This document shows, piece after piece, positions 1 to 64,000 of a DNA stretch of 64,000 bases; position 1 is the first letter of the stretch, and the number at the start of each line of letters is the position of its first letter. The notes under the pieces were generated by a model. The model saw only the letters and a list, made by a program, of their open reading frames with translations, made no database searches and was not told the DNA's origin. The position numbers and the translations under genes are program-made. The DNA is from an uncultured bacterium (GTDB lineage: Bacteria; Verrucomicrobiota; Kiritimatiellia; CAIKKV01; CAITUY01), in contig CAITUY010000165.1 of the NCBI GenBank assembly GCA_903895695.1, positions 1 through 64,000 on the forward strand. Reading direction: 5' to 3'.

Positions 1-1
1 C

Positions 2-70
2 CTCGACCCCTACAAACTGCGTACCCTCATCGACGCCAAACGACACGCAATCCTCAGCCAGCTTCGGTAA
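2..70 (+). CDS. C-terminal tail of a transposase/integrase-like protein (partial)
   Basis: Only the last 22 codons lie in the window, reading LDPYKLRTLIDAKRHAILSQ and ending at TAA (68-70). A tail with 'DPYKL..LID.K...IL' resembles, from memory, the C-terminal ends of integrase-core (DDE) transposases. Two direct repeats follow at once, as expected at the end of an insertion element. The catalytic domain lies upstream of the window, so the family cannot be confirmed. Confidence 0.35.
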   Translation, partial: LDPYKLRTLIDAKRHAILSQLR

Positions 71-136
71 CACCAATTATGGCGCAACCATCACCCAGCT
101 CACCCGCCCTTCGGTAACCTTTTATTCTGGCGCAAC
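62..136. repeat. Pair of direct repeats at a possible IS end
   Basis: Two near-identical copies of CTTCGGTAAC-(9 or 10 nt)-GGCGCAAC occupy 62-88 and 109-136, about 47 bp apart. The first overlaps the stop codon of the transposase-like tail. Multiple short direct repeats at an element's end often serve as transposase binding sites, so this is probably the right end of an IS. No matching left end is visible here. Confidence 0.45.
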
Positions 137-163
137 TCGCGGTGCCGCCGATGGTTCTGCGGG

Positions 164-445
164 TCATCCAGCCTTCTCGACCAACCGACCGTTGATATAC
201 TTGTGCAAAATGCTGGAGATAAGCGTTTGGTAGGGCAACCCCTCGTGAACGGCGGTCTTCTGAAAGCGCACCAGATCACGTTCGGCCATCCTGATATTGA
301 CCCGCTTGTCCTTGCGCAGCGTCGCCCGAGCCGCCGCCTGATACCGAGCCGCTTCTCGCGGGAAGTTCGGGATGCGTTTCCATTCACCCCTCTCGACGGA
401 GTCGAGCAGGCTCTTTTCTTCGTGTGTCAGTTTCATATCACTCAC
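164..445 (-). CDS. CopG/BrnA-like antitoxin
   Basis: This 93-residue protein has an acidic N-terminal helix (KLTHEEKSLLDSVERGEWK) and a C-terminal ribbon-helix-helix-like part (KDKRVNIRMAERDLVRFQK, then GLPYQTLISSILHKY). That layout is typical of antitoxins paired with BrnT-like toxins. The RHH part would bind operator DNA and the N-terminus would neutralise the toxin. It overlaps the upstream toxin gene by 8 bp (438-445), so the order is toxin first, as in brnTA. Family assignment is from recognised motifs and context. Confidence 0.75.
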   Translation of the reverse strand: MSDMKLTHEEKSLLDSVERGEWKRIPNFPREAARYQAAARATLRKDKRVNIRMAERDLVRFQKTAVHEGLPYQTLISSILHKYINGRLVEKAG

Positions 446-713
446 CTCCCAAGTAGAGTTTCGTCATCTTTCGGCTGGGGATGATCGTCTTCAGGAAGAG
501 CACTTCATCGCTTTCCGCGAATGGTACAAGACAAGCATACCCTTCGACGTCAACGATGAAGACCCGTTGACCAGGGTACTGCCGCTGATTGGGGTGCTCG
601 ATCGTGTCGAGTAACCCGCCATGCGCCAGGTGAAAGACAATGTCTTCGAACGTGATCCCACGTTCCTGTCTCAGCCATTCGTTCTTCTCATCGCTCCAGT
701 CGTATGGCTTCAT
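438..713 (-). CDS. BrnT-like toxin of a type II toxin-antitoxin pair
   Basis: The 91-residue protein starts at ATG 713 (MKPYDWSDEKNEWLRQERGI). It has the family pattern 'W...KN.WL...RGI.FEDIV', then a YPGQRVFIV strand, LVPFAESDE and a basic tail FLKTIIPSRKMTKLY. BrnT-like proteins are small RelE-fold ribonucleases that block translation. The open frame extends upstream to 1073, but the similarity begins at this ATG and a good promoter sits directly in front of it, so the long form is rejected. The antitoxin overlaps the 3' end. Unlike classical BrnT, the pair belongs to a sister group annotated only as toxin/antitoxin. Confidence 0.75.
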   Translation of the reverse strand: MKPYDWSDEKNEWLRQERGITFEDIVFHLAHGGLLDTIEHPNQRQYPGQRVFIVDVEGYACLVPFAESDEVLFLKTIIPSRKMTKLYLGGE

Positions 714-719
714 GAGGCA

Positions 720-748
720 AACATAGCACGGTGTGTGCACTTTGGCAA
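720..748 (-). promoter_or_regulatory. Predicted sigma-70 type promoter of the BrnT-like/antitoxin operon
   Basis: On the minus strand TTGCCA (748-743) and TATGTT (725-720) are separated by 17 bp. The -10 box ends only 6 nt before the toxin ATG at 713. The transcript would therefore begin at or next to the start codon, giving a leaderless mRNA. No Shine-Dalgarno sequence is present. Seen by eye only. Confidence 0.45.
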
Positions 749-853
749 CAGGCCCCTGCGAGCCCTTGATGGCGGAAACTTGCCTTGCGCCCTTGGCTAG
801 GAGAGAAAGGACTTGTCCGGCAACCTGTCTGACCGCACATTGTACCTGAAGCC

Positions 854-1002
854 TATCCGAAGACCTGTCTGCCTCTTGTGGGAGCGGCGCGGCTTCCCGC
901 GCCGGCCTGCCCTGAGCACGATCGCAGGGCCTGCACTGAACGCCATCGCAGGTCCGGAGCCGGAAGCGGCTCCGCTCCGTGTGGCATGAGGGTCTTCGGA
1001 TA
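854..1002. repeat. Composite palindromic intergenic repeat
   Basis: Perfect 12-bp arms TATCCGAAGACC (854-865) and GGTCTTCGGATA (991-1002) enclose a 98-bp module (881-978) that begins GGAGCGGCGCGGCTTCCCGC and ends CGGAAGCGGCTCCGCTCC. Inside lies CCTGCCCTGAGC, a core shared with 48435-48484 and, inverted, with 3781-3828. Related modules recur at 48297-48507 and 51668-51748. The 350-bp gap between the BrnT-like operon and the heparinase-like gene holds little else. Confidence 0.7.
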
Positions 1003-1063
1003 GATTTATCTGCACGCCAAGTAGCGCCACAGGGGCGGCGCGGGAAAAATGACAGGAGCACTC

Positions 1064-4000
1064 GTGAACACACCCAAACTCTGTTTTCGAATGGGAGAAC
1101 GCTGCGTCGCAGTACTGCTTCTGGCCGCCGGCCTGCAGGCGGGCGCTGCGGAGCGTACGCTGACCATCAAGGACTACACTTGCCGGGGATTCGCGCCGGA
1201 CCTGGTGCAGTATCGGGTTGATGGCCTGAGCGGGAGCAAAGGGGAGCGCCTGCGCCTGCTTGGCGCGGACGGCAAGAGCCTGCCCGTGCAGTGGGCGGCC
1301 GACCCCTCCGGCAAAGGCGGCCTGGCGGGCTTTGTGGCCGCCCTGCCCCACGATGAGACCGCCACCTACCGCCTGGACGATTCGGGCAGCGGCTCCGCCG
1401 CCAAGGGCGAGCTAATCGTCACGGCAGCGAAGGACCAAACCGTGCTGGCCAATGGGCTGTTCTCCGTGGCCCTGCCGGCCGCGATCGACAAGACCTATGA
1501 CCCGCCGGCCAAGGCTGACAGCCTGCCGCCCCCCATCCTCACTTTCACGAGCGGCGGCAGCAAACCGATGGGCGCCGCCAAACTTCTTACGACCCGCCCC
1601 GTTAAACGCCTGCGCGTGTGGCTGGCTGCCCGGGGACCGGTCTATGCCGATGCATGGTACGAACTGACCTGGGCCGAGGGCGGGTACTATCGCTGCCGCG
1701 TGCGCGTCATCGACGGCGTGCCGCTCGCGCAAGTGATGGAAGAATACGATCTCGGCAAACTGGACGGCACTGACTTCTGGGAACTCTCGCTCACCCAGGG
1801 CTGGCAGCCCGACCAGTTCGAAACGGCGCGCCCCTGGGGCAACGGCGGTGGCGCTGATTCCGGTTCCATCGCCGGGATTGAGTCGCTCGTGAAACAGCCG
1901 CTGTGGCGCATGAGCGTGGACAACGGGCTCCTCGGCCATCTCGGCTTCTTCCGCAAGGATCAGCGGGCGGCGGACAGCAACAATTATCCCATGGCCGGCG
2001 TCGTCATGCTGCGCAAGGGCGAGTGGCGGCGCGTGAACACCCTCGAGGTGCGCACGGCGGCGCCCGCCGATGTGCGGGTCTGCTTCCCCATGAGCGCCCG
2101 CGACACGACCTGGCAGCGTGACATCGGCTCCGTCAGCTCGCCGTTCTCCATGCACTCGCTCGATCCCGCCGTTCCGGCCACGTACGGCCGGCGGCATTGG
2201 GGCCTGATGCTCTCCCAGGTGCGCCTGCCCAGGGAGGAGACCGCCTCGGCTTCCTACGGCGGGGGCTATAAGGGACAGTACCCCTACAACACGCTGCCGC
2301 CCTTCGCCCGCGCCCGTACCCTCTATGGAGTCGTCACGCTCGACCAATACAAGGACTACATCTTGGACTGGCCCTTCGACGCTGCTCCCGCCTCCGCCGA
2401 GGCTACGGCAGGCAGGCAGGGCAGGTCCGCCGGTGAGGTGAAGTACCCGCGGCTGACCCAGGCCGGCGCATCCTGGACCAACAGCGCGGTTCCCGCGGGA
2501 CGCGACAAACAGATCCAGTTGCTTTATGACCGCTACCTGAACTGGATCCCCAACTTCTACCTGAGTTGCCCCGCGCCCACACACCATGCCACGGCCGATA
2601 ATTACACCGGCGCCTGGCTGGCCGACAGCCTCCTGGGCTCTCCCGACCTGACCCCCGCGCAGCGCCAAGACATCCGGGCGCGCCTGGCGCTGATCCTGTA
2701 TCTGCAGCACGAACCCGGCGCACTGAGTTTCGGCATCGGTTCACATCCCGGGAACCCCAACATGGGCTGGGCGCGCTTCTTTCCCGGCGTCGCCTACCTG
2801 GGCCTGCTCCCGGATCATCCCATGTATGCCAGGTGGGCCGACTTCATGAGCCGTCAGTCGGAGTACGAACTGGGCAAGGGCATGGCGCCGGGCGGGGCCT
2901 GGCTCGAATACGGCACCTATCACTTCCACGGTTTCCGCGCACTGCCGATGTTCGCCTCGCTCGACCTGGCCAAGCCGCCCAATATCGACACCCTGTTCGA
3001 TTACGCCCGCGAGGATCTCGACTACATCATGAACCTGCTCTCCGCCCCGGACCCGCGCTACCAGGCGCGCATGATCCCCGGGCTCGCCAACTCCGGCCCG
3101 AACACCACGAGCCGCCTCGTGGAAGGAGCGAACGCCCTGGACAAGAACGACCCCGAACTCGCGGCCCGGCTCCTCTGGGCCTGGAAGGAAAACGGCAGCG
3201 CGCCGGGTGCCCTTCCGGCGCCCGCGGACCTGCAACCCAAACCGGCGGATCTGACCAGCCGCTATTTCCCCGGCTTCGGCATCGTCTTCCGCGCGCACCA
3301 GGGGCCGGACGAAACATGGATGATGCTCCGCAACGGCTTCCAGTGGAGCCACTGGACCATCGATCCCGGCCATTTCGTGATGTCCAGCCGCGGGGCCGTG
3401 CTGGTGCCCTCTCAACCGTATCAATATTACGATAGCACGAACAAAACCTTCGACATGGCCAACACCGTGCGGTTCGGCGCGCCGGAGAACCAGATGCCCT
3501 ACGGCTGGCCCGACAGCAACGTGCTCGATTATTTCTTCGGCCAGTCCGTCGACTACGCTTGGAGTTCCGCGGGCGTACCGGACTGGTTCATCGATCCCGG
3601 CGTCTCCGAAGCCTTCCGCGTAGCCGCGCCGAATATTCCCAACGCCTCGGCGCGCCCGCTCGCGCCCGAGTTCAAGCAGCAACCGGGCGCCTTCCAGTGG
3701 GACCGGCAAGTGCTCTTCCTCAAGGGCAAGACGGCGACTAGCCCGAATTACTTCGTCTTCCGCGACAGCACGCGCGGTGCCCCTTCGACCCCTTCGGCAG
3801 GCTCAGGGCAGGCAGGCTCAGGGCAGGCGGGCAAACTGGCCAGTTACCTGAACTTCAACCTGCTCGGACGCAAGGCGAACCTGACGATCGAGGGCCCCCG
3901 GATCTCGCTCGATACCGAATGGCCCGTCAAACTCGAGATGCTTTTCGCCCAGTCCGAACCGCTGGCGCCGGCCCTGCTCGAGGAGAATCAGCCGTTCCAG

Positions 4001-5020
4001 TGGGCCGAAGTGAACCTGCCCCCTCGGCCGAAGGGCGAGATACCGTCGCGCGACTGGCTCAGCAACACCGGGTCCGTGTGGCGAACCGGGGCGGGCAAGC
4101 CGGCCACCGAACAGCGTGTGCTGCTACGCATTGCGGCTGCACCGGACCAGGGATATTTCTACGTGCTCTTCCCGCGGGACGAGAAGGAGCCCGTACCCGC
4201 TGTCAAGCGCCTGGCCGATGGCGTGCTGAGCATCACGCATCGCGAGGGAACCGACACGGTGTTCCTGTCGTCCCTGCCCATCAAGTACGAAGGCGGCGGC
4301 GTGCAGTTTGAAGGCTGCGCCGGCGCCGTGCGGCTGTCAGCCACTGAAATGACCCTCGCCCTGGCCGGCGGCAGCGGGCGCGTGGGCTATAAGGGAAAAG
4401 TGATCGAGGGCGCCACGCCCTTCGAGCGGCACTTCCCCCTCGCCGGCCTGGCCGCCGGGGTCGAGAAACAAAGCAGTCCCGTGAGCCACATCGCCATCCC
4501 GACCGGGGAGGCGGGCGACGAAGTTACCCCCGGCCTCCGCAAAAAGGTCGAGGGCGACGTGACCCGCTACCGCGTCCAATCCGCGCTGCCGGTGCTGGCC
4601 CAGGCCGGCGCCGTTCAAGTGGAAGCCTGCAATGCCGCCATCGAGGTAGCGACGAACCGCGTGCGCTTCGTGGTCCCGGACCGGAGTTACGTGCGCCTGA
4701 GCGTGGCCGGAGTCGGCGTGCGCGGGCTGGGTCCCTTTGACCTGACCTTCACGCCCACCAACATCACGGGGACCGTGGACGGCACGCTGCGCACGCTCGT
4801 GAGCACGTGGCCCGAGAAGATCGTCCGCCCCATGTTCCACCTGGACGATCGTCTCTGGTATGCCGGCTGGGCCGACGATCCCTGCATCAGCAAAACGCCG
4901 GACCGTCCCCAGTTCGCGATCGCCTTCGCCGTCTTCGAGGGATCCCACAAAGTGGAGGTCGGCGACTGGAAATTCCCGGCCCAGCCCCCCGTGCCGCCGG
5001 TGGCCAAGGCTGGGTTCTAG
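1064..5020 (+). CDS. Very large secreted heparinase II/III-like protein (putative polysaccharide lyase)
   Basis: The protein has about 1318 residues. I prefer GTG 1064, which has AGGAG 6 nt upstream and gives the signal peptide MNTPKLCFRMGERCVAVLLL...QAGAA; ATG 1049 is the alternative. Residues ~30-330 look like beta-sandwich modules and ~480-720 like an alpha/alpha toroid (for example GGAWLEYGTYHFHGF). From ~735 a heparinase II/III-like beta domain follows: YFPGFGIVFRAHQG, then NGFQWSHWTIDPGHFVMSSR. A paralogue with the same order lies at 42650-46024. The likely role is cleavage of uronic-acid polysaccharide outside the cytoplasm; substrate unknown. It lies among toxin-antitoxin genes and contains two short in-frame repeat insertions. 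Confidence 0.7.
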   Translation: MNTPKLCFRMGERCVAVLLLAAGLQAGAAERTLTIKDYTCRGFAPDLVQYRVDGLSGSKGERLRLLGADGKSLPVQWAADPSGKGGLAGFVAALPHDETATYRLDDSGSGSAAKGELIVTAAKDQTVLANGLFSVALPAAIDKTYDPPAKADSLPPPILTFTSGGSKPMGAAKLLTTRPVKRLRVWLAARGPVYADAWYELTWAEGGYYRCRVRVIDGVPLAQVMEEYDLGKLDGTDFWELSLTQGWQPDQFETARPWGNGGGADSGSIAGIESLVKQPLWRMSVDNGLLGHLGFFRKDQRAADSNNYPMAGVVMLRKGEWRRVNTLEVRTAAPADVRVCFPMSARDTTWQRDIGSVSSPFSMHSLDPAVPATYGRRHWGLMLSQVRLPREETASASYGGGYKGQYPYNTLPPFARARTLYGVVTLDQYKDYILDWPFDAAPASAEATAGRQGRSAGEVKYPRLTQAGASWTNSAVPAGRDKQIQLLYDRYLNWIPNFYLSCPAPTHHATADNYTGAWLADSLLGSPDLTPAQRQDIRARLALILYLQHEPGALSFGIGSHPGNPNMGWARFFPGVAYLGLLPDHPMYARWADFMSRQSEYELGKGMAPGGAWLEYGTYHFHGFRALPMFASLDLAKPPNIDTLFDYAREDLDYIMNLLSAPDPRYQARMIPGLANSGPNTTSRLVEGANALDKNDPELAARLLWAWKENGSAPGALPAPADLQPKPADLTSRYFPGFGIVFRAHQGPDETWMMLRNGFQWSHWTIDPGHFVMSSRGAVLVPSQPYQYYDSTNKTFDMANTVRFGAPENQMPYGWPDSNVLDYFFGQSVDYAWSSAGVPDWFIDPGVSEAFRVAAPNIPNASARPLAPEFKQQPGAFQWDRQVLFLKGKTATSPNYFVFRDSTRGAPSTPSAGSGQAGSGQAGKLASYLNFNLLGRKANLTIEGPRISLDTEWPVKLEMLFAQSEPLAPALLEENQPFQWAEVNLPPRPKGEIPSRDWLSNTGSVWRTGAGKPATEQRVLLRIAAAPDQGYFYVLFPRDEKEPVPAVKRLADGVLSITHREGTDTVFLSSLPIKYEGGGVQFEGCAGAVRLSATEMTLALAGGSGRVGYKGKVIEGATPFERHFPLAGLAAGVEKQSSPVSHIAIPTGEAGDEVTPGLRKKVEGDVTRYRVQSALPVLAQAGAVQVEACNAAIEVATNRVRFVVPDRSYVRLSVAGVGVRGLGPFDLTFTPTNITGTVDGTLRTLVSTWPEKIVRPMFHLDDRLWYAGWADDPCISKTPDRPQFAIAFAVFEGSHKVEVGDWKFPAQPPVPPVAKAGF
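2391..2425. repeat. In-frame repeat insertion inside the heparinase-like gene
   Basis: A 35-bp stretch beginning CCTCCGCCGAGGCTACGGCA and followed by repeated GGCAGGCAGG is translated as SAEATAGRQGR. This low-complexity peptide interrupts the link between two domains (around residues 443-454). It resembles a common GC-rich bacterial interspersed repeat normally found between genes. Confidence 0.5.
3781..3828. repeat. In-frame tandem repeat insertion (SGQAGSGQAG) in the heparinase-like gene
   Basis: The DNA contains GGCTCAGGGCAG twice in tandem after CCCTTCGACCCCTTCGGC. It encodes PSTPSAGSGQAGSGQAG at about residues 907-923, between FRDSTRGA and KLASYLNFN. The reverse complement contains CCTGCCCTGAGCCTGC, the core found in intergenic modules at 904-915 and 48435-48484. 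The paralogue at 42650-46024 has no such insert after its equivalent LRDTV segment. Confidence 0.65.
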
Positions 5021-5075
5021 TCGGGATCCAGGTGATCCCGACGATTACTTGAGTCCCCCGGCAAAGCCGGGGGCT
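5020..5075 (+). terminator. Two hairpins after the heparinase-like gene
   Basis: Directly at the stop codon GTCGGGATC (5020-5028) pairs with GATCCCGAC (5034-5042) over a 5-nt loop. Then CCCCCGGC (5055-5062) pairs with GCCGGGGG (5066-5073) over AAA. Neither is followed by a clear U-run, so intrinsic termination is possible but unproven; the second may be a dispersed palindrome. They lie between convergent genes. Confidence 0.35.
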
Positions 5076-5119
5076 TACCTGTTGTATTTAGCGCCATTCA
5101 GGTCTGACACGGGAGACGA

Positions 5120-5455
5120 TCATCCGGTTTGCGGAGATGCTCGGATCTTGCGGGGCTTCTTCGTCCGATAGGCAGCTTTTGTCTCGCACACTGCCGCCGG
5201 ATGTGCGGCATCGAAAGGGATACTGCCCTCGTAAAGCGTGTCCGGACAGATATCCTGTCCACCCGCCCATTGCACCGTGCCGTGCCATGGATGAACCGAC
5301 CGAAAAACAGAAGCGTCCTTAAGCTCGGAGAACACGCCCCCTTGTTCGAGAAGCGGCCGGACATCGTAGATCCGCACTTCGCCGGTCGAGAACGTGAGAC
5401 GAAGACGGAATTCGGACTCGGGCTTCACGCCCTTGACTCGCGGATTCATATTCAT
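5120..5455 (-). CDS. DUF2442 domain protein
   Basis: A 111-residue protein starting at ATG 5455 (MNMNPRVKGVKPESEFRLRL). It carries the DUF2442 pattern 'L.L.FSTGEVRIYDVRPLLEQGGVFSEL', followed by 'VQWAGGQDICPDTLYE'. The C-terminal basic tail (TKKPRKIRASP) is extra. It starts one base after the TGA of the upstream DUF4160 gene and has no clear Shine-Dalgarno, so translation is probably coupled. DUF4160/DUF2442 neighbours are common and have been proposed to act as toxin-antitoxin-like pairs; the biochemical function is unknown. Confidence 0.8.
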   Translation of the reverse strand: MNMNPRVKGVKPESEFRLRLTFSTGEVRIYDVRPLLEQGGVFSELKDASVFRSVHPWHGTVQWAGGQDICPDTLYEGSIPFDAAHPAAVCETKAAYRTKKPRKIRASPQTG

Positions 5456-5456
5456 T

Positions 5457-5684
5457 TCAACGGCTCGATCTTGAATAGAGGTTCTTGCGGTGAATTTCGA
5501 TCCAAGCCGCAACGAGTTTCAATTTCGCAGGCGGAAGCGAGCCGCGTAGCACCCCGCCGTCCGGGATGCTAATGACAGCTTCATGTCCCTGATACTCGAC
5601 GTGTATATGCGGTTTCTTGTGCCGCCGGCAATCGTCAAAATACATGAGCACTACAATCCCGTAGAACATTGAGATGATAGGCAT
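5457..5684 (-). CDS. DUF4160 domain protein
   Basis: A 75-residue protein, MPIISMFYGIVVLMYFDD..., with the DUF4160 signature 'ISMFYGI...M...D..RHKKPHIHV.Y.G.EAVI.I.DG..L.G.LP..K...V..WI..H'. AAGG lies about 10 nt before the ATG. It is the first gene of a two-gene operon with DUF2442. The His-rich motif HKKPHIHV is the most conserved part of the family. Function is unknown; a toxin-like partner role is a context-based guess. Confidence 0.85.
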   Translation of the reverse strand: MPIISMFYGIVVLMYFDDCRRHKKPHIHVEYQGHEAVISIPDGGVLRGSLPPAKLKLVAAWIEIHRKNLYSRSSR

Positions 5685-5708
5685 TGTCCCTTATCCTTTC
5701 CTCTTTCC

Positions 5709-5737
5709 AGCATACCCTACGGCGGGTTCCGCAGCAA
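5709..5737 (-). promoter_or_regulatory. Predicted promoter of the DUF4160-DUF2442 operon
   Basis: On the minus strand TTGCTG (5737-5732) and TATGCT (5714-5709) are 17 bp apart. The -10 box lies about 24 nt before the DUF4160 ATG at 5684, a normal leader length. Seen by eye. Confidence 0.4.
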
Positions 5738-5858
5738 GCCACCCCCTTCCCACGTGAGGGACTCCTGTCCTCCGCCAGCGATCACCGACGCAATAGTCTG
5801 CAGGGGGATGCACACCTGGCACCGACACCGCAAAACGTACTGTGAAGGGCCGCCCCCA

Positions 5859-6392
5859 TCACCCCTGGACACGCCGCGTGGCACGGTAACGCGATGGCGA
5901 CTCCCGGACGACGCCGGGCCCGGTCTGATCGCCGCCGCGCCGCCGGTGCAGGTCACGTACGTCCACGGCACGTAGTCCTTGCGCCTTGGCGGCCGCAAGT
6001 TGCCGCTCGTCGGCCGAGACGAGGACCGAGCAGCCCCATTGAATGGCGATCGCCACGTGGATCAGGTCCAGCGTGCGACAGCCTGTCTTCGCCGTTAATC
6101 GCTCGCCGATGGTTCGGGCTTGATCGAGGGCCTTGATCCAGTTTGCCGGACGAAGGACTAGCCGACCGCGCTTCAAGTCCTCTCCCACGTCCGCGAGGAT
6201 CCGGGTCAGTCGCTCCCCATCGACCTCGCCCCGGAACATCTTCTGTCGCATGGCATTCTCCAGTTCCAGCCTCTGGAACTGGTTTAATGGGATCGGCTCC
6301 GCGCGACCTGCGACCCAGGCATTGATCGTGGAACTGTACGCCTCCTCAATGTAGAGGGGCACGAGCGTCCCCGTGTCGTAGTAGGCGTCCAT
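5859..6392 (-). CDS. PIN-domain ribonuclease toxin (VapC-like)
   Basis: The 177-residue protein begins at ATG 6392 (MDAYYDTGTLVPLYIEEAYS). The first acidic residue of a PIN site is the Asp in YYDTGTLVPLY. A second acidic cluster is QRLELENAM, and TGCRTLDLIHVAIAIQWGCS then VLVSADERQLAAA supply the later Asp residues. PIN toxins cut RNA using these metal-binding acids. ATG and the antitoxin's TGA share one base (TGATG), so the two are coupled. The last 25 residues (GGDQTGPGVVRESP...) are low-complexity and may be a read-out tail. The frame is open further upstream but that part overlaps the antitoxin. Confidence 0.85.
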   Translation of the reverse strand: MDAYYDTGTLVPLYIEEAYSSTINAWVAGRAEPIPLNQFQRLELENAMRQKMFRGEVDGERLTRILADVGEDLKRGRLVLRPANWIKALDQARTIGERLTAKTGCRTLDLIHVAIAIQWGCSVLVSADERQLAAAKAQGLRAVDVRDLHRRRGGDQTGPGVVRESPSRYRATRRVQG

Positions 6393-6649
6393 CAACGGTC
6401 TCCGCGCGACTCGTACACGATCTCGGACGTGGGCTTTCCTGGCGCCATCTTTCCGCCCCAAAGACGCTTGCGTCGTTCGCCCACCGCCGCCCAGTCGACC
6501 TTGCGCCCGGCCAATGCGGCACCGCCGCCGGCCACCAAACGCGCCACGACCTTATTACGGCGGCGGATCTCGATCTCCTCACCCTGCTCAACCCGGCGCA
6601 CAAAGGCCGCCAGATTGTGCTGCACCTCACGAATTGTCGCCGATTCCAT
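6392..6649 (-). CDS. Phd/YefM-family antitoxin
   Basis: The 85-residue protein MESATIREVQHNLAAFVRRV...GEEIEIRRRNKVVARLV has the Phd/YefM pattern: an N-terminal DNA-binding fold with 'REV..NL..F...V..GE.I.I.RR.K.VA.LV'. A variable C-terminal tail (KVDWAAVGERRKRLWGGKM...) would wrap the PIN toxin. It is the first gene of the pair and overlaps the toxin start by one base. Antitoxins of this type usually repress their own operon. Confidence 0.85.
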   Translation of the reverse strand: MESATIREVQHNLAAFVRRVEQGEEIEIRRRNKVVARLVAGGGAALAGRKVDWAAVGERRKRLWGGKMAPGKPTSEIVYESRGDR

Positions 6650-6895
6650 CTTTCGACCTCCGGCTCTCTAATGCCGCACATATTGCAGCACAAACGGCCC
6701 AAGCCGGCAAGCGCAAAGCCCTCGAGAACTTGGTGGCCTTCGCGGCGAATGCGCCCCTCGCCGGTCAACAACTGCAATCGTGCCCGTATTGGGCGAACAC
6801 CAATAGTCAAGGGTTCGCCCCAGTCGCAAACCCAGTCGCAGAAAGGGTTGGCCCCAGTCGCCAAACTCTGGAGCGTCAGTAGTCCCTCTTTCGTA

Positions 6896-6941
6896 TTGAC
6901 CATGACGGCTATCGCGTCCAGTATAGCACATCAAATACTGG
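6896..6941 (+). promoter_or_regulatory. Candidate promoter/operator before the XRE-helicase-methylase operon
   Basis: CCAGTAT (6918-6924) and ATACTGG (6935-6941) form a perfect 7-bp inverted repeat with a 10-bp spacer, ending 16 bp before the XRE regulator ATG at 6957. TTGACC at 6896-6901 could be a -35 box, with the left arm covering the -10 position. The geometry fits autoregulation by a dimeric HTH protein. On the other strand TGCTATACT reads like an extended -10 box. Confidence 0.4.
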
Positions 6942-6956
6942 GTGTTTCATCGTATC

Positions 6957-7205
6957 ATGCCTTTAGCCACACAGAAGCCGGACGTTCCTGCCTTGGTAAA
7001 ATCCCTCCGGACGCGCCTGGGCATGACTCAAGAGCAGTTCGCCAAGGAAGTCGGTGTCACGTTCAGCACGATCAACCAGTGGGAGAACGGGCACCGCCGT
7101 CCGCAACCTTTCCTGCTGAAACACCTCGTCGATCTCAATCTGAAGGCAACGGCACAGCAACGACACGCCCGAGCCACCCCGTCTTCACGGGGGGTGGGCA
7201 AGTGA
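6957..7205 (+). CDS. XRE-family HTH regulator of the helicase/methylase operon
   Basis: The 82-residue protein from ATG 6957 (MPLATQKPDVPALVKSLRTR) contains a Cro/CI helix-turn-helix at about residues 13-55: LRTRLGMTQEQFAKEVGV, then TFSTINQWENGHRRP. A GTG at 6942 is an alternative start but sits next to the predicted operator. Its stop overlaps the GTG start of the helicase gene by 4 bp (GTGA, 7202-7205), so the two are translationally coupled. Small XRE proteins in front of restriction-modification operons usually control timing so that methylation precedes attack. That role is inferred from position. Confidence 0.85.
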   Translation: MPLATQKPDVPALVKSLRTRLGMTQEQFAKEVGVTFSTINQWENGHRRPQPFLLKHLVDLNLKATAQQRHARATPSSRGVGK

Positions 7206-10200
7206 ACACCAAGTTCTTCACAAACGATCAGGCGAACACCCTGCTGAACAAGTTCGCCGGCATCTTCGCGCACAACCCGGATATCGAGTTTTTCGACGCG
7301 CTGGTCGGGTACTTGCGTGCATCCGGTTATTTCGCTTTGCGGCCGCATCTCGATCACGTGCCGAAGATCCGCATTCTCGTGGGTATTGACGTGGATGCGT
7401 TCCTCGTCCGTCAACACCGCAAGGGGTTGCTCCACCTGGCCGACGCCGACAAGACGCTTGCCGAAATCCGTGCCGCGCTACGTCAGGACATCCAGTCTGC
7501 TCCCTACCAACAAGAGGTCGAGGCCGGCATCCTGCAGTTCGTCAAAGACGTTGCCTCCCGCCGTATCGAGATCCGCGCGCACCCTACGAAGCGCCTGCAC
7601 GCAAAAATCTATGTCTTTCGCCCGAAGGGTTTCTGCGAGCACAAGCCTGGGGCCGTCATTACCGGGTCCTCCAACCTCACGGCCGCCGGTCTGGGCACTG
7701 AGGACGCGAGCCGAAATTACGAGTTCAACGTCCTTTTGCACGATTATCGAGACGTCAAATTTGCCGCGGATGAGTTCCAAAGACTCTGGGACGAAGGCGT
7801 CGAGGTGCTGCCGCAGGCGGTGACGGGCATTGTGCAGGAGAGTTACCTTAGGGACGATTTGACCCCGTTTGAGCTATACATCAAGTTCCTGATCGAATTC
7901 TTTGGCCCGGCCATTGAGTACGACCCCAACGCCGAATCGGATCTCCCGAAGAACATCAAGCGGCTGGCGTACCAGAGTGATGCCGTGACGGACGGCTGGC
8001 TAAAACTCCAGAAGCACGGCGGGTTCTTCCTGGCTGATGTCGTGGGGCTGGGCAAGACCATCGTCGCGGCTCGCATCGCGAAGAAGTTCTATTACCACAA
8101 CGGGTTCCCCGTCCACCGGTCCCGCATCCTGGTCATCACTCCGCCCGCCATTCGCGAGAACTGGGAGGACGCCCTGGATCTGTTTGGTTTGGACGACTGC
8201 ACCAAGGTGCTGAATAACGGCAGCCTGCACAAAGTGCGCGATCCCGAAAAATACGACCTTGTGATCGTCGACGAGGCCCACAAGTTTCGGAACGATACCG
8301 CCGGCGGCTATGACCTGCTCCAGAAGTTGTGCAAGACGCCGACGAAACGCCGGCTTCCCGACGGGTCATTCGCCCCAAAACGGGTCATTCTGGTGTCGGC
8401 AACGCCGCTCAACAACCGGCCTGAAGACATCCGGAATCTCGTGCTCCTTTTCCAGGACGGAAAGGACAGTACGGTTATCGGCAACCTCCAGCATTTCTTT
8501 GCCCAACGGATCAAGGAATACGCCACCGCGAGGAAGATTCCGGACCATCGCGAAGCCAAACGGGCCGTGGCCGGCATCTACGAATCCATTCGGGAGAAGG
8601 TCGTTCAGCCGCTCACGGTGCGCCGCACGCGCACGGACCTGGCCAAAGACCACCGTTACAAGGCGGACTTGGACGCCCAGGGCATTCGGTTCCCTCATGT
8701 CGAGAAACCGCGCCCCATCTTCTACCGTCTCGACGAAGAACTCGATGCGCTCTACGACCGCACCATCGGCCTGTTGGCTGGCCTCAACGGCGACGGCCTG
8801 ACCTACAACCGGTATCGCGCCATAGCCTATCTCCGTCCTGACTTGAAGGCGCGGTACCAGAATGCGGATCTGATCTCAGCTCAATTGGCGCACATTATGA
8901 AGACGCTGCTGGTCAAGCGCATCGACAGCAGTTTCTGCGCATTCACCAGCAGCCTGCGCAACTTTCGAGACGCCAACGAGGCCATGCGTCGCATGTTCGA
9001 CCGTGGTGCAATCTATATTGCCCCCAACTTGAACGTCTCGGACTACATCCTCGACGATCGCGAGGATGAACTTATCGCGGCCATTGAGACCGCCCGCGAG
9101 ACCGACCCCACGATCCAGGTGTGCGAACCGGCCGACTTCTTGAAGGGTTTCCGCGAAGGCATTGAGCACGATGCGGCCATCCTTGAGGATCTCGCAACCG
9201 AGTGGGGCGCGATCAAGCGCGACCCCAAACTGGATGAGTTCCTCGTTCGTCTGCGGGACGAATTGCTTGATGGCGCCGTGAACGAAACCGGCAAGCTGGT
9301 CGTGTTCTCCGAGGCGCGCGACACTACCGAGTATCTCGCCGGTGAACTGAATCGCCGGGGGCACGGCCCCGTCCTCATCGTGGATTCCCACACCCGCAAG
9401 GCGCGTATGCCCGATGTGCGGGCCAATTTCGACGCCAATGTCCCGGTTACCGAACGCAAGGATGAGTTCCGGATCCTGCTTTCCACGGAAGTGCTTGCTG
9501 AAGGTGTCAACCTCCACCGGGCGCACGTGATTGTGAATTACGATACGCCGTGGAATTCCACGCGCCTTATGCAGCGCATCGGCCGCGTGAACCGCATCGG
9601 GTCCACCGCCAAAGCCATCCACATCTTCAATTTCTACCCGACGGCGCAGGTTGATTCCGACATAGACTTGAAGCGCAAGGCATTCCTGAAATTGCAGGCG
9701 TTCCACTCCGCGCTGGGGGAGGACAGTCAGATCTACTCGCCGGATGAGGACGTCAATTCGTTTGGCCTCTTCGATAAGGAGATTGAAGAGGAGAGGGACG
9801 AGCGACTCGCCTTCCTGACCGAACTCCGGGATTTCAAGGACCATGCCCCGGACGAGTTCCGCCGAATCCGGAGTCTGCCCATCCGTGCCCGCTGCGGGCG
9901 CCGCAACCCAACGACCGCCGGTCATTCATTGGTGTTCATCCGCAACGACCGTCGTGATGCGTTCTACGGGATCAATGGCCAGATCGACGAGATGAGTTTC
10001 GTCGAGATGGCACGCGCGTTCCGCGCCGAGCCGACCGAGCAGTCTGTCCCCCTCCACGACGCGCACCATAACCATGTCCTTGCCGCGTTGGAGGATTTTC
10101 AGACCAAGCAGGAAGCCGACGCGGTGCGCGAAAGGGCCGTAGACCACACCCTTGGCCCTAATGAGCAAAAGGCAATCCGCCTGCTTGCGGCGGCGCAGTC

Positions 10201-10576
10201 TATGCCGAACATTTCGGTCGACGAGCGCGCACTATTCCTCGCCGCACAGCATGCCGTCAGACTCGCCCGTTTTCAGGATTTACCCAGGAAGATCAACGCT
10301 CTTCAGCGCGCGGTGGCCAAGACGCGTGTCACGACAGCCGTCTATCTCGACAAGTTGGCGGAGATCGTCCGGTCATATCCCCTGATCGTCGACGAGCCCG
10401 CGATTCGCCCGCCCGAGCAACTCGAACTCCCGGGTTCCTTTTTGCCCGACATCATCCTCTCGGAGTCGTTCTCCGCCTCCGCCAATGGCGACACGGGTTT
10501 GCCCTTGCGGGCCATCGCGGCCGCGGTTACGGTGACGAGCACGCTGCCCCATGCTGAGCAGGAGGATACTCGGTGA
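7202..10576 (+). CDS. PLD-like nuclease / SNF2-family helicase fusion
   Basis: The protein has 1124 residues from GTG 7202; the frame is open upstream to 6617, but that part overlaps the XRE gene and shows no domain. Residues ~20-240 form a phospholipase D-like domain with one HKD-type motif: H133-A-K135 (LHAKIYVF) and GSSNLTAAGL near 160. A SNF2 helicase core follows: Walker A LADVVGLGKT with K285, Walker B VDEAH with D357, motif III LVSATPLNN, and helicase C ending in QRIGRVNRIGS. PLD nucleases normally need two HKD motifs, often by dimerising. It overlaps the methyltransferase start by 4 bp. The likely role is ATP-driven translocation on foreign DNA with PLD-mediated cleavage or binding. 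DISARM DrmD (SNF2) is the nearest comparison by context only. Confidence 0.85.
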   Translation: MNTKFFTNDQANTLLNKFAGIFAHNPDIEFFDALVGYLRASGYFALRPHLDHVPKIRILVGIDVDAFLVRQHRKGLLHLADADKTLAEIRAALRQDIQSAPYQQEVEAGILQFVKDVASRRIEIRAHPTKRLHAKIYVFRPKGFCEHKPGAVITGSSNLTAAGLGTEDASRNYEFNVLLHDYRDVKFAADEFQRLWDEGVEVLPQAVTGIVQESYLRDDLTPFELYIKFLIEFFGPAIEYDPNAESDLPKNIKRLAYQSDAVTDGWLKLQKHGGFFLADVVGLGKTIVAARIAKKFYYHNGFPVHRSRILVITPPAIRENWEDALDLFGLDDCTKVLNNGSLHKVRDPEKYDLVIVDEAHKFRNDTAGGYDLLQKLCKTPTKRRLPDGSFAPKRVILVSATPLNNRPEDIRNLVLLFQDGKDSTVIGNLQHFFAQRIKEYATARKIPDHREAKRAVAGIYESIREKVVQPLTVRRTRTDLAKDHRYKADLDAQGIRFPHVEKPRPIFYRLDEELDALYDRTIGLLAGLNGDGLTYNRYRAIAYLRPDLKARYQNADLISAQLAHIMKTLLVKRIDSSFCAFTSSLRNFRDANEAMRRMFDRGAIYIAPNLNVSDYILDDREDELIAAIETARETDPTIQVCEPADFLKGFREGIEHDAAILEDLATEWGAIKRDPKLDEFLVRLRDELLDGAVNETGKLVVFSEARDTTEYLAGELNRRGHGPVLIVDSHTRKARMPDVRANFDANVPVTERKDEFRILLSTEVLAEGVNLHRAHVIVNYDTPWNSTRLMQRIGRVNRIGSTAKAIHIFNFYPTAQVDSDIDLKRKAFLKLQAFHSALGEDSQIYSPDEDVNSFGLFDKEIEEERDERLAFLTELRDFKDHAPDEFRRIRSLPIRARCGRRNPTTAGHSLVFIRNDRRDAFYGINGQIDEMSFVEMARAFRAEPTEQSVPLHDAHHNHVLAALEDFQTKQEADAVRERAVDHTLGPNEQKAIRLLAAAQSMPNISVDERALFLAAQHAVRLARFQDLPRKINALQRAVAKTRVTTAVYLDKLAEIVRSYPLIVDEPAIRPPEQLELPGSFLPDIILSESFSASANGDTGLPLRAIAAAVTVTSTLPHAEQEDTR

Positions 10577-13500
10577 ATCCTATCTTCCTCCAAACACAAC
10601 TCCAACTCCCTTACCGCCGGAAGACGTGGCAGACGCTGCTTCCCCAGATCATCCCCGGCGTGGAGTTATTCACACAAGCCGTCGAAATGCCCCTGACCAC
10701 AGAGGCCCAGCGCGCGCTTGCCACGGGTTTGCGCCAGATCGGTCGCGCCGTCCTGCGCGACGAGATTGGAAACGAGCGTATCGTCGCGATTTTTGAGGCG
10801 GACGTCGTCCCGGGCGTCGATGTGGTTCGCAACCGGGTCGCCCTCCGCCAACTGGTGAGTCGGTGCATTGACGAAGTCAGTGCCCACGCCGTCCTGGCCT
10901 ACTTTGTCCAACCCGGTGCGTCCGCCTACCGGCTGACCTACGCCGCCAAGGAAAGCATCCACCGTGAGGATCTCTCGGTCGAGACGACGGAGACCGCGAC
11001 CAAGCGTTATACCTATGTACTCGGCCCCGGTGAAGCACGTCGAACCGCCGCCCAGCGCCTCGCCGGCCTGGCGGCGAACCGCGACACAAAGAAGTGGAAG
11101 GATGTCGCCGACGCTTTCTCCGTCGAAAAGCTCAACGATGAGTTCTTCAAGACCTACAAGGAACACTACCAGGCGTTCTGCAAACACTTGCTTAACTCCA
11201 CAGCGACGGCGGTTGTGTTCGACCTGAAACTACGCGGCCTGAAGGACAAGGAACTCGACAAAGCCCTGAAGCCCGTCCGGGATTTCGTCAAGAAACTGCT
11301 CGGCCGCCTGGTCTTTCTGCATTTCATCCAAAAGAAGCAATGGCTCGGGTGCCCGGCCGACCGCACCGACTGGACTCAGGGCGACCCCACATTTATCCAA
11401 ACGTGGTTCGCCAGGACAACCGGCCGTGACCGGTTCTACCGCGATTTCCTGGTTCCGCTGTTTTACGATGCGCTGAACAACAATGGGCGGGACAGGAGCC
11501 TTTTCGCCCCTACGGGTACTCGGGTACCGTACCTGAACGGCGGACTCTTTGAACGCGAGTTGGTTCCCGGATCTGGCCACAAGCCGCTGGAAGTGGAGAA
11601 ATTGGATCTGCCCGATGTCCTCTTCGCCGGTCTTCTCGAATTTCTGAGCCAGTACAACTTCACCATCGACGAAAACGATCCGGACGATCATGAAATCGGC
11701 ATCGATCCCGAGATGCTCGGCCATATCTTCGAGAACCTGCTGGAGGACAACAAAGATAAGGGCGCCTATTACACGCCCAAAGCCATCGTCCAGTATATGT
11801 GCCAGCAGAGTCTGATCCACTATCTCCAAGGCCATTTTCGTCCCGATGGAGGGACGACCTCCGTGTCGTCCGTGGACGCGACGGAGCGCGTCCCTCCAAC
11901 AGAGGCGGAAGCCGCGATCGAACGCCTCATCCGTCTCAAGGAGCCCATTGACCCGCGAGACGCTCGGAGTTGGCTGACGATTCACGCGCATCGGCTGGAG
12001 GAACTGCTGGATGACGTGAAGATCTGTGATCCGGCCATCGGCTCCGGCGCGTTTCCCATCGGCCTGCTGCAGGAGATCTACTGGACCCGACTGACACTGC
12101 ACCCAGGGCTTGAACGCGCCAAGGCCAAACGGGACATCATTCAGAAATCCATTCACGGCGTGGATCTTGACGCAGGTGCCGTTGAAATCGCCCGGCTCCG
12201 GTGTTGGTTGGCCCTGATTGTGGAGGAGGATCAACCCCGGCCGCTCCCGAACCTTGATTTCAAAATCATGCAGGGCGATTCTCTTCTAGAGAGTTTCGAG
12301 GGTATTCCGCTGGACCAGTTGATGCCATCTGTGCGTCCCTTGTACGAGCGCGCGGTGCAGCAAAAGGAACTCGATCTTGGGCCGGTGGTGCGCGAAAAAC
12401 TCCAACTTGAGTTGAGCGAAGAGGACAGACTGCGGTTCGCGAAATTGCTCGGCGACTATTTCCCATGCGAGGATCCCGCAGAGAAGTCCCGGCTTCACAT
12501 CGAAATCGATACATTCGTCCTCAAACACATCGATTACAACGTGGACCAGTTCCTGCGCAGGGAAGAGGCGGAACTGGCCCAGCTTCAACACGGTATTGAT
12601 GAGAAACGCAAGACGGCGAAGAAATACGAACTTTCCCCGCGCGAGAAACGCCGCATCAAAGCCCTGGAGGCAGATATTCGTGCTAACCGTGCTCGAAAGG
12701 CGAAGTTGCACGGCTTGGCTGACATCCCGGAGCGCCCCTATTTCCTCTGGCACCTTTTCTTCCAGGATGTGTTCGTCCGCGGAGGCTTCGACATCGTAAT
12801 CGCCAATCCCCCGTTTGTTCTCTTGCAGGAAGGTCGTGTTACGGAAGAGGAGTCTGTTCGATTTAGGAGTCTTTACCGAGTGGCGGCCTTCAAGTTGGAT
12901 CTCTACCACCTTTTCATCGAACGAGGAACAACCCTAGCGGCGGCGAATGGCGTCATCTGTTACATAACGCCAGCCAATTTTCTTACGAACAATTACGCCA
13001 TGCGATTACGACGCTTCCTTGCTGAAGTGACCGCCATCCAAGAGGTCATTGTGTACGATGACGACGTCTTTGCTGCGAGCGTCAACAATGTGACATTCCT
13101 CTTGAATAGAGGGATAACGAGTTCCCCTTTGATCCGTTTTCGTCGAGGACGGCTCAAGAACGGGGATCTTCGCCTTGCAGAGGCTGGCTCGTTCCCTCAG
13201 AAGGATGTAGTATCACCTCACTACTTGCTGACACCGCCAGCATTGGGTTCAAGTCGAGACCTTGCCTCAAAGATCGCGGATTCCGCTGATGAATTAGGCG
13301 GGATGGCACGAGTTTGTTTTGGAATGCAGTTGCGCGATCGGTCGAAGCATACACGCGACGTGCTGGAGGCTGTCGCGCAACCTGAAAGACTCTCCGCCGA
13401 CTATCGCCAATGCATCAGTGGCCGCGACATCGGCCGTTACTGCCTCAAGTATGTGCCGAGATACTGCTATTTCAACCGCATCGCGAAGAGGGGCGGGTGT

Positions 13501-14667
13501 TGGGATGAGGCCCTTCATCTCGCAAAAAACAAGATTGTTCTGCGGCAAATTGGCTTGTATCCCGAAGGTGCCCTCGATACGAAAGGAATCCCCGTTTTGA
13601 ATACGGCCTTCATGGTCGTTCCCAATGAACCGTCACTCGCTTTCCCGATAATGGCGATTTTGAATTCAAAAGTAATACGGTATTTTTGGCAGACTCGGTT
13701 TCGCGATGATCGCAAGACCTTCCCCAAGATTAAAGGTGAGTATCTTAAGGAATTACCCATTCCTATCGCTTGCCCAGAGGTCCAGACCCAGTTGGCAGCA
13801 CTTGTCGCACAGGCTTGTGCTACCGCCGGCTTGGAACTGGCGGAGATCGAGGAGAAGATCAACCAGATTGTATACCGGCTTTTCAAACTTGAACCTGACG
13901 AGATTGCGCTGATCGAGGGCGCTACCGCGTCAACGAAACCGGCGCTGGACAACAAGTCGGCCCTTTTCACCCGCATTCTGCCGGAACTCTCCGCCGCCGC
14001 GCCGTACTTCTCGCACAACGCGATCACGAAGCGGTTGGCCGACCTCACGATCGAGATGGCCGATCATTCGTTGCGCGTATATTTGAGCGAGGCCATGGAG
14101 AAAGGCATCGTCCATGACGCCGGCCGGGGTTGGTACTCGCGACTGGCGGATCGTTGCGTGTTGGATCCAAAACCGGTCGCCAAACTCATCCATCAACTGG
14201 AGAAGAAATTTCCGCTCCTGGATTTCACCTGCTGGTCCACCCAGCAGGTCAACCCCTGGATGCACCACATCCTGTCCAAGTTCCTGACCTTCGTGAACGT
14301 GGACCCGGATGGTCTGCTGGCCGTTGCGGAATTTCTGCGTGCCGAAGGGTACGAGGTCAACGCCAACCCCAAAGGCAACCGAACGGCCGAAGTCAGGGCC
14401 AATGGCAAGACTGTGATTATCCGTCCCCTCAACACCCATGCGCCGAAGGAAGGCCACTTCGCTCCCCCCGAGGCGGTGCTTGTTGATTTGTTCAAGGAGA
14501 ACTTGGCCCTGACGATCATGGATGCGGCCGATTTCAAGGGGATGGCCCAGCAATTGGCCGCCACGAACAGGTTGTTGTGGGCGGCCCTGAGTCATTACGC
14601 GGATAAGAGGGGTATTGCGATAGGTGAGTTGTTCGCGCAGGTCAATGTACTAACGGCAAAATTATGA
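10573..14667 (+). CDS. Eco57I-like adenine DNA methyltransferase with an AbiEi/DUF6577-like C-terminal domain
   Basis: The protein has 1364 residues from GTG 10573, with AGGAGG 8 nt upstream. A long N-terminal region (VEKLNDEFFKTYKEHYQAF) precedes the N6-adenine methylase core. Motif I is D486-PAIGSGAF and motif IV is N745-PPF. A TaqI/Eco57I-like target-recognition part covers ~840-1110, including KTFPKIKGEYLKELPIP. From ~1126 there is an extra ~240-residue domain: a winged-helix-like part (YFSHNAITKRLADLT), then HDAGRGWYS, FPLLDFTCWSTQQVNPW and VIIRPLNTHAPKEGHFAPPE. This matches the AbiEi-like/DUF6577 antitoxins that normally stand alone beside AbiEii toxins, and an AbiEii gene is next downstream. 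No PD-(D/E)XK motif was noticed at the N-terminus. Residues ~425-442 come from a palindromic DNA insert. Confidence 0.85.
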   Translation: MNPIFLQTQLQLPYRRKTWQTLLPQIIPGVELFTQAVEMPLTTEAQRALATGLRQIGRAVLRDEIGNERIVAIFEADVVPGVDVVRNRVALRQLVSRCIDEVSAHAVLAYFVQPGASAYRLTYAAKESIHREDLSVETTETATKRYTYVLGPGEARRTAAQRLAGLAANRDTKKWKDVADAFSVEKLNDEFFKTYKEHYQAFCKHLLNSTATAVVFDLKLRGLKDKELDKALKPVRDFVKKLLGRLVFLHFIQKKQWLGCPADRTDWTQGDPTFIQTWFARTTGRDRFYRDFLVPLFYDALNNNGRDRSLFAPTGTRVPYLNGGLFERELVPGSGHKPLEVEKLDLPDVLFAGLLEFLSQYNFTIDENDPDDHEIGIDPEMLGHIFENLLEDNKDKGAYYTPKAIVQYMCQQSLIHYLQGHFRPDGGTTSVSSVDATERVPPTEAEAAIERLIRLKEPIDPRDARSWLTIHAHRLEELLDDVKICDPAIGSGAFPIGLLQEIYWTRLTLHPGLERAKAKRDIIQKSIHGVDLDAGAVEIARLRCWLALIVEEDQPRPLPNLDFKIMQGDSLLESFEGIPLDQLMPSVRPLYERAVQQKELDLGPVVREKLQLELSEEDRLRFAKLLGDYFPCEDPAEKSRLHIEIDTFVLKHIDYNVDQFLRREEAELAQLQHGIDEKRKTAKKYELSPREKRRIKALEADIRANRARKAKLHGLADIPERPYFLWHLFFQDVFVRGGFDIVIANPPFVLLQEGRVTEEESVRFRSLYRVAAFKLDLYHLFIERGTTLAAANGVICYITPANFLTNNYAMRLRRFLAEVTAIQEVIVYDDDVFAASVNNVTFLLNRGITSSPLIRFRRGRLKNGDLRLAEAGSFPQKDVVSPHYLLTPPALGSSRDLASKIADSADELGGMARVCFGMQLRDRSKHTRDVLEAVAQPERLSADYRQCISGRDIGRYCLKYVPRYCYFNRIAKRGGCWDEALHLAKNKIVLRQIGLYPEGALDTKGIPVLNTAFMVVPNEPSLAFPIMAILNSKVIRYFWQTRFRDDRKTFPKIKGEYLKELPIPIACPEVQTQLAALVAQACATAGLELAEIEEKINQIVYRLFKLEPDEIALIEGATASTKPALDNKSALFTRILPELSAAAPYFSHNAITKRLADLTIEMADHSLRVYLSEAMEKGIVHDAGRGWYSRLADRCVLDPKPVAKLIHQLEKKFPLLDFTCWSTQQVNPWMHHILSKFLTFVNVDPDGLLAVAEFLRAEGYEVNANPKGNRTAEVRANGKTVIIRPLNTHAPKEGHFAPPEAVLVDLFKENLALTIMDAADFKGMAQQLAATNRLLWAALSHYADKRGIAIGELFAQVNVLTAKL
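11847..11898. repeat. In-frame palindromic insert in the methyltransferase gene
   Basis: Perfect 10-bp arms TGGAGGGACG (11847-11856) and CGTCCCTCCA (11889-11898) bound a 52-bp GC-rich element. It encodes the low-complexity stretch GGTTSVSSVDATERVPPT, between IHYLQGHFRPD and EAEAAIERLIRL, just before motif I. It looks like an interspersed palindrome that inserted in frame without breaking the gene. Confidence 0.6.
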
Positions 14668-14780
14668 CTAAGATGCCGATAATACATTCATTTCGTATTA
14701 ATCAAATACGCGAATTTAGTGATGCTTCTTATTCGCCTGCAAGATGTTATGAAACGTACTATTCGTAATGCTCTGGCATC
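14668..14780. promoter_or_regulatory. AT-rich gap before the AbiEii gene with a small inverted repeat
   Basis: This 113-bp gap is clearly more AT-rich than its surroundings. It contains CGTATT (14694-14699) and AATACG (14705-14710) around a 5-nt spacer, which could be an operator. It would allow the toxin gene its own promoter, separate from the fused methylase-antitoxin. No convincing -35/-10 pair could be chosen by eye. Confidence 0.3.
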
Positions 14781-15875
14781 ATGCTGACCGGGAGATGTTT
14801 AGCGCGGGAGTGGATCGCGGAGCAGAGCCGACGGCTCAAAGCCCGCGATCCGCTCTTGGTTGAGACCTGCGTTTACGCCTTTGAACTTGTGGGGCGTCTG
14901 GCCGCGACGGGTCTCGATTTCGTATTCAAGGGCGGGACCAGCCTGCTTCTCCACATCCAGCTCCCACGCCGCCTGTCCATCGATGTGGATATCGCGACCC
15001 CGGCATCGCTCGACGAAATCCAACGTGTCCTGAGAGAGGTATGCCGACCGCCGTTCGGCGCCTTCACATATCAAGATCGGCGAGACCGGGAGAACCCGCC
15101 CACCCGTCATTTTCAGATTCCCTATGACTCACCAACGCAAGGGAAGCCATGGCCCCTACAATTGGACGTACTGCTCGGCCACGTAACGTACCCGGTCATC
15201 GAGACACGCCCCATCGTTCTGGACATGTTGGATATCGAGACACCCCAGACCGTGCGTGTCCCATCGGTCGACTGCTTGTTGGGAGATAAACTTACGGCCT
15301 TCGCGCCCGAGACGATCGGCGTTCTCTACAATCCTCAACCCCGAGCCCTTGGCGGAGAGGCGCCCGATCCGAAGCCGATCCGTGTGCTGAAGCAACTTTT
15401 CGATGTGGGGGAGTTGTTTTTGATCGCTCAGGATCTTTCGACCATCGCGCAGGCGTATGACCGCCTGCATGCCGTCCAGAACGCAGCCCGTGGAGGCGCG
15501 CATCCCCGCGAGCGCTGCCTTGACGACACCCTCGACGCCGCTTACTGGATTTCCCAGGCGGACCTTCGCAAACAGGAGCATAACGACAAAACCGTATTTC
15601 TACGCCAAGGCATAAAGGCCCTGGATAGTCACGTGCTCGGTCCATCCTTCAGCATCGGCTCCGCGAAGATATTCGCTGCCCGTGCGGCACTTCTCGCGGC
15701 ACTGCTCCGAACGGGCCGACTGGGCTCACCGCTCTCAGCGCTGCGCACAATTCCCTCACCCAACGAACTGGCCACGCTCTCAATCGAAGGGCGATTCAAT
15801 CGTCTCAACCCTCTGAAGAAAACGTCCCTTGAGGCTTTCCACTACTGGCACCTCGCCGCCCAAATGGTGACGTGA
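14781..15875 (+). CDS. AbiEii/AbiGii-family nucleotidyltransferase toxin
   Basis: The 364-residue protein has the nucleotidyltransferase core: FK50-GGTSLLL, then RLSI-D68-V-D70, the GG-(S/T) and DxD metal-binding motifs of DNA polymerase beta-like enzymes. Later conserved parts are VPSVDCLLGDKLTAFAPETIG and FDVGELF. AbiEii toxins form type IV-like pairs with AbiEi antitoxins, and the related MenT toxins add nucleotides to tRNA 3' ends. No separate AbiEi gene exists here; the matching domain is fused to the methyltransferase 114 bp upstream. Length is normal for the AbiEii group that pairs with DUF6577 proteins. A 25-bp perfect hairpin follows 79 bp downstream. Confidence 0.88.
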   Translation: MLTGRCLAREWIAEQSRRLKARDPLLVETCVYAFELVGRLAATGLDFVFKGGTSLLLHIQLPRRLSIDVDIATPASLDEIQRVLREVCRPPFGAFTYQDRRDRENPPTRHFQIPYDSPTQGKPWPLQLDVLLGHVTYPVIETRPIVLDMLDIETPQTVRVPSVDCLLGDKLTAFAPETIGVLYNPQPRALGGEAPDPKPIRVLKQLFDVGELFLIAQDLSTIAQAYDRLHAVQNAARGGAHPRERCLDDTLDAAYWISQADLRKQEHNDKTVFLRQGIKALDSHVLGPSFSIGSAKIFAARAALLAALLRTGRLGSPLSALRTIPSPNELATLSIEGRFNRLNPLKKTSLEAFHYWHLAAQMVT

Positions 15876-15953
15876 GCGGACCCGCGGACTCTCACTGGAA
15901 CTGCGACACTACATTCTTTAACACCTGCCGAAACCGCTCAAGGGGGTTAATCG

Positions 15954-16014
15954 GCGCAATCAATCAACCAATGTCACATAACAGCGATTTGTGACATTGG
16001 TTGATTGATTGCGC
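15954..16014. repeat. Perfect 25-bp-arm hairpin downstream of AbiEii
   Basis: Arms at 15954-15978 (begins GCGCAATCAATCAACC) and 15990-16014 (ends TTGATTGATTGCGC) are exact reverse complements around an 11-nt loop, TAACAGCGATT. The arms contain tandem AATC units. There is no U-run, so it is not a classical terminator. It could be an RNA hairpin, a recombination site or a miniature element. The rest of the gap (15876-16173) shows nothing else. Confidence 0.7.
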
Positions 16015-16173
16015 GCACCGCATGAAGTGCACTTTGATAAGCGTTGGAGACGCATCAAGAACAGTGATTGGCGGACGGCACGTTCGAGACATCGTACCCT
16101 GACCCGCCTGGCCAGGTGAGATTCTGCGGTCTCAAAACGTTCACTTAACCGCTCGTCGGTGGCCAACCGGCCC

Positions 16174-17490
16174 CTATCCTTCCGCCAGCCGCGTCACCAA
16201 CCGCCGGGCGAATTCGGGAATGCCGGGATCGCGGGCGCCCATGCAAAGCGCCACGTCGCCTTCGGCTACCTCGCCCAGCATCGCGGCCAGCAGCGCGTCG
16301 TAGTCTGGGACCCACTGCGCGACCACGCCCGCCGCCTGGAGCGTCGCGACCAGGCCATCCGAATCGGCCTGCCGTTGCACCGTGCCCCCGGCGTAGTAGA
16401 CCGGCAGCAGCCATAGCCGGTCCTGCGGCCGGCATACGCGCCCGAACATGGCGACCATGTCGTCGAACATCTGGGCCAAAGGCTTGAACCCGTGCGGACG
16501 CCACAGCCCGAGCACGCGCCGGTAGAACGGCGCAACCGCCTGCCACGCCGCCTCGATCTTGGCCGGGTTGTGGGCGTACTCGTCGATGACCGTCACGCCC
16601 CGGGCAACCCCGATATGTTCCAGCCGTCGCTGGATGCCGCGAAAACCGGCCAGCGCGCGGGCAATGGCGACCGGCTCATAGCCCATCCGCTCGCATAAGA
16701 CCGCGGTCTGCAACGCATTCTCGGCATTGTGCCGACCCAGGAGCGGAAGACGGAACTCGACTCCACGCCATGTGAACCGCGAACCCGCCGCACTGAGTTC
16801 GGGCTGCAGGGCCTGCCACGGCATGTCCGCGTCCCACCCCGCCACGCTCCCGCGCCGCACTTTGGCCCGGAAGGCCTCGAACAGCGCCCGCGTCTCGTCC
16901 ATCGCAAAATGATCCGCCGACTGGTTTGTCAGGATCGCCCAGTCCGGGTCGTAGCGCAGGCAGGAGCGGTCGCTCTCGTCCGCCTCAATAACAAACAGGC
17001 GCGACTTGCCCATGCGGACGTTGCCCACGCGTTCGTCGTCCGCCCAGTTCACCAACGCCCCGCCGTTCACAACCGTCGGGTCGGCGCCCAGTTGTTCGAG
17101 CGCCCACCCCATCATGCCGGTGACGGTCGTCTTACCGGAGGTACCTGTAATCGCGACCGTCTCCCGGCCGGCCGCCAGTTCGGCCAGCATTTCGGACCGA
17201 TGCCGCACGGGAACGCCATGGCGCGCGGCCGCCGCGATGTCGGGATTGTCGGGCTCAATGGCCGTGCTCACGATGACGGCCGTGGTCGCGGCCGTCACGC
17301 CGCTGCCGTCCTGCGGCTTGAAAACGATGCCGGCGCGTTTGAGCTTGCGGATCACAGCCAGATCCTGCCCCTGGTCGGCATAGCGATCGGAGCCGCTGAC
17401 CGCGTGGCCGTTGCCGCGCAGGGCTTGCGCGACCCCGTTCATGCCCACGCCCGCCACGCCCACCAAATGATAAGACCCGGGCGCGCTCAT
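16174..17490 (-). CDS. Mur ligase family protein (MurC/Mpl-like)
   Basis: The 438-residue protein starts at ATG 17490 ([20 protein letters not shown]). It shows the three Mur-ligase domains: an N-terminal Rossmann-like UDP-binding part (VGVAGVGMNGVAQAL, VSGSD), a central ATPase with P-loop AITGTSGKTTVTGMM, IEADESDRSCLRYDPDWAILTN and LGRHNAENAL, and a C-terminal domain beginning VIDEYAHNPAKIEAAW. MurC adds L-Ala to UDP-MurNAc; Mpl recycles the tripeptide. Which is meant is unclear: the gene is not in a division cluster and the UDP-MurNAc part looks simplified. It is the last gene of a lemA-DUF2207 operon, its ATG sharing one base with the preceding TGA. The longer open frame to 18117 is rejected because it runs through DUF2207. 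Confidence 0.85.
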   Translation of the reverse strand: MSAPGSYHLVGVAGVGMNGVAQALRGNGHAVSGSDRYADQGQDLAVIRKLKRAGIVFKPQDGSGVTAATTAVIVSTAIEPDNPDIAAAARHGVPVRHRSEMLAELAAGRETVAITGTSGKTTVTGMMGWALEQLGADPTVVNGGALVNWADDERVGNVRMGKSRLFVIEADESDRSCLRYDPDWAILTNQSADHFAMDETRALFEAFRAKVRRGSVAGWDADMPWQALQPELSAAGSRFTWRGVEFRLPLLGRHNAENALQTAVLCERMGYEPVAIARALAGFRGIQRRLEHIGVARGVTVIDEYAHNPAKIEAAWQAVAPFYRRVLGLWRPHGFKPLAQMFDDMVAMFGRVCRPQDRLWLLPVYYAGGTVQRQADSDGLVATLQAAGVVAQWVPDYDALLAAMLGEVAEGDVALCMGARDPGIPEFARRLVTRLAEG

Positions 17491-19394
17491 CACCAACCTC
17501 CGCCTCCACCACCGCCACCACCACCGCCCGAGGACCCGCCGCCGCCACCACCCGAACTGGAGCCAGGCGCGGTGGACGCCGACGAAATGGCCGATGATAG
17601 CGACGACCCGAGCGAGCCAGCAAAAGCAGCCACGCCCAAGGAACTCCAGGCCGTGCCCGAATACCACTTTGGCGAGTAACCGCCCGCGTTTCGTCCCGCT
17701 ATGGCCAGCACGTCCGCAAACTTCTCCGCCCACTGCTGCTCGACATCCAACGCCAAAGCGTAGGGCAGGAACATCTCGAACAATTGCGGCGTGTGCGCCG
17801 GCGGATTCTCCAGGTTGAGCCGCTCTTTTTCGGCCACCGACAGATACATGCGAAATCCATCGATCTGGTCCAGAATCCGACGGCCGGCGGCGGTCGGCGC
17901 CTTGAGCAGGTGATAGAAGACGCCGTTCATGGCCGCTCCGAAAACGAACAGCACCGGCACCCAGACCGAGGTGGCAGACGTAAACGCCCACAACCCAAAG
18001 CACTCCCCGGCCACAAAAGGGATCGCAAAAACCGAGGCAAACAGTCCTTGAAACCAGTGGCCGCTCCGCCACAACCCGAAAGCGTGCGACACCAGGGCTG
18101 TGACCCCTGCCGTCCAAATGCTAAGCCAAACCAGCATGAAGAGGGCGACGGGCAACTGCCGGGCACCGATTAGTGAAAGAGCCACCGGCACGACTGAAAA
18201 CATCAGGCCTGGCAGCCAGTAGCCCATGTTTTTGACGAAGTAAGTCTTCTCCAGAAACAGCGCGAGTTTGCCGCGCATGGCCTTCCGACTCCCGCTCACA
18301 ATCTCGTGATTCGTGTCCTTCAGCGCGCACTCCATCCGTGCCCCGAGCATCTTCGAGAACAGCGCCTGCTCATCGACCGTGAGATTGGGCGCGGCCAGAT
18401 CCTTCCGGCGGACCACATATTCGCCCCCGGACTCCCCGAGTGTAACCGCGCCCTTGACGGCAAGATCGATCAATGCCGCCGCATAGGCCTTATTGTCGAA
18501 CCCCATGCGCACCAGATAGCGCACGGCGGCGGGCGAAAATCCTTTGGGCGGCCCGTAGAGTGGGACGATGGTGCCCGCCCGGGGATCCTTGCCCACCGCC
18601 GCCCAGACGATCATGTAGTAGACCAAAACCAGCAGTAAACCGGCCACAGCGGCCACAAGCCCGGGGTTGTCGCGGACCATGCCCATCCACTCATCGCGAG
18701 GGACAGGCGCGGCGACGGCGCCTTTCGGCCACCCCACGACGACGGTCATCCCTTCGCCCCGCACCAAGACCCGACTGGCCGAAAACGTCACGGCCTCAGT
18801 CCCGCCTCCCGCGATCGTATAGTCGCGGCCCCGGCTTCCCGCCGGGCCGGTATAAGCTTCCTGCGACGAGGCGCGGACACCCGCGGGCAGCACCACGGTC
18901 GCCGTGGCCTGGTCGATCGGGAACGCCCAGTCGTTTCCCGTGGCATTCCAGTAGAGTTCGTCACGGTCCTGAAAGAAACCCAGTTGGCGGTCGGTCCGGT
19001 AGACGAGCTCGTAGGTATGCTCGCCGGGCGGGAGCCTGGCGTCCGCTGCGCCGATGTACACGCGCTTCCCATTCTCCCGGTTCTCCAGCCGGAACGGCAC
19101 CGCCTGTCCGTCCTGGCGCACGGTCGACACCTCGAATCCCGTCTTCCGGGTCAAGCCCCACGCGCCGCGGTAGAGCTGCGGAAAATCGCGGTAGATGCCG
19201 TGCTTGATCTGCTCTCCTTCCGCCCGGACCCGCAAGGCTTCGGTGACCGTCATCGAGGCATCCGCATGAACGACGGTGCGGCTGTCGAAACTTAGGATCC
19301 GTTCGTCGGCGGCAGCCTTCACGCCCAGTCCCACCACGGCCAGCATGAGAACGGCCGGCACCACACCCCGTCTGAACCCGAGTCGATCGCTCAT
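17490..19394 (-). CDS. DUF2207 predicted membrane protein
   Basis: The 634-residue protein has a signal peptide ([24 protein letters not shown]). An extracytoplasmic DUF2207 domain follows ([48 protein letters not shown]). A membrane helix lies at about residues 243-265, a cytoplasmic part has [13 protein letters not shown], and further helices lie at ~390-480. The C-terminus is a Ser/Gly tail ending in long Gly runs and GW, typical of DUF2207 proteins. DUF2207 and LemA genes are often paired; the function is thought to concern the envelope but is not established. It overlaps lemA by 4 bp (ATGA). Confidence 0.85.
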
Positions 19395-19948
19395 AGCTTC
19401 ACCTCCGGCGCCTGCCGCTCCAAGGCGGCCTCGACTTCGAAAAAGACCTTGGATTGGAACCCGAACGCAGCGGCCACGAGCCGGCTGGGAAACGACTCCA
19501 CCAGGGTATTGTAATCTCGCACTGCGCCGTTGTAGTACCGGCGCGCGAATTGAAGCTGATCCTCAGTTTCCACGAGCGCCGCGCTCAACGTCTGGAACTC
19601 CTGGCTGGCCTTCAGTTCCGGATACGCCTCGGCGACGGCGAACACGGTGCGGAACTGACGGGCCAGCCCGGTCTCGGCCGCACCCGTCGCGGTCACGCCC
19701 TGCGCCGCTTCGGCCTGCGAGCGGGCCTGCGCGATATTTTCGAACAGCGTGCGCTCGTGCTCGCGATATCCTTTCACGCACTCCACCAGGCGCGGGACCA
19801 GATCGTGCCGGCGTTTAAGCTGAACGTCGATGCCGCTCCACGCCTCGCGGAGCAGATTGGCCTGACGGATAAAACGATTGAACGCGCCGGCGACCCAAAG
19901 TACCAGTGCTGCCGCGACTCCGACTCCTGCCCATACCATGACCGGCAT
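19391..19948 (-). CDS. lemA: LemA family protein
   Basis: The 185-residue protein has one N-terminal membrane helix ([20 protein letters not shown]). The LemA helical domain follows: the family signature is '[25 protein letters not shown]...', then [31 protein letters not shown] and [15 protein letters not shown]-rich Shine-Dalgarno lies just before ATG 19948. It is the first gene of the lemA-DUF2207-Mur-ligase operon. LemA proteins are membrane anchored with an outward-facing helical bundle; their role is unknown. Confidence 0.92.
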
Positions 19949-20250
19949 ATCGTCCCCCCCGCCAATGCGTTCCTAAAAAGCAACTGGCGCGCAACCATGT
20001 CATGATGCCGGGCAACAATCAAGGCCGGCCCGCTGGACAACTCTCCGCCGCACGGCACTCGGCTCTCCCGAGGCCTGCGGTAAGGGATTTGGCCGGCCAA
20101 TCTACAACTTGCCCTGATGACAGAAGCCATGGTGTCCAGTACAACTACGTTGCGAATGGGAGGCATGGCGCGGCGTCGCTGCTTCCGTGTTGACCCATGT
20201 AGCCGCTGGCCGTACAGTAAAGGTGGAGAGCGGGAAAAGGAGAACAAGCC
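19949..20250. other. Divergent intergenic region between lemA and tatA
   Basis: About 300 bp without a gene. It must hold the promoters of the lemA operon (minus) and tatA (plus). An AAGGAG Shine-Dalgarno sits 8 nt before the tatA ATG. No clear promoter, repeat or structured RNA was recognised. Confidence 0.4.
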
Positions 20251-20538
20251 ATGTTACCGATGCTTGCAATGTTGAGCGAGTGGCACATCATACTTGCGCT
20301 CATTATCGTGTTCTTGCTTTTCGGCGGCAGGAAACTGCCGGAACTCGCGCGCGGCGTCGGCGAGGCGATCAAGGAATTCAAGAAGAGCCAGCGCGATATC
20401 GCGTCCGACGACGCGCACCGGCAGGTCGCTGCCACGCCGCCTACCCCGCCGGCCCCGGCGACGCCGTCAGCAATGGCGCCGACACAACCCGCAGCACCTG
20501 GCACGCCCCAGCCGCCGGCCGATTCGAAGCCGGGCTGA
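20251..20538 (+). CDS. tatA: Twin-arginine translocase subunit TatA/TatE
   Basis: The 95-residue protein has a short N-terminal membrane helix (WHIILALIIVFLLFGGRKLP), the FG hinge, and an amphipathic helix (ELARGVGEAIKEFKKSQ), which is the canonical TatA layout. The C-terminus is a Pro/Ala-rich tail. AAGGAG lies 8 nt before the ATG. TatA oligomers form the pore that passes folded proteins across the membrane. It is followed 13 bp later by tatC. A hydrogenase small subunit with a clear Tat signal lies at 28220-29131. Confidence 0.93.
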   Translation: MLPMLAMLSEWHIILALIIVFLLFGGRKLPELARGVGEAIKEFKKSQRDIASDDAHRQVAATPPTPPAPATPSAMAPTQPAAPGTPQPPADSKPG

Positions 20539-20551
20539 CGCGGGCTCCTGA

Positions 20552-21433
20552 GTGACGCAAGCCGTGCTCCGGTGGCTCCCCAGCTTGGTCGATTGGTTTG
20601 CCAAGTTGCCGCCGTCCGCGGCGGCCGCGCCGGCCGAGCCCAAAGCAGCGATCCCTCCCGTCGGTGACACCGGGCCTGACGACGGCGCAACGAAGCCGCT
20701 CGTCGAGCACCTCGAGGATCTTCGCGGGATGCTCATCCGCATCGCCGCGGCCTTGTTCGTCGGCTTCAACGTCTGCCTGATATTCGCCAACCGCATTCTC
20801 GCCTATCTTGAAGCGCCGCTCTATCGGGTTGTCCCAAACCCGGAGAATTGTCTCCAGAGCCTCAACGTGACCGACTCCTTTGTCCTGGCCGTGCAACTGG
20901 CACTCTACGGCGGCCTGATCCTGACCATGCCCCTGATCATCTATTTCATCGCCGACTTCATCCTGCCGGCGCTCCGCCCCAAGGAACGGACCGCCATCAT
21001 CCCCTCGTTCATCATTGGCGCGATCCTGTTCGTCGGGGGGGCCGCCGCCTGCTACTACGCAATGATTCCGCAAACCCTGAAAGCCTTCGTCAAGTACAGC
21101 GTGTGGCTGGGCATCAAACCGCAATGGACCGTGTCGAGCTACATCGGGTTCGTCACCCAGTTCATGCTCGCGGTGGGTATCACGTTTGAAGTGCCGCTGG
21201 TGATCCTGATCCTCGTGCGCCTGGGGGTTCTCCAGGCCGCCACCGTGGCCAGGAGCCGGCGGATCATGATGGCCGTGGCCGTCGTGCTGGCCGCCGTCCT
21301 GGCCCCGCCCGACCCGCTGTCGATGCTCATCATGGCGATCCCCCTGGTCGTCATGTTCGAGATCACCATCTGGCTCGCCAAGCTGGTCGAGAGCCGGGCG
21401 CGCAAAGCCCGGGCGGCGTCCCGGGCTGGATAG
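20552..21433 (+). CDS. tatC: Sec-independent translocase subunit TatC
   Basis: The 293-residue protein starts at GTG 20552. After ~50 Ala/Pro-rich residues comes the TatC hallmark PLVEHLEDLRGMLIRI, the receptor site for twin-arginine signals. Six membrane helices follow, including LALYGGLILTMPLIIYFIADFILPAL, FVTQFMLAVGITFEVPLVILILV and the typical APPDPLSMLIMAIPLVVMFE. The N-terminal extension is longer than in most TatC proteins and could mean that the real start is internal, although no ATG lies between. It forms a two-gene operon with tatA and converges with the large repeat protein. Confidence 0.93.
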   Translation: MTQAVLRWLPSLVDWFAKLPPSAAAAPAEPKAAIPPVGDTGPDDGATKPLVEHLEDLRGMLIRIAAALFVGFNVCLIFANRILAYLEAPLYRVVPNPENCLQSLNVTDSFVLAVQLALYGGLILTMPLIIYFIADFILPALRPKERTAIIPSFIIGAILFVGGAAACYYAMIPQTLKAFVKYSVWLGIKPQWTVSSYIGFVTQFMLAVGITFEVPLVILILVRLGVLQAATVARSRRIMMAVAVVLAAVLAPPDPLSMLIMAIPLVVMFEITIWLAKLVESRARKARAASRAG

Positions 21434-21449
21434 GCGACCTTCCGCGGAA

Positions 21450-24400
21450 CTACTGGACGCCCACCATGTAGAAAGCCCCGGTCGCCGTCACGGTGTCGGT
21501 GTACGAGTTGACCGGCGGCGCGGCCGGGATTCCAATCTGCACGGGCGTCCACCCCGCCAACAGGTCGACGCTGCGGTAGAGCGTATAGGACTTGCCCGCC
21601 TCGCTATTCCACCGGACGACATACTGCGCGGCGGCGCCGGCCTGGCTTTCCCCCGTGCCGCCGGTCGGCGGCGTGACCGACAAGGCCAACGCGAAGACGG
21701 AATGCGGATCGATGGGAGATGTCCCTGCCAGATATTCTTGCAGGTTGGACAGCCCATCCCCGTCGAAGTCGTCGTTCGGCTGCACGTCGGCCAGCGTCCG
21801 GATCGCACCATTGGCCGCAATGGAAGCATCCACGATCTGCTGCTTCCAGGCATCCGGCACCTGGGCCCACAAGGTACCGACGTCGTTGGCCACGCTCGGA
21901 TCCGTGACTTCCGTTCCCTGCTGGCCTCCGCCCACGTTCAGAATCGCTACGCCCGCGTCTTCCTGGGCGGCCAAGGCATACTGTCCGAATGCAGCGGTCC
22001 TCATTGCGTTGACCAGCGGCCCCACGTTCGTGAGCGCCACAGGCGTCAACGGCGCGCTCACTCCCGTGGCGGTCAGACCGCCCGGGGCGACCACCGTGAC
22101 GTTCGACCCGGCCACGGAAAGGCCAAAGGCAGGCGCTGTGAAGGAACTCACCAGCGCCGGGGCCGCCGGCCTGGCGAGGTCGACGATCTGCCAACCGGTC
22201 TTGCCTTCGCCGACGTAGGCCGTCGCACCGGACAGCCGCACGGCGAGGGCCGGGCCCGGCGTGGCGAAGCGGCCGATATAGGCCAGTTGGGAACGCCCGG
22301 CGATGTTGAGAACCAGGAGACCGGACCCGCCGGAGGCAACGGCGGCCAGCGGTCCGGAAACGGCCAGGTCGAAAGCGTACCCGGGCACCGCGTAGCTGGC
22401 CGTCAGCACGGGTTTCGCCGGATCCGTCACGTCGAGTCGCTGGATCCGATGCCCGTCCGTGATCAGGGCGGTTGAACCGCTGACCGCCACGCGCCTCAGC
22501 GGCCCCATCCCCGCGCCGGCATACGACCCCCTGAATACGGTCAGGGCAGGCGTCGAGACGTCCACGATCGTCAAGCCGTACTGGCCGTCGGCGATGTAGG
22601 CGAGCGGTCCCGATACGGCCACGTTGCGCGCATTGCCGGACATTCCACAAACACCAAGCAACACGGGCAGCGCGGGATTGGTCACGCTGTAGATGTCGAC
22701 GCCGCCCTCGCCCGCCGCCACGTAGGCGCGTCTGCCGAGGACGGTAACGTCCACGGCCCTATGGCCGGTGAGATAACCCGCCCGGATGACCGGCGAAATC
22801 GGCACCGAGGCGTCGACGACACGGAACCCGCCGAAGCCGGACGCCACAAAGGCAAGCGGGTCAGCCACCGCAACCCCCACGGCCTCCCCGGGCATCGGTG
22901 CATCTGCCAGGAAGACGGGCACCGCGGGGGTAGCGACACTCACTATTTGCAAACCGGCGTTCCCGGCGGAGACATACGCGGTGTTGTCTGCCAGGGCGAT
23001 GGCCTTGCCGGGCCCGGCGAGGGCGAACGAGCCGACCGCTACAGGCGCGGTGGGCGTTGCCACGTTGACGGCGGTCAGCGTCCCGCTGTCGTCCACCACG
23101 TAAGCCATGGTGCCCGCCACGGCCACGTCGTTGGCAAAGCCGATCCGGCAGATCCCCTGCAGGCGGGGCGCGGAGCGGGTGCTGACATCGAAGACCTCAA
23201 GCCCGGCGTAGCGGTCGACGACGTACAGCGTGGTGCCGGCAGCCGCCAGTGCCTGGACCGGTCCCTCCGTCTTATATGCGCCTCGCAGCGCGGGTGTGAG
23301 CGGGCTGGAGATGCTCATGATCCGGAACCCGTAACCGCCCTCCGCGACATAGAGCGTGGAGCCAAGGACGCAGACGGCATTCGCGTTCCCGGTCGTCTTG
23401 TACGTGTTCCGGTGCACGGGCGCCGCCCGGTTCGAGAGATCCACGACGTGCACGCCCGCGTCTCCACTCGCCGTGTAGGCCGTGGTGCCCGCGACCGCAA
23501 TGCGGTTGACGATCCCGGGCAGGCGGACGCTGCCGACAACCGACGGCGCTCCGGAGGAAGGGTCGATGGTCAGCACGCTCAGGGCGGAGCCAAAGCCTGC
23601 GAGGACTGCGGTTGGTTGCACCGCTTGCGGCCGCGGCTGATCCTCGGTTTCGCCTTCGCGCACGGCTTGGTTCGTCTGCGCCGTCAAAACCGCCACGGCA
23701 CCGCAGTGCCCGCCGACGCTGCCCAAGGCATTGAGCGCGCTGAGCGTGAAGCCGGTGGTGCTGACCATCCCCGTCGTAGAGAGCGAGTTATTCGCTGTGT
23801 TGATTTCGCCTGCGACACTGGAGGCGCGTGCCGTCAGCGTGTGCGGTCCCAGCGCACTGCCGACCGTGTTCCAGCCAAAAATCAACTGGACGGAGGCCTG
23901 CGCGGCGAGATTCGATGCCTGGAGGGTCCCGATCGTCCTGCCCGCCGTCGCGTCACGCAAAGTGACGGAGAATGTTTCCGGGACATTGCCCAGGTTTGCG
24001 GCGGTCACGATCGTGTCAATGATGTCGCCCACCGTCGCATCACCCTGCACGTCCACGGCCGTCACGCCGATGTCATGTAGCACGGGGCGGACTGTTACAG
24101 TTGCCGTCAGGGTATTGTTGGCCGTATTCCCCTCGTTCGGCACGGGCCCGGCCACGGCCTTCAGCGAATAATTGCCCGGCACCAGGCCCACGGTGCTCCA
24201 GGGGATGACGATGCCGGCCGAGGCGCCGCCGGCCAGCAAGGCCGCGGCCGAACCCACCGATGCCGACTGGGTCACGTTGCTCAAGGTTACCGTGAAGGCC
24301 TCGGTCAGCGCCTGCAAATTCGTAATCGTCACCACCATCGGTACGGTCGTTTCGGGATCGACCGTCGGCGGGCCGAGTGCCGTGACCGCAATGTCGTGAG

Positions 24401-26084
24401 CCCCGGCCGCGAGCGGCGTGTAGGTCACGGACATCGCGGTGAAGCCGCCGCCGGCATCGAGCCTGTCGGGGTACGTCGCGTTGAAAGGCACCGGGCCTTT
24501 CACGAAACTGACGGCGTTGGACAGGTAGGGTCCCTGCCCGTTGTCGCTGGTGTATTCGGCGTAGAAGTAATAGACGCCGTCCGGCATGATCGCGTTGTTG
24601 ATGTCCCGGCAATTCCAGGTCACGGTCTCGGGGTAAGGTTGAGTCGTCAGCGTGGCGCTGGTGACGCCATCCACGTTGGTATAGGCCCCGCGGCTGGCGG
24701 CCCACTGCTGGAGGTAGCCGATGCGGATGCCGGCATGCCGGCTCAACGTCTTGACGAACCGGCCGGCGCCGTCCGTCACCCAGATTGCCGCCACGTGGTT
24801 GGGGTTGAAGACGCCGGCATAGTCCATTGTCGTAACGGAAAAGATCGCCATGCCGTCCGTCGCCGCGTTCGTGCCGGCGCCGGTGGTGACCACCGAAACC
24901 GCCGAATATGTGTTGTTGCCCATGTTGGTTTCGCCAGCCACGGTTGCAGCCACGGCCTGCAGGGCGTGACTACCCGTCGCAGTACCCGCCGTGTTCCACG
25001 GGAACACCGCGTTGGTTGTCGCCCCTGCGGCCAGGCCGGTCAGCGTGCGCGCGCCGATCGTCTGGGCAGCCGTCGCGTCGCTCAAAGTCAGGCCAAACGT
25101 CTCCGCGTAGTCACCCAGGTTGGCCACGGTCACAGTGATGTTGGTTGTCGCATTCGCGAGCACCAGGCCCGGCGCAGCCAGGGCGGTTACGGCCACGTCG
25201 TGAATTGGCGCACGCAGGGTCACGGTGTTCGTCATGACATTGTCGGCCACATTCACCTCCCCCGCAAGAGGACCGGCCATGGCGCTGAGCCGATAGGTGC
25301 CAATCGCCAGGCCGACGGTATTCCAGTTAAACGTCAGGGTCGTCGCAGCATTGCCCGCGAGGGCACTCACCTGCTGCGAGCCAATGAGCACGGGCGCCGC
25401 CGTCACGTTGCTCAGCGCCACGGAGAAGGTGGCGGCATTCGTCGTCAGGTTGGCGACCAGCACCTGCACCGTCGCGGTTGAACCGGCCAACGCGGAAAGC
25501 GTCGTCATGCCCGTGATCGCGATGTCGGCGCTCGACGCGGCCAGCGGCGCATAGGTCAGCGACATGGCCGAGAACCGTCCCCCGCCGATGCTGAAATCCG
25601 GATAGGTCGCGTTCACCGCGGCCGGCCCCTTGACGAAACTGACGGCGCTTGCCATGTACGGCCCGTTCCCGTCCGTCGACGCATACTCCGCGCGCACATA
25701 ATAGGTGCCGTCGGGCACGACCAGGTTGTTCGTGCCGCGGCAGTGCCAGGTCAGGGTCCATGTTTTGGTGCCGCTGACCGTCGCGCTCGTGATGCCGTCC
25801 ACACCCGTGAACCCGCCTCGCTGGGCATACCACTGCGTCAGGTCGCTGGTATTGCCGCCCTGGTACTTCAGGATGGTTTGAATGAAGTGCCCGGCACTGT
25901 CCTCGATCCAAACGGCATCGATGTGCGCCGAGCCGTAGGTGGCGCCGGTGACGGGCGTGTTCAGGGTCACCGTGAAAGTGGCGAGGCCGTCCGTGTTGGC
26001 CGCCGGGCTGATCCCCGGCACAAGCGACGCGACGAGAGCCAGGAACAATGCCGGAACAAGAAGCCGAAGACGCTTGCTGATCAT
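21450..26084 (-). CDS. Large secreted CARDB / LVIVD-repeat protein
   Basis: The 1544-residue protein has a signal peptide (KRLRLLVPALFLALVASLVPG). Two ~120-residue modules of DUF2271/FlgD-like type follow, near residues 30-155 and 410-545. Each has an 'AVWI.D..G.F..T' start, a 'W.C(R)..N...PDG.YY..AEY' middle and a VSFVKGP end. CARDB-like beta domains lie at ~190-400 and ~560-775 (HDIAVTAL..., HDIGVTAV...). About 600 residues of LVIVD-type beta-propeller repeats then follow (for example GVHVVDLSNRAAPV). Near the C-terminus is a calcium-binding-like segment, FDGDGLSNLQEYLAGTSP. It is probably an exported surface or adhesion protein. It is convergent with tatC and 6 bp from the hydrogenase protease gene. 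Confidence 0.8.
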   Translation of the reverse strand: MISKRLRLLVPALFLALVASLVPGISPAANTDGLATFTVTLNTPVTGATYGSAHIDAVWIEDSAGHFIQTILKYQGGNTSDLTQWYAQRGGFTGVDGITSATVSGTKTWTLTWHCRGTNNLVVPDGTYYVRAEYASTDGNGPYMASAVSFVKGPAAVNATYPDFSIGGGRFSAMSLTYAPLAASSADIAITGMTTLSALAGSTATVQVLVANLTTNAATFSVALSNVTAAPVLIGSQQVSALAGNAATTLTFNWNTVGLAIGTYRLSAMAGPLAGEVNVADNVMTNTVTLRAPIHDVAVTALAAPGLVLANATTNITVTVANLGDYAETFGLTLSDATAAQTIGARTLTGLAAGATTNAVFPWNTAGTATGSHALQAVAATVAGETNMGNNTYSAVSVVTTGAGTNAATDGMAIFSVTTMDYAGVFNPNHVAAIWVTDGAGRFVKTLSRHAGIRIGYLQQWAASRGAYTNVDGVTSATLTTQPYPETVTWNCRDINNAIMPDGVYYFYAEYTSDNGQGPYLSNAVSFVKGPVPFNATYPDRLDAGGGFTAMSVTYTPLAAGAHDIAVTALGPPTVDPETTVPMVVTITNLQALTEAFTVTLSNVTQSASVGSAAALLAGGASAGIVIPWSTVGLVPGNYSLKAVAGPVPNEGNTANNTLTATVTVRPVLHDIGVTAVDVQGDATVGDIIDTIVTAANLGNVPETFSVTLRDATAGRTIGTLQASNLAAQASVQLIFGWNTVGSALGPHTLTARASSVAGEINTANNSLSTTGMVSTTGFTLSALNALGSVGGHCGAVAVLTAQTNQAVREGETEDQPRPQAVQPTAVLAGFGSALSVLTIDPSSGAPSVVGSVRLPGIVNRIAVAGTTAYTASGDAGVHVVDLSNRAAPVHRNTYKTTGNANAVCVLGSTLYVAEGGYGFRIMSISSPLTPALRGAYKTEGPVQALAAAGTTLYVVDRYAGLEVFDVSTRSAPRLQGICRIGFANDVAVAGTMAYVVDDSGTLTAVNVATPTAPVAVGSFALAGPGKAIALADNTAYVSAGNAGLQIVSVATPAVPVFLADAPMPGEAVGVAVADPLAFVASGFGGFRVVDASVPISPVIRAGYLTGHRAVDVTVLGRRAYVAAGEGGVDIYSVTNPALPVLLGVCGMSGNARNVAVSGPLAYIADGQYGLTIVDVSTPALTVFRGSYAGAGMGPLRRVAVSGSTALITDGHRIQRLDVTDPAKPVLTASYAVPGYAFDLAVSGPLAAVASGGSGLLVLNIAGRSQLAYIGRFATPGPALAVRLSGATAYVGEGKTGWQIVDLARPAAPALVSSFTAPAFGLSVAGSNVTVVAPGGLTATGVSAPLTPVALTNVGPLVNAMRTAAFGQYALAAQEDAGVAILNVGGGQQGTEVTDPSVANDVGTLWAQVPDAWKQQIVDASIAANGAIRTLADVQPNDDFDGDGLSNLQEYLAGTSPIDPHSVFALALSVTPPTGGTGESQAGAAAQYVVRWNSEAGKSYTLYRSVDLLAGWTPVQIGIPAAPPVNSYTDTVTATGAFYMVGVQ

Positions 26085-26090
26085 GGTTGT

Positions 26091-26576
26091 TTACTCCTCT
26101 CGCGTGCAGGCCAATTCGGTCCGATCGCACCACACGGCGACGATTTCGTAAGTCAGCGCCATAATCCGTCGCAGGGCGGCGGCGACAGGCGGAGAAAGCT
26201 GCAGGCCGTAATCCAGGACGGCGGGCTCAACGCCCAGGATCCTGATCTCGGGCCAGGACGAACCCGGCGCCATCAGGTCCCGCACGTCCAGCAGGGTCAA
26301 CGCGTGAGCCGCCAGGGGTCCCGACCGCGGCGCCAGTTCGCTCTCCCGCAAGTCATAGATCGCGCCGGGCGCCCGCCCGCCGTGGACGGCGTCAATAATC
26401 AGCACGCGCTGTGCGGCCTCCAGGAACGGAATGGCGGATAGGAAATCCGTGCCGACATCCGCCACGCGTGAGCCTGGGGGTGGAGCGAGGGAAAGCGCTT
26501 GCGCCGCCTGCGGGCCCACGCCGTCGTCTGACCTCAGGAGGTTGCCGACACCCAGGATGGCGATTGCTCGATTCAT
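26091..26576 (-). CDS. [NiFe] hydrogenase maturation protease
   Basis: The 161-residue protein begins MNRAIAILGVGNLLRSDDGV, the HyaD/HybD/HycI signature 'GVGN.L..DDG.G'. The conserved acidic residues include the Asp-rich DDGVGPQA and LIIDAVHGG; ILGVEP follows. These peptidases bind nickel and trim the C-terminal peptide from the large subunit after metal-site assembly. The large subunit gene lies 25 bp upstream and ends in DPCLDCATH plus a short tail, a suitable substrate. The cysteine-containing C-terminal tail (CDRTELACTREE) is a little unusual. Confidence 0.92.
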   Translation of the reverse strand: MNRAIAILGVGNLLRSDDGVGPQAAQALSLAPPPGSRVADVGTDFLSAIPFLEAAQRVLIIDAVHGGRAPGAIYDLRESELAPRSGPLAAHALTLLDVRDLMAPGSSWPEIRILGVEPAVLDYGLQLSPPVAAALRRIMALTYEIVAVWCDRTELACTREE

Positions 26577-26601
26577 GTCCCGCCCGCCCTCGTCCGCGAA
26601 C

Positions 26602-28017
26602 CTACGCCGAGCACTCTTTCACCCGCACCACATGCGTGGCGCAGTCGAGACAGGGATCGAAGGAATGAATCACCCGCAGGGCCTCGATCGGCTGATCGGC
26701 ATTGGCGATCGGGGTGCCCAGCAGGGCCTGTTCCAGCGGCCCGCGCTGGCCGGACGTGTCCCGCGGCGAGCAATTCCAACACGTCGGCGTGATGATCTGG
26801 TAGTGCGCTATCGTGCCATTCGCGATCGCGAGCCAGTGCCCCAGCGCCCCGCGCGGCGCCTCGGTGAGCCCGATGGCCGTGGCCGTGGCCGGCACCGTGG
26901 GATGCGTGAAGGCCGGCGTGCCCACGGGCAGTTCGTTGAGCCAGCCTTGCATGGCCTGAGCGAGCTTCAGCGCCTCGCGTGCCCGGGCGACGTGCCGGTC
27001 CATGACCGACACGCCGTTCGAGTACTCGCCGTTCACGGTCATGCGAGCCAACGCGCCGACCTCGTAGCTGACGCCCCCGTAGCGCGGAGCCTTGAGCCAC
27101 GAGTAGGCGCCGGCCTTGGGGTGCTGCGCCACGGTATCGGCCACGGCCGGGTTCAGGTTGTTGGCCGAGTCGTCGTACCAGCCGTGGGTCACGAACTCGG
27201 TGATGGCGTTCGTGTCGACAGGAAGGACGCTGGGCGCCCCACGGGGAACCCGGCCCCTCGAGAAAAGCTTTGAACTTCCCGTGTCGTCGAGTTCAAACGC
27301 GCCGTATGCGAGGAGGTTACCGAACCCCTGGCCGACCGAGAAATAGTCGTCATAGATCGAGGCCAGCAACTCGGCATCCGGCACGAGCATCGAGGCGATG
27401 AAGTTCGTGATCTCCGTGAGGTACCCCTGGTAGGCGGCCTTGTCCTCGGCCTTGGCGACGGAGGTGACGCCCCCGGCGATGAAGGCCGGCGTGTGCGGCA
27501 GGCGCCCGGCCCAGATGGCCCCCATTTCGTGCGACTTGCGGCGGATATCGATGGCCGCGAGATAGTGGCCGATCAGCGCCGCAGCAACGGCCGGGTCGAT
27601 ACGGCGCCCCACGTTCCAACCCGGCGTCCAAGGCGCCATGCCGGGCCCCTGGACGTAGTCGGGCGCGGCGAGCAGATAGAAATGCAGGATGTGCGATTCC
27701 AGGAAACAGGCGCCATGGATCAGGTTACGGATGATCCGCGACGCTGCGGGCGGCGTTACCCCGCACGCCATGTCGAGGGTGTTCACTGCCGCCTGGGCGT
27801 GAGTCGTGGGGCAAACCCCGCAGATCCGCGACGTGATGATCGGCGCGTCACGGGGATCACGCTTCTCGAGAATCTTCTCGAAGCCGCGGAACAGGGTGCC
27901 GGCCGAGTGTGCGTCTACCACCTGTTGAACGCCGTTGACCGTATCGACTTGTATCTCGACCTTGAGATGGCCCTCAATCCGGGTGACCGGATCGACTGAC
28001 GCGGTAATCGTTGGCAT
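26602..28017 (-). CDS. [NiFe] hydrogenase large subunit
   Basis: The 471-residue protein starts at ATG 28017 with a strong GGAGGAG site (28025-28031). It begins with TRIEGHLKVEIQVD. The N-terminal nickel ligands are in RICGVCPTTH and the C-terminal pair in DPCLDCATH, followed by the 9-residue peptide VVRVKECSA that the maturation protease should remove. It oxidises or produces H2 with the small subunit. Order on the minus strand is small subunit, large subunit, protease. No cytochrome b or Hyp accessory genes are in the window. A longer start at 28050 is less likely. Confidence 0.95.
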   Translation of the reverse strand: MPTITASVDPVTRIEGHLKVEIQVDTVNGVQQVVDAHSAGTLFRGFEKILEKRDPRDAPIITSRICGVCPTTHAQAAVNTLDMACGVTPPAASRIIRNLIHGACFLESHILHFYLLAAPDYVQGPGMAPWTPGWNVGRRIDPAVAAALIGHYLAAIDIRRKSHEMGAIWAGRLPHTPAFIAGGVTSVAKAEDKAAYQGYLTEITNFIASMLVPDAELLASIYDDYFSVGQGFGNLLAYGAFELDDTGSSKLFSRGRVPRGAPSVLPVDTNAITEFVTHGWYDDSANNLNPAVADTVAQHPKAGAYSWLKAPRYGGVSYEVGALARMTVNGEYSNGVSVMDRHVARAREALKLAQAMQGWLNELPVGTPAFTHPTVPATATAIGLTEAPRGALGHWLAIANGTIAHYQIITPTCWNCSPRDTSGQRGPLEQALLGTPIANADQPIEALRVIHSFDPCLDCATHVVRVKECSA

Positions 28018-28219
28018 GCCAGTTCTCCTCCCCAGCAGAGAGCCCGGCAAACGACACTCCCCGGCTGTGTCGGCTACCGTATCGCCTGGGTACCTGCGTC
28101 GTAATCAGGGCATCCCGCAGATTGAGGGGTCAAACACCTTACAGAAGAGATGCCGCGCCCTCCCGAACCCTGGGTGGGGGGGTCGGGCAGAGGCGCGGCG
28201 GGGGTAATCAAAGAATCCG

Positions 28220-29131
28220 TCAGGCCGCCACGTAGAATGGCGAAGTGCCCGGAAAGGTCGGCTCCACACATCCCTGGCAGGGCGCGTTCACGCCGATGCA
28301 CCAGTGCCCGCTGCCGGCTTTCCCGTTCCAACAGTTCTCGCACTTGGAAAACGTAGTCGGTCCGCGGCAGCCCAGGTCCCGCAGGCAACGCCCGTCCTGT
28401 CCGAAATCGGTGGCCGCGGGCAGCCCGTTCGTGCGACGCGGACACTTGTCATGGATCGTGCCCTGGTTCTGGTACAGATCCACGGGACGGCCCATGCTGT
28501 CGAGCACGATGGGACCTCCGGTCAGGAGTTGCACGATCGGCCACAGCAGCCAGTCCGGATTGGCCGGGCAACCTGCGATGTTGACCGTGGTAATACCCGT
28601 CAGCTCCTTCACGCCGACCACCTTCGTCGGGTTGGGACCCGCGGCGGGAATACCGCCCCACGACGCGCAAGTTCCTGCACACACGACGTGACTGGCCCGC
28701 GCTGCATACTGCTTCACGGCGTCCTGAAAGGTCGTTTCCACGCCCTTGTAGCTGTAGGCGATGCAGGCATGCCCGTCGAATGCCGTCGGTATTCCGCCTT
28801 CCACCACCAGGATGTAGTTACCCTTCTCGTACGCCTGCCGCATGCCGGCCACCGCCGGCTCGCCGGCAAACGACATCACATTGCCGTGGTAGATCAGGTT
28901 GATGCTGTCGGTCAGCACCTCCGTTACCGTCTTCGGTGCCGAGTCCGAAATCCGGTTCAGGAGGGAAATCGAGCACCCGTCGCAGGAACTGCCCTTCAAC
29001 CAGATCACAACCGGCCCAGCCGGGTTGGCCAGCGCCTCTTGCAGCAGTCCCAACCGGAACGGGTCAAGCCACACTCCCAGCGCTCCCAGCGTGCAATAGC
29101 GCAGAAAATCCCGTCTTGTCGTGGTGATCAT
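28220..29131 (-). CDS. [NiFe] hydrogenase small subunit with Tat signal
   Basis: The 303-residue protein opens with a twin-arginine signal (TTRRDFLRYCTLGALGVWL). The iron-sulfur domain starts at VVIWLKGSSCDGCSISLLN. Cluster ligands are visible in GTCASWGGIPAAGPN, NIAGCPANPDW, the CLRDLGCRGP segment, CENCWNGKAGSGHWCIG and CQGCVEP. There is no C-terminal membrane anchor, so the enzyme is probably soluble in the periplasm or held by another subunit. The large subunit is carried across with it. The 202-bp gap to the large subunit shows no gene. tatA and tatC lie 7 kb away. Confidence 0.95.
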   Translation of the reverse strand: MITTTRRDFLRYCTLGALGVWLDPFRLGLLQEALANPAGPVVIWLKGSSCDGCSISLLNRISDSAPKTVTEVLTDSINLIYHGNVMSFAGEPAVAGMRQAYEKGNYILVVEGGIPTAFDGHACIAYSYKGVETTFQDAVKQYAARASHVVCAGTCASWGGIPAAGPNPTKVVGVKELTGITTVNIAGCPANPDWLLWPIVQLLTGGPIVLDSMGRPVDLYQNQGTIHDKCPRRTNGLPAATDFGQDGRCLRDLGCRGPTTFSKCENCWNGKAGSGHWCIGVNAPCQGCVEPTFPGTSPFYVAA

Positions 29132-29415
29132 GTCCTGGTCTTCCTTTCCGTCTTGTCTTCTCTTCAGTTCTATCGACGCCCACCCCTTGCGTCTTGGCGC
29201 TATTATCCCCCGACGGCCGTAGCAGGGGGAGAAGGAATAGCTACTAAAAATAGAACTTTTCTACGATTGCCCGTAGAGCGCCTCATTTGGCTGGACTATT
29301 CTGGCTGAATCAGGGCAATATCATTGTTGTAAATCTACATTTTCTGGTTCCGGCGGGGCAGGAGCGCGGGATCTTCTCGGAGCGGCACGTACCCTTGCAG
29401 GACGGGAAGAAAAGC

Positions 29416-30426
29416 ATGACAACGTCATTTGGCGAGCAGTTAATCACCGAAATCGAGAACAGCTCGTTGTTGTCCGGCCTTAACGTTCTGGGCAAACGCC
29501 TGCTCGGCCTGGGCGTGACTCTGATCGTCAAACGCGCGGGTGTTCCTTTCGAGTTTCATCCGGCGGGCACGGCGCCGGCCGTTCCGGAGTTCTGCCGCCT
29601 GATTGTCGGTGATGGTCAAGGGCAACGAAGGTGCATGATGTGCCATTCGCTGGTGTCGCTGTCTCCCCTGGAAGGAAATGTGGCCGAGTGTGCCTGCCAC
29701 AGCGGCGTCTGCATGATCCTGTCGCCGCTGACGTACGGGCGGAGCGAGGGGATCGACGAAATCCTGCTGACGACGGCGGGATTCAGACGGGGGCCGGCCG
29801 AACCGGGCTGGCGAAGCGTGCTGAAGTGTACCCGGGGGCTCGACATCAACCGACATCAATTGAGGGCGGCGTACGACGTACTGCCGGTTTTGGACGACGA
29901 CCGGTATTCCCTGGCTCTGACCTTGATGGAATGCGCGAGCAAGGCCATGGCGGAAGTCGGGAAACGTGTTCTTCTCGAGCGGGAGCTCGCCACCATCCGC
30001 GCCGCCGGGCCAGGCAGGACGCCTTCGACCTCAACCGTCGAGGACGAACTCCGGGCGGCCTTGTTTCTCGCGGAAGAGGCCGTGGAGAAGCGCCGGAAGA
30101 CGGCTTCCGTTTCGCCCCTGGTCCGGGTGGCCGCGGATGTCGTGGCGCGCCATCCGTCCCTGCCGTTCACGGTGGCGGCCATCGCGCGCGCCGAACGCAT
30201 CAGCCCGAACTATTTTTCCAACCTCTTCCACCGCCACATGGGTCAGAGTTTCAAACACTACCTGGATTCCGCCCGGTTGGGGCAGGCCGAAGCCTTGCTG
30301 CGCGATCTTAGCCTGAGCATCCAGGAAGTCGCCGCCAAGACAGGGTTCGAAGACGTCGGCTATTTCATCCGCTGGTTCAAGCGGAAACGCAAGACCACTC
30401 CCCTCGCCTGGCGCCGCACGCGATAG
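29416..30426 (+). CDS. AraC-family regulator with a cysteine-rich PocR-type sensor domain
   Basis: The 336-residue protein from ATG 29416 (MTTSFGEQLITEIENSSLLS) has an N-terminal PocR-like sensory domain. It carries a Cys/His cluster (CRLIVGDG, RRCMMCHS, ECACHSGVCMI) that could hold a metal or iron-sulfur centre. The C-terminal AraC double HTH is FTVAAIARAERISPNYFSNL followed by IQEVAAKTGFEDVGYFIRWF. The gene is divergent from the hydrogenase operon across 284 bp, so it is a candidate hydrogenase regulator; this is inferred from position. The frame is open from 29287, but residues upstream of this ATG show no domain. Confidence 0.85.
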   Translation: MTTSFGEQLITEIENSSLLSGLNVLGKRLLGLGVTLIVKRAGVPFEFHPAGTAPAVPEFCRLIVGDGQGQRRCMMCHSLVSLSPLEGNVAECACHSGVCMILSPLTYGRSEGIDEILLTTAGFRRGPAEPGWRSVLKCTRGLDINRHQLRAAYDVLPVLDDDRYSLALTLMECASKAMAEVGKRVLLERELATIRAAGPGRTPSTSTVEDELRAALFLAEEAVEKRRKTASVSPLVRVAADVVARHPSLPFTVAAIARAERISPNYFSNLFHRHMGQSFKHYLDSARLGQAEALLRDLSLSIQEVAAKTGFEDVGYFIRWFKRKRKTTPLAWRRTR

Positions 30427-30448
30427 TCTCCCTGAGGTATCGCGCCCG

Positions 30449-30475
30449 GGCGAATACGGGAAATCCCGATTCGCC
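30449..30475. terminator. Hairpin after the PocR/AraC gene
   Basis: GGCGAAT (30449-30455) pairs with ATTCGCC (30469-30475), and the inner CGGG/CCCG close a 4-nt loop AAAT, with one unpaired A at 30456. The stem is 11 bp, placed 23 bp after the stop codon. There is no U-run, so termination is only possible. Confidence 0.4.
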
Positions 30476-30549
30476 ACAATGCGGCGGCAACCGATTCTAT
30501 ACCCAGAACGGGCAGGGTTTAGATGGCCCGCCCCGAAAGGAGAGCCACC

Positions 30550-31443
30550 ATGACTTACGCTGTAATCGGGGCATCGGGAAACACGGGCAGGCGGGTTGCC
30601 GAAGGGTTGTTGGCGAAAGGCAAGGATGTACGCGTCATCGCTCGGTCGCCCGAGAAACTGGCGCCGCTGGCGAAGAAGGGAGCGACAATCCACGCGGGAT
30701 CCATGCTGGATTCCGCATTCCTAACCGGTGTGTTCCGCGGTGTAAGCGCGGTCTACACGATGATGCCGCCGGACATGTCCGTGCCGGATGTCAGGGCATA
30801 TTACGGCCAACTGGGGGCCTCGGTCGCGGCCGCACTGAAGGCCGCCGGGGTGACGCATGTCGTCAGCCTGAGCAGCCAGGGAGCGAACCTGTCGGACAAG
30901 ACGGGACCGATCGCCGGCCTGCACGACCACGAACAGCGACTCAACCGCCTGGAGGGCGTCAACGTGGTACACCTCCGCGCGACCTACTTCATGGAGAACC
31001 TGCTCCAGGCCATCCCGACGATCAAGACGTACGGCATCGTCGCCACACCGCTTCGTCCCGATCTGCGGTTGGCCATGATTGCCACGCGCGATATCGGGGA
31101 CGCCGCCGTCCGCCACCTGCTCGACCTGGATTTCCAAGGGCAGGAGGTGCACGATCTTCTCGGGCCGCGTGACATCAGCATGAACGAAGCCGCCCGGGTT
31201 CTGGGCAAGGCCATCGGCAAACCGGACCTGGCTTACATGCAGGCGCCTTACGCGGATGCGGAAAAAGCCATGGTCGCGGCGGGAATTTCCTCCGGCGTAG
31301 CCCGCAGTTTTGTCGAGATGTACCGCGCTTTCAACGAGGGAATCGTCACGATGCCGGCGCGCACGGCCCAAAACACAACCCCTACGACCCTGAAGGCTTT
31401 CGCCACCGCGTTTGCGGCGGCCTTCAACGCCCCGAGCCCCTGA
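30550..31443 (+). CDS. NmrA-like NAD(P)-binding protein
   Basis: The 297-residue protein starts at ATG 30550 with AAGGAG upstream. It opens with the Rossmann nucleotide-binding motif TYAVIGASGNTGRRVAEGLL and has VYTMMPPD and VSLSSQGAN segments as in NmrA/QOR2-type atypical short-chain reductases. HLRATYFMENLLQ is the usual continuation. Members reduce quinones or act as redox sensors without the Tyr-Lys catalytic pair. It appears to be monocistronic. Confidence 0.88.
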   Translation: MTYAVIGASGNTGRRVAEGLLAKGKDVRVIARSPEKLAPLAKKGATIHAGSMLDSAFLTGVFRGVSAVYTMMPPDMSVPDVRAYYGQLGASVAAALKAAGVTHVVSLSSQGANLSDKTGPIAGLHDHEQRLNRLEGVNVVHLRATYFMENLLQAIPTIKTYGIVATPLRPDLRLAMIATRDIGDAAVRHLLDLDFQGQEVHDLLGPRDISMNEAARVLGKAIGKPDLAYMQAPYADAEKAMVAAGISSGVARSFVEMYRAFNEGIVTMPARTAQNTTPTTLKAFATAFAAAFNAPSP

Positions 31444-31478
31444 ACGGCGGCCTGACTCGCGGCGCACCAGCCAACTAC

Positions 31479-31904
31479 TCACACGAACCGAGCCTTGAGA
31501 TCGTCCGACGGCAGTTCACACGCCGTTTTTACGCCAAACCACCGGTAGCGGTGTCTGGCAACGAAACCGTAGCACGCATCGCGTAAGAAGCGCGGCACCA
31601 CCCGCAAAACGCCCAGCAAAGGCCACGCGCGGCCCAAATGCCGCACAATGCCCAGGACCGCGTCGCTCTGCGTGAACGCTTCGCCACCGTCGAGAAGCAC
31701 AATGGTCTTCAGTTCGTCCGTATCCATGCCGTACGGGGCCAGGAGTTCGCGCCCCTTGTCGGACTGCAAAGCCGCAAAACGAAAATAGCCGTCCGGGTCG
31801 CGCTTCGCGATGAACTGCACCCATCCGGAGCACAGGTTGCAGGCCCCGTCGAAGAGCACGACAGGCTTATCGCCGCCATTGCCCGCTGGATCTCCTGTTT
31901 TCAT
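31479..31904 (-). CDS. DCC family thiol-disulfide oxidoreductase (DUF393)
   Basis: The 141-residue protein, from ATG 31904, contains the family motif VVLFDGACNLCSGWVQFI with the CxxC redox pair, then FRFAALQSDKGRELL, TIVLLDGGEAFTQSDAVLGI and a C-terminal YRWFG. These proteins are predicted thioredoxin-like oxidoreductases. The frame is open upstream to 31967, but the alignment and a typical N-terminus favour this start. It is convergent with the NmrA-like gene. Confidence 0.9.
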   Translation of the reverse strand: MKTGDPAGNGGDKPVVLFDGACNLCSGWVQFIAKRDPDGYFRFAALQSDKGRELLAPYGMDTDELKTIVLLDGGEAFTQSDAVLGIVRHLGRAWPLLGVLRVVPRFLRDACYGFVARHRYRWFGVKTACELPSDDLKARFV

Positions 31905-32011
31905 CTTCCTGATAGTATAGGCCGATTCAGCGCGGGTGGCGATACGGGAGAGGCAGAAAACGCACAAGGAAAAGCCTTAGTCGCATCAGGGATTTCGACG
32001 AGCTATGTAAG

Positions 32012-32033
32012 ACGGCCCCGTATAACGGGCCGT
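32012..32033. other. Small stem-loop upstream of the histidine kinase
   Basis: ACGGCCC (32012-32018) pairs with GGGCCGT (32027-32033) over an 8-nt loop. It lies between divergent genes, 65 bp before the kinase ATG, which has its own AAGGAGG site. It may be an operator or part of the leader. No known riboswitch pattern was recognised. Confidence 0.3.
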
Positions 32034-32097
32034 GACGGCTTGTGGTAGACAGGGGGTATGCGGGAGCGCGTGAACACGCGAGAAAGGAGGAACAACG

Positions 32098-34992
32098 ATG
32101 GCCGGCGGATTGTTAAGTGGCCAGTCGGATTATGTCCTCTGCGTTTACGGTCTGGCGTTCATACTCCTGACCGCGATTTGCGTCATTCTGCGACACGATC
32201 AGCCGCGCAACTTTCCCTGGATGAAGCTGGGGCTCTTCGGGCTGTGTCATGGGTTGCACGAGTGGCTGCAATTGCTGATCGTGCCGATGGGCGACAATCC
32301 GGCACTCGCCCTTGTGCGCCTGGGCCTCCTGACCCTGTCCTATCTCTTCCTGCTGGAATTCGGACGGGGAGGCTGGCTCGCGCTAGGCGGCAAATGCCCG
32401 GGCCGCTGGATTCATGTTCCCCTCCTCGCCGCCGCGCTAGCCGGCGGCCTCTGGGGATCGTCAGGTGCGAACGCGACGGTCCGGTACTTCCTGGGACTGC
32501 CCAGCGCCACCTGGGCCGCCTTGACCCTGCTCCGGGTCTCGCGCGGGAAAGGGCGGGCGATGCTGGGCTCGATCCTGGCCGCCACCGCGCTGCTTGGTTA
32601 CGCCATCGCGGCCGGGGCGGTTGCCCGCGAAGCCCCCTTTTTCCCGGCCTCGGTTCTCAACACCGCATCGTTCCTGGCGGCCACGGGGCTCCCCATTGAA
32701 GTCGTGCGGGCCGTCCTGGCCGTTCTCATCAGCGCTTCCCTGTGGGCCTATTACCAGCGGCGACCGCGGTATGTGCCAAGCATCGAACAGAGCCCCATTT
32801 CCTATCATGGCGCCCAGATGGTGGCCTCGCTGGCGGTCGTCCTGGTTGCCGGCTGGCTCGTGACGCAGACAGCGGGTAAGCATGCGGACCACGACATCCG
32901 GCAGGACATAGAGAGCCAGACGCGGGTCGCGGCGGCACTGATTGACCCGGGAGCCGTCCGCGCTTCGATGGCCACGGAGCCCTCCGAGCGCCGCGCGAAC
33001 GTGCAGCAATTCCAGCGACTGTTAACCGACGTGCTGAACGCAAGTCATCACTTCCGCTGGGTCCACGTGCTGACTCTCGACGCCGCCTCCAGCACCGTTG
33101 CCATTGTCGCCTCGGTTCCGGAGAGCAGCCCCGGCCACCCCTCGCCACATGGCACGCTCTATCGGAATCCGCCCCGGGAACTACTCGAGGCTTTCACGGG
33201 AACAACTCGGCTCGTCGGCCCCTACACCGACGAGACCGGAACCTACCTGACGGGCTTCGCCCCGGTGCGCGACGGCGCCACGGGAAAGGTGGCCGCCGTC
33301 ATCGCGCTCGACCTCAGCGCCGCTCAGTGGGAAAAGGACGTTGCCGAGATCCGGCTGGCGACCATCGCCGTCACGCTCCTGAGTGCGCTGCTGGTCATCG
33401 CGTTCTTCGTCCTGCGCCAGCGGTCCTGGGAATCGGCGACTCGCATCACGGCGAGCCAGTCCATGCTGGCGGAGGCCCAGGAAGTGGCCCACCTCGGCAG
33501 TTGGTCGTACGAGCCCGAGTCGGAACGCATGACCTGGTCACCGGAGATGTTCCGCATCCTGGGGTGTCGGCCCGCCGAGACCGCCCCATCCTATGCCTTA
33601 CACCAGCAGCGGATCGCACCTCAGGATCGCGGCCTGCTCGATGCCGCGATGCAGGCCGCCCTGAAGGACGGGACCGCCTTCGAAGTGGAGGTCCGCGCGA
33701 TCCGCCCCGACGGCACGACCCGGCACGTCGTTTCCAAGGCCGCGCCCAAACGCGACGCCAAGGGCCGTATCGCGCGTTTGGTCGGAACCCTCCAGGACGT
33801 CACCGACCGCAAACGCTCCGAGGCTGCTCTACAGCAGGAGCGCAATCTGCTGCGTACGCTGATCGACCGGCTACCGGATTTCATCTACGTGAAGGATCTC
33901 CACGGACGCTTCCTGGTCGCCAACTCCGCGGTGGCGAGATTCATGGGGGCGGCCTCCTCCGACGATCTTTTGGGCAAGACGGATGCCGACTTCTATCCCG
34001 CGGAACTGGCGGCGCAGTACATGATGGACGAACAGCGCATCTTCAACACCGGCGGCGCCCTGATCAACAAGGACGAGCCGCATGTCGACAAGAACGGCGT
34101 GCCCCACGCCGTGGTGACGACGAAGATCCCGATGCGGGATACCCAGGGGCAGGTCATCGGGCTGGTGGGCATCAGCCACGACATCACCGAACGCAAACTC
34201 GTCGAGGAAGAGATCCAGCGGCTGAACGCGAGCCTGGAGCGACGCGTGGCGGAACGGACCGCCGATCTCACGGCCGCCAACGCGGAGCTCGAGACCTTCA
34301 CCTACTCGGTTTCGCACGATCTGCGCGCGCCGCTGCGCCACATCATCGGATTCCTGGCGATGCTCAAGGCGGCCCTGTCGGCTCCGCGCGAGCCGAAGGC
34401 CGCGGACTACCTGCAGGACATCGAACGCGAGTCGGAACGCATGGCCGTGATGATCGAAGACCTGCTGGCTTTCTCGCGGCTCTCCCGTTCCGACTTGCAC
34501 AAGGGCCGCGTCAATCTCCAGACTCTGCTGGAAACGGCGCGGGCCCAGTTGAAACCCGAGACCACGGGACGCCGCATCGACTGGAATATCGGGGTTCTGC
34601 CGGAGGTGTTCGGCGACCCTGCCCTGCTCATGCAAGTCCTGGTCAACCTGCTCGACAATGCCGTCAAGTTCACGCGGCCCCGGGAGCAAGCCACGATCGA
34701 GGTCGGCAGCCGCAAAGAGCCGGACGAATGGGTGATCTACGTGCGCGACAACGGTGTCGGGTTCGACTCCACCTACTCCGGGAAGCTATTCGGGGCGTTC
34801 CAGCGACTGCACACGCGAACGCAGTTCGAGGGCACGGGCGTGGGCTTGGCCAACGTGCGGCGGATCATTCAACGCCACGGCGGTCGAACCTGGGCCGAAA
34901 GCGCCGAGGGCCACGGGGCGACTTTCTATTTCTCGTTGCCGCGGAACGCCGCGCCGCCCGATGACTCGACCGGCCCGGAGCGCCAATCATGA
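32098..34992 (+). CDS. Membrane sensor histidine kinase with two PAS domains
   Basis: The 964-residue protein has about eight N-terminal membrane helices (residues ~10-265). An extracytoplasmic sensor segment of ~150 residues follows (KHADHDIRQDIESQTRVAAALID...), then another helix (ATIAVTLLSALLVIAFFVL). Two PAS domains lie at ~460-575 and ~590-700. A coiled linker leads to the kinase: SVSHDLRAPLRH with H740 as the phosphate acceptor, N-box NLLDNAVKF, VRDNGVGFD and GTGVGLANVRRII. This is the phytochrome-type (HWE-free) HisKA class often paired with Rcp-type regulators. AAGGAGG precedes the ATG. It overlaps the response regulator by 4 bp. Confidence 0.93.
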   Translation: MAGGLLSGQSDYVLCVYGLAFILLTAICVILRHDQPRNFPWMKLGLFGLCHGLHEWLQLLIVPMGDNPALALVRLGLLTLSYLFLLEFGRGGWLALGGKCPGRWIHVPLLAAALAGGLWGSSGANATVRYFLGLPSATWAALTLLRVSRGKGRAMLGSILAATALLGYAIAAGAVAREAPFFPASVLNTASFLAATGLPIEVVRAVLAVLISASLWAYYQRRPRYVPSIEQSPISYHGAQMVASLAVVLVAGWLVTQTAGKHADHDIRQDIESQTRVAAALIDPGAVRASMATEPSERRANVQQFQRLLTDVLNASHHFRWVHVLTLDAASSTVAIVASVPESSPGHPSPHGTLYRNPPRELLEAFTGTTRLVGPYTDETGTYLTGFAPVRDGATGKVAAVIALDLSAAQWEKDVAEIRLATIAVTLLSALLVIAFFVLRQRSWESATRITASQSMLAEAQEVAHLGSWSYEPESERMTWSPEMFRILGCRPAETAPSYALHQQRIAPQDRGLLDAAMQAALKDGTAFEVEVRAIRPDGTTRHVVSKAAPKRDAKGRIARLVGTLQDVTDRKRSEAALQQERNLLRTLIDRLPDFIYVKDLHGRFLVANSAVARFMGAASSDDLLGKTDADFYPAELAAQYMMDEQRIFNTGGALINKDEPHVDKNGVPHAVVTTKIPMRDTQGQVIGLVGISHDITERKLVEEEIQRLNASLERRVAERTADLTAANAELETFTYSVSHDLRAPLRHIIGFLAMLKAALSAPREPKAADYLQDIERESERMAVMIEDLLAFSRLSRSDLHKGRVNLQTLLETARAQLKPETTGRRIDWNIGVLPEVFGDPALLMQVLVNLLDNAVKFTRPREQATIEVGSRKEPDEWVIYVRDNGVGFDSTYSGKLFGAFQRLHTRTQFEGTGVGLANVRRIIQRHGGRTWAESAEGHGATFYFSLPRNAAPPDDSTGPERQS

Positions 34993-35495
34993 AGACCGGC
35001 GTGCGCATCCTACTGGTGGAGGACGACGAGTATGACGCCCGGCTCGTCCGCGCGGCGTGGGGTACCCACGCCTTCGAGGAGACCGTCGTGGCCGTTACAG
35101 ACGGCCAGCAGGCTCTGGACTACCTGTACCGTCGGGGCCTCTTCGCCGACCGACCTCCGTTCCAGCCCTCCGTGGTCCTGCTCGATCTCAACATGCCACG
35201 GGTGGACGGATTCGAGGTTCTGAAGAAGGTGAAGAACGACCCGCTGCTGCGAGCCATTCCCATCGTCGTGCTGACATCATCGAACCAGCCGCGCGATCTC
35301 ATGCGGGCCTACGAATTGGGCGCGAACGGTTATGTGCTGAAAGCCCTGGATTTCGCCGCTTACACCGAGGCGCTCAGGACGCTGAAGCGGTACTGGTTGG
35401 AGGTCAACGAAATCCCGCCAGCCAGTGGAGGCCCGCGCCCGGGCCTCGACGCGGAGCCGCCGTCAGCTCCGGGCGTTGACAGGACGCCAGGGTGA
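34989..35495 (+). CDS. Rcp-type single-domain response regulator
   Basis: The 168-residue protein is a lone receiver domain: RILLVEDDEYDARLVRAAW supplies the acidic pocket, VVLLDLNMPRVDG holds the phosphorylated D66, IVVLTSSNQPRD the Thr/Ser, and NGYVLKALDF the Lys. It belongs to the Rcp1-like class that partners phytochrome-type kinases. There is no output domain. ATGA overlap with the kinase implies a cognate pair. The Pro-rich C-terminal tail is not part of the fold. Confidence 0.92.
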   Translation: MKTGVRILLVEDDEYDARLVRAAWGTHAFEETVVAVTDGQQALDYLYRRGLFADRPPFQPSVVLLDLNMPRVDGFEVLKKVKNDPLLRAIPIVVLTSSNQPRDLMRAYELGANGYVLKALDFAAYTEALRTLKRYWLEVNEIPPASGGPRPGLDAEPPSAPGVDRTPG

Positions 35496-35514
35496 GAAGA
35501 GGAGACCTGGACTG

Positions 35515-38511
35515 ATGGATGCGCAACTGATGATTCTCTATGTCGAGGACGATCCGCTCGACGTCAAACTGGTCCGTGAGACGCTGGGTTCGGAAGGACT
35601 GGCCTGCGAAATTGTCTCCGTCGAAACGCGTGAAGACTTCGCCCGCGCGCTGAAGACGGGCCGGTTCCAGGCTATCCTGGCGGACTACCGGCTGCCCGGC
35701 TACAGCGGCAGGGACGCGCTCGCCCAGGCGCGGGCCGCCCAGCCCGAGATCCCGTTCATCTTCGTCACCGGCGCGATCGGCGAAGAAGAGGCCATCGAAC
35801 TGCTCAAACAGGGGGCCACCGATTACGTGCTGAAGAACCGGCTCAGCCGCCTGGCACCCGCGGTGCGCCGCGCCCTCAAAGGCGCCGCGGACCAGAAACA
35901 CCGCCGTGAGGCGGCCCGCGAATTGAAAGAATCCAACCTGCGTCTGACCGGGGTTCTGGAGAGCATCACCGGCCTGCTGGAACGCCTGTTCGAGAACACG
36001 CACGTCCTGATCGCGCACCTTGACTCCGACTTCAACTTTCTGCGCGTCAACCGGGCCTACGCGCAGGCCAATCAGCGCGAACTCGACTTCTTCGCCGGCA
36101 AGAACTACTTCGTCCTCCACGCCAACCCCGAGACCCGGGAACTCTTCACGCGGGTGCTGGCGACCGGGGAACCGTATTTCGCCAAGGCGAAAGCCTGGGA
36201 GCCGCTCGTCCCGCGGGCGCGCGGCGAAGCCCTCTGGAACTGGAGCGTCGAGCCCGTGCGCAACGAGCGCGGCCAGGTCGAGGGACTGCTGCTCTGCCTG
36301 CTCGACGTGACCCGGCACAAGCAATCCCAGAGGGACCGGGTGGCGAGCGAACGCAAATACCGCGAGCTGGTCGAGAACGTGGACAGCATCATCATGCGGT
36401 GGAAGCCTGACGGAACCATCACGTTCGCCAATCGCTTCGCCAGGCAGTTCTTCGGTTATCCGAAAGAAGGACTCGTCGGCGCCAACGCGGTCGGGACCAT
36501 CTTCTCAGAGAAGGATGCCGGCGCCCGGCCGCTGCCCCAGGTCACCGTCGCCGGAATTCCGCCCGGCCTGCACGATACCTGCGAAGGGGAGTGCATGCGT
36601 CGCGACGGCACCCGCGTGTGGATCCGCTGGACCTCCCGCAGCAACCCGGGGGCCGATCGCGCTGCGGCCGAAATCCTGTGCGTCGGCAGCGATATCACGG
36701 ACCGGAAACGAAAAGAACTCGAGATGGAACGCATCCAAAAGGACCTGCGGGCCTTTGCGCGAACGATGGGTACGTCCCTGCACGGCCGGGCCGTCTCCCC
36801 GGGCCTGGCGGAGGGCGTGGCGCTGCTCTATGCCGGGCCGGAAAGCCAGCTCGGTGTCGCGCAGCCCATTGCCCCGGCCGAAGTAGACACCGAAGTGGGA
36901 CGGTTCGAGCATGCCCTGGCCGCCTCGGTGCGCGAGTTGGAAGAAATCCGCAAGCACTTCCTGACGGAGCTGGCGGAGGAGGAAACCGCCATCATCGACG
37001 TGCACCTGGCGATGCTGAAAGACGCCTCGTTTGCCGAAAAATGCAAGCGGCGCGTCCGCGACGACCTCGTCAAGGTCGAGCATGCCGTGGCCTCGGAGGT
37101 GAAGGACCTGGAAACGCTGCTGAAGGGCCTGAAGCAGGAAGTCATGCGCCAGCGTAGTGCCGATGTACGCGACATAGGGCGCCGCGTCTTAAGCAACCTC
37201 AGGGGACAATCGGCGCCGCTTTCGCGGCGCCTGGCCTCGCTGCCGCCGAACACGATCCTCGTCGCCGATCGCCTGCTGCCCTCCGACACACTGGAGTTCG
37301 ACCGCCGCAACGTGGCTGCGTTCGTCACCGAGCAGGATGGGCCCTCGTCCCATGTCGCCATCCTGGCCAGGGCCATGGGCATTCCCGCGATCTGCGATGT
37401 CAGCAAGGCCACGTCGTTGCTGGCGACCGGCGATCACCTGCTGGTGGATGCGGAAGCGGGCACGGTCACCGTGGCCCCGACCAAGTCCCAGACCGTGCGC
37501 TTCGCGGCCCGGAAGGCTCAATATGCCGCGTATATGGCCACGGCCGACCGCGAGGCGGCCCGGGGCTGCACGACGCGGGACGGCGTGTCTCTCCGCCTCT
37601 ATGCCAACATCGGGCGTCCCGACGAAGCGCACCTCGTGCTGGAGAATCAGTTGGAGGGCGTCGGCCTGTTCCGCTCCGAGTACCTGTTCCTCGACGTCGA
37701 ACAGCCGCCGGACCTGGACGTCCAGCGCGAAGCCTATGGCGCGGTCGCCCGCACGCTCCGGCCCCACCCCGTGGTCATTCGCACCATGGACCTGGGCGGA
37801 GACAAGATTCCGCGCTTCGCCAAGACCGACAAGGATTTGAAACTGCGCATGGGCCGGCGCGGGCTGGCCTACTCTCTCGCCGAAAGGACGTTGTTCCACA
37901 CCCAGATCCAAGCCATCCTGCGGTCCACAAAGGAAGGCGACGTGCGCCTCATGTTTCCCATGGTCCTGGACGTCGCCGATCTACGGGAGGCGCGCCGGCA
38001 GGTCGAGGAGGTGGCCGCCGCCGAGCAAACCGGGAAGCCGCCCGCCATCGGCGCCATGATCGAGACACCGTCGGCTGGCTTCGCCATTCATGAAATTGTG
38101 GAAATAGCGGACTTCATCAGCATCGGCACCAACGACCTGGCCCAGTATCTCCTGGCCATCGACCGCTCGGCCCCGGAGTTGGCGGGCGCGCGCTCATTTC
38201 TGCACCCGAGCGTGCTGAGGGCCACGGACCAGGTCGTGCGGGCCGCGCGGGAACACGCGGTGGACATCTCCGTATGCGGCGAGGCTGCAGGCGAGCCGAC
38301 GACCGCCTTCCTGCTCGTGGGGATGGGCGTTCGCGACCTGAGCATGAGTCCCTTTCTCGCCGCCCGGGTGCGGCAGGTCATGCAACACACGACAATCGGC
38401 GAGGCCGAGCAAGCCGCCCGTGATGCCCTGGCCGCTTCCACGCTGGAAGACGTCCAAGCCATCGTCGCCGCTGCCCTGGGCGACAAGGGATTCGTGCCCA
38501 TCGAAAAGTAG
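35515..38511 (+). CDS. REC-PAS-PAS-PTS Enzyme I fusion protein
   Basis: The 998-residue protein begins at ATG 35515. Residues 1-120 are a receiver domain (LMILYVEDDPLDVKLVRETL, AILADYRLPGYSG, TDYVLKNRL). PAS domains follow at ~155-270 and ~281-405. From ~424 a complete phosphoenolpyruvate-protein phosphotransferase (Enzyme I) follows: GRAVSPGLAEGVALL, the phosphohistidine H613 in DGPSSHVAILARAMGIPA, LFRSEYLFLD, RTMDLGGDKIPR, AMIETPSAGF, SIGTNDLAQYLLAIDR, and the catalytic C921 in VCGEAAGEP. All expected Enzyme I residues seem present. It sits 19 bp after the response regulator. No HPr or EII gene is in the window. It may link two-component input to PEP-driven phosphotransfer, as EI-Ntr (PtsP, GAF-EI) does. 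Confidence 0.88.
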   Translation: MDAQLMILYVEDDPLDVKLVRETLGSEGLACEIVSVETREDFARALKTGRFQAILADYRLPGYSGRDALAQARAAQPEIPFIFVTGAIGEEEAIELLKQGATDYVLKNRLSRLAPAVRRALKGAADQKHRREAARELKESNLRLTGVLESITGLLERLFENTHVLIAHLDSDFNFLRVNRAYAQANQRELDFFAGKNYFVLHANPETRELFTRVLATGEPYFAKAKAWEPLVPRARGEALWNWSVEPVRNERGQVEGLLLCLLDVTRHKQSQRDRVASERKYRELVENVDSIIMRWKPDGTITFANRFARQFFGYPKEGLVGANAVGTIFSEKDAGARPLPQVTVAGIPPGLHDTCEGECMRRDGTRVWIRWTSRSNPGADRAAAEILCVGSDITDRKRKELEMERIQKDLRAFARTMGTSLHGRAVSPGLAEGVALLYAGPESQLGVAQPIAPAEVDTEVGRFEHALAASVRELEEIRKHFLTELAEEETAIIDVHLAMLKDASFAEKCKRRVRDDLVKVEHAVASEVKDLETLLKGLKQEVMRQRSADVRDIGRRVLSNLRGQSAPLSRRLASLPPNTILVADRLLPSDTLEFDRRNVAAFVTEQDGPSSHVAILARAMGIPAICDVSKATSLLATGDHLLVDAEAGTVTVAPTKSQTVRFAARKAQYAAYMATADREAARGCTTRDGVSLRLYANIGRPDEAHLVLENQLEGVGLFRSEYLFLDVEQPPDLDVQREAYGAVARTLRPHPVVIRTMDLGGDKIPRFAKTDKDLKLRMGRRGLAYSLAERTLFHTQIQAILRSTKEGDVRLMFPMVLDVADLREARRQVEEVAAAEQTGKPPAIGAMIETPSAGFAIHEIVEIADFISIGTNDLAQYLLAIDRSAPELAGARSFLHPSVLRATDQVVRAAREHAVDISVCGEAAGEPTTAFLLVGMGVRDLSMSPFLAARVRQVMQHTTIGEAEQAARDALAASTLEDVQAIVAAALGDKGFVPIEK

Positions 38512-38525
38512 CGGGGACCACCTCC

Positions 38526-40049
38526 ATGTGGCGATACCTGATGACGAGCCCCGACGGCGCGGCCGGGTGCCTGCTCTCGCGCTGGATCTTCCTGCGCGCC
38601 CTGGGGCTGATCTGCCTGGTGGCGTTTGTCTCGTTCTGGATACAGGCCAAGGGGCTGGTTGGCAGCGCGGGCATCCTGCCGATGGGCCAGTATCTTCAGG
38701 CGGCGCGCGACCAGCTCGGGCCGTTACGTTTCTGGCGCTGCCCGACGGTCTTCTGGCTGAGTTCGAGCGATGCCGCCATCCATGTCGTTTGCGCCGTGGG
38801 CGTCGTCGCGTCATTAATGCTGATGATGGGCCTGGCGCCGGTCCCCGCGCTGATCGCGCTCTGGGCGCTCTATCTCTCGATCTCCGTCGCAGGCCAGGCA
38901 TTCATGTCGTTCCAATGGGATACGCTGCTGATTGAAACGTGCTTCCTCGCCATCTTCCTGGCTCCCCCGCAATGGCTTCCCGGCCTCGCGCGCGAGGGGC
39001 TGGCCCCGCGCGCGGCCCAGTTCCTTCTCTGGTGGCTGCTCTTCCGGCTCATGTTCGAGTCCGGTGCGGTGAAACTCACCAGCGGCGACATGACGTGGCG
39101 CAACCTGACGGCGCTCGATTACCACTACTTCTCGCAGCCGCTCCCCACCTGGATCGGGTGGTACGCCTACCACCTGCCGCCCTGGTTCAACCGCCTGTCG
39201 ATCCTGGTCGTCTACGCGATCGAGATCGGGCTCCCCCTGCTGATCTTTGCAGGGCCGGGCCCACGCCTGGCGGCGTGTTGCGGCATCATCTTGCTGAACG
39301 TCCTGATCCTGATCACGGGGAACTACACGTTCTTCAACCTGCTGGCCATCGCGTTGTCGTTATTCCTTGTCGGCGATGCGGCCTGGGCGCGTGTTCTGCC
39401 GGAGAAGTTCCTGAATGCGGCCGGCTACGCGGCCGGCAATCACCCGCCCGCCGGGACAGTCCATGTCGCATTGACGCTCGTCGTCGCCCTGCTGTTCGCT
39501 GTCGTCGGGATCCTCCAGGTGCTTTCATCCATCGCCCCCCGCGACCGCAGCCTGCGCCTGGCCGAGTACCGGCTCAACGTCCTCGGGTCTCTTCGTACGC
39601 TCAACGGCTACGGGCTCTTCCGCGTGATGACGACCCGCCGCCTGGAAATCGAGATCGAGGGCAGCAACGACGGGCACCGCTGGCTGCCGTACGAGTTCAG
39701 GTACAAACCCGACGATCCCGGCCGGCGTCCCGGCTTCGTCGAACCGCACCAACCCCGGCTGGACTGGCAAATGTGGTTCGCTGCCTTGAGTTCATTTGAA
39801 GAGGAAGCCTGGTTTCAACAATTCCTGCTCGCCGTCCTGGAAGGGCGGCAGGACGCGCTGGCCCTGCTGCGCACCAATCCGTTCCCGGACGCGCCACCCC
39901 GTTTTGTCAGGGCGGAATTATACGATTACGTGCCGACCTCCCTGGCCGAGCGCCACCACACAGGGGCGTGGTGGAAACGCACGCTCCTGGGCGCCTACTC
40001 CCCCACCCTTCAACGCCGCAACAGGCCCATGTCCGAGGACATGCCGTAA
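38526..40049 (+). CDS. Lipase maturation factor-like membrane protein
   Basis: The 507-residue protein has many membrane helices and the LMF1 family features: LSRWIFLRALGLICLVAFVS, GSAGILP, FQWDTLLIETCFLAIFLAP, RLMFESGAVKLTSGDMTWRNLTALDYHYFSQPLPTW, and a C-terminal soluble part. That part reads RTLNGYGLFRVMTTRRLEIEIEGSNDG, then PRLDWQMWFAAL. In animals LMF1 helps lipases fold in the ER; bacterial members are of unknown function. The gene follows the Enzyme I fusion by 14 bp and leads into the isochorismatase gene (9-bp gap), so it is in the same transcription unit. Confidence 0.88.
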   Translation: MWRYLMTSPDGAAGCLLSRWIFLRALGLICLVAFVSFWIQAKGLVGSAGILPMGQYLQAARDQLGPLRFWRCPTVFWLSSSDAAIHVVCAVGVVASLMLMMGLAPVPALIALWALYLSISVAGQAFMSFQWDTLLIETCFLAIFLAPPQWLPGLAREGLAPRAAQFLLWWLLFRLMFESGAVKLTSGDMTWRNLTALDYHYFSQPLPTWIGWYAYHLPPWFNRLSILVVYAIEIGLPLLIFAGPGPRLAACCGIILLNVLILITGNYTFFNLLAIALSLFLVGDAAWARVLPEKFLNAAGYAAGNHPPAGTVHVALTLVVALLFAVVGILQVLSSIAPRDRSLRLAEYRLNVLGSLRTLNGYGLFRVMTTRRLEIEIEGSNDGHRWLPYEFRYKPDDPGRRPGFVEPHQPRLDWQMWFAALSSFEEEAWFQQFLLAVLEGRQDALALLRTNPFPDAPPRFVRAELYDYVPTSLAERHHTGAWWKRTLLGAYSPTLQRRNRPMSEDMP

Positions 40050-40058
40050 GGAGGATCC

Positions 40059-40685
40059 ATGGCCCGAGTACCCGCATTCCACGACCCGAACCGCGTGGGG
40101 ACATTATTCCATCCCGATGCCGAGGCCATCGCGGCGGACGCGGAGAAGGCAGGGTTGCCCGCGGCTTACAAGGATGGGACGCAGGTCCTCCTTCTGCTGG
40201 TCGACATGCAGGTGGACTTCTGCCACCCGGGCGGGGCGCTCTATGTCCCCGGCGCCGAGGACGACGTGCGGCGCGTCATCCGCTTCATCTACGCCAATGC
40301 CGATCGCATCAGCCACATCACGTGCTCGCTCGACACGCACTACCCGCTCCAGATCTTTCACGCGGCCTGGTGGATTGACGCCGCCGGCAAACACCCCGCG
40401 CCCTTCACGGTCATCACGTGCGAAGACGTTGCAGATGGAACCTGGCAGCCGATCCGGGAGGTCGAGTGGTCGCTCGCCTACGTGAAGAAGCTGCAGGATC
40501 AGGCGAAGAAGGATCTGGTGATATGGCCCTACCATGTGCCGCTCGGGGGCATCGGGAGCGCGCTCTTGAGGGGCGCCTGCGACTTTACCGCGGACATCGT
40601 CCTGGTCGATGGCCAGCCTGGCGCGAAGACCGGCCGCTGGCACAGACCCAATAGCAGGCTCAGCCGCGTCGTTCCCGTCCCCTAA
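40059..40685 (+). CDS. Isochorismatase-family hydrolase, probably C-terminally truncated
   Basis: The 208-residue protein has a good GGAGG before ATG 40059. LLLLVDMQVDFCHPGGALYVPGA carries the catalytic Asp and SLDTHYPLQIFHAAWW a metal-binding Asp-x-His. VIWPYHVPLGGIGSALL corresponds to the 'HC..G..G.AL' segment of the nicotinamidase-like subgroup. After this the similarity stops. The remaining residues (GAKTGRWHRPNSRLSRVVPV) do not supply the catalytic Cys region that members of about 300 residues have. It is probably shortened by a deletion or frameshift and may be inactive. Confidence 0.7.
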   Translation: MARVPAFHDPNRVGTLFHPDAEAIAADAEKAGLPAAYKDGTQVLLLLVDMQVDFCHPGGALYVPGAEDDVRRVIRFIYANADRISHITCSLDTHYPLQIFHAAWWIDAAGKHPAPFTVITCEDVADGTWQPIREVEWSLAYVKKLQDQAKKDLVIWPYHVPLGGIGSALLRGACDFTADIVLVDGQPGAKTGRWHRPNSRLSRVVPVP

Positions 40686-40819
40686 CCACTTACAGAGAAC
40701 CAACACCGCCTCGGGAATTTCGACCCGCAATATCAGGGGCCCGGCAATGGCGCACGGGGCGGGCTATGCCCGAGAGTCTCTCCGAATCGGCAAACCACGA
40801 TCCTGGAGGAACGCGCACC

Positions 40820-41734
40820 ATGATGTACCAACGGATGCTGACTTTGAGCCTGACTCTGAGCGCCGCCATATTGGCAATGTGCCTCAACCGGTCCGCAGTT
40901 TCTGTCGCCGAGAACACGAAAGAATCACAACCCGCCGGCATCGCGAAAGCGATGCCCGCCGCCAAAGGACTGGACTCCGCCGACGCAGCCGCGGTCGCCA
41001 GCGGCCGGCTGGCGGTCAGCCCCGTCGCCTACAAAGACGGCGATCAGGACCTGGAAGGCTATACCGCCTATGATCCCACGCTGAAAGGGAGACGTCCCGG
41101 CATCCTCATCGTGCATGAATGGTGGGGCTTGAACGACTACCCCAAGCACCGGGCCCGCCAACTGGCGCAGTTGGGCTATGTCGCCTTCGCGGCGGATATC
41201 TACGGCAAAGGCGTCGTGGCGGACAACGCGGAGGCCGCCGGGAAACTGGCAGGCCAGTACCGGTCGGACCGCGAGTTGATGCGGCGCCGCGTCAATGCGG
41301 CGCTGGCGGTCCTCAAGGCCGACCCGCGCGTGGATCCGAGCCGGATCGCGGCCATTGGATACTGCTTCGGCGGCACTTGTGTCCTGGAACTCGCGCGCGG
41401 CGGCGGTGATCTCGCGGGTGTCGTCAGCTTCCACGGCGGACTCGACACGCCCCACCCCGAAGCGACCCAGAAACCGAAGTCGGCCATTCTCGTCTGTGAC
41501 GGCGCGAACGACCCGTACGCGACGCCTGATGTCGTGACTGCTTTCTGGCAGGAGATGAAACGGTGCGGCGCCGATTGGCAGCTCAACATGTACGCGGATG
41601 CCGTCCACAGTTTCACGAACCCCGACGCGGGCAACGATCCTTCCAAAGGGGCGGCCTACAACGCCACGGCGGACAAGCGTTCCTGGGCCGACATGCAGCA
41701 GTTCCTCAACCGAGTCTTCGCGGAGACGAAATGA
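40820..41734 (+). CDS. Secreted dienelactone hydrolase-family protein
   Basis: The 304-residue protein starts at ATG 40820, with GGAGGA upstream, and has a signal-like N-terminus (MLTLSLTLSAAILAMCLN) that could be a lipoprotein or Sec signal. The alpha/beta hydrolase domain shows ILIVHEWWGLNDYPKHRARQ, the nucleophile Cys in AAIGYCFGGTCVLELARGGG, the Asp in CDGANDPY and the His in DAVHSFTNPDAG. This is the Cys-Asp-His triad of dienelactone hydrolases. The substrate is unknown. It overlaps the DoxX-like gene by 4 bp. Confidence 0.9.
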   Translation: MMYQRMLTLSLTLSAAILAMCLNRSAVSVAENTKESQPAGIAKAMPAAKGLDSADAAAVASGRLAVSPVAYKDGDQDLEGYTAYDPTLKGRRPGILIVHEWWGLNDYPKHRARQLAQLGYVAFAADIYGKGVVADNAEAAGKLAGQYRSDRELMRRRVNAALAVLKADPRVDPSRIAAIGYCFGGTCVLELARGGGDLAGVVSFHGGLDTPHPEATQKPKSAILVCDGANDPYATPDVVTAFWQEMKRCGADWQLNMYADAVHSFTNPDAGNDPSKGAAYNATADKRSWADMQQFLNRVFAETK

Positions 41735-42180
41735 TGAATACGGATGAACGGGCAAGTCGGGCAAAGGGTTTGGCCGCCGCGTTGCTCAGGTGGGCATTGG
41801 GGCTGATATTCCTGGTGGGCGGTGTTGCGAAACTGTGCATGCTCAATGGGTTTGTCACCGGGTACCTCCTGCCCACCTTCGGGAAGACGTTCCTGCCGGC
41901 CAGCCTGCTGACTGCCTATGGATACGCGCTGCCTTTCGTGGAGACCGCTATCGGTGTGCTGCTGCTCATCGGCGTCTGTCCGGTAGCGACGCTCGTGGTG
42001 GCGGGCCTGACGCTGCTCTCGCTCGCCTTCGGGCAGATGCTGATCCAGGGACAAGCTGTGGTCGCCAATATCATGCTCTATCTTCTGATGACCGCGGCGG
42101 CTCTATACGGTCAGGAATACGATCGGTGCGTCTGCTCCCGATGCTGCTGCAAGCCCGCCGCTAAAAAAACAGACGGGTGA
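41731..42180 (+). CDS. DoxX-like membrane protein
   Basis: The 149-residue protein from ATG 41731 (MMNTDERASRAKGLAAALLR) has four predicted membrane helices: WALGLIFLVGGVAKLCML, TAYGYALPFVETAIGVLLLI, VATLVVAGLTLLSLAFGQML and VANIMLYLLMTAAALY. This is the DoxX/SURF4-like pattern. The tail is Cys-rich (RCVCSRCCCKPAAKK), which could bind metal or be lipid modified. It is coupled to the dienelactone hydrolase by an ATGATGA junction and ends the operon. Confidence 0.8.
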   Translation: MMNTDERASRAKGLAAALLRWALGLIFLVGGVAKLCMLNGFVTGYLLPTFGKTFLPASLLTAYGYALPFVETAIGVLLLIGVCPVATLVVAGLTLLSLAFGQMLIQGQAVVANIMLYLLMTAAALYGQEYDRCVCSRCCCKPAAKKTDG

Positions 42181-42229
42181 CGCAGGCTTCTTTCAGGCGC
42201 CTTGTGTGCCTGGCACACCGTTGAAGAAC

Positions 42230-42307
42230 GCGGCTCGCGAGGACGCTCGCCCTCCAATCTTCGGACGGTCTCTGTCTCTTTGGAGGGCGAGCGTCCTCGC
42301 GAGCCGC
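42230..42307. repeat. Perfect 27-bp-arm palindrome
   Basis: Arms at 42230-42256 (begins GCGGCTCGCGAGGACGCTCG) and 42281-42307 (ends GCGTCCTCGCGAGCCGC) are exact reverse complements around a 24-nt loop. It sits 49 bp after the DoxX-like gene. It resembles interspersed palindromes of GC-rich genomes and may also act as a terminator-like structure. Confidence 0.7.
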
Positions 42308-42383
42308 AAAGCGCACGCATGGCGTTCATCGCCGGCCTGCCAGTCTGTCGGACTTACGTTGCCGCAGGGCCCCAAGCTGCATC

Positions 42384-42535
42384 TACCGGCGAGGGACCGC
42401 CGGCTCCAGGTCGTCTTTGGCTCGTTTTGGAGCCGGCCCCTCGGCCGGTAGTTCCAGGCGTCTTAGGCTCGCAATGGAGCCGGCCGTCCCCGGCCGGTAG
42501 CAATTGTGCGTGCCCATGGAACCCAAGTCCGACAG
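42384..42535. repeat. Long intergenic repeat, copy A (with internal duplication)
   Basis: The stretch beginning TACCGGCGAGGGACCGCCGG and ending CCATGGAACCCAAGTCCGAC closely matches 53540-53643. Copy A carries an extra ~49-bp internal tandem unit (TTCCAGGCGTC...CGGCCGGTAG), so GGAGCCGGCC...CGGCCGGTAG occurs twice. It consists of nested GGAGCCGGC/GCCGGCTCC palindromes and a unique tail CAATTGTGCGTGCCCATGG. The rest of 42181-42649 has no recognised gene beyond a possible 45-codon frame. Confidence 0.75.
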
Positions 42536-42653
42536 GCTGCTGCCCCCCGCTTCCAAGAAGATTCCCGTGTACCAACACCTCAAAATGTTCGATCATGTCG
42601 GGCTCATCACGGGGGTTCTCGCGGGGTATCTGAGCGCAAATCCAAGGCCATGA
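42516..42653 (+). CDS. Possible 45-residue leader ORF overlapping the heparinase-like gene
   Basis: ATG 42516 lies inside the repeat tail and opens a frame MEPKSDRLLPPASKKIPVYQ ending with TGA that overlaps the next gene's ATG by 4 bp (ATGA, 42650-42653). The overlap and the lack of a Shine-Dalgarno before 42650 would fit translational coupling. There is no recognised domain. In repeat copy B the equivalent ATG (53623) opens an unrelated frame, so it may be chance. Confidence 0.25.
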   Translation: MEPKSDRLLPPASKKIPVYQHLKMFDHVGLITGVLAGYLSANPRP

Positions 42654-45600
42654 CTATGAGACCATTCGACTCGCGTGTGCATCCAATCATGCGGATTGGC
42701 GGACCGGTGCTGCTTCTTGCCGCGATTCTAGGCGGGCAGTCTGCGTTGCAGGCGGACGACACCCCACTCCAACGTTTCGTGCTGCGCGAGTACCTGGGAA
42801 AGAGCTGGAGCAACGAAGTGGTCGTGCTCCCGGTCGACAGCGCGGATGTTACCGGGCAAGGCAGCGCGGTCCGCCTCCTCGGGCCGGACGGTATTTCTGT
42901 TCCCTTCCAGTCTGTTGCCGAAACGAATGGCACTCGCGCCATCGCGTTTCAGACCGATTTGCAGGCGTTCACGGAGAAAATTTACCGCCTCGAACGCGGC
43001 GCCGACAGGAATCCGCCCGCGACAGACCTGCGCCTTGAACAGGAGCCGTCGTGCATCCGCATCGCCAATTCCTTGGTTGGCATCGAAATCCCAAACGCGC
43101 AGGGCGCCTACACGAATGGTCCGTTCCTGCGCATGAGACTGCGGTCGGGCACGTGGATCGGCGCCGGCAAACTCCTCGGCAAGGCAGTGATTGAAGACTA
43201 TGCGGCCAAGGTGGTCGCTTCCGGCCCCGTGTTTGCGGAGGTCGAGTGTGTGTACCGCTTTGCCGGCGGGAAGCACTGGCAGGTGAACTTCCGGGTCGAG
43301 GCTCATGAGCCCGTCGTGCTCGTCAGCGAGACCTGCGATCTTCCTGTTGGATCGACCTGGAATGTGCTGGTCAACCCTGGGTTCGCTCCCACCCACTCCC
43401 TCTCCTCGGTGTCGTTCGGAGCCAAGGAGGCTGCGAAGTACCGTCTCGACAAACTGAACTACAACGGAGCCGCCCCTCTGCTCGTGGCTCCCTGGCCCGT
43501 CTGGTGGAACCCCAGCAGCGTGGGCTTCGTCGGCCTCTTCAAGGTCCCGGAAGGTTCGGCCGTCGTCCGGGGCGGCGAAGCGGTGGTGGCCCTGCCGCGT
43601 TCCGATGGCACCCTGGCTGGCGCCAAGCCGGAGCCCGGGTCCGACGTTCTGGCGGCCATCGTCGGTGACGAAAAAGCGCCCAAGGGCCCACAGCCGATGG
43701 ACGACGTTCTAGCCGTCGCGGCCGGGCAGGCCGAATTCTGGGCCAATCCGGGTGAGGATGGCCCGTCGAAAAGCATGCCCCTGTGTACGGGCACGAATCG
43801 CGAACTGTACCTGTCCTGTTCGCTGGCCGGACCGGGCCGGCGCTGGCTCCTCGCCGCGCTGACGACGAAGGACAACCTGGTGCCCGACGACTCCCTGTGC
43901 TCAGCCCAGGCGATGATGGTCAAGCATCTCGAGACGCCCCTGGATGAAGTCGTCCACATGGTGCTGGAGTGGGATTCGAAAACCGCGTTCGACTACCCGC
44001 GGCTGGTTACGCCCCGGAGCGAACTGGCCGCGCGGCCCGAGGTGAAGGAAAGCGCAGAAGCGCGGCGCGCCCTGAAGAAGAACGACAGCCCGGGTTCACT
44101 GTCGCGCAAACTCCTGCAGCCCGCGTTGAAGATCTTCCTCGGCTCGCCCGACCAGCCGGCCCAGTCCGTCGACACGGTCCATCGCTGCGAACGCATCATC
44201 CGCCTGGCCACCTACGCCGATATGCTGCTCGGGTCCGATGTCCTGACCCGGCCCGAGCTCAGCTCGGTGCTTGGCCTGCACGCGGTCGAATGGGGCCGTC
44301 CCATCCTCACCGATAAGGATGTTTTCTCGGAGGCCGATATCCGTTACGCCCGGGCCCAGATCGCCTTCCTCGCCTACAAACTGTCGAGCCCGAATTACTA
44401 CTCGCTCGAACGGAACTACCGCGCCAATCCGAACATGACCACGACCCGCTATTGCGCCATGACCATCCTCGCCTGCCTCGTGCCCGATCACCCCCGGGCC
44501 AAGGCCTGGGCGCAGGGCGGGCTCGACGAAGTGGAGCGCGAGTTGAAGGAATGGACCGGCCCGAACGGCGGCTGGCTCGAATCGCCCCACTATCAAACCA
44601 CGGCCATGTCGGGCATTCTGCTGCTCTCCTTTGCCGCCCGACACGCCGGGTTCGCCGATTACCTGCACGACGTCCGCTTCGAGCGCGCCATGCGCTACCT
44701 GGCCCGGATCAGCACGCCTCCGGATATCCGCTTCGAGAACAAACGCCACTTCCCCCCGGCGGGCAATACGTACCAGTTCGAATCCACCGGCCTGTTCGGC
44801 GTCCTCGCCAAGGCGTGCCGCGAAACGAACCATGACCTCTCTGATGAGTTGCAGTGGGCCTGGATCCAGCAGGGCAGAAACCGGAACAGCGGCATCGGCG
44901 GTGATTTCTTCACCAACGCGCTCTACGCCGACTTCGAGCCCGCCGCGCCCAAATGGGGCAGCGAAAGCTTTCCCGGCTCCGGGGTTGTGCTGCGCAGCGG
45001 CTTCCCCACCGCGCGGGAGACCTACCTGTACCTGCTCCAGGGCGGCTTTGCCGAGCACTACGACTTTGATCGCGGCAGTTTCGAACTCTGGGGCAAAGGG
45101 CGCCCCCTGTGCCTCGACTGGGGCTATTCCTTCAAGGTCGGGCGGATGGCGGCCTGGCAGCATAACCGCGTGGACGTGGGCAACTGGGGCGAGATCAAGA
45201 ATTTCCAAACATCCGATGCCGCCGACTACCTGCACAGCAGCCAGCAGGGCTGGGAGCGCCAACTGCTCCTCGTGAAGGACCAGGACCCGCTCGGGCCAAA
45301 TTACTTCGTCCTGCGGGACACCGTCGCCCAACCCGCCGCCAACTGGTGGCTCTGGCTTTACACAGAGCGCTCCCTCCAACTCTCGAATGATGTTCTGCAC
45401 GTCACCGGCATCCACGACGTCGATCTCGACATCTGGCTGCCGTCAAAACTTGTCAGCCATTTGAAGCCCGCGAAAATGAAAGTCACGGCAAAGAAGCACG
45501 ACAAGTCGACTCCGCTGCCCGCCTCGCTCGGCGACATTGGGCAAACCAAGGCAGGGACAACCCTGGAGTCGCTTGACGCTGTTGTGAATGCACCTGCCGT

Positions 45601-46024
45601 CAAGGGCGCCGTGCCGGACACTGCGATCGAGACCCGCACGGAAACCAGCGAGTGCTTCGATATGAGCTCGCAGAAACAACGGCCGCTGACCCAGGAGGGC
45701 CTTACGCTGCCGGTCACCAAGGACGAACCCGTCTTCTGCGTGCTCTACCCGCGACTCAAAGGAGAGAAGGCGCCCGTCTTTACCGCCCTGGCCGACGGGC
45801 GCGGCGTAAAAATCACGCACGCGGCAGGTACCGACTATGTGTTCGTCTCCGCCGAACCGTTCGAGTTCCACGACGGGGACATTGCATTCAAAGGCCGGAC
45901 CGGCGTGATCCGGATGCACGGCGCAACGGTCGATCTCGCCCTTGGAGAGGGTGGCGACCTCGCGCAGGGCGATAAGAAATTGTCGTCGAAAGAACCCGCG
46001 TTCCGCTCCTTTCCCGGAAAGTAA
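42650..46024 (+). CDS. Second large secreted heparinase II/III-like protein
   Basis: The protein has about 1124 residues from ATG 42650 (ATG 42656 possible), with the signal peptide MRIGGPVLLLAAILGGQSALQADD. A beta-sandwich N-terminal region has LRLEQEPSCIRIANSLVGIEIP. The alpha-helical toroid contains GPNGGWLESPHYQTTAMSG. A C-terminal beta domain holds GFAEHYDFDRGSFELWGKGR and GPNYFVLRDTV. It shares domain order and several motifs with the 1064-5020 protein, so the two are distant paralogues. It is likely an extracytoplasmic polysaccharide lyase; the substrate is unknown. The GH106-like hydrolase gene begins 27 bp downstream, suggesting joint breakdown of one glycan. Confidence 0.75.
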   Translation: MTMRPFDSRVHPIMRIGGPVLLLAAILGGQSALQADDTPLQRFVLREYLGKSWSNEVVVLPVDSADVTGQGSAVRLLGPDGISVPFQSVAETNGTRAIAFQTDLQAFTEKIYRLERGADRNPPATDLRLEQEPSCIRIANSLVGIEIPNAQGAYTNGPFLRMRLRSGTWIGAGKLLGKAVIEDYAAKVVASGPVFAEVECVYRFAGGKHWQVNFRVEAHEPVVLVSETCDLPVGSTWNVLVNPGFAPTHSLSSVSFGAKEAAKYRLDKLNYNGAAPLLVAPWPVWWNPSSVGFVGLFKVPEGSAVVRGGEAVVALPRSDGTLAGAKPEPGSDVLAAIVGDEKAPKGPQPMDDVLAVAAGQAEFWANPGEDGPSKSMPLCTGTNRELYLSCSLAGPGRRWLLAALTTKDNLVPDDSLCSAQAMMVKHLETPLDEVVHMVLEWDSKTAFDYPRLVTPRSELAARPEVKESAEARRALKKNDSPGSLSRKLLQPALKIFLGSPDQPAQSVDTVHRCERIIRLATYADMLLGSDVLTRPELSSVLGLHAVEWGRPILTDKDVFSEADIRYARAQIAFLAYKLSSPNYYSLERNYRANPNMTTTRYCAMTILACLVPDHPRAKAWAQGGLDEVERELKEWTGPNGGWLESPHYQTTAMSGILLLSFAARHAGFADYLHDVRFERAMRYLARISTPPDIRFENKRHFPPAGNTYQFESTGLFGVLAKACRETNHDLSDELQWAWIQQGRNRNSGIGGDFFTNALYADFEPAAPKWGSESFPGSGVVLRSGFPTARETYLYLLQGGFAEHYDFDRGSFELWGKGRPLCLDWGYSFKVGRMAAWQHNRVDVGNWGEIKNFQTSDAADYLHSSQQGWERQLLLVKDQDPLGPNYFVLRDTVAQPAANWWLWLYTERSLQLSNDVLHVTGIHDVDLDIWLPSKLVSHLKPAKMKVTAKKHDKSTPLPASLGDIGQTKAGTTLESLDAVVNAPAVKGAVPDTAIETRTETSECFDMSSQKQRPLTQEGLTLPVTKDEPVFCVLYPRLKGEKAPVFTALADGRGVKITHAAGTDYVFVSAEPFEFHDGDIAFKGRTGVIRMHGATVDLALGEGGDLAQGDKKLSSKEPAFRSFPGK

Positions 46025-46051
46025 GACCGGGCCACCACGGAGAAACCCACC

Positions 46052-48211
46052 ATGAGCTCATCCCGCTTTGATCCTGCCGCGTTTGCCGATCCCCCAAAAC
46101 CATACCGGCCCCTTCAGATGGTGCACGGGTTCGACGACATGCTGCGGGATCGGCCGGGCCTCGTCGGCGAGGCGGGCATCGACGAACGACTGGACAAACT
46201 GATCTCACTGGGCATCGGGGGCGTCGTCGCCAACGTCGGATTCCGCGATTATCTGGAAAGCCCACGCCAGTGGGAGATCTATCGCTATGGCCTCCAGGCC
46301 GCGACCCGGCGCGACATGGTGCTCTGGTGGTATGACGAAAAAGGCTATCCCAGCGGCACGGCGGGCGGCCTCGTGACCCGCTCGCATCCGGAATTCGCGT
46401 CCCTGGGCTTGGCCTGCTATCACGTCCGCGCCGCCGGGCCGGCCGACGTGGTCTTTCCCCGCCCCGCCGATTGCCGCGCCATGGTGTGGGCGGGCGCCTT
46501 CGCGGGCGATCTGCGGCAGGCCTGCCGTGAACGCTGCACCGACCTGTGCGGCCAGGTGGACGCGGACGGCACGTTGCGCTGGACCGCGCCGGCGGGCGAC
46601 TGGACAATCCTCTACCTGGCCGAGCGCGTCAATCCCGCGCACATGATCCCCAGCGGCACGGGCGAGGAACTGAGGCACTACGTCAACCTGCTCGATCCCA
46701 AGGTCACCGCCGAATTCCTCCGCGTGACCCACGAGGCCTATTACCGCCAAACCCCGCCGGAACTCTGGAAACGCATGCGCGCCGTGTTCACCGACGAGCC
46801 AACGCTGCATAGCGAATATGGCGCCGCCGCGTTATCCGGAAACGCCAAGGAAACGGATCACCCGCCGTTCGTGCCCTGGATAGGAACGTTCCCGGCATCG
46901 TTCATCAAGGCCAAGGGCTACGACCTCAGGCCCCTGCTCTACCTGCTGTTCTGCTCTGAAACCGAAGAGGCCTGCTACGTCCGCCAGGACTTCTACGACG
47001 TATTGACACAGGTGTATGCCGCCGCCTTCTACAGCCAGATCGGCACGTGGTGTCGGGCGCACGGCATCGCCTCCTCCGGCCACGTGCTGAACGAGGAATG
47101 GCTCGGCACGCACGTGGCCTGTCACGGCAGCCTGTTCGCCGCGATCCGGCGCCTGGATTTGCCCGGCATCGACATGCTGGATGGCGATCCGGTCCGCATG
47201 CTCAACGGCCTGGGCTTCCTCACGGCCAAACAGGTGGCCTCGGTGGCGCATCTCATCGGCGCGGACGAAGTGCACTGCGAGTGCTCCGACTGGGTCCAGC
47301 GAACGACCGAGAAGCGGGGCGTGACGGCGCGCGAGCGGATCGGCCAGGGAAATCTGCTCTATGTCATGGGCGTCAATCAGGTCACATCCTACTGGGGCTG
47401 GGAAGATATCGGTGAAGACCGGTACCGCGCTTATAACGACTATATGGGCCGGTTGGCCTTGCTGCTTCGCGGCGGCCGGCACGTCTGCGATGTGGCCGTG
47501 CTCTATCCCATCCGCGCCGCCTGGGCCACCTTCGTCCCCCACAGCCCGCTCGCGGCAGCCAACATCGACACCCCGGCATTCAATGCCCGGCTCGACCGCC
47601 TCGGCGGCATCGGCTATGCACAGCCTGTTCGCGACCTGATCCAAAGCCAGGTCGACCTGGACATCGTGGACGAACAGGCCATTCTCGAGGCCACGATTGA
47701 AGACGGACGGCTCTGCGTGGCGCAGGAGCGCTACCGAATCGTGGTCATTCCCCGGGCCGACACTCTGGGCGCGGCCACGGCCGAGAAGCTGGCCGCCTTG
47801 GGCAGGGCAGGCGGCAGCGTGTTCTTCATCGACACGCCGCCCATGCGCGGCGAAAGCGCAGAGGCCACCGGACGGCTCCAACTCGCCATCAAGACTCTGG
47901 TTGACTCGGGGCCCGGACAGTCAATCGCGCTCGACCAGCTTCCCCGGGTGGTTCGCGAGAACGGCGCGGGCGATTTCACGCTGGCCGCGCCGGACCGCGA
48001 CGTCCTGTTCACGCATCGGCGGGTTGACGAGTGCGACGTGTATTTTGTGATCAACGCCGCAGCAGCTCCCCGGACGATCTGTCCCCGCTTGCGCGTGCCG
48101 GGATCCTATTCCCTCTACAGGCCCTCAACCGGAACCACCTGCGCTTCACCAGCCGGAAGTGAGATCCACCTCGATGGATTCGAAGGCGTGTTTCTCGTCA
48201 ACGTCTCGTGA
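46052..48211 (+). CDS. GH106-like glycoside hydrolase (alpha-L-rhamnosidase-like)
   Basis: The 719-residue protein starts with the GH106-like pattern: PPKPYRPLQMVHGFDD, then LDKLISLGIGGVVANVGFR, and VLWWYDEKGYPSGTAGGLV. Candidate acidic residues are D248-E249 in VFTDEPTLHSE. Other conserved stretches are SSGHVLNEEWL, ADEVHCECSDWVQRT and a C-terminal beta part. It has no signal peptide, unlike the neighbouring lyase-like protein, so it may act in the cytoplasm on imported oligosaccharide. Usual GH106 proteins are longer; this one lacks the C-terminal carbohydrate-binding modules. Confidence 0.7.
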   Translation: MSSSRFDPAAFADPPKPYRPLQMVHGFDDMLRDRPGLVGEAGIDERLDKLISLGIGGVVANVGFRDYLESPRQWEIYRYGLQAATRRDMVLWWYDEKGYPSGTAGGLVTRSHPEFASLGLACYHVRAAGPADVVFPRPADCRAMVWAGAFAGDLRQACRERCTDLCGQVDADGTLRWTAPAGDWTILYLAERVNPAHMIPSGTGEELRHYVNLLDPKVTAEFLRVTHEAYYRQTPPELWKRMRAVFTDEPTLHSEYGAAALSGNAKETDHPPFVPWIGTFPASFIKAKGYDLRPLLYLLFCSETEEACYVRQDFYDVLTQVYAAAFYSQIGTWCRAHGIASSGHVLNEEWLGTHVACHGSLFAAIRRLDLPGIDMLDGDPVRMLNGLGFLTAKQVASVAHLIGADEVHCECSDWVQRTTEKRGVTARERIGQGNLLYVMGVNQVTSYWGWEDIGEDRYRAYNDYMGRLALLLRGGRHVCDVAVLYPIRAAWATFVPHSPLAAANIDTPAFNARLDRLGGIGYAQPVRDLIQSQVDLDIVDEQAILEATIEDGRLCVAQERYRIVVIPRADTLGAATAEKLAALGRAGGSVFFIDTPPMRGESAEATGRLQLAIKTLVDSGPGQSIALDQLPRVVRENGAGDFTLAAPDRDVLFTHRRVDECDVYFVINAAAAPRTICPRLRVPGSYSLYRPSTGTTCASPAGSEIHLDGFEGVFLVNVS

Positions 48212-48296
48212 TCGTCGTTTGGCACCGGCCTCGCAGGTCGCTATGAACCGGCGTCTGCAGCCACTACACGTAGCGTCATGAATCCGCGACAGCCTC

Positions 48297-48507
48297 GGAG
48301 CGGCGCGGCTTCCCGCTCCGGCAGGCCGGAACGCGAAGGCGTTCCGCTCCAAAGAGGTGACTGACTTATGACGCTCCGTAAAATGCGCCCGCCGGCGCCA
48401 CACCCTCATCGGAGCGGCGCGGCTTCCCGCGCCGGCCTGCCCTGAGCGCTATCGAAGGGCCTGCCCTGAGTGCCACCGAAGGGCCGGAACGCGAAGGCGT
48501 CCGCTCC
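48297..48507. repeat. Tandemly duplicated palindromic module
   Basis: Two copies (48297-48350 and 48411-48507) begin GGAGCGGCGCGGCTTCCCGC and end with GGAACGCGAAGGCG(T)TCCGCTCC. Both are followed by a matching stretch with GACTYATGACGCTC and later GCCCGCCGGCGC, so the duplicated unit is about 114-160 bp. The second copy has an extra 48-bp piece with CCTGCCCTGAG twice and CGAAGGG twice. The 352-bp gap 48212-48563 holds nothing else. Confidence 0.75.
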
Positions 48508-48563
48508 AAAAAGGTGGCTGACTCATGACGCTCTGTGTGGTTCGGCCCGCCGGCGCGACGTCC

Positions 48564-49985
48564 TCACTCGAAGAGTTCACAGACAGTGGCGACGGCCTTC
48601 TCCACGACGGTTTCAAGACTCCCCGGCGCCAGTTTGGCCCAATACGTCACCTCCGCATTGGCCTCGTGGCCGCCGCGCGCGTAGGCCTCTCGCGTCGGCA
48701 GGTAGCCGACGTACTGAGTGGTGAGATGCGCCGGAAAAACGTAGGGTGCCGCGGAATTCGTCTTGATCGCCAGTTGCCCCTCCACAAAAGGCTCGCCGGG
48801 CAATCCCACAATCGCCAGGTCGCCGACCCGGAGGACCTGGATTTCATAGGAGAACCGGGGTTCACGCTGGCGGCAGAGTTCCACGCTTCGCGTTGATGCG
48901 GCGCTGAACCACTGCGGATCGACCTCGCCGCTCTTGCCGCGGGGCGGGTGCGGGTGTTTGGCGAGTAGCGCGGCAACTTCCTGCCGGCGTTTCTCGGGAA
49001 TATCGCGGTACGACAGGATGGCCTGTTCAATTCGCCAGTCCAGAACGCCGCTCTGCCCGAACGTCATGCCGTGGGTCACCCGTTCACTCATCGCGGCAAG
49101 CTCGCGACCCATGCGCCGATGGTCCGGTGTGCAATCCGGGTCAAACGGATGCCAAGGATTGATGTTCCCGCAGCAGCCATTCAAGACAAGAGGAACGACT
49201 GTGCTGCCGTAGATCTTCTGCAGCTCGTGCGACCAGGCCCCGGGCCAATCGGCTGACACGGCACAGTAGGTCTCTCGATGCCCGAAGACATTGACGGGAT
49301 GACACGTATGATGCAGCAGGAACGCGATCGGTTGCATATCCAGGCGTTGCACGCAGCACACCCCGACCTCCGGGTCCATCGGACCTTCCAGGTAACAGAG
49401 ATCCGTGATGCCAAACGGCTGATTCTCGTGTCCCATTGGTTTGGGCATCATGATCGTTCCATCGCGGCGCACGCCACGGCGGTTGAACGCCAGCTCGCCG
49501 ACGATGCCGCGTCCCAGGCCGATACGAACCGGCTCGAGGCGGCCCGCCGCCTCGACGGCCGCGCGGACGGCGGCCCGCGCCGCCTGCTCGCCGTACGCGA
49601 GCTCTGCCCCGCGCAAGTACTCCGTCTCGGCGGTCGTCTCCAAGGGGAAATCCTGATCCAGCATGAAATACCCGACACTCGGCGCCGAGTGCGTCTGAAT
49701 GGCGTGTACCATGATGGCATCGGGCGCTATTCCGGTCTTCTCGGCAATGCCGGCCCGAATCCTCGAAGTGTATTCGCTGGTGATGATGGTGACATCAAGC
49801 GTGACGATGCAGAGCTTGCGCCCCGCTGCCTCGAATACGATGGCCTTGGCAAAGAGCGGATCGAGGACGGACTGGGCCGGCCGGTGCTCTCCGCAGCCGC
49901 TACCCGAGAGATGGGTACCCGCCGGCGGCGTGATATCCACAAGTGCGGCCCCTGCCCGCAGCGTTGTTCCATCGCGCTTCTTCAT
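48564..49985 (-). CDS. Neutral/alkaline ceramidase-like protein
   Basis: The 473-residue protein starts at ATG 49985 with GGAGG 7 nt upstream. It opens RAGAALVDITPPAGTHLSGS, the typical N-terminal motif of neutral ceramidase-like enzymes. VHAIQTHSAPSV and HHTCHPVNVFG carry the likely zinc-binding His residues and LVLNGCCGNINPW the catalytic-loop region. LPGEPFVEGQ is also conserved. True ceramidases are longer and secreted; this one has no signal peptide and lacks the C-terminal domain. In PVC bacteria such proteins commonly occur with carbohydrate genes, and their substrate may not be ceramide. The open frame up to 50282 covers a gene remnant and is not part of it. Confidence 0.8.
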   Translation of the reverse strand: MKKRDGTTLRAGAALVDITPPAGTHLSGSGCGEHRPAQSVLDPLFAKAIVFEAAGRKLCIVTLDVTIITSEYTSRIRAGIAEKTGIAPDAIMVHAIQTHSAPSVGYFMLDQDFPLETTAETEYLRGAELAYGEQAARAAVRAAVEAAGRLEPVRIGLGRGIVGELAFNRRGVRRDGTIMMPKPMGHENQPFGITDLCYLEGPMDPEVGVCCVQRLDMQPIAFLLHHTCHPVNVFGHRETYCAVSADWPGAWSHELQKIYGSTVVPLVLNGCCGNINPWHPFDPDCTPDHRRMGRELAAMSERVTHGMTFGQSGVLDWRIEQAILSYRDIPEKRRQEVAALLAKHPHPPRGKSGEVDPQWFSAASTRSVELCRQREPRFSYEIQVLRVGDLAIVGLPGEPFVEGQLAIKTNSAAPYVFPAHLTTQYVGYLPTREAYARGGHEANAEVTYWAKLAPGSLETVVEKAVATVCELFE

Positions 49986-49989
49986 GCTG

Positions 49990-50151
49990 TCATCCTCCGT
50001 GTCCCGATTCGATGATCTCGTCATACCCTGCGACGTCGGGCCGGGACCACACTTCGTTCTGATAGCCGAACATGTCCCCGCCCGATAGCCGCCCCTGGGC
50101 CGTGGCCACCACCCGTCGCCGCTCGTGGTCGATCTGGTATGCAATAGGCAT
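49990..50151 (-). pseudogene. Truncated SpoIIAA-like fragment
   Basis: The 53 codons from ATG 50151 read MPIAYQIDHERRRVVATAQG, RLSGGDMFGYQNEVWSRPDV, then AGYDEIIESGHGG and stop. This resembles the N-terminal half of SpoIIAA/STAS-like proteins of ~130 residues ('..ID...R.V...G.L...D.F.YQ.EVWSRPDVAGYDE..'), from memory. The second half is missing and the ceramidase-like gene starts 4 bp later. It is probably a remnant from a deletion or insertion junction. Confidence 0.4.
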
Positions 50152-50367
50152 GATCCCGCGAGAGTAGGACCGCGGACTGGCATAAGCAAGGCCGCATGAC
50201 GCGCATCTGACGAGACCCTTTGCACCGATCTGACGGCCTGCACCCATGAACTTCGCCAATTTCGGCATGGGTGGACGGTCACGGTCTTGGCGCTTGTGCG
50301 GCCCGTGTCAATCTGTAAGACTCCGCGACGGTCTGCCGTTGCACCACAAGAGAGGCAAGATGCAGGG

Positions 50368-50571
50368 ATGAACGAAGCCGATACATGCCGGAAACTGGTG
50401 ATTCCTGCGCTTCAGGCGGCTGGGTGGGATCGCGAGCCGAGTCGGATCAGCGAACAGGTGACGTTTACCGACGGACGGATCGTAGTCGTTGGCAAACAGG
50501 CCCGGCGGCGCGTGGGGAAACGAGTTGCTGGAGAAGAAGAGCGAATGTGGAATAGGGACTGCCGAATGTAG
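50368..50571 (+). pseudogene. Remnant of a type I restriction HsdR N-terminus
   Basis: From ATG 50368 the frame reads MNEADTCRKLVIPALQAAGW, DREPSRISEQVTFTDGRIVVVGKQARRR, a close match in form to the start of EcoEI-type HsdR subunits. The similarity ends after about 48 residues. The sequence then runs into short tandem repeats and the Fic gene. The ~1000-residue nuclease-translocase is missing, so this is a relic of a lost type I restriction system. Confidence 0.55.
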
Positions 50572-50591
50572 AATGGGGTGAAGAGAGAAAC

Positions 50592-50658
50592 CACGAAAGG
50601 CACGAAATACACGAAAAGAGGATGACCGAACCGCGAATGAACGCGAATAGACGCGAAT
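50592..50658. repeat. Two short tandem repeat arrays before the fic gene
   Basis: CACGAAA occurs three times with a 9-bp period (50592-50616), then CGCGAAT three times with a 10-bp period (50632-50658). The second array lies within the first codons of the Fic frame and provides the ATG at 50637. Inverted copies of the 9-bp type are at 51772-51798. They are too short for a CRISPR array. Confidence 0.7.
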
Positions 50659-51305
50659 GCATCAGATACGTGACGCCGGAAGGGCCGGAGGCAGAGATGC
50701 AGCCCGGTTCGCACGGGCGAGTTCTCAGGAATCTGCTGGGGATCACACGGAAGGGGGATATGGACCGCGCCGAGTACGAAGCGCTACTCCGCGTCCAAAA
50801 GTCGTTCCTGCAACGGATTGGCCCCGAAACCCGGTTCACCGTTGAGTTGATCCGAGAGATGCATCGGTGCTGGTTGGGCGACATCTACTCGTGGGCGGGC
50901 AGTTATCGCACCGTCGAATTGCAGAAGGGAGCCTTTCGTTGGCCGCCAGCTTACCTGGTGGAGTGCAACATGCAAACCTTCGAGAGTGGATTGTTGCGCG
51001 CGCACACGCCGTGCCCTGCGGAAGTCCTGGCCCAAGTCGCCCGCCGCATAGCCGAGGTGCATGGCGAGTTACTGCTCATTCATCCCTTCCGGGACGGGAA
51101 CGGTAGACTGGCCCGGTGGCTGGCCGATCTCATGGCGTTGCAGGCCGGTCAACCTGTGCCGAAATACGAATTCGAAAAAGACCCCCAGGGCAAACGGCAA
51201 AGCTCCTATCTGACGGCAGTCACTCGGTCGTACGGTCAGGACTACGAGGCTTTGACCGTCTTCTTTACCGAGGCCATCGAGCGGCGTCTGGCGGAGGGCC
51301 GTTGA
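50622..51305 (+). CDS. Fic family protein
   Basis: The protein has up to 227 residues (ATG 50622; 50637 is also possible). The Fic core motif is H154-PFRDGNGRLAR, with the catalytic His and the phosphate-binding GNGR. A loop, ELQKGAFRWPP, precedes it, and RYVTPEGPEAEMQPGSHGRVLRNLLGI is the conserved N-terminal part of this subgroup. ATG 50697 has a fine GGAGG site but would remove conserved residues. Fic enzymes transfer AMP from ATP to proteins. No inhibitory (S/T)xxxE(G/N) helix partner gene is seen next to it. It lies in a repeat-rich junction after an HsdR relic. Confidence 0.9.
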   Translation: MTEPRMNANRRECIRYVTPEGPEAEMQPGSHGRVLRNLLGITRKGDMDRAEYEALLRVQKSFLQRIGPETRFTVELIREMHRCWLGDIYSWAGSYRTVELQKGAFRWPPAYLVECNMQTFESGLLRAHTPCPAEVLAQVARRIAEVHGELLLIHPFRDGNGRLARWLADLMALQAGQPVPKYEFEKDPQGKRQSSYLTAVTRSYGQDYEALTVFFTEAIERRLAEGR

Positions 51306-51667
51306 CGTGGCAAACGGGCACCTTCGAAGATACTGGAATCCCGTGCATTCTCGCTCAACATGCGTTCCCGCATGCTCGCGTTCCTCAAATACACGTTGGA
51401 CTGGAGTAGTGTCTCCATGGCCGGTCCTCAAACTTGGCTTCGGATATAGGGTTCCCTCGGCACAAGGCCCGGAAACCACGCGGCATGAAGCCGAGCTTCA
51501 TCCGATCACCTACCAAACTATGCCCCAGCTACTGCAGAAGCACAACAGCAGAATGCTGTCCGGCGGGGGCGAACCCTATCGAGCCGACTTTATGACTGTG
51601 TCGAGTCACCAAGTGGCACCCAGATCCTGGGCTAAGAGCCCACTCGAGAACCTGTCCGCCTCTTCTG

Positions 51668-51748
51668 GGAGCGGCGCGGCTTCCCGCGCCGGCTCGTCGC
51701 GAGTGCCCCTCGCCACGAGCGGCCGGAGCCGGAAGCGGCTCCGCTCCG
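51668..51748. repeat. Palindromic module related to 881-978
   Basis: It begins GGAGCGGCGCGGCTTCCCGC and ends CGGAAGCGGCTCCGCTCC like the copy at 881-978, with a different centre (CTCGTCGCGAGTGCC). The flanks are also shared: ACCTGTCYGCCTCTT precedes both copies. It is a member of the dispersed family of this window. Confidence 0.75.
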
Positions 51749-51771
51749 TGCGGCAGAGCAGATTGACGCCC

Positions 51772-51798
51772 CTTCGTGCTCTTCGTGCTCTTCGTGGT
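51772..51798. repeat. Three-unit 9-bp tandem repeat (CTTCGTGCT)
   Basis: CTTCGTGCT, CTTCGTGCT, CTTCGTGGT. The reverse complement is CACGAAG-type, matching in kind the array at 50592-50616 in opposite orientation. It ends 35 bp before ATG 51834. Confidence 0.7.
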
Positions 51799-51833
51799 AG
51801 AGTCTCCAATTCATGACCAACAGAGGAAATCTC

Positions 51834-53501
51834 ATGTCTAACGACCAAGCCATTCGAGTCGGTCTGGTGGGCGCCGCGGGACGCGGCGGGAGCTTTCGGT
51901 CTGCCGTCGAGGCCAACGGCGGACGCATCGAGGCCGTATGCGACATCCGGGCCGACGCGCTCGACGAGTGCGCCCAGCGCGTGGGCGCGACCCATAGGTT
52001 CACCGACTACGACCGCATGCTCGACGAATGCCCGCTGGACGCGGTGGTCATCGGGACGCCCATGCAGTTCCACGCCGCCATGGCCATCGAGGCCCTGAAG
52101 CGCAACCTGCACGTCCTGAGCGAGGTGACAGCCGGGGTCACCATCGCCGAGTGCCGCCAGCTCGTCGAGGCGGCCGCGGCGTCGAAGGCCGTCTACATGA
52201 TGGCCGAGAACTACACCTACATGCGGCCCAATGTCCTCGTGCGCGAACTGTGCCGCCAGGGACTCTTCGGCGCGCTATACTACGCCGAAGGCGAATACCT
52301 CCACGAACTGAAGGGTCTCAACGAGATCACCACTTGGCGGCGGAAATGGCAGACGGGCATCCCGGGCATCACCTACTGCACGCACAGCCTCGGGCCGATC
52401 CTCCAATGGATGAACGGCGACCGCGTCGTGAAGGTCTGCTGCGCCGACACCGACTGGCGTCCCAAGGACCCGCGCGGCGAGCCCTACGGCCAGACCACGC
52501 CCGTCATGCTCTGCAAGACCGCCAAGGGCGCGCTGATCAAGCTACGGGTCGACATGGTTTCCGACCGCCCGCATTCCATGACCAATTACCAACTCCAAGG
52601 GGCGGACGGTTCTTACGAATCCAGCCGCGGCGGGCCGGTCGACAACGGCAAGATCTGGCTGCGGCAGTTATCCAAGGAGGTGCGTTGGCTCGACATTGAA
52701 GCGTTGATGAGCGCCGTCGACCCGGCCAGCAACTACCTGCCCGACATCTGGCGCCATCCGCCCCCGGGCGCCGCCCAGGCGGGGCATGGCGGCGGCGACT
52801 ACTTCGAGGTCTGTGACTTCTTCAGCGCTATTCGCGGGCAGGCGCCCTGCCCCATCGGCATCCACGAGGCCATGGATATGACGCTGCCGGGCTTGGTCTC
52901 GCAGCAATCCGTCCTGGAGGGCGGCGCGTGGCTCGACGTGCCCGACAGCCGCCAGTGGCTCGCGCCCCCGCCCTATCGCCAGATCTGGATGTCCTGGCCG
53001 CGCGAACGTCTCGGCAATCCCCCCACGGTCCGCATCGCCGAGGGTTACGAACTGCGCCAGTACACCCCGGCTGACGAGGCCGCCTACATCGAACTCTTGG
53101 CCAAGGGTGGGTTCATGGGCTGGACGCCCAAACGCGTCGCCGACACAATGAAGACCGTGCTGCCGGGCGGCGCATTCCTGGCCGTGCACCGGGCAACCGG
53201 CCGCTTGGTCGCGACCGCTCTGGCCCAGCACATGCCGTCCGACGGCAATCCGCACAGCGGCATGCTGGGCTGGGTGGCCGGCGACCCCGACCATCGCGGC
53301 CGGGGCCTGGGCGAGTCGGTCTGCGCCGCCGTCACCGCCCGGCTCATCAAGGCCGGCTACGAGGATATGCGCCTCTCCACCGACGACTTCCGCCTGCCCG
53401 CCATGAAAATCTACCTCAAACTGGGCTGGCAGCCGTTGATCGTCGCTGACGGCATGGCCGCACGGTGGCAGGCCATCTACGAGAAACTCGGGTGGAAGTG
53501 A
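51834..53501 (+). CDS. Gfo/Idh/MocA oxidoreductase fused to a GNAT acetyltransferase
   Basis: The 555-residue protein starts at ATG 51834 with AGAGGA upstream. Residues ~1-120 are the NAD-binding fold (IRVGLVGAAGRGGSFRSAV, DAVVIGTPMQFHAAMAIEAL). In the usual EKP site it has LSEVTAG, as in a PVC-rich subgroup, so the common Lys is absent. YMMAENYTYMRPN and the catalytic-region ITYCTHSLGPI follow. From ~399 a GNAT domain follows (YELRQYTPADEAAYIELL, GWVAGDPDHRGRGLGESV, LKLGWQPLI) with the acetyl-CoA RGRGLG loop near 485. Such a fusion suggests oxidation and N-acetylation of one amino-sugar, but this is inference. Confidence 0.88.
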   Translation: MSNDQAIRVGLVGAAGRGGSFRSAVEANGGRIEAVCDIRADALDECAQRVGATHRFTDYDRMLDECPLDAVVIGTPMQFHAAMAIEALKRNLHVLSEVTAGVTIAECRQLVEAAAASKAVYMMAENYTYMRPNVLVRELCRQGLFGALYYAEGEYLHELKGLNEITTWRRKWQTGIPGITYCTHSLGPILQWMNGDRVVKVCCADTDWRPKDPRGEPYGQTTPVMLCKTAKGALIKLRVDMVSDRPHSMTNYQLQGADGSYESSRGGPVDNGKIWLRQLSKEVRWLDIEALMSAVDPASNYLPDIWRHPPPGAAQAGHGGGDYFEVCDFFSAIRGQAPCPIGIHEAMDMTLPGLVSQQSVLEGGAWLDVPDSRQWLAPPPYRQIWMSWPRERLGNPPTVRIAEGYELRQYTPADEAAYIELLAKGGFMGWTPKRVADTMKTVLPGGAFLAVHRATGRLVATALAQHMPSDGNPHSGMLGWVAGDPDHRGRGLGESVCAAVTARLIKAGYEDMRLSTDDFRLPAMKIYLKLGWQPLIVADGMAARWQAIYEKLGWK

Positions 53502-53539
53502 CGCCAACAGTCTTTCGGACTCCGCGTGGGCCCCGGGGC

Positions 53540-53643
53540 TACCGGCGGAGGACCGCCGGCTCCAGTTCGTCTTTGGCTCGCTTTGGAGCCGGCCGTCCCG
53601 GCCGGTAGCAATTGTGCGTGCCCATGGAACCCAACTCCGACAG
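53540..53643. repeat. Long intergenic repeat, copy B
   Basis: This 104-bp stretch matches copy A at 42384-42535 without the internal 49-bp duplication; its tail CAATTGTGCGTGCCCATGG and the following AACCC-ACTCCGACAG are the same with few changes. It lies between the convergent Gfo/Idh-GNAT and glycyl radical enzyme genes. Confidence 0.75.
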
Positions 53644-53672
53644 ATTGCCAGGCGAATCGTCCGGCGCCGCCC

Positions 53673-55760
53673 TTACAGCCGCGCATGCGCGCGGCGGCGA
53701 ATTACGTCGTCCTGAACGTTCGCGGGCAGGTGCACGAAGTACTGGGAGAACCCGCTCACCCGGACCACGAGATCGCGATAGGCCTCGGGCTCCTTCTGCG
53801 CCTTGAGCAGGGATTCGTTGCCGGTGAAATTGAACTGCAGCTCCGGCACGCGCTTCTGCACGAACGCCTTCATCAGGGAAGTGAAGAGCCGGGTCCCCTG
53901 GGGCCCCTGGAAGAAGGCGGGCTCGAACTTCATGTTGATCACGCTGCCTGTCAGCACGCGGTGGTAATCCGGCTTGGCCACCGAGTTCAGGAACGCCGTC
54001 GGCCCGTTGACGTCGCGGCCAAAATACGGACTGGCCGCGTCCGACAGGGGCGTGAACGCGTGCCGGCCGTCGGGCGTGGCGCCCACTTCCGCGCCGGCCG
54101 GGATGTTGCTCGTGTTGGCGGCCATGGCCGATACGTACCGGCCGCCGCCGCCGATCTCGTGCTTCAAACATTCGCGCGCAGTCCAATCGACCAGGAACGC
54201 CGCGATGGAATCCACGAAATCGTCGTCATTGCCGTACTTCGGCGCCCCGTTTACCAGCATCTGGCGCAACGGCTCGCGTCTCTCGAAGTCGGCATCCAGC
54301 GCGTCCAGCAGTTCGTCATAGCCGATCTTGCCTTCCTCGAAGACCAGCTTCTTGACGGCCGCCAGCGAATCCGACGTGGTGCCGAGCCCCATGACGGCCA
54401 GGCCGTGCATCCGCTTGTACTCCGCGCCGCCGTCGTTGATGTCCCTGGCCCGACCGATGCAGTCGCGGGTCAGCGCCGACAGGAACGGATCCGGGAATTT
54501 CGATACCGGGTACCCGAGGTTCTGCCGGTCGAGAGCCTCGCAATGCGCCGAAATGGCCGCCGCCATTTCGTCCAGGAGCGCCCGGAAGACCAGCTCATAA
54601 GAAAGCCCGGCCTTGCCCCGCACCTTGTGCATGGCGTTCGACAACTGCAGCGGCATGTTGAAGCGGCTGTCCGACCAGGCCTGCTGCCGGCCCGGCAGCA
54701 TGGTCTCGATGCAACCCACCATGCACTGGTCGCGGGCGACCTCCGGGGGGATGCCGATTTCTTCGAGCCCAGGGATCAGCACGTGGTCGTTGAAAATGGC
54801 CGGGAAGCCGACGCCGGTCCGGATCACCTCGAAGCAGGCCGCGTAGAACGGCTCCGGCGTGCCGTCATGGAACCGCGCCGAAAGGTTCGTGTAGGGTGAC
54901 TTCACCAGGCTCGTCGCCTCCAGGCAGAGGTAGGACAGTTCGTTGGTGCCGTCCGTTCCCTCGGGCGTCAGCCCGCCAATGCAGATATTCTGGACGCAGC
55001 CGTTCTCCGCCAGCTTGACCCACAGGCAGCAGATCAGGTCCAGCGCCTCGGCCCGGGTCAGGCGCGCCGCCTCCAGGTCCCGCCGGTAGAACGGCAGCAG
55101 ATACTGGTCGATGCGGCCCAGCGCCATGTGGGCGCGGCCTTCGCTTTCGAAACAGAGGTGGGTGAACGCCACCAGTTGCACGGCTTCTCGGAAGGTGGAA
55201 GGAGGACCGAGCGCCACGGCGGCGGCCGTTGCCGCCAGATCTGCCAGCCCGCGCGCGGCGGCGGCCTCGGACCAGCGCATCATCCAGGCCGAAAACGCCT
55301 CGAGGGTCAGGATCATCCCCTGCAGCGCGTCCTGTTCCGCCGGCTCGCGATGAACCTTCAACGATGCCCTCGCCCGCGCGAGATAGCTCGCCACGCCGCC
55401 GGCCAGAAGGGTCGGATAGTCCGCCAGTGTATGGTCCCAGCACACGCCGAAATGGCGCTGGCCGCGCGCCCGGTGCTCGGATGCCAACGCCTGGTAGTCC
55501 GCTTCCGACAGGTCCTTCGGCAGCGACTTGACGAACCAGCCGGCATGACTGCCGCACAGGCGCTCGCCGTCGTAGAAATGAAGGGCGTCGCCCATCAGGA
55601 CGGACTGGAACGCCCGCGCCCGGACCACGGGCTCGGGCTCGCCTGCGGCGGCCCGGTAAGCCGCGGCCCGCCAGGCCGGCCGCATCTCGATGGCCCCGGC
55701 ACCCGTCAGTTCCCCGTTCCTGGCCCGCACCTGCGCCAAAAGCTGTCGCCAATCGCTCAT
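53673..55760 (-). CDS. Glycyl radical enzyme (PFL-like)
   Basis: The 695-residue protein starts at ATG 55760. It has the pyruvate formate-lyase-like layout: a long alpha/beta barrel with the thiyl Cys C350 in DQCMVGCIETML and the C-terminal glycyl radical loop RVSG670-FSQYFVHL. Other GRE features are PFYRRDLE, GGLTPEG, TNELSYLCLEA and NGPTAFLNSVAKPDY. GCIET at the Cys loop differs from the GCVEP of diol/hydroxyproline-type dehydratases and from the CC of PFL, so the substrate is unclear. It forms an apparent operon with a zinc dehydrogenase (10-bp gap). No radical-SAM activating enzyme is in the window, although GREs need one. Confidence 0.9.
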   Translation of the reverse strand: MSDWRQLLAQVRARNGELTGAGAIEMRPAWRAAAYRAAAGEPEPVVRARAFQSVLMGDALHFYDGERLCGSHAGWFVKSLPKDLSEADYQALASEHRARGQRHFGVCWDHTLADYPTLLAGGVASYLARARASLKVHREPAEQDALQGMILTLEAFSAWMMRWSEAAAARGLADLAATAAAVALGPPSTFREAVQLVAFTHLCFESEGRAHMALGRIDQYLLPFYRRDLEAARLTRAEALDLICCLWVKLAENGCVQNICIGGLTPEGTDGTNELSYLCLEATSLVKSPYTNLSARFHDGTPEPFYAACFEVIRTGVGFPAIFNDHVLIPGLEEIGIPPEVARDQCMVGCIETMLPGRQQAWSDSRFNMPLQLSNAMHKVRGKAGLSYELVFRALLDEMAAAISAHCEALDRQNLGYPVSKFPDPFLSALTRDCIGRARDINDGGAEYKRMHGLAVMGLGTTSDSLAAVKKLVFEEGKIGYDELLDALDADFERREPLRQMLVNGAPKYGNDDDFVDSIAAFLVDWTARECLKHEIGGGGRYVSAMAANTSNIPAGAEVGATPDGRHAFTPLSDAASPYFGRDVNGPTAFLNSVAKPDYHRVLTGSVINMKFEPAFFQGPQGTRLFTSLMKAFVQKRVPELQFNFTGNESLLKAQKEPEAYRDLVVRVSGFSQYFVHLPANVQDDVIRRRAHARL

Positions 55761-55770
55761 GTGAAAGTCC

Positions 55771-56895
55771 CTATTTCCGGACGAAGATAGCCTTGCCGGC
55801 CGCACCGGCCTCGACTGCCGCCAGGGCCGTTCCGGCTTGATCCACAGTGAAGGTGTGTGTGACACACGCGGCGAAGGCCCGCTGCACGGCGGGGTTCTTC
55901 TTCAGGAAATCCAGGTAAGTGCCGACGTCGGCCAGGGTATACTGGCCGCTGCCGATCAGGCGCAGGGCGCGGAAGGTGATCAGCTCGGGCCGGATCGAAA
56001 CGGCGCCGCTCGCCGAGTACTGGCCGGGAATGAGGTAGCGGCCGCGCGTGCGCAGCAGGTCCAGCCCTTCCGGCACGGCGGCGGGCGCGCCGCTGGCTTC
56101 AATGACCGCGTCCGCGCCGTCGCCGCGGCCCAGCTTCGCGGCCAGCGCCTTGACCGTCTTGACGCGTTCATCGGGCGGCATGGCGCGGTAGTCGAGCACG
56201 CGCCCGGCGCCCAGCCGCCTGGCCAGTTTCAGGCGCCCGGGCGATGCGCCCGAGCCGATGGCCACGACCGTGCAGCCCGCGGCGGCGGCCCAGGCAATGG
56301 CGAACAGGCCCACCGGGCCCGTGCCCTGGACGACCACGAGTTCGCCGCTCTCCAGGCCGCCCGCATACGCGCAGGCCCGGACGATCGTGGGCCCCGCGCA
56401 GGGAAAGGCCGCGGCCGCCTTGATGGAAACGCCCGCCGGAAGGCGGACAAGGTTTTTCACAGGCGAATATAGGTACTCGCCGTACCCGCCGAAGAAATGC
56501 GGCGCCCCGGCCGGATCCTTCAGGTAGGTCACACCGAAATTCATGCAACTGGCCGTTTCGCCGCGCAGACAGGAGACACAGGCGCCGCACGGGATGGCCA
56601 CGCAGGCGATGACGCTGTCGCCCTTCTTCAGACGCCGACCCAGCCCGTCCCGAGCCCCGGAAGAGCCGAGGGACTCGACGCGACCCAGGAACTCATGGCC
56701 CAGGATGAGCGGACCGGGAATGCCCAGCCGACCATTGATAATGTGCAAGTCGGTCCCGCAGATTCCGCTGGCTTCAAGGGAAAGCAGGGCCTGGCCCTCC
56801 CCCGGCTCGCCGACCGGAAACTCGCAGACCTCAAGAGGCTGCCCGACGCCCCGATACACCGCCGCACGTCCTGTCCGTCCGTTGATGGCTGTCAT
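55771..56895 (-). CDS. Zinc-dependent medium-chain alcohol/polyol dehydrogenase
   Basis: The 374-residue protein from ATG 56895 (MTAINGRTGRAAVYRGVGQP) has catalytic zinc ligands in SGICGTDLHI and GHEFLGRVES. The four structural zinc cysteines are in IPCGACVSCLRGETASC. The NAD-binding motif is VVQGTGPVGLFAIAWAAAAG, followed by VIEASGAP. It is of the threonine/sorbitol dehydrogenase type. It lies immediately upstream of the glycyl radical enzyme on the same strand, so the two may process one substrate. The start at 56895 keeps the fold complete; ATG 56949 is possible. Confidence 0.9.
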   Translation of the reverse strand: MTAINGRTGRAAVYRGVGQPLEVCEFPVGEPGEGQALLSLEASGICGTDLHIINGRLGIPGPLILGHEFLGRVESLGSSGARDGLGRRLKKGDSVIACVAIPCGACVSCLRGETASCMNFGVTYLKDPAGAPHFFGGYGEYLYSPVKNLVRLPAGVSIKAAAAFPCAGPTIVRACAYAGGLESGELVVVQGTGPVGLFAIAWAAAAGCTVVAIGSGASPGRLKLARRLGAGRVLDYRAMPPDERVKTVKALAAKLGRGDGADAVIEASGAPAAVPEGLDLLRTRGRYLIPGQYSASGAVSIRPELITFRALRLIGSGQYTLADVGTYLDFLKKNPAVQRAFAACVTHTFTVDQAGTALAAVEAGAAGKAIFVRK

Positions 56896-57048
56896 TTCAT
56901 TACGATGCGGTTCTTGCCTGCGGCGCGCAAGAGTTTTCCGCCTGCGCACGCCGGCGACCGCCGCCCCGACCTCACGCGCAAAACTTTCAGATGTTCTCCA
57001 TTGCTCTCATACGTAAAATCCGATAGAACGGGCGCCTTTCAACCCTTG

Positions 57049-59646
57049 ATGACTACCGACACCCAGACGCCGGCGGACTCAGCGGGCCAAGCCGTCCCGC
57101 AAAAACGCGGACTGACGCTTCGCGCCTTTGTCGTTTGCCTGGTGAGCCTCCTGCTCATGGGCGTCTGGATCGAGTACGAGGAACTGTACAACACCTACGG
57201 CGGGCCCCTGGCCGAGAACTCACCGGCCAACAGCGCCGTCGGCATCATCCTGGTCGTATTGGGAATCAGCGCGGTCCTTTATCGGTTGCGCCGCCCCCTA
57301 CGCCTGGCCAGCGCCGAACTGGTCGTCGTCTACTCCGCCCTGATCCTTGCGGCCCCGTTGATGACCCAGGGGATGTGGCACCGCCTGTTTGGCTTGGTCG
57401 CCGCCGTCCCCCACAATGCCGACTTCAAGACGTACGAAAGTCTGCCGCCCATGCTCTGGCCGCACGGGCCGAATCTCGTGCCGGATGGCCGTTTCGAGCA
57501 CGGCCTGGACGGCTACGCGGCCGCAGGTGGCGAGCCGGCCTGGGACTCGATCGAATGGCGGGGCAAAAAGTGGCGCGTTCCCGTGCTGAACAATGGCGGC
57601 CGGACGAACACAGACGCCTCACTCACTTTCACGATCCCTGCCTCAGCCGTGGTGCCGGGCGAGCAATTCCTTTTCTCCTGCCTGGTCAGGGCCAAGGACT
57701 TTGCAGGCGATTCGGCTTATACCATCACACTCCGCGCCGATGACGCGGTCCCCGTGCCCCTGCTGACCGGCACTGACACCACGCGACCGTCGTTCGCCTT
57801 GCCGGCCGGCTTGCAGCGCGTAGGCATCAGCCCCGTGGTCATACCGCCCGCGTTGACCAACCGCCTGACGTTCGCCGTGAACCTGCGCGGTCAGGGCAGT
57901 CTGGCCCTGCTCGACCTGCAGTTCTTCAACGTCGAGGCCGTGGAAGGACTCTATTCGGGGCGCCAGGTGGTCCGCCAAAGCCGGCTGAACGCCTTGGGGC
58001 CCCACGAACGCAACTTCACGAAAGTGCGGCCCGACAACCTTTGCAGCGTGGCGGGTTTGCGTTACCTCGTATCCGGCGGTATCCCTCTGCGGTCATGGAT
58101 GCAACCCGCCGGGGCGTGGGCGATACTCATCGGCGCCCTGTTCGCCGGGTTCTTCGGCCTGAACGTGCTCATGCGCAAGCAGTGGGTGGAGCACGAGCGC
58201 TTCACGTTCCCGCTCACCATCCTGCCCAAGCGCCTGCTGCAGGACGAAAACGGCCGGCTGGTCATCTTCCGGAACCGCGTCATGTGGGCCGGCTTTGCCA
58301 CGGCCCTGCCCTTGGTCCTTTGGAAGGGGCTCGGCTACTACTTCCCGGCCCTGCCGCCCATCTCGCTTGGCAGCGGGTCCTTGTCCGATTACGTGAACAA
58401 TCCGGTCCTGAAAGCCTTCTTCTCGGAAGTCGGCGCCGGCGGCCTCGGCCTCGGCCTAGCCTTCTGCGTCCTGTCCGTGGCGTTGCTGATCGAGACGGAC
58501 GTCCTGTTCTCACTCTGGCTCACGTTCTTCGTCTTTCAACTCTGGCGGGCGTTCGGAAAGGCCTTCAACCTGACGCGTTTTCCGGGCTACCCGTGGGAGC
58601 CCCAGCAGACCATGGGCGGGTTCATCGCCTTCGCCCTGCTGGCGCTGTTCGTCGGCCGCCACCACCTCGCCCGCGTCTTCCGGCTGATCATCGGCCGTTA
58701 CCTGCCGGCTGAGCGCCGCGAGGCGGGAGTCTATCGGGGCGCCCTGCTGCTGGTCGCGGCCTCGTTGGCGGCCATCGCCGGATGGAGCGTGTGGACCCAG
58801 ATGGGGCTCGCCGCGGGACTGCTCTATTTCGGCTACATGCTGGTGTGCGGGTTCGCCGCAAGCAAGATCCGCGCGGAAATGGGGGCGCCCGTCGCCTACC
58901 TGACCCCCTACTTCGGCATGCAGTTCGTGACCGCCATGGGCGGTTTCGCGATCTTCCACTCGACTGGCATGCTCGTGGCCACCATTGCCGCGGGTTTCAT
59001 GTGTACGTCGTGCTTCCTCCTGATCGCGCCCGCCCAGATCGAGATGATGGAACTGGGCCGCCACTTCAACGTTCGCCCCCGCGACGTCGGCGCGGGCCTG
59101 ACCCTGGGGCTGCTGGGCGGGCTCTTCATCGGCGGCTTCGTCGTGCTGAGCTGGGGCTACGGCTTCGGCGCGAACAACCTGAAGACGACTTGGCCCTACG
59201 AACAAAACTGGTACTTCAACGGCTTCCGCACCGGCGAGCTCAACATCGACCGCGCCTTCGAGGCGGGCACGGTCGGCCAGAGCCCGGACGGCCAGACTCT
59301 CAACATCCTCCACAACCCGGACGCCAAGGGCCTGGCCATCGGGGCGGGCATCACGTTCGCCCTGGCGGGCCTGCGGACGCTATTCTCCTGGTTCCCCCTC
59401 CATCCCCTCGGCTATGTCCTGGCTTCTACCTACTTCATGAAGGGCATGTGGATCTACGCCATGCTGGCCTGGGCGATCCGGCTGACGCTCTTCCGGCTCG
59501 GCGGCGCTCGCACCATCCGGGAAGGACTGGTGCCTTTCTGCGTCGGCATGTTCGTCGCCGCCATTCTCTCGATCGGCATGTTCGACATCGTTGGCATTGT
59601 GCTCCGACTGAAGGGCGTGGCCGAGGTGTACTCGGGCCTGCCGTAA
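57049..59646 (+). CDS. Large OPT-like membrane protein (DUF6785/DUF6784 type)
   Basis: The 865-residue protein starts at ATG 57049 (MTTDTQTPADSAGQAVPQKR). It has an initial hydrophobic segment, FVVCLVSLLLMGVWIEYEEL, and about fourteen predicted membrane helices. Between helices near residues 130-350 is a water-soluble insert (LVPDGRFEHGLDGYAAAGGE...) that looks like a carbohydrate-binding-type beta sandwich. Motifs such as MRKQWVEHERFTFPLTILPKRLL and YPWEPQQTMGGFIAFALL fit, from memory, the DUF6785/DUF6784 family of PVC bacteria, related to oligopeptide transporters. Substrate unknown. It precedes the FtsX-like permease by 21 bp. The frame is open to 56497, but that part overlaps the divergent dehydrogenase gene. 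Confidence 0.7.
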   Translation: MTTDTQTPADSAGQAVPQKRGLTLRAFVVCLVSLLLMGVWIEYEELYNTYGGPLAENSPANSAVGIILVVLGISAVLYRLRRPLRLASAELVVVYSALILAAPLMTQGMWHRLFGLVAAVPHNADFKTYESLPPMLWPHGPNLVPDGRFEHGLDGYAAAGGEPAWDSIEWRGKKWRVPVLNNGGRTNTDASLTFTIPASAVVPGEQFLFSCLVRAKDFAGDSAYTITLRADDAVPVPLLTGTDTTRPSFALPAGLQRVGISPVVIPPALTNRLTFAVNLRGQGSLALLDLQFFNVEAVEGLYSGRQVVRQSRLNALGPHERNFTKVRPDNLCSVAGLRYLVSGGIPLRSWMQPAGAWAILIGALFAGFFGLNVLMRKQWVEHERFTFPLTILPKRLLQDENGRLVIFRNRVMWAGFATALPLVLWKGLGYYFPALPPISLGSGSLSDYVNNPVLKAFFSEVGAGGLGLGLAFCVLSVALLIETDVLFSLWLTFFVFQLWRAFGKAFNLTRFPGYPWEPQQTMGGFIAFALLALFVGRHHLARVFRLIIGRYLPAERREAGVYRGALLLVAASLAAIAGWSVWTQMGLAAGLLYFGYMLVCGFAASKIRAEMGAPVAYLTPYFGMQFVTAMGGFAIFHSTGMLVATIAAGFMCTSCFLLIAPAQIEMMELGRHFNVRPRDVGAGLTLGLLGGLFIGGFVVLSWGYGFGANNLKTTWPYEQNWYFNGFRTGELNIDRAFEAGTVGQSPDGQTLNILHNPDAKGLAIGAGITFALAGLRTLFSWFPLHPLGYVLASTYFMKGMWIYAMLAWAIRLTLFRLGGARTIREGLVPFCVGMFVAAILSIGMFDIVGIVLRLKGVAEVYSGLP

Positions 59647-59667
59647 TCGCAGACTGGAAAGACGCTA

Positions 59668-62600
59668 GTGGAAGAACGCAAACAACCGCGATGGTTCGAT
59701 CAGGCACTTGTGGCCGCCGCCTTCGCCGTGCTCGGCTTGGCTGTGCTGGCCGGGTTTGTCCTGTTCGGCGACCCCAAGGATCGCCAGCCGCGGGCCGCCT
59801 TTGTCCAGACCTACACGGAGAACGAACTTGAGGCGGCGGTGGCCCGCCATGCCTTCGAGGGGCATCTCAAGGAGATCGCGGCCGCCGGCACGCGCCTGAC
59901 CGGCACGCCGGGTTGCCGGCAGACGGAAGCCCTGATCTCGAATGTCTTCCAGCGCGCCGGTCTTGAGACGGTGGCACAGGAGTTCACGGTCACCGTGCCG
60001 GTGACGGAGATCTGCGAGATCCGCGATGTCGCGACCGGGGAGCCTCTGGAAGGCGTCCGGCTCGCACCGTTCATGCCGTCCGGGCTGCTGCCCACCAGTT
60101 GCTCAATCACCACCCGCCTGGTCGCGGCTGAGAGCGCGACCTTGCGCTGGCTTTCCGGGGTGGACCCGCGCACGGTGACCGTTATCACACCCGTGGATGG
60201 GGGCGGCACGTGGCCCGAACTCGCCGCCTCCGGCGTCCAGGCCTTGATTGTCCACGACACGCCCGACCGGCGCGCCCTGCGGCCGAACCTGGACCAGGCC
60301 GCGAATTGGGCGCCGATCGCGGTCGCCGAACCCACGCCGTTCCCGCGTTTCTGCGCCACCGGGCCGATCGAGTCGTTTACCGGCCGCACCGTCGCGGTCA
60401 CCTGCCGCGTCACCTGGCAGACGCGCACCGCCCACAACCTGCTGGGCGTGCTGCACGGCCGCGCGCCGCGGGCCGAAGCCCTGGTAGTCTCCGCCTACTA
60501 CGACAGCAGTTCCGTGGTTCCCGACCTGGCCCCCGGCGCCGAACAGGCCGTGCCGGCAGCTGCCCTGCTCGACCTGGTCGAGGCCTTGGCTCCCTACCGG
60601 GACACCCTGCCACGCGACATCGTCTTTGTGGCCACCGCCGGGCATGCTCAGGGCCTGGCCGGCATCAGCCGGATCATGGAATGCGTCGAACGCTTCAGTG
60701 CCTTGCGGCCCGACTTCGTTCCTTTCGAGAGCCGGCGTGCCGAGCACGAGGCCGCGCTCCGCCAGCCGGACGAGGCCCGCCTCTGCCGCATTGCGGCGGG
60801 CGAGATACACCTGCGGCGCAAGGATGCGGCGCTCGCCGCGCGCGTGGCCTACCTGCGCGCCGGCAGTCCCGTGTACCGCGACGGCTTCAACCCCGCCACC
60901 GCCACCGACGAACAGCTCAAGGCGGCCGAGAACTCGCACCCCCTGCTGCAGGCCTATCTCGCGGCCAAGCAGGCCGATAACGAGGCCGCCAACCGCGTCT
61001 CCGTGTCTGCCCGCGATGTGCTGGCCGATCCGGAGTACCGTGCCGCCTACGATGGGCTGCTGGCGGAGACGCGCGCCTGGCACAGCGCCCAACTGCGGGA
61101 ACTGAACGACCGCATCCTCGTGCGCGATCTCTTCGCCCACTACCGGAACGTCGTCGCGCTCAATCTCGAACTCAACTCCGGCGGCTCCAAGGCCCGCACC
61201 AAACTCTCCCTCCTGACGGGAATATACAATGCCGGCCCCTCCGTGGACCCCCAGTCCACCGATATTGCCAACCTGCTCATGGCCAAATCGCCCGACTTGA
61301 AGGTGATCTCATGGGGCGCCCGCGACGCGGCCGGTAGTCTCGCGCAACCCAATCGTAACTCTCCTTCGTACACCGAACTCGAGTCGGAACCGTGGTTCCA
61401 TTGCGGCCGGCTGGCGTTCAGCGTGTGCAACCACGAATTCATTCCCCCGAAACTCGGCACTCCGGAAGACGAACTGGCCGATCTCAGCATGGACGTCCTG
61501 CGCCTCCATGTGCCGGCCGCCGGGCGCCTCGTCCTGGCGCTGGCCGGCGGACAGGTCCAGTTTAAGACACTCAACGTCAACAAGTCCCAGTCCATGGCCG
61601 CGTTGCGGGGGTCGGTGTTCGGCGAGGCAGGGGCCTCGACGATGGTCCCCTCCCATCCCATGGGCGTGCGAACCGTCGTTCGCGCCCTGGTGGAAGATCA
61701 GCGGAGCCAGACGCCTATCGATACGCGCGGCGTCTCCATCTATCCGGTCGTCGCCTGCAGCCCCTACGGCACGTACGAACGGCCGCTGGCTTTTGACTTC
61801 GGGACCTACTCGCGGGTCACAGTCGACGCCGCACGCTTCGACGAGGCGGGGCACCTCGTCTTCATTGGGGACCAGGGCGCCGCCAGTCAGTCCGTCTATC
61901 CCTGTATCAAGATCGAAGCGAAATCCTTGATAGCCACCGCCGGCCAGACGCCCCAGCCGATCAATATCGGCCTGTTCCGGGCCGTTCCGGTCGCCCTCTA
62001 CCAGCGGCAGAACCCGCAGACCCAGCAGCCGTTCAAGGGGGCCAGCATCCTGGGCCGCCAGGGCCTGGTCGAGCCCACCCGCAAGAATGCCGGGTCCCTG
62101 ACGACCTTCATCGAGCCCGACCTGACGTTCTACCTGAGCTTCATGGACGGCGCCGCGGATAATCCCGAGATCCTGACCCCGCGCGCCTTCATGCTGAACG
62201 CCGACCCCGTCGCCGCGATCGCGAAGGATGAACCGGAACTGTACGGCCGCGGCTTCTTGGCGGCCGACACGCCGGCGCTGCTCTGGGCGCAGATCGACAC
62301 GGCCGCCTCCATGTTGCGCACCGCCGAAAAACGCCTGCGCCTGCAGCAGCAATTCCGCATGGCCGACGAGCAAATGCTCGCCTTCCACGCCCGCGGCAAC
62401 GAGCTGCTGAAGACGGCCCGCGACCAGCTCGACAATCGCGAACCCCTGGAGGCCGCCAACGCCGGTTCATCCAGTCTTGCCTATGCCATGGCCAATCACC
62501 CGGTTATCCGCGGCCGCATCGACCAGGCCGTGATCGGGATTCTCTGGTACCTGGGCTTGCTCGTGCCCTTCGTGTTCTTCGCCGAAAAACTCCTGTTCGG

Positions 62601-64000
62601 GTTTTCCGATATCCGCAAACAGCTCGTGGCCTCCACGGCGATCTTCCTGGTCGTCTTCGGCCTCCTGCGCACGTTCCATCCGGCCTTCGAAATGGTGCGG
62701 TCGTCGGTCATGATCCTGCTCGGGTTCGTGATCCTGCTCCTGACCCTGCTGGTCACGTTCATGGTCGGCGGAAAGTTCAAGCAGAACCTCAGGGACTTGC
62801 GTCGGCGGGAAGGCCAGGTCGAGGGCGCGGACGTCAATCGCGGCGGGGTGATCGGAACGGCCTTCATGCTGGGCCTCAACAACATGCGCCGCCGCAAGGT
62901 CCGCACTGGCCTCACCTGCGCCACCCTGATTCTCATCACGTTCGTCATGATCTGCTTCACCTCGGTCACCACGGACCTGACCGACGTCGAATACCCCACC
63001 GGCCGGTCGGCGTGGAACGGCATCATGGTGCGCGAGACGAACTACCAGAATCTCACCGATCCCCAGCTCAACGCGATCAGCCAGATGTACGGCACGCGGT
63101 ATCCGGTGGCGACGGTAAAGTGGCTGACCCCCCAGATGTACTCCTGGATGGCGGACCGCCTGCAGAACGCCGAAATCCAGGTCGACCGTTCATGGCAGGC
63201 CGCGGGCCAGACCGTCAGCCGGCGCATCACGCTCAACTCGGCGATGGAAATGAGCTGGCAGGAACCCACGTTCTCCGGCATCGACTCCACGCTGCTCACG
63301 CACCGCGGCTGGTTCCCGCGGCCTCCGCAGACGCCGGACGAAATCCGCGCCGCGGCCCTCGCCGGCGGGCGGACTCGGAACTCCGTCATCCTCCCCTTGC
63401 CGGCCGCCCGCGACCTGGGCCTCACGCCCGAACAGGTGGACGCCACCAACGTGACGGTCACGATCCGAAGCGAGGAGTACGACGTGCTCGGCATCTTCGA
63501 TCCCGACGCCCTGGGCCGCATCCAGGGGCTGGACGGCCGTTCGCAGTTGCCGTTCGACCTCAACAGCGTCCAGCAGTTGGGCTCGCGTGACAGCCGGATC
63601 TTCCTGCCCGAGGACATCGGACGCATGGCCCCCTCTCAGGTCATGCTCGTCAATCGCATGCCGCCGCTCAAGGTGGAGGAAACCCCGACGGTCTTCTGCT
63701 CGGTGCTGTTCCCCAAGACCGCCTACCGGCTGCGCGCGGATGAGCCCGAACGGCCGGCCGTGGATTATCCCGAGCAGCGCCGGCTCGTGACGGACTATCT
63801 CGAACGGCTGGGCAAGCCCGCCTACTACGCCGTGGACGGCACCTGCTACTACGGTTCACGCCAGCGCGCCCGCAGCCTGGCGGGCTTGCTGCAGTTGCTC
63901 GTGCCGCTGCTGATCGCGGCCCTGACCGTCTTCAACACCATGCGCGGCTCGGTCTACGAGCGCCGCGGCGAGATCTACGTCTACAACGCGGTCGGCGTCG
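59668..64000 (+). CDS. FtsX-like ABC permease with M28 peptidase-like ectodomain (3' partial)
   Basis: The frame begins at GTG 59668 (VEERKQPRWFDQALVAAAF) and stays open for 1444 codons to the window end. A first membrane helix (AFAVLGLAVLAGFVLF) is followed by an M28-like region: AAAGTRLTGTPGCRQTEALI, then HNLLGVLHGRAPRAEALVVS and YYDSSSVVPDLAPG. The usual His-x-Asp zinc motif reads Y-Y-D, so the peptidase site is probably dead. Near residue 950 helices resume (VIGILWYLGLLVPFVFFAEK, VMILLGFVILLLTLLVTFMV). The FtsX-type LGLNNMRRRKVRTGLTCATL leads to a second periplasmic part. The final LLVPLLIAALTVFNTMRGSV and RRGEIYVYNAVGV are typical FtsX/MacB ends. It lies 21 bp after the OPT-like gene; an ATPase partner is expected outside the window. 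Confidence 0.8.
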   Translation, partial: MEERKQPRWFDQALVAAAFAVLGLAVLAGFVLFGDPKDRQPRAAFVQTYTENELEAAVARHAFEGHLKEIAAAGTRLTGTPGCRQTEALISNVFQRAGLETVAQEFTVTVPVTEICEIRDVATGEPLEGVRLAPFMPSGLLPTSCSITTRLVAAESATLRWLSGVDPRTVTVITPVDGGGTWPELAASGVQALIVHDTPDRRALRPNLDQAANWAPIAVAEPTPFPRFCATGPIESFTGRTVAVTCRVTWQTRTAHNLLGVLHGRAPRAEALVVSAYYDSSSVVPDLAPGAEQAVPAAALLDLVEALAPYRDTLPRDIVFVATAGHAQGLAGISRIMECVERFSALRPDFVPFESRRAEHEAALRQPDEARLCRIAAGEIHLRRKDAALAARVAYLRAGSPVYRDGFNPATATDEQLKAAENSHPLLQAYLAAKQADNEAANRVSVSARDVLADPEYRAAYDGLLAETRAWHSAQLRELNDRILVRDLFAHYRNVVALNLELNSGGSKARTKLSLLTGIYNAGPSVDPQSTDIANLLMAKSPDLKVISWGARDAAGSLAQPNRNSPSYTELESEPWFHCGRLAFSVCNHEFIPPKLGTPEDELADLSMDVLRLHVPAAGRLVLALAGGQVQFKTLNVNKSQSMAALRGSVFGEAGASTMVPSHPMGVRTVVRALVEDQRSQTPIDTRGVSIYPVVACSPYGTYERPLAFDFGTYSRVTVDAARFDEAGHLVFIGDQGAASQSVYPCIKIEAKSLIATAGQTPQPINIGLFRAVPVALYQRQNPQTQQPFKGASILGRQGLVEPTRKNAGSLTTFIEPDLTFYLSFMDGAADNPEILTPRAFMLNADPVAAIAKDEPELYGRGFLAADTPALLWAQIDTAASMLRTAEKRLRLQQQFRMADEQMLAFHARGNELLKTARDQLDNREPLEAANAGSSSLAYAMANHPVIRGRIDQAVIGILWYLGLLVPFVFFAEKLLFGFSDIRKQLVASTAIFLVVFGLLRTFHPAFEMVRSSVMILLGFVILLLTLLVTFMVGGKFKQNLRDLRRREGQVEGADVNRGGVIGTAFMLGLNNMRRRKVRTGLTCATLILITFVMICFTSVTTDLTDVEYPTGRSAWNGIMVRETNYQNLTDPQLNAISQMYGTRYPVATVKWLTPQMYSWMADRLQNAEIQVDRSWQAAGQTVSRRITLNSAMEMSWQEPTFSGIDSTLLTHRGWFPRPPQTPDEIRAAALAGGRTRNSVILPLPAARDLGLTPEQVDATNVTVTIRSEEYDVLGIFDPDALGRIQGLDGRSQLPFDLNSVQQLGSRDSRIFLPEDIGRMAPSQVMLVNRMPPLKVEETPTVFCSVLFPKTAYRLRADEPERPAVDYPEQRRLVTDYLERLGKPAYYAVDGTCYYGSRQRARSLAGLLQLLVPLLIAALTVFNTMRGSVYERRGEIYVYNAVGV

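Follow-up and report, generated by a model that had tools for sequence, protein, structure and literature searches.

What does a toxin-antitoxin (TA) pair do in an operon that resembles a restriction-modification (R-M) system, when the antitoxin is part of the methylase itself? This question is raised by a locus in the 64,000-nucleotide stretch of contig CAITUY010000165.1 analyzed here (the window). Combining ORF, Pfam and PADLOC analyses, we found that an XRE regulator, a PLD-SNF2 helicase, a methylase::DUF6577 fusion and an AbiEii toxin are encoded in one tight cluster on the + strand, with their catalytic motifs intact.

Components of the locus

The features of the locus are as follows:

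6957..7205, + strand: XRE-family HTH regulator, 82 aa (Pfam HTH_3, 6.7e-14)
7202..10576, + strand: PLD nuclease-SNF2 helicase, 1124 aa (Pfam PLDc_2, 2.3e-8; SNF2-rel_dom, 3.3e-9; Helicase_C, 1.3e-16)
10573..14667, + strand: methylase::DUF6577 fusion, whole gene, a single frame of 1364 aa
10573..13971, + strand: predicted adenine methylase part of the fusion (residues 1 to about 1133), with an Eco57I/N6_Mtase core and TaqI_C-type target recognition
13972..14667, + strand: C-terminal DUF6577/AbiEi antitoxin domain of the fusion (residues about 1134 to 1364)
14668..14780, + strand: AT-rich spacer between the antitoxin and toxin genes, 113 bp, 36% GC
14781..15875, + strand: AbiEii nucleotidyltransferase toxin, 364 aa (Pfam AbiEii, 1.4e-18; PADLOC AbiEii, 1.9e-83)
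15954..16014, no strand: perfect 25-nt inverted repeat with an 11-nt loop (arms 15954-15978 and 15990-16014)

All four ORFs of the cluster described in the first-pass annotation are present, with GTGA overlaps at 7202-7205 (XRE/helicase) and 10573-10576 (helicase/methylase). AbiEii follows as the fourth gene, at a distance from the methylase stop to the AbiEii ATG that measures 113 bp rather than the 114 bp first given. The spacer might hold a promoter of the toxin gene's own. The inverted repeat, which falls within the interval first described and is unique in the genome, lies between AbiEii and a convergent Mur ligase gene, and is possibly a terminator common to both; scans for consensus promoters and terminators gave results at or below chance level.

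In the helicase, the motifs HAKIYV...GSSNLT, GLGKT, DEAH, SAT and QRIGRVNRIG are intact. The PLD signature (HxK...GSSNLT) and the SNF2 motifs would provide the nuclease and the ATP-driven motor expected of an R-M system, and we propose the PLD-SNF2 protein as the putative restriction effector. The proposed fusion of methylase and AbiEi is borne out by matches to Eco57I (2.9e-28), TaqI_C (6.8e-19) and DUF6577 (3.5e-24, residues 1167-1347), all within the same 1364-aa frame. The motifs DPAIGSGAF and NPPFV are intact and, with TaqI_C, predict an N6-adenine methylase that has a target recognition domain of its own. PADLOC type IIG models match the N-terminus of the methylase, a structural model of which (pLDDT 77) had no PDB match below E 0.001; a search of this region for a PD-(D/E)xK nuclease found no ExK, the candidate pair D63...E75 being without the ExK lysine.

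PADLOC AbiEi models match residues 1139-1347 of the fusion (5e-23). A structural model of this domain (pLDDT 90) includes a winged-helix-like part and has S. agalactiae AbiEi (6y8q) as its top PDB match (E 2.3e-4, probability 1.00, with a low global TM), while searching the PDB by sequence alone, using the AbiEi profile, returned nothing useful. As modelled, the fused domain has the AbiEi fold, with a winged helix and a C-terminal antitoxin domain. The latter is the better conserved half, and in AbiE systems the corresponding part of AbiEi is sufficient by itself for antitoxicity (PMC3985639). As for the toxin, one PADLOC AbiEii model covers the whole fourth protein. Motifs I-II (GGT...RLSxDxD) do not vary between the window protein and 11 relatives, and the pattern occurs in 95/97; motif III (KLxAaxxR), present as KLTAF with the Arg not kept, and motif IV (+DxxD), represented by KQLFD with just the K and the final D in common, depart from the published consensus. 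The only PDB match of the AbiEii profile, a weak one in the motif region, was to 6y56 (E 0.13), listed as MenT4 (PMC11375011). The AbiEi and AbiEii trees agree.

Comparison with known systems

To place the locus among known systems, we compared its parts with those of AbiE, BREX-related and DISARM systems. It shares with the AbiE type IV TA systems (MenAT relatives) a toxin of the AbiEii family with motifs I-II and an AbiEi-fold antitoxin encoded directly upstream. Whereas AbiE is a two-gene operon in which the antitoxin is a free protein, the antitoxin at the window locus forms the C-terminus of the methylase, and no such operon of separate antitoxin and toxin genes is found there. Type-2 BREX-related systems also combine an N6 methylase with a Swi2/Snf2 helicase that carries an HKD/PLD nuclease at its N-terminus, but they have a DUF499 ATPase as their basis and, in most cases, DUF3780 as well, and AbiE is not mentioned for them (PMC12839542). 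Since DUF499 has no match in the whole genome, we rejected membership of this DUF499-based group; there is also no DUF3780 in the operon. BREX membership itself was rejected on a PglX score of 62 bits against a curated cut-off of 500. Class 1 DISARM has a similar SNF2 helicase (DrmD-like) adjoining an Eco57I-like methylase, but differs in its DrmA/B/C core, which the first-pass annotation had reported to be missing here and of which we likewise found nothing among the neighbouring genes scanned. DISARM membership was rejected as well, the DrmD profile scoring 160 bits of the 610 required and the DrmMI equivalog level not being reached.

Among defence profiles, C3a139 (HKD+Snf2), PLD_Helicase, HmaA and REase_MTase_IIG of PADLOC match partially; partial PADLOC/NCBIfam scores are 90-126 bits for the helicase and up to 268 bits for the methylase, and the NCBIfam phospholipase D anti-phage protein missed its cut-off (126 versus 1100 bits). 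The first-pass annotation had raised the prospect that existing defence models might already describe this combination. Among PADLOC HMMs, matches to the individual parts are spread over several models, none of which spans helicase, MTase::AbiEi and AbiEii. Its statement that no described system has this combination agrees with the literature searched, in which we found no description of AbiE fused to a methylase or of the combination as a whole.

Recurrence and natural swaps

A methylase::AbiEi fusion with AbiEii directly downstream was found in 14 other loci, one of which (L051) is truncated by the start of its contig, and the association therefore goes beyond chance. Wherever the locus is intact, the gene after the fusion is AbiEii. 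Conserved synteny across distant genomes, suggested earlier as a check, was indeed found: the order helicase, methylase::AbiEi, AbiEii returns in Verrucomicrobiota, Bacteroidota and proteobacterial MAGs, and at least four named groups share the architecture. Across 388 Verrucomicrobiota genomes, 9 of 18 DUF6577 matches lie within large fused frames, eight with methylases and one with an HsdS specificity subunit. Outside Verrucomicrobiota, the census comes from a single scan for AbiEii, with a bias towards loci that carry AbiE. Because AbiEi is a separate protein in four loci (L060, L042, L068 and L076), fusion is not required.

The XRE gene, counted initially as part of the system, is clearly present in the window, but we rejected it as a conserved component owing to its absence upstream of most relatives. 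The small ORFs checked ahead of the helicase in L034, L035, L045, L073, L038 and L040 had no recognizable HTH; HTH genes are present in L032 (an AbiE-less Prevotella core), the divergent L053, and L033. The XRE protein probably controls the operon, and the unit is better named helicase - MTase::AbiEi - AbiEii.

Two loci show natural exchanges of parts. In L034, which holds the closest relative of the window helicase (75.6% identical), the methylase stops at the equivalent of window residue 1114, where the AbiEi domain would start; AbiEii is missing, and a RES/Xre toxin-antitoxin pair stands in place of AbiE. L060 holds the closest relative of the window AbiEi/AbiEii, behind a type III R-M system, in the order 58-codon relic of this helicase, type III Res-Mod, AbiEi/AbiEii. 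The parts are thus modular, with the TA exchanged at one R-M core and the R-M core exchanged at one AbiE. The AbiE family also adjoins type I, type ISP, type II, type III and YprA/SNF2-type operons, so that the toxin is not bound to this R-M type alone. Searches of mobile elements gave one weak match to the AbiEi domain in the plasmid collection and none in the phage collection, and in viral contigs none of five AbiEii loci had this operon.

A proposed addiction or fail-safe role, and alternative readings

Based on sequence comparisons, we consider it probable (roughly 0.6) that the locus encodes an R-M-like system with an exchangeable TA, whose antitoxin is welded to the methylase for addiction and/or as a fail-safe. 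The PLD-SNF2 protein would act as an ATP-driven restriction effector, and the Eco57I-type methylase would mark host DNA through its own target-recognition domain. With AbiEi as the C-terminal domain of the methylase and AbiEii next to it, AbiE would be hard-wired into the system. AbiEii would be a nucleotidyltransferase toxin by homology to MenT, a toxin modifying tRNA 3' ends, and its restraint, credited to the methylase in the first-pass annotation, would come from the AbiEi domain, likewise by homology. As long as the methylase polypeptide is made, the attached domain would silence AbiEii; once the methylase is lost through gene loss, truncation or replacement, or the AbiEi domain is disabled, AbiEii would halt growth. 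Survival would thereby be tied to retention of the methylase, and a fail-safe against anti-restriction could follow. Against this reading stand the loci in which AbiEi is unfused, the departure of AbiEii motifs III and IV from the consensus, and the frequent occurrence of the pair on its own or in operons unrelated to defence.

Possibly, though short of probably, addiction is all there is: AbiE would stabilize the locus and have no role in immunity, the fusion making the methylase part of the addiction. AbiE can stabilize plasmids (PMC3985639), one core (L034) accommodates another type of TA, and L060 keeps its AbiE end though the R-M core has been replaced. Moreover, AbiEi/AbiEii of this family often stand alone and also occur in housekeeping, non-defence operons (FtsW-MurG-AbiE-MurC in Cloacimonadota), so that the pair may be a selfish TA in its own right that simply becomes part of operons. 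A generic stabilizer, however, would need neither the strong bias towards R-M partners nor the repeated fusion to modification or specificity subunits.

By analogy with PrrC, the fusion could instead be a sensor: when a DNA mimic or an anti-restriction protein from a phage binds to the methylase, it would disturb AbiEi and free AbiEii, leading to abortive infection. EcoprrI keeps PrrC silent, and inhibition of EcoprrI by T4 Stp activates it; as in other R-M guardians, a translation-blocking toxin is linked to an R-M enzyme expected to silence it (PMC2610378; PMC12707154). PrrC differs in being an anticodon nuclease without a separate antitoxin, and the parallel is one of function, with no homology claimed. 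The antitoxin sits on the DNA-recognizing subunit in two R-M types, on HsdS and on a methylase that includes its recognition domain, as a sensor would. On the other hand, in many loci an unfused AbiEi lies beside R-M genes or stands alone; we regard this reading as unlikely.

It is improbable that the main reason for retaining the AbiEi domain is autorepression of the operon through DNA binding, with AbiEii as an accessory: AbiEi proteins do use the winged helix for repression of their own promoter (PMC3985639), and the domain model includes such a part, but AbiEii follows the fusion in all intact cases and it is the antitoxin C-terminal domain that is better conserved. Finally, fused loci come almost entirely from MAGs or draft genomes and AbiE is often solitary, yet chance packing of defence genes or MAG mis-assembly is a very improbable source of the arrangement given the uninterrupted 1364-aa frame, independent fused homologs in many assemblies, recurring short overlaps, and a right flank in the window that consists of housekeeping genes and is not a defence island.

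More broadly, and tentatively, R-M operons may have a general, exchangeable guard slot for TA pairs, the most integrated form of which welds the antitoxin to the methylase or HsdS, so that a phage or competing element that inhibits or displaces the subunit, or causes its loss, would thereby free a tRNA-modifying toxin. This touches on two long-standing questions, namely how R-M systems escape loss or being switched off, and why TA genes cluster with them; here, R-M and TA meet in one polypeptide. If the idea is true, what defence-finding tools list as several unrelated systems would be a single one. The natural matched pairs, one R-M core with two TAs and one TA with two R-M types, make addiction and guarding testable by simple genetics, and an AbiEi joined from the outset to an enzyme that binds DNA gives a way into the unsolved mechanism of AbiEi antitoxicity.

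Gene organization and flanks

The operon lies in a 6.3 Mb draft genome (G000, contig C165), where its genes form one tight unit on the plus strand:

6957-7205, plus strand: XRE
7202-10576, plus strand: PLD-SNF2 helicase
10573-14667, plus strand: methylase fused to DUF6577
14781-15875, plus strand: AbiEii

The two GTGA overlaps described in the first-pass annotation are both present, and the catalytic motifs of the helicase (HAKIYV...GSSNLT, GLGKT, DEAH, SAT and QRIGRVNRIG), the methylase (DPAIGSGAF, NPPFV) and AbiEii (FKGGTS...RRLSIDVDI, KLTAF) are intact. GC content, 53-63% across the operon, is higher on its right side (66%). Because the right flank consists of housekeeping genes (Mur ligase, DUF2207, LemA, TatC) and the scanned flanking ORFs gave no PADLOC match, the locus resembles an acquired operon more than a piece of a large defence island. 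Just 5' of it, on the minus strand, a PIN-domain gene and an overlapping Phd/YefM-type antitoxin gene (5859-6649) constitute a separate type II toxin-antitoxin-like pair; a 1323-aa ORF at 1049-5020 has no match in Pfam or PADLOC. At 6809-6864, just 5' of the XRE gene, a possible operator consists of short direct repeats of 22 nt that lie 34 apart and contain CCCAGTCGC. The toxin gene is followed by a perfect inverted repeat with arms of 25 nt and a loop of 11 nt (15954-16014), of which the genome has no further copies.

The AbiEi-like domain of the methylase and its recurrence

Pfam labels the fused domain DUF6577, of unknown function, while the AbiEi models of PADLOC match it. An AlphaFold2 model of residues 1075-1364 of the fusion (pLDDT 90) has S. 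agalactiae AbiEi as its best PDB match (6y8q, E 2.3e-4, prob 1.00) and Rv2827c as its second; since global TM-scores are low (0.28-0.39), the assignment rests on rank and local fold, not on full superposition. On this model, the domain is predicted to have the AbiEi fold. In AbiEi, the C-terminal domain suffices for antitoxicity, and operon repression requires the full-length protein including the winged helix (PMC3985639); both parts appear to be present in the fusion.

Searching 388 Verrucomicrobiota genomes by methylase and then reading the neighbourhoods recovered the same gene order in G179, G235 (the Verrucomicrobiaceae MAG of locus L062), G175 and G228. The versions in G207 and G279 are more divergent, the one in G376 is unfused, and G015 has a fused methylase with AbiEii on a short contig with no helicase visible there. 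Scanning the species-genome collection for AbiEii added loci from a Bacteroidetes MAG (L061), a Proteobacteria MAG (L065), a Deltaproteobacteria MAG (L079) and Verrucomicrobia (L070, L073, L135). Locus L076 is unfused (helicase, methylase, AbiEi, AbiEii), L068 is unfused and permuted (methylase, AbiEi, AbiEii, helicase), and L071 and L082, both cut at contig starts, read AbiEi, AbiEii, helicase. The conserved synteny that the first-pass annotation had named as a check is borne out, with helicase, methylase-AbiEi fusion and AbiEii found together in Verrucomicrobiota, Bacteroidetes and Proteobacteria MAGs. The DUF6577 model gave 18 matches in the 388 genomes, half of them (9 of 18) in open frames of 764-1573 aa, eight of these nine being methylase fusions and one an HsdS fusion. 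In the HsdS case (L056/L089, in the Kiritimatiellae MAG G148), an HsdM-type methylase precedes an HsdS-AbiEi fusion and AbiEii. Among the eight complete loci that the methylase-based sample contains from the close helicase clade, six carry AbiE.

Exchange of modules

Two relatives differ from the window's operon in opposite halves. The helicase of L034 (genome G175) is 75.6% identical to that of the window over its length, and the two are sisters in the tree (support 100); the alignment of its methylase covers window residues 1-1114, where the L034 protein ends, AbiEi and AbiEii are missing, and the gap between helicase and methylase holds an Xre/MbcA/ParS antitoxin and a RES toxin. G175 also encodes another system (L039), this one with fused AbiE. 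Conversely, L060 (Lentisphaerae) has an AbiEii that shares 64% identity with that of the window; there, homology on the antitoxin side starts at window residue 1101, and the genes ahead are type III Res and Mod, with helicase codons 1-58 (60% identical) persisting immediately before Res. The simplest reading is that type III restriction-modification genes replaced the helicase-methylase core and the AbiE end was retained. The AbiEi and AbiEii trees both pair the window with L060 (support 98 and 100). In these quick trees, which do not distinguish fusion from fission and in which some "solo" rows are truncated contigs, the fused-methylase label requires 9-10 changes over 12 rows, at least 7-8 of them forced by well-supported branches.

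This AbiE family also has other restriction-modification partners:

Partners of the AbiE family at other loci
L107: type I, HsdR-AbiE-HsdR
L121: type I, AbiE-HsdR-methylase
L127: type I, AbiE-HsdR-HsdS/GIY-YIG fusion-methylase, 334 bp away
L109: type ISP
L066, L164: Eco57I/MmeI-type
L085: N6_N4 methylase, overlapping AbiEi
L110: YprA-like/SNF2/methylase

The specificity subunit of L127 carrying the GIY-YIG nuclease domain (14129-16003) lies within an HsdR-HsdS-methylase operon. Bacteroidota hold many stand-alone copies. AbiEi-AbiEii also sits within cell-wall/division clusters of Cloacimonadota: L084 (245-5204; FtsW, MurG, AbiE), L086 (7016-12445; FtsW upstream, MurC-type ligase downstream) and L077 (6088-10539; MurC-type ligase downstream, AbiEii split into two ORFs). 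L086, titled Armatimonadetes but nearly identical to the Cloacimonadota loci, may be mis-binned. In L075 (5234-13829), a Gabija-like OLD/TOPRIM ATPase and UvrD helicase lie immediately 5' of AbiEi-AbiEii and a PIF1-like helicase 3'.

The slot between PLD-SNF2 helicase and methylase carries varied cargo: Fic/DOC (L053, 9625-10683), DUF3800 (L043, 6597-8589), a 23S_rRNA_IVP-like gene (L070, 4846-5616), a YhcG/DUF1016 nuclease (L038, 1903-3054) or DUF4062 with HATPase (L036, 6200-7669). Downstream of an HTH-helicase-methylase core that lacks AbiE, a Prevotella nigrescens plasmid (L032, 8263-20089) carries a pair of inverted Eco57I methylase genes, then genes for an ATP-binding protein and an Mpi-family invertase; the arrangement looks like phase-variable methylase specificity. 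A further PLD-SNF2 helicase and methylase pair, divergent and lacking AbiE, lies on contig C250 of the window's own genome (L059, 5444-12596).

Relation to known systems and proposed working

The nearest published core is that of Type-2 BREX-related systems, with their HKD-Swi2/Snf2 helicase and N6 methylase (PMC12839542); those systems are built on DUF499, whereas the window's genome lacks it. Backup effectors beside BREX-like loci include HEPN, PIN, Schlafen and OLD, and AbiE goes unmentioned in that paper (PMC12839542). None of the papers found in the non-subscription literature searched describes a fusion of AbiEi to either a methylase or HsdS. We therefore rate the operon as a restriction-modification-like system with an integrated toxin-antitoxin.

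Its functional steps (protection, restriction, toxicity) are proposed as the most likely ones from sequence. By homology, the methylase would protect host DNA and the PLD-SNF2 protein would restrict unmodified DNA. AbiEii groups with the AbiEii/MenT toxins, the MenT members of which modify the 3' ends of tRNA and block translation (PMC10435456, PMC11375011). An antitoxin welded to the methylase would make antitoxin supply equal to methylase supply. This wiring might convert an attack by phage on the methylase into release of the toxin, a guardian use with a precedent in PrrC, which acts so for EcoprrI (PMC2610378, PMC12707154). The swaps fit addiction no less well than sensing, and we therefore consider phage-triggered release rather unlikely; confidence in it overlaps with that in addiction, since both would be uses of the same wiring. 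For addiction, the same weld would make it costly to lose or replace the methylase. The swaps favour a role at the level of the locus, independent of any one enzyme.

Follow-up and report, generated by a model that had tools for sequence, protein, structure and literature searches.

A single gene in the 64,000-nucleotide stretch of DNA analysed here (the window) joins a receiver domain (REC) and two PAS domains to a complete Enzyme I (EI) of the PTS. We consider it probable, at roughly 0.6, that the product is an accessory, signal-gated EI that would feed an HPr/EIIA(Ntr) relay in a PtsP-like manner, with REC and PAS input in place of GAF. This reading is favored because the domains and residues are conserved, the gene belongs to a tight run of histidine kinase (HK), response regulator (RR) and EI genes, partner proteins are encoded in the same genome, and the protein belongs to a clade in which all members are fused, as opposed to the standalone EIs outside it. 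A regulatory EI with a sensory end is already known in PtsP. What appears new is a regulatory EI with a REC-PAS-PAS sensor end, within a sensor-fused EI clade that was not found singled out in the literature searched.

Table 1. Positions in the window of the REC-PAS-PAS-EI gene, its domains and the two genes preceding it (aa, residues of the protein)
Feature	Position	Strand	Basis
Membrane PAS-PAS histidine kinase (HisKA, HATPase_c), likely partner	32098..34992	+	Pfam; adjacency
Stand-alone Rcp-type receiver protein, 168 aa	34989..35495	+	Pfam Response_reg E 5.6e-19
REC-PAS-PAS-Enzyme I fusion gene, 998 aa	35515..38511	+	Single frame, Pfam domain order, TIGR01417 above cut-off
Receiver domain, aa 7-109, phospho-acceptor D57 with D12, D13, T85, K107	35533..35841	+	Pfam Response_reg E 6.5e-16
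PAS domain 1, aa 159-269	35989..36321	+	Pfam PAS_4 E 4.3e-15
PAS domain 2, aa 281-394	36355..36696	+	Pfam PAS E 1.3e-12
Linker helix, aa 395-421, PAS DIT motif to EI	36697..36777	+	Linker alignment; model helix 396-418
EI N-terminal (HPr-docking helical) domain, aa 423-547	36781..37155	+	Pfam PEP-utilisers_N E 9e-23
EI phosphohistidine domain, aa 577-649, active H613	37243..37461	+	Pfam PEP-utilizers E 8e-23; H613 = E. coli H189
EI PEP-binding barrel, aa 684-959, R720 R756 R782 E850 N873 D874 R884 C921	37564..38391	+	PEP-utilizers_C E 1.1e-78; residue map to 2hwg

The gene is one open frame from ATG to stop, and a GAGGAGA motif precedes its start codon. TIGR01417 (PTS_I_fam) scores 438 bits over aa 422-984 of the protein, above its cut-off of 342, and the match spans all three EI domains. 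Together with the open frame and the order of the Pfam domains, this bears out the sequence-only reading of a receiver and two PAS domains ahead of a complete EI. In an alignment with E. coli EI (2hwg), H189, R296, R332 and R358 correspond to H613, R720, R756 and R782 of the fusion protein, and E431, N454, D455, R465 and C502 correspond to E850, N873, D874, R884 and C921. The catalytic positions compared are thus all conserved (9/9), and the residue numbers given earlier for H613 and C921 were correct. A decoy EI with a dead active site was ruled out, as every catalytic residue checked is conserved. The receiver carries the residue set of a response regulator, with its acidic pair, phospho-accepting aspartate, threonine and lysine all present (Table 1). 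The AF2 model, informative for the EI part only because its alignment is one sequence deep (the query alone) over REC and PAS, has a pLDDT near 90 in the EI part and includes the linker helix. In a Foldseek search with this model, full-length EI structures rank first, and the solved EI 2wqd has a TM score of 0.89 by target length.

The EI gene is the third in a tight run in which the last 4 bases of the HK gene are shared with the RR gene and 19 bases lie between the RR gene and the EI gene. Its position directly after a histidine kinase and an Rcp-type regulator had been read correctly from the sequence. A lipase-maturation-factor-like gene (38526-40049) starts 14 bases after the EI gene, and the run may continue into it. 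A scan of promoters and terminators gave matches at chance level, and Rfam had no match anywhere in the window. Some 3 kb before the HK gene, the minus strand carries genes that resemble, by eye, the large and small subunits of a NiFe hydrogenase (26602-29131), beside which lies a gene for a PocR-AraC regulator (29395-30423).

The source genome, a MAG of 6.34 Mb in 250 contigs (95% complete, 2% contaminated), encodes four EIs, namely the window protein and three others on contigs C94, C6 and C197. The EI on C94 is the housekeeping ptsI, adjoining an HPr gene (ptsH). The genes preceding it, recognized by eye, are presumably lptB, hpf and hprK. An lptB-hpf-hprK-like layout near HPr and EI is familiar from regulatory PTS clusters. 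The sequence-only reading had noted no HPr or EII near the fusion gene and had proposed a search of the genome for HPr and EIIA-Ntr. None is indeed nearby, but five HPrs and five EIIA_2 (EIIA(Ntr)-type) proteins are encoded elsewhere in the genome. EIIC (PF02378) and EIIA-man (PF03610), the two transporter families searched for, have zero matches in this genome, which suggests that its PTS is likely regulatory.

Several of these PTS proteins are themselves fused to other domains. Four atypical EIIAs were scanned; HTH_17 is present in two of them and a zinc ribbon in one. The two HTH_17-EIIA_2 fusions (L032:8185-8862, plus strand, and L034:8351-9058, minus strand) are possible PTS-controlled transcription factors. 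One of their genes heads a run of membrane proteins that resemble, by eye, subunits of hydrogenase-4 or complex I, and the other lies near a similar run. In the third (L033:7261-8094, plus strand), a Zn_ribbon_9 zinc ribbon is fused to EIIA_2. In an HPr on contig C116 (L008:1453-2223, plus strand), the fusion partner is a glycogen-binding domain of the AMPK type (E 1e-23 for PTS-HPr and 1e-13 for AMPK1_CBM). An orphan HPr gene (L007:1477-1935, minus strand) is convergent with the gene of a multi-PAS HisKA_3 histidine kinase (L027:10312-11991, plus strand). The genome also encodes a very divergent EI (L025:12741-14585, plus strand), near which no HPr was seen.

When named genomes were scanned with the EI part of the protein, nine loci (G101, G209, G311, L071-L074, L076 and L077) proved 55-62% identical to the window EI, after which identity drops to 40%. 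Three of the nine coincide with the genes of G209, G311 and G101, which belong to the window protein's own class. The hosts include Syntrophaceae, other Deltaproteobacteria, three Accumulibacter, a Lentisphaerae MAG and a Verrucomicrobia MAG, and the members are thus scattered over Verrucomicrobiota, Deltaproteobacteria and Accumulibacter. In a tree, the window EI and its nine relatives form one clade of ten rows (SH-aLRT 100), with the window protein as sister to the other nine (SH-aLRT 99), a placement by a quick tree method that is to be read with care. The next rows outside the clade (G966, G059, G159 and G245) are standalone EIs that start at or near the EI domain. In contrast, all ten clade members have an N-terminal addition. 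The relatives resemble the window protein in having the same EI start after the linker and in being accessory to a housekeeping EI. They differ from it in their N-termini of about 100-140 aa, which have no Pfam match and contain hydrophobic stretches by eye, of the membrane type; only the window protein has REC-PAS-PAS. The N-terminus of L074 is shorter and different-looking relative to the others. The N-terminus of the G209 EI resembles that of the HK just upstream, a weak similarity (E 2e-6 by BLAST within a set of six sequences) that is indicative only. The HPr-docking domain was found in all clade members scanned. A standalone EI encoded by a member of the Accumulibacter order (L194:4128-5972, minus strand), 46% identical to the window EI, is a possible link from ordinary EIs to the sensor-fused clade.

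In the linker alignment, the helix of PAS2 continues without a gap into the EI start common to the clade, with the junction at about aa 411. This suggests that sensor ends were gained or exchanged at one point. Two-component genes adjoin the EI gene in three of the ten clade members, all of one class, an association that is suggestive only. Apart from the window, these are G311, in which a receiver gene immediately precedes the EI gene on the same strand, and G209, in which HK and receiver genes do so. Genomes G209, G478 and G480 each encode one HPr and two EIs, and G476 encodes one HPr and three EIs; these counts rest partly on incomplete genomes (G209 is 82% complete). The single HPr gene adjoins another EI and never the clade member, so that the clade EI, if it uses HPr, must share that HPr.

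The search turned up a single case of the exact REC-PAS-PAS-EI arrangement, in one MAG. No second case was present among 346 genomes of the class and 194 of the phylum, among 395 genomes of the phylum of G476 and 399 of the order of G477, or among 80 named loci, and no plasmid record covers 80% of the fusion-protein query. A published description of REC-EI or PAS-EI was not found either, which is weak evidence of absence in a search mostly without subscription papers; the text of Comas et al. 2008 mentions no response regulator or receiver (PMC2405797).

According to Comas et al. 2008 (PMC2405797), EI exists on its own, as EI-Ntr, and joined to HPr or IIA. The earlier statement that EI is alone or carries GAF was therefore too narrow, as multiphosphoryl transfer proteins also join it to HPr and IIA. 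Such proteins (IIA-HPr-EI, FruB type) likewise contain a fused EI, but their partners belong to the sugar-uptake PTS relay, whereas those in the window protein are signalling domains. Membership in this group was rejected, since Pfam finds no HPr or EIIA domain in the chain. In PtsP, reported from Proteobacteria only (PMC2405797), an N-terminal GAF domain controls EI autophosphorylation; glutamine and 2-oxoglutarate act through this domain, and glutamine on GAF is inhibitory (PMC4848567; review PMC13104625). PtsP/EI-Ntr and the window protein are alike as regulatory EIs with an N-terminal sensory region, but the latter has REC and two PAS domains and, by Pfam, no GAF. With this lack of GAF and 310.9 bits for NF008283 against a cut-off of 583, membership in PtsP was rejected. 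REC-PAS-PAS is a common input arrangement, found with HisKA, MCPsignal or DUF835 outputs in the available part of an archaeal census (PMC5847659). The window protein has the same input order, and Enzyme I is not among the outputs listed in that part.

The best-supported reading is that a two-component signal would control PEP-driven phosphotransfer by the fusion protein, because two of the nine relatives have a receiver gene directly upstream and gating by GAF is known in PtsP. The upstream HK, directly or through the stand-alone receiver, would place phosphate on D57, and the two PAS domains would sense a second cue. The resulting change could pass along the PAS-EI linker helix and alter EI dimerization or domain swivel, which would raise or lower PEP-dependent autophosphorylation at H613. 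Phosphorylated EI would then donate to an HPr, either one that also serves the housekeeping EI or an orphan, and from HPr phosphate would reach outputs of the EIIA(Ntr) type, of which two have DNA-binding domains. Given the gating precedent of PtsP and the common REC-PAS-PAS input, this is the most likely working of the protein. We infer the gating, its sign, the pairing of HK and REC, the HPr partner and the outputs.

The receiver could also serve as a dimerization or docking device only. PAS would then be the main gate, with a ligand or a redox change as its cue, and in relatives this role would fall to the membrane end; the receiver would be a docking or dimerization module tied to the HK. 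Clade members without REC still hold a sensory or membrane-type N-terminus, and PAS2 is 42-45% identical to PAS domains that precede histidine kinase cores in the same genome, both of which fit such a gate. However, the receiver has all the residues needed for phosphorylation and adjoins an HK gene, and we consider this explanation unlikely. Signal flow in reverse, in which the protein reports the PEP/pyruvate state to the two-component system and EI phosphorylation alters REC-PAS or the HK, appears improbable. Both signal types are combined in one chain with an HK next door, and in other bacteria sensor kinases, KdpD and PhoR among them, are under the control of PtsN, as cited in PMC13104625. 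Against it stand the intact HPr-docking domain, the HPr partners in the genome, and the N-terminal location of the sensors, which is the usual place for inputs.

The catalytic residues are the same as in ordinary EIs, as would be expected of a constitutive paralogue whose N-terminal domains have little effect. Yet a housekeeping ptsI already lies beside ptsH, and extra N-terminal modules occur throughout the clade, which makes such a paralogue quite improbable. An artefact of assembly or gene fusion in one MAG is very improbable, even though a single copy was found and the assembly consists of 250 contigs. G+C and third-position G+C are even over the PAS/EI junction and the whole gene, which argues against an assembly chimera, and codon use is likewise even. 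The frame is continuous through the linker, whose helix meets the clade EI start without a gap, and the window contains no N.

Bacteria have two big phosphotransfer networks, the PTS and the two-component systems, and most of the links known between them are at the output end, through the action of PtsN on sensor kinases. With a receiver on the entry enzyme EI, the two would be linked directly at the input. The fused EI also suggests what the numerous PTS proteins of bacteria that lack sugar-PTS transporters may do. More broadly, Enzyme I may be a general signalling output domain, a tentative proposal to which we give slightly under even odds. A mobile cross-phylum clade with exchanged sensor ends (membrane, REC-PAS-PAS) would feed two-component and membrane signals, as PEP phosphate, into a shared HPr/EIIA relay ending in HTH-EIIA transcription factors. 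If this is true, the two-component and PTS networks would merge.
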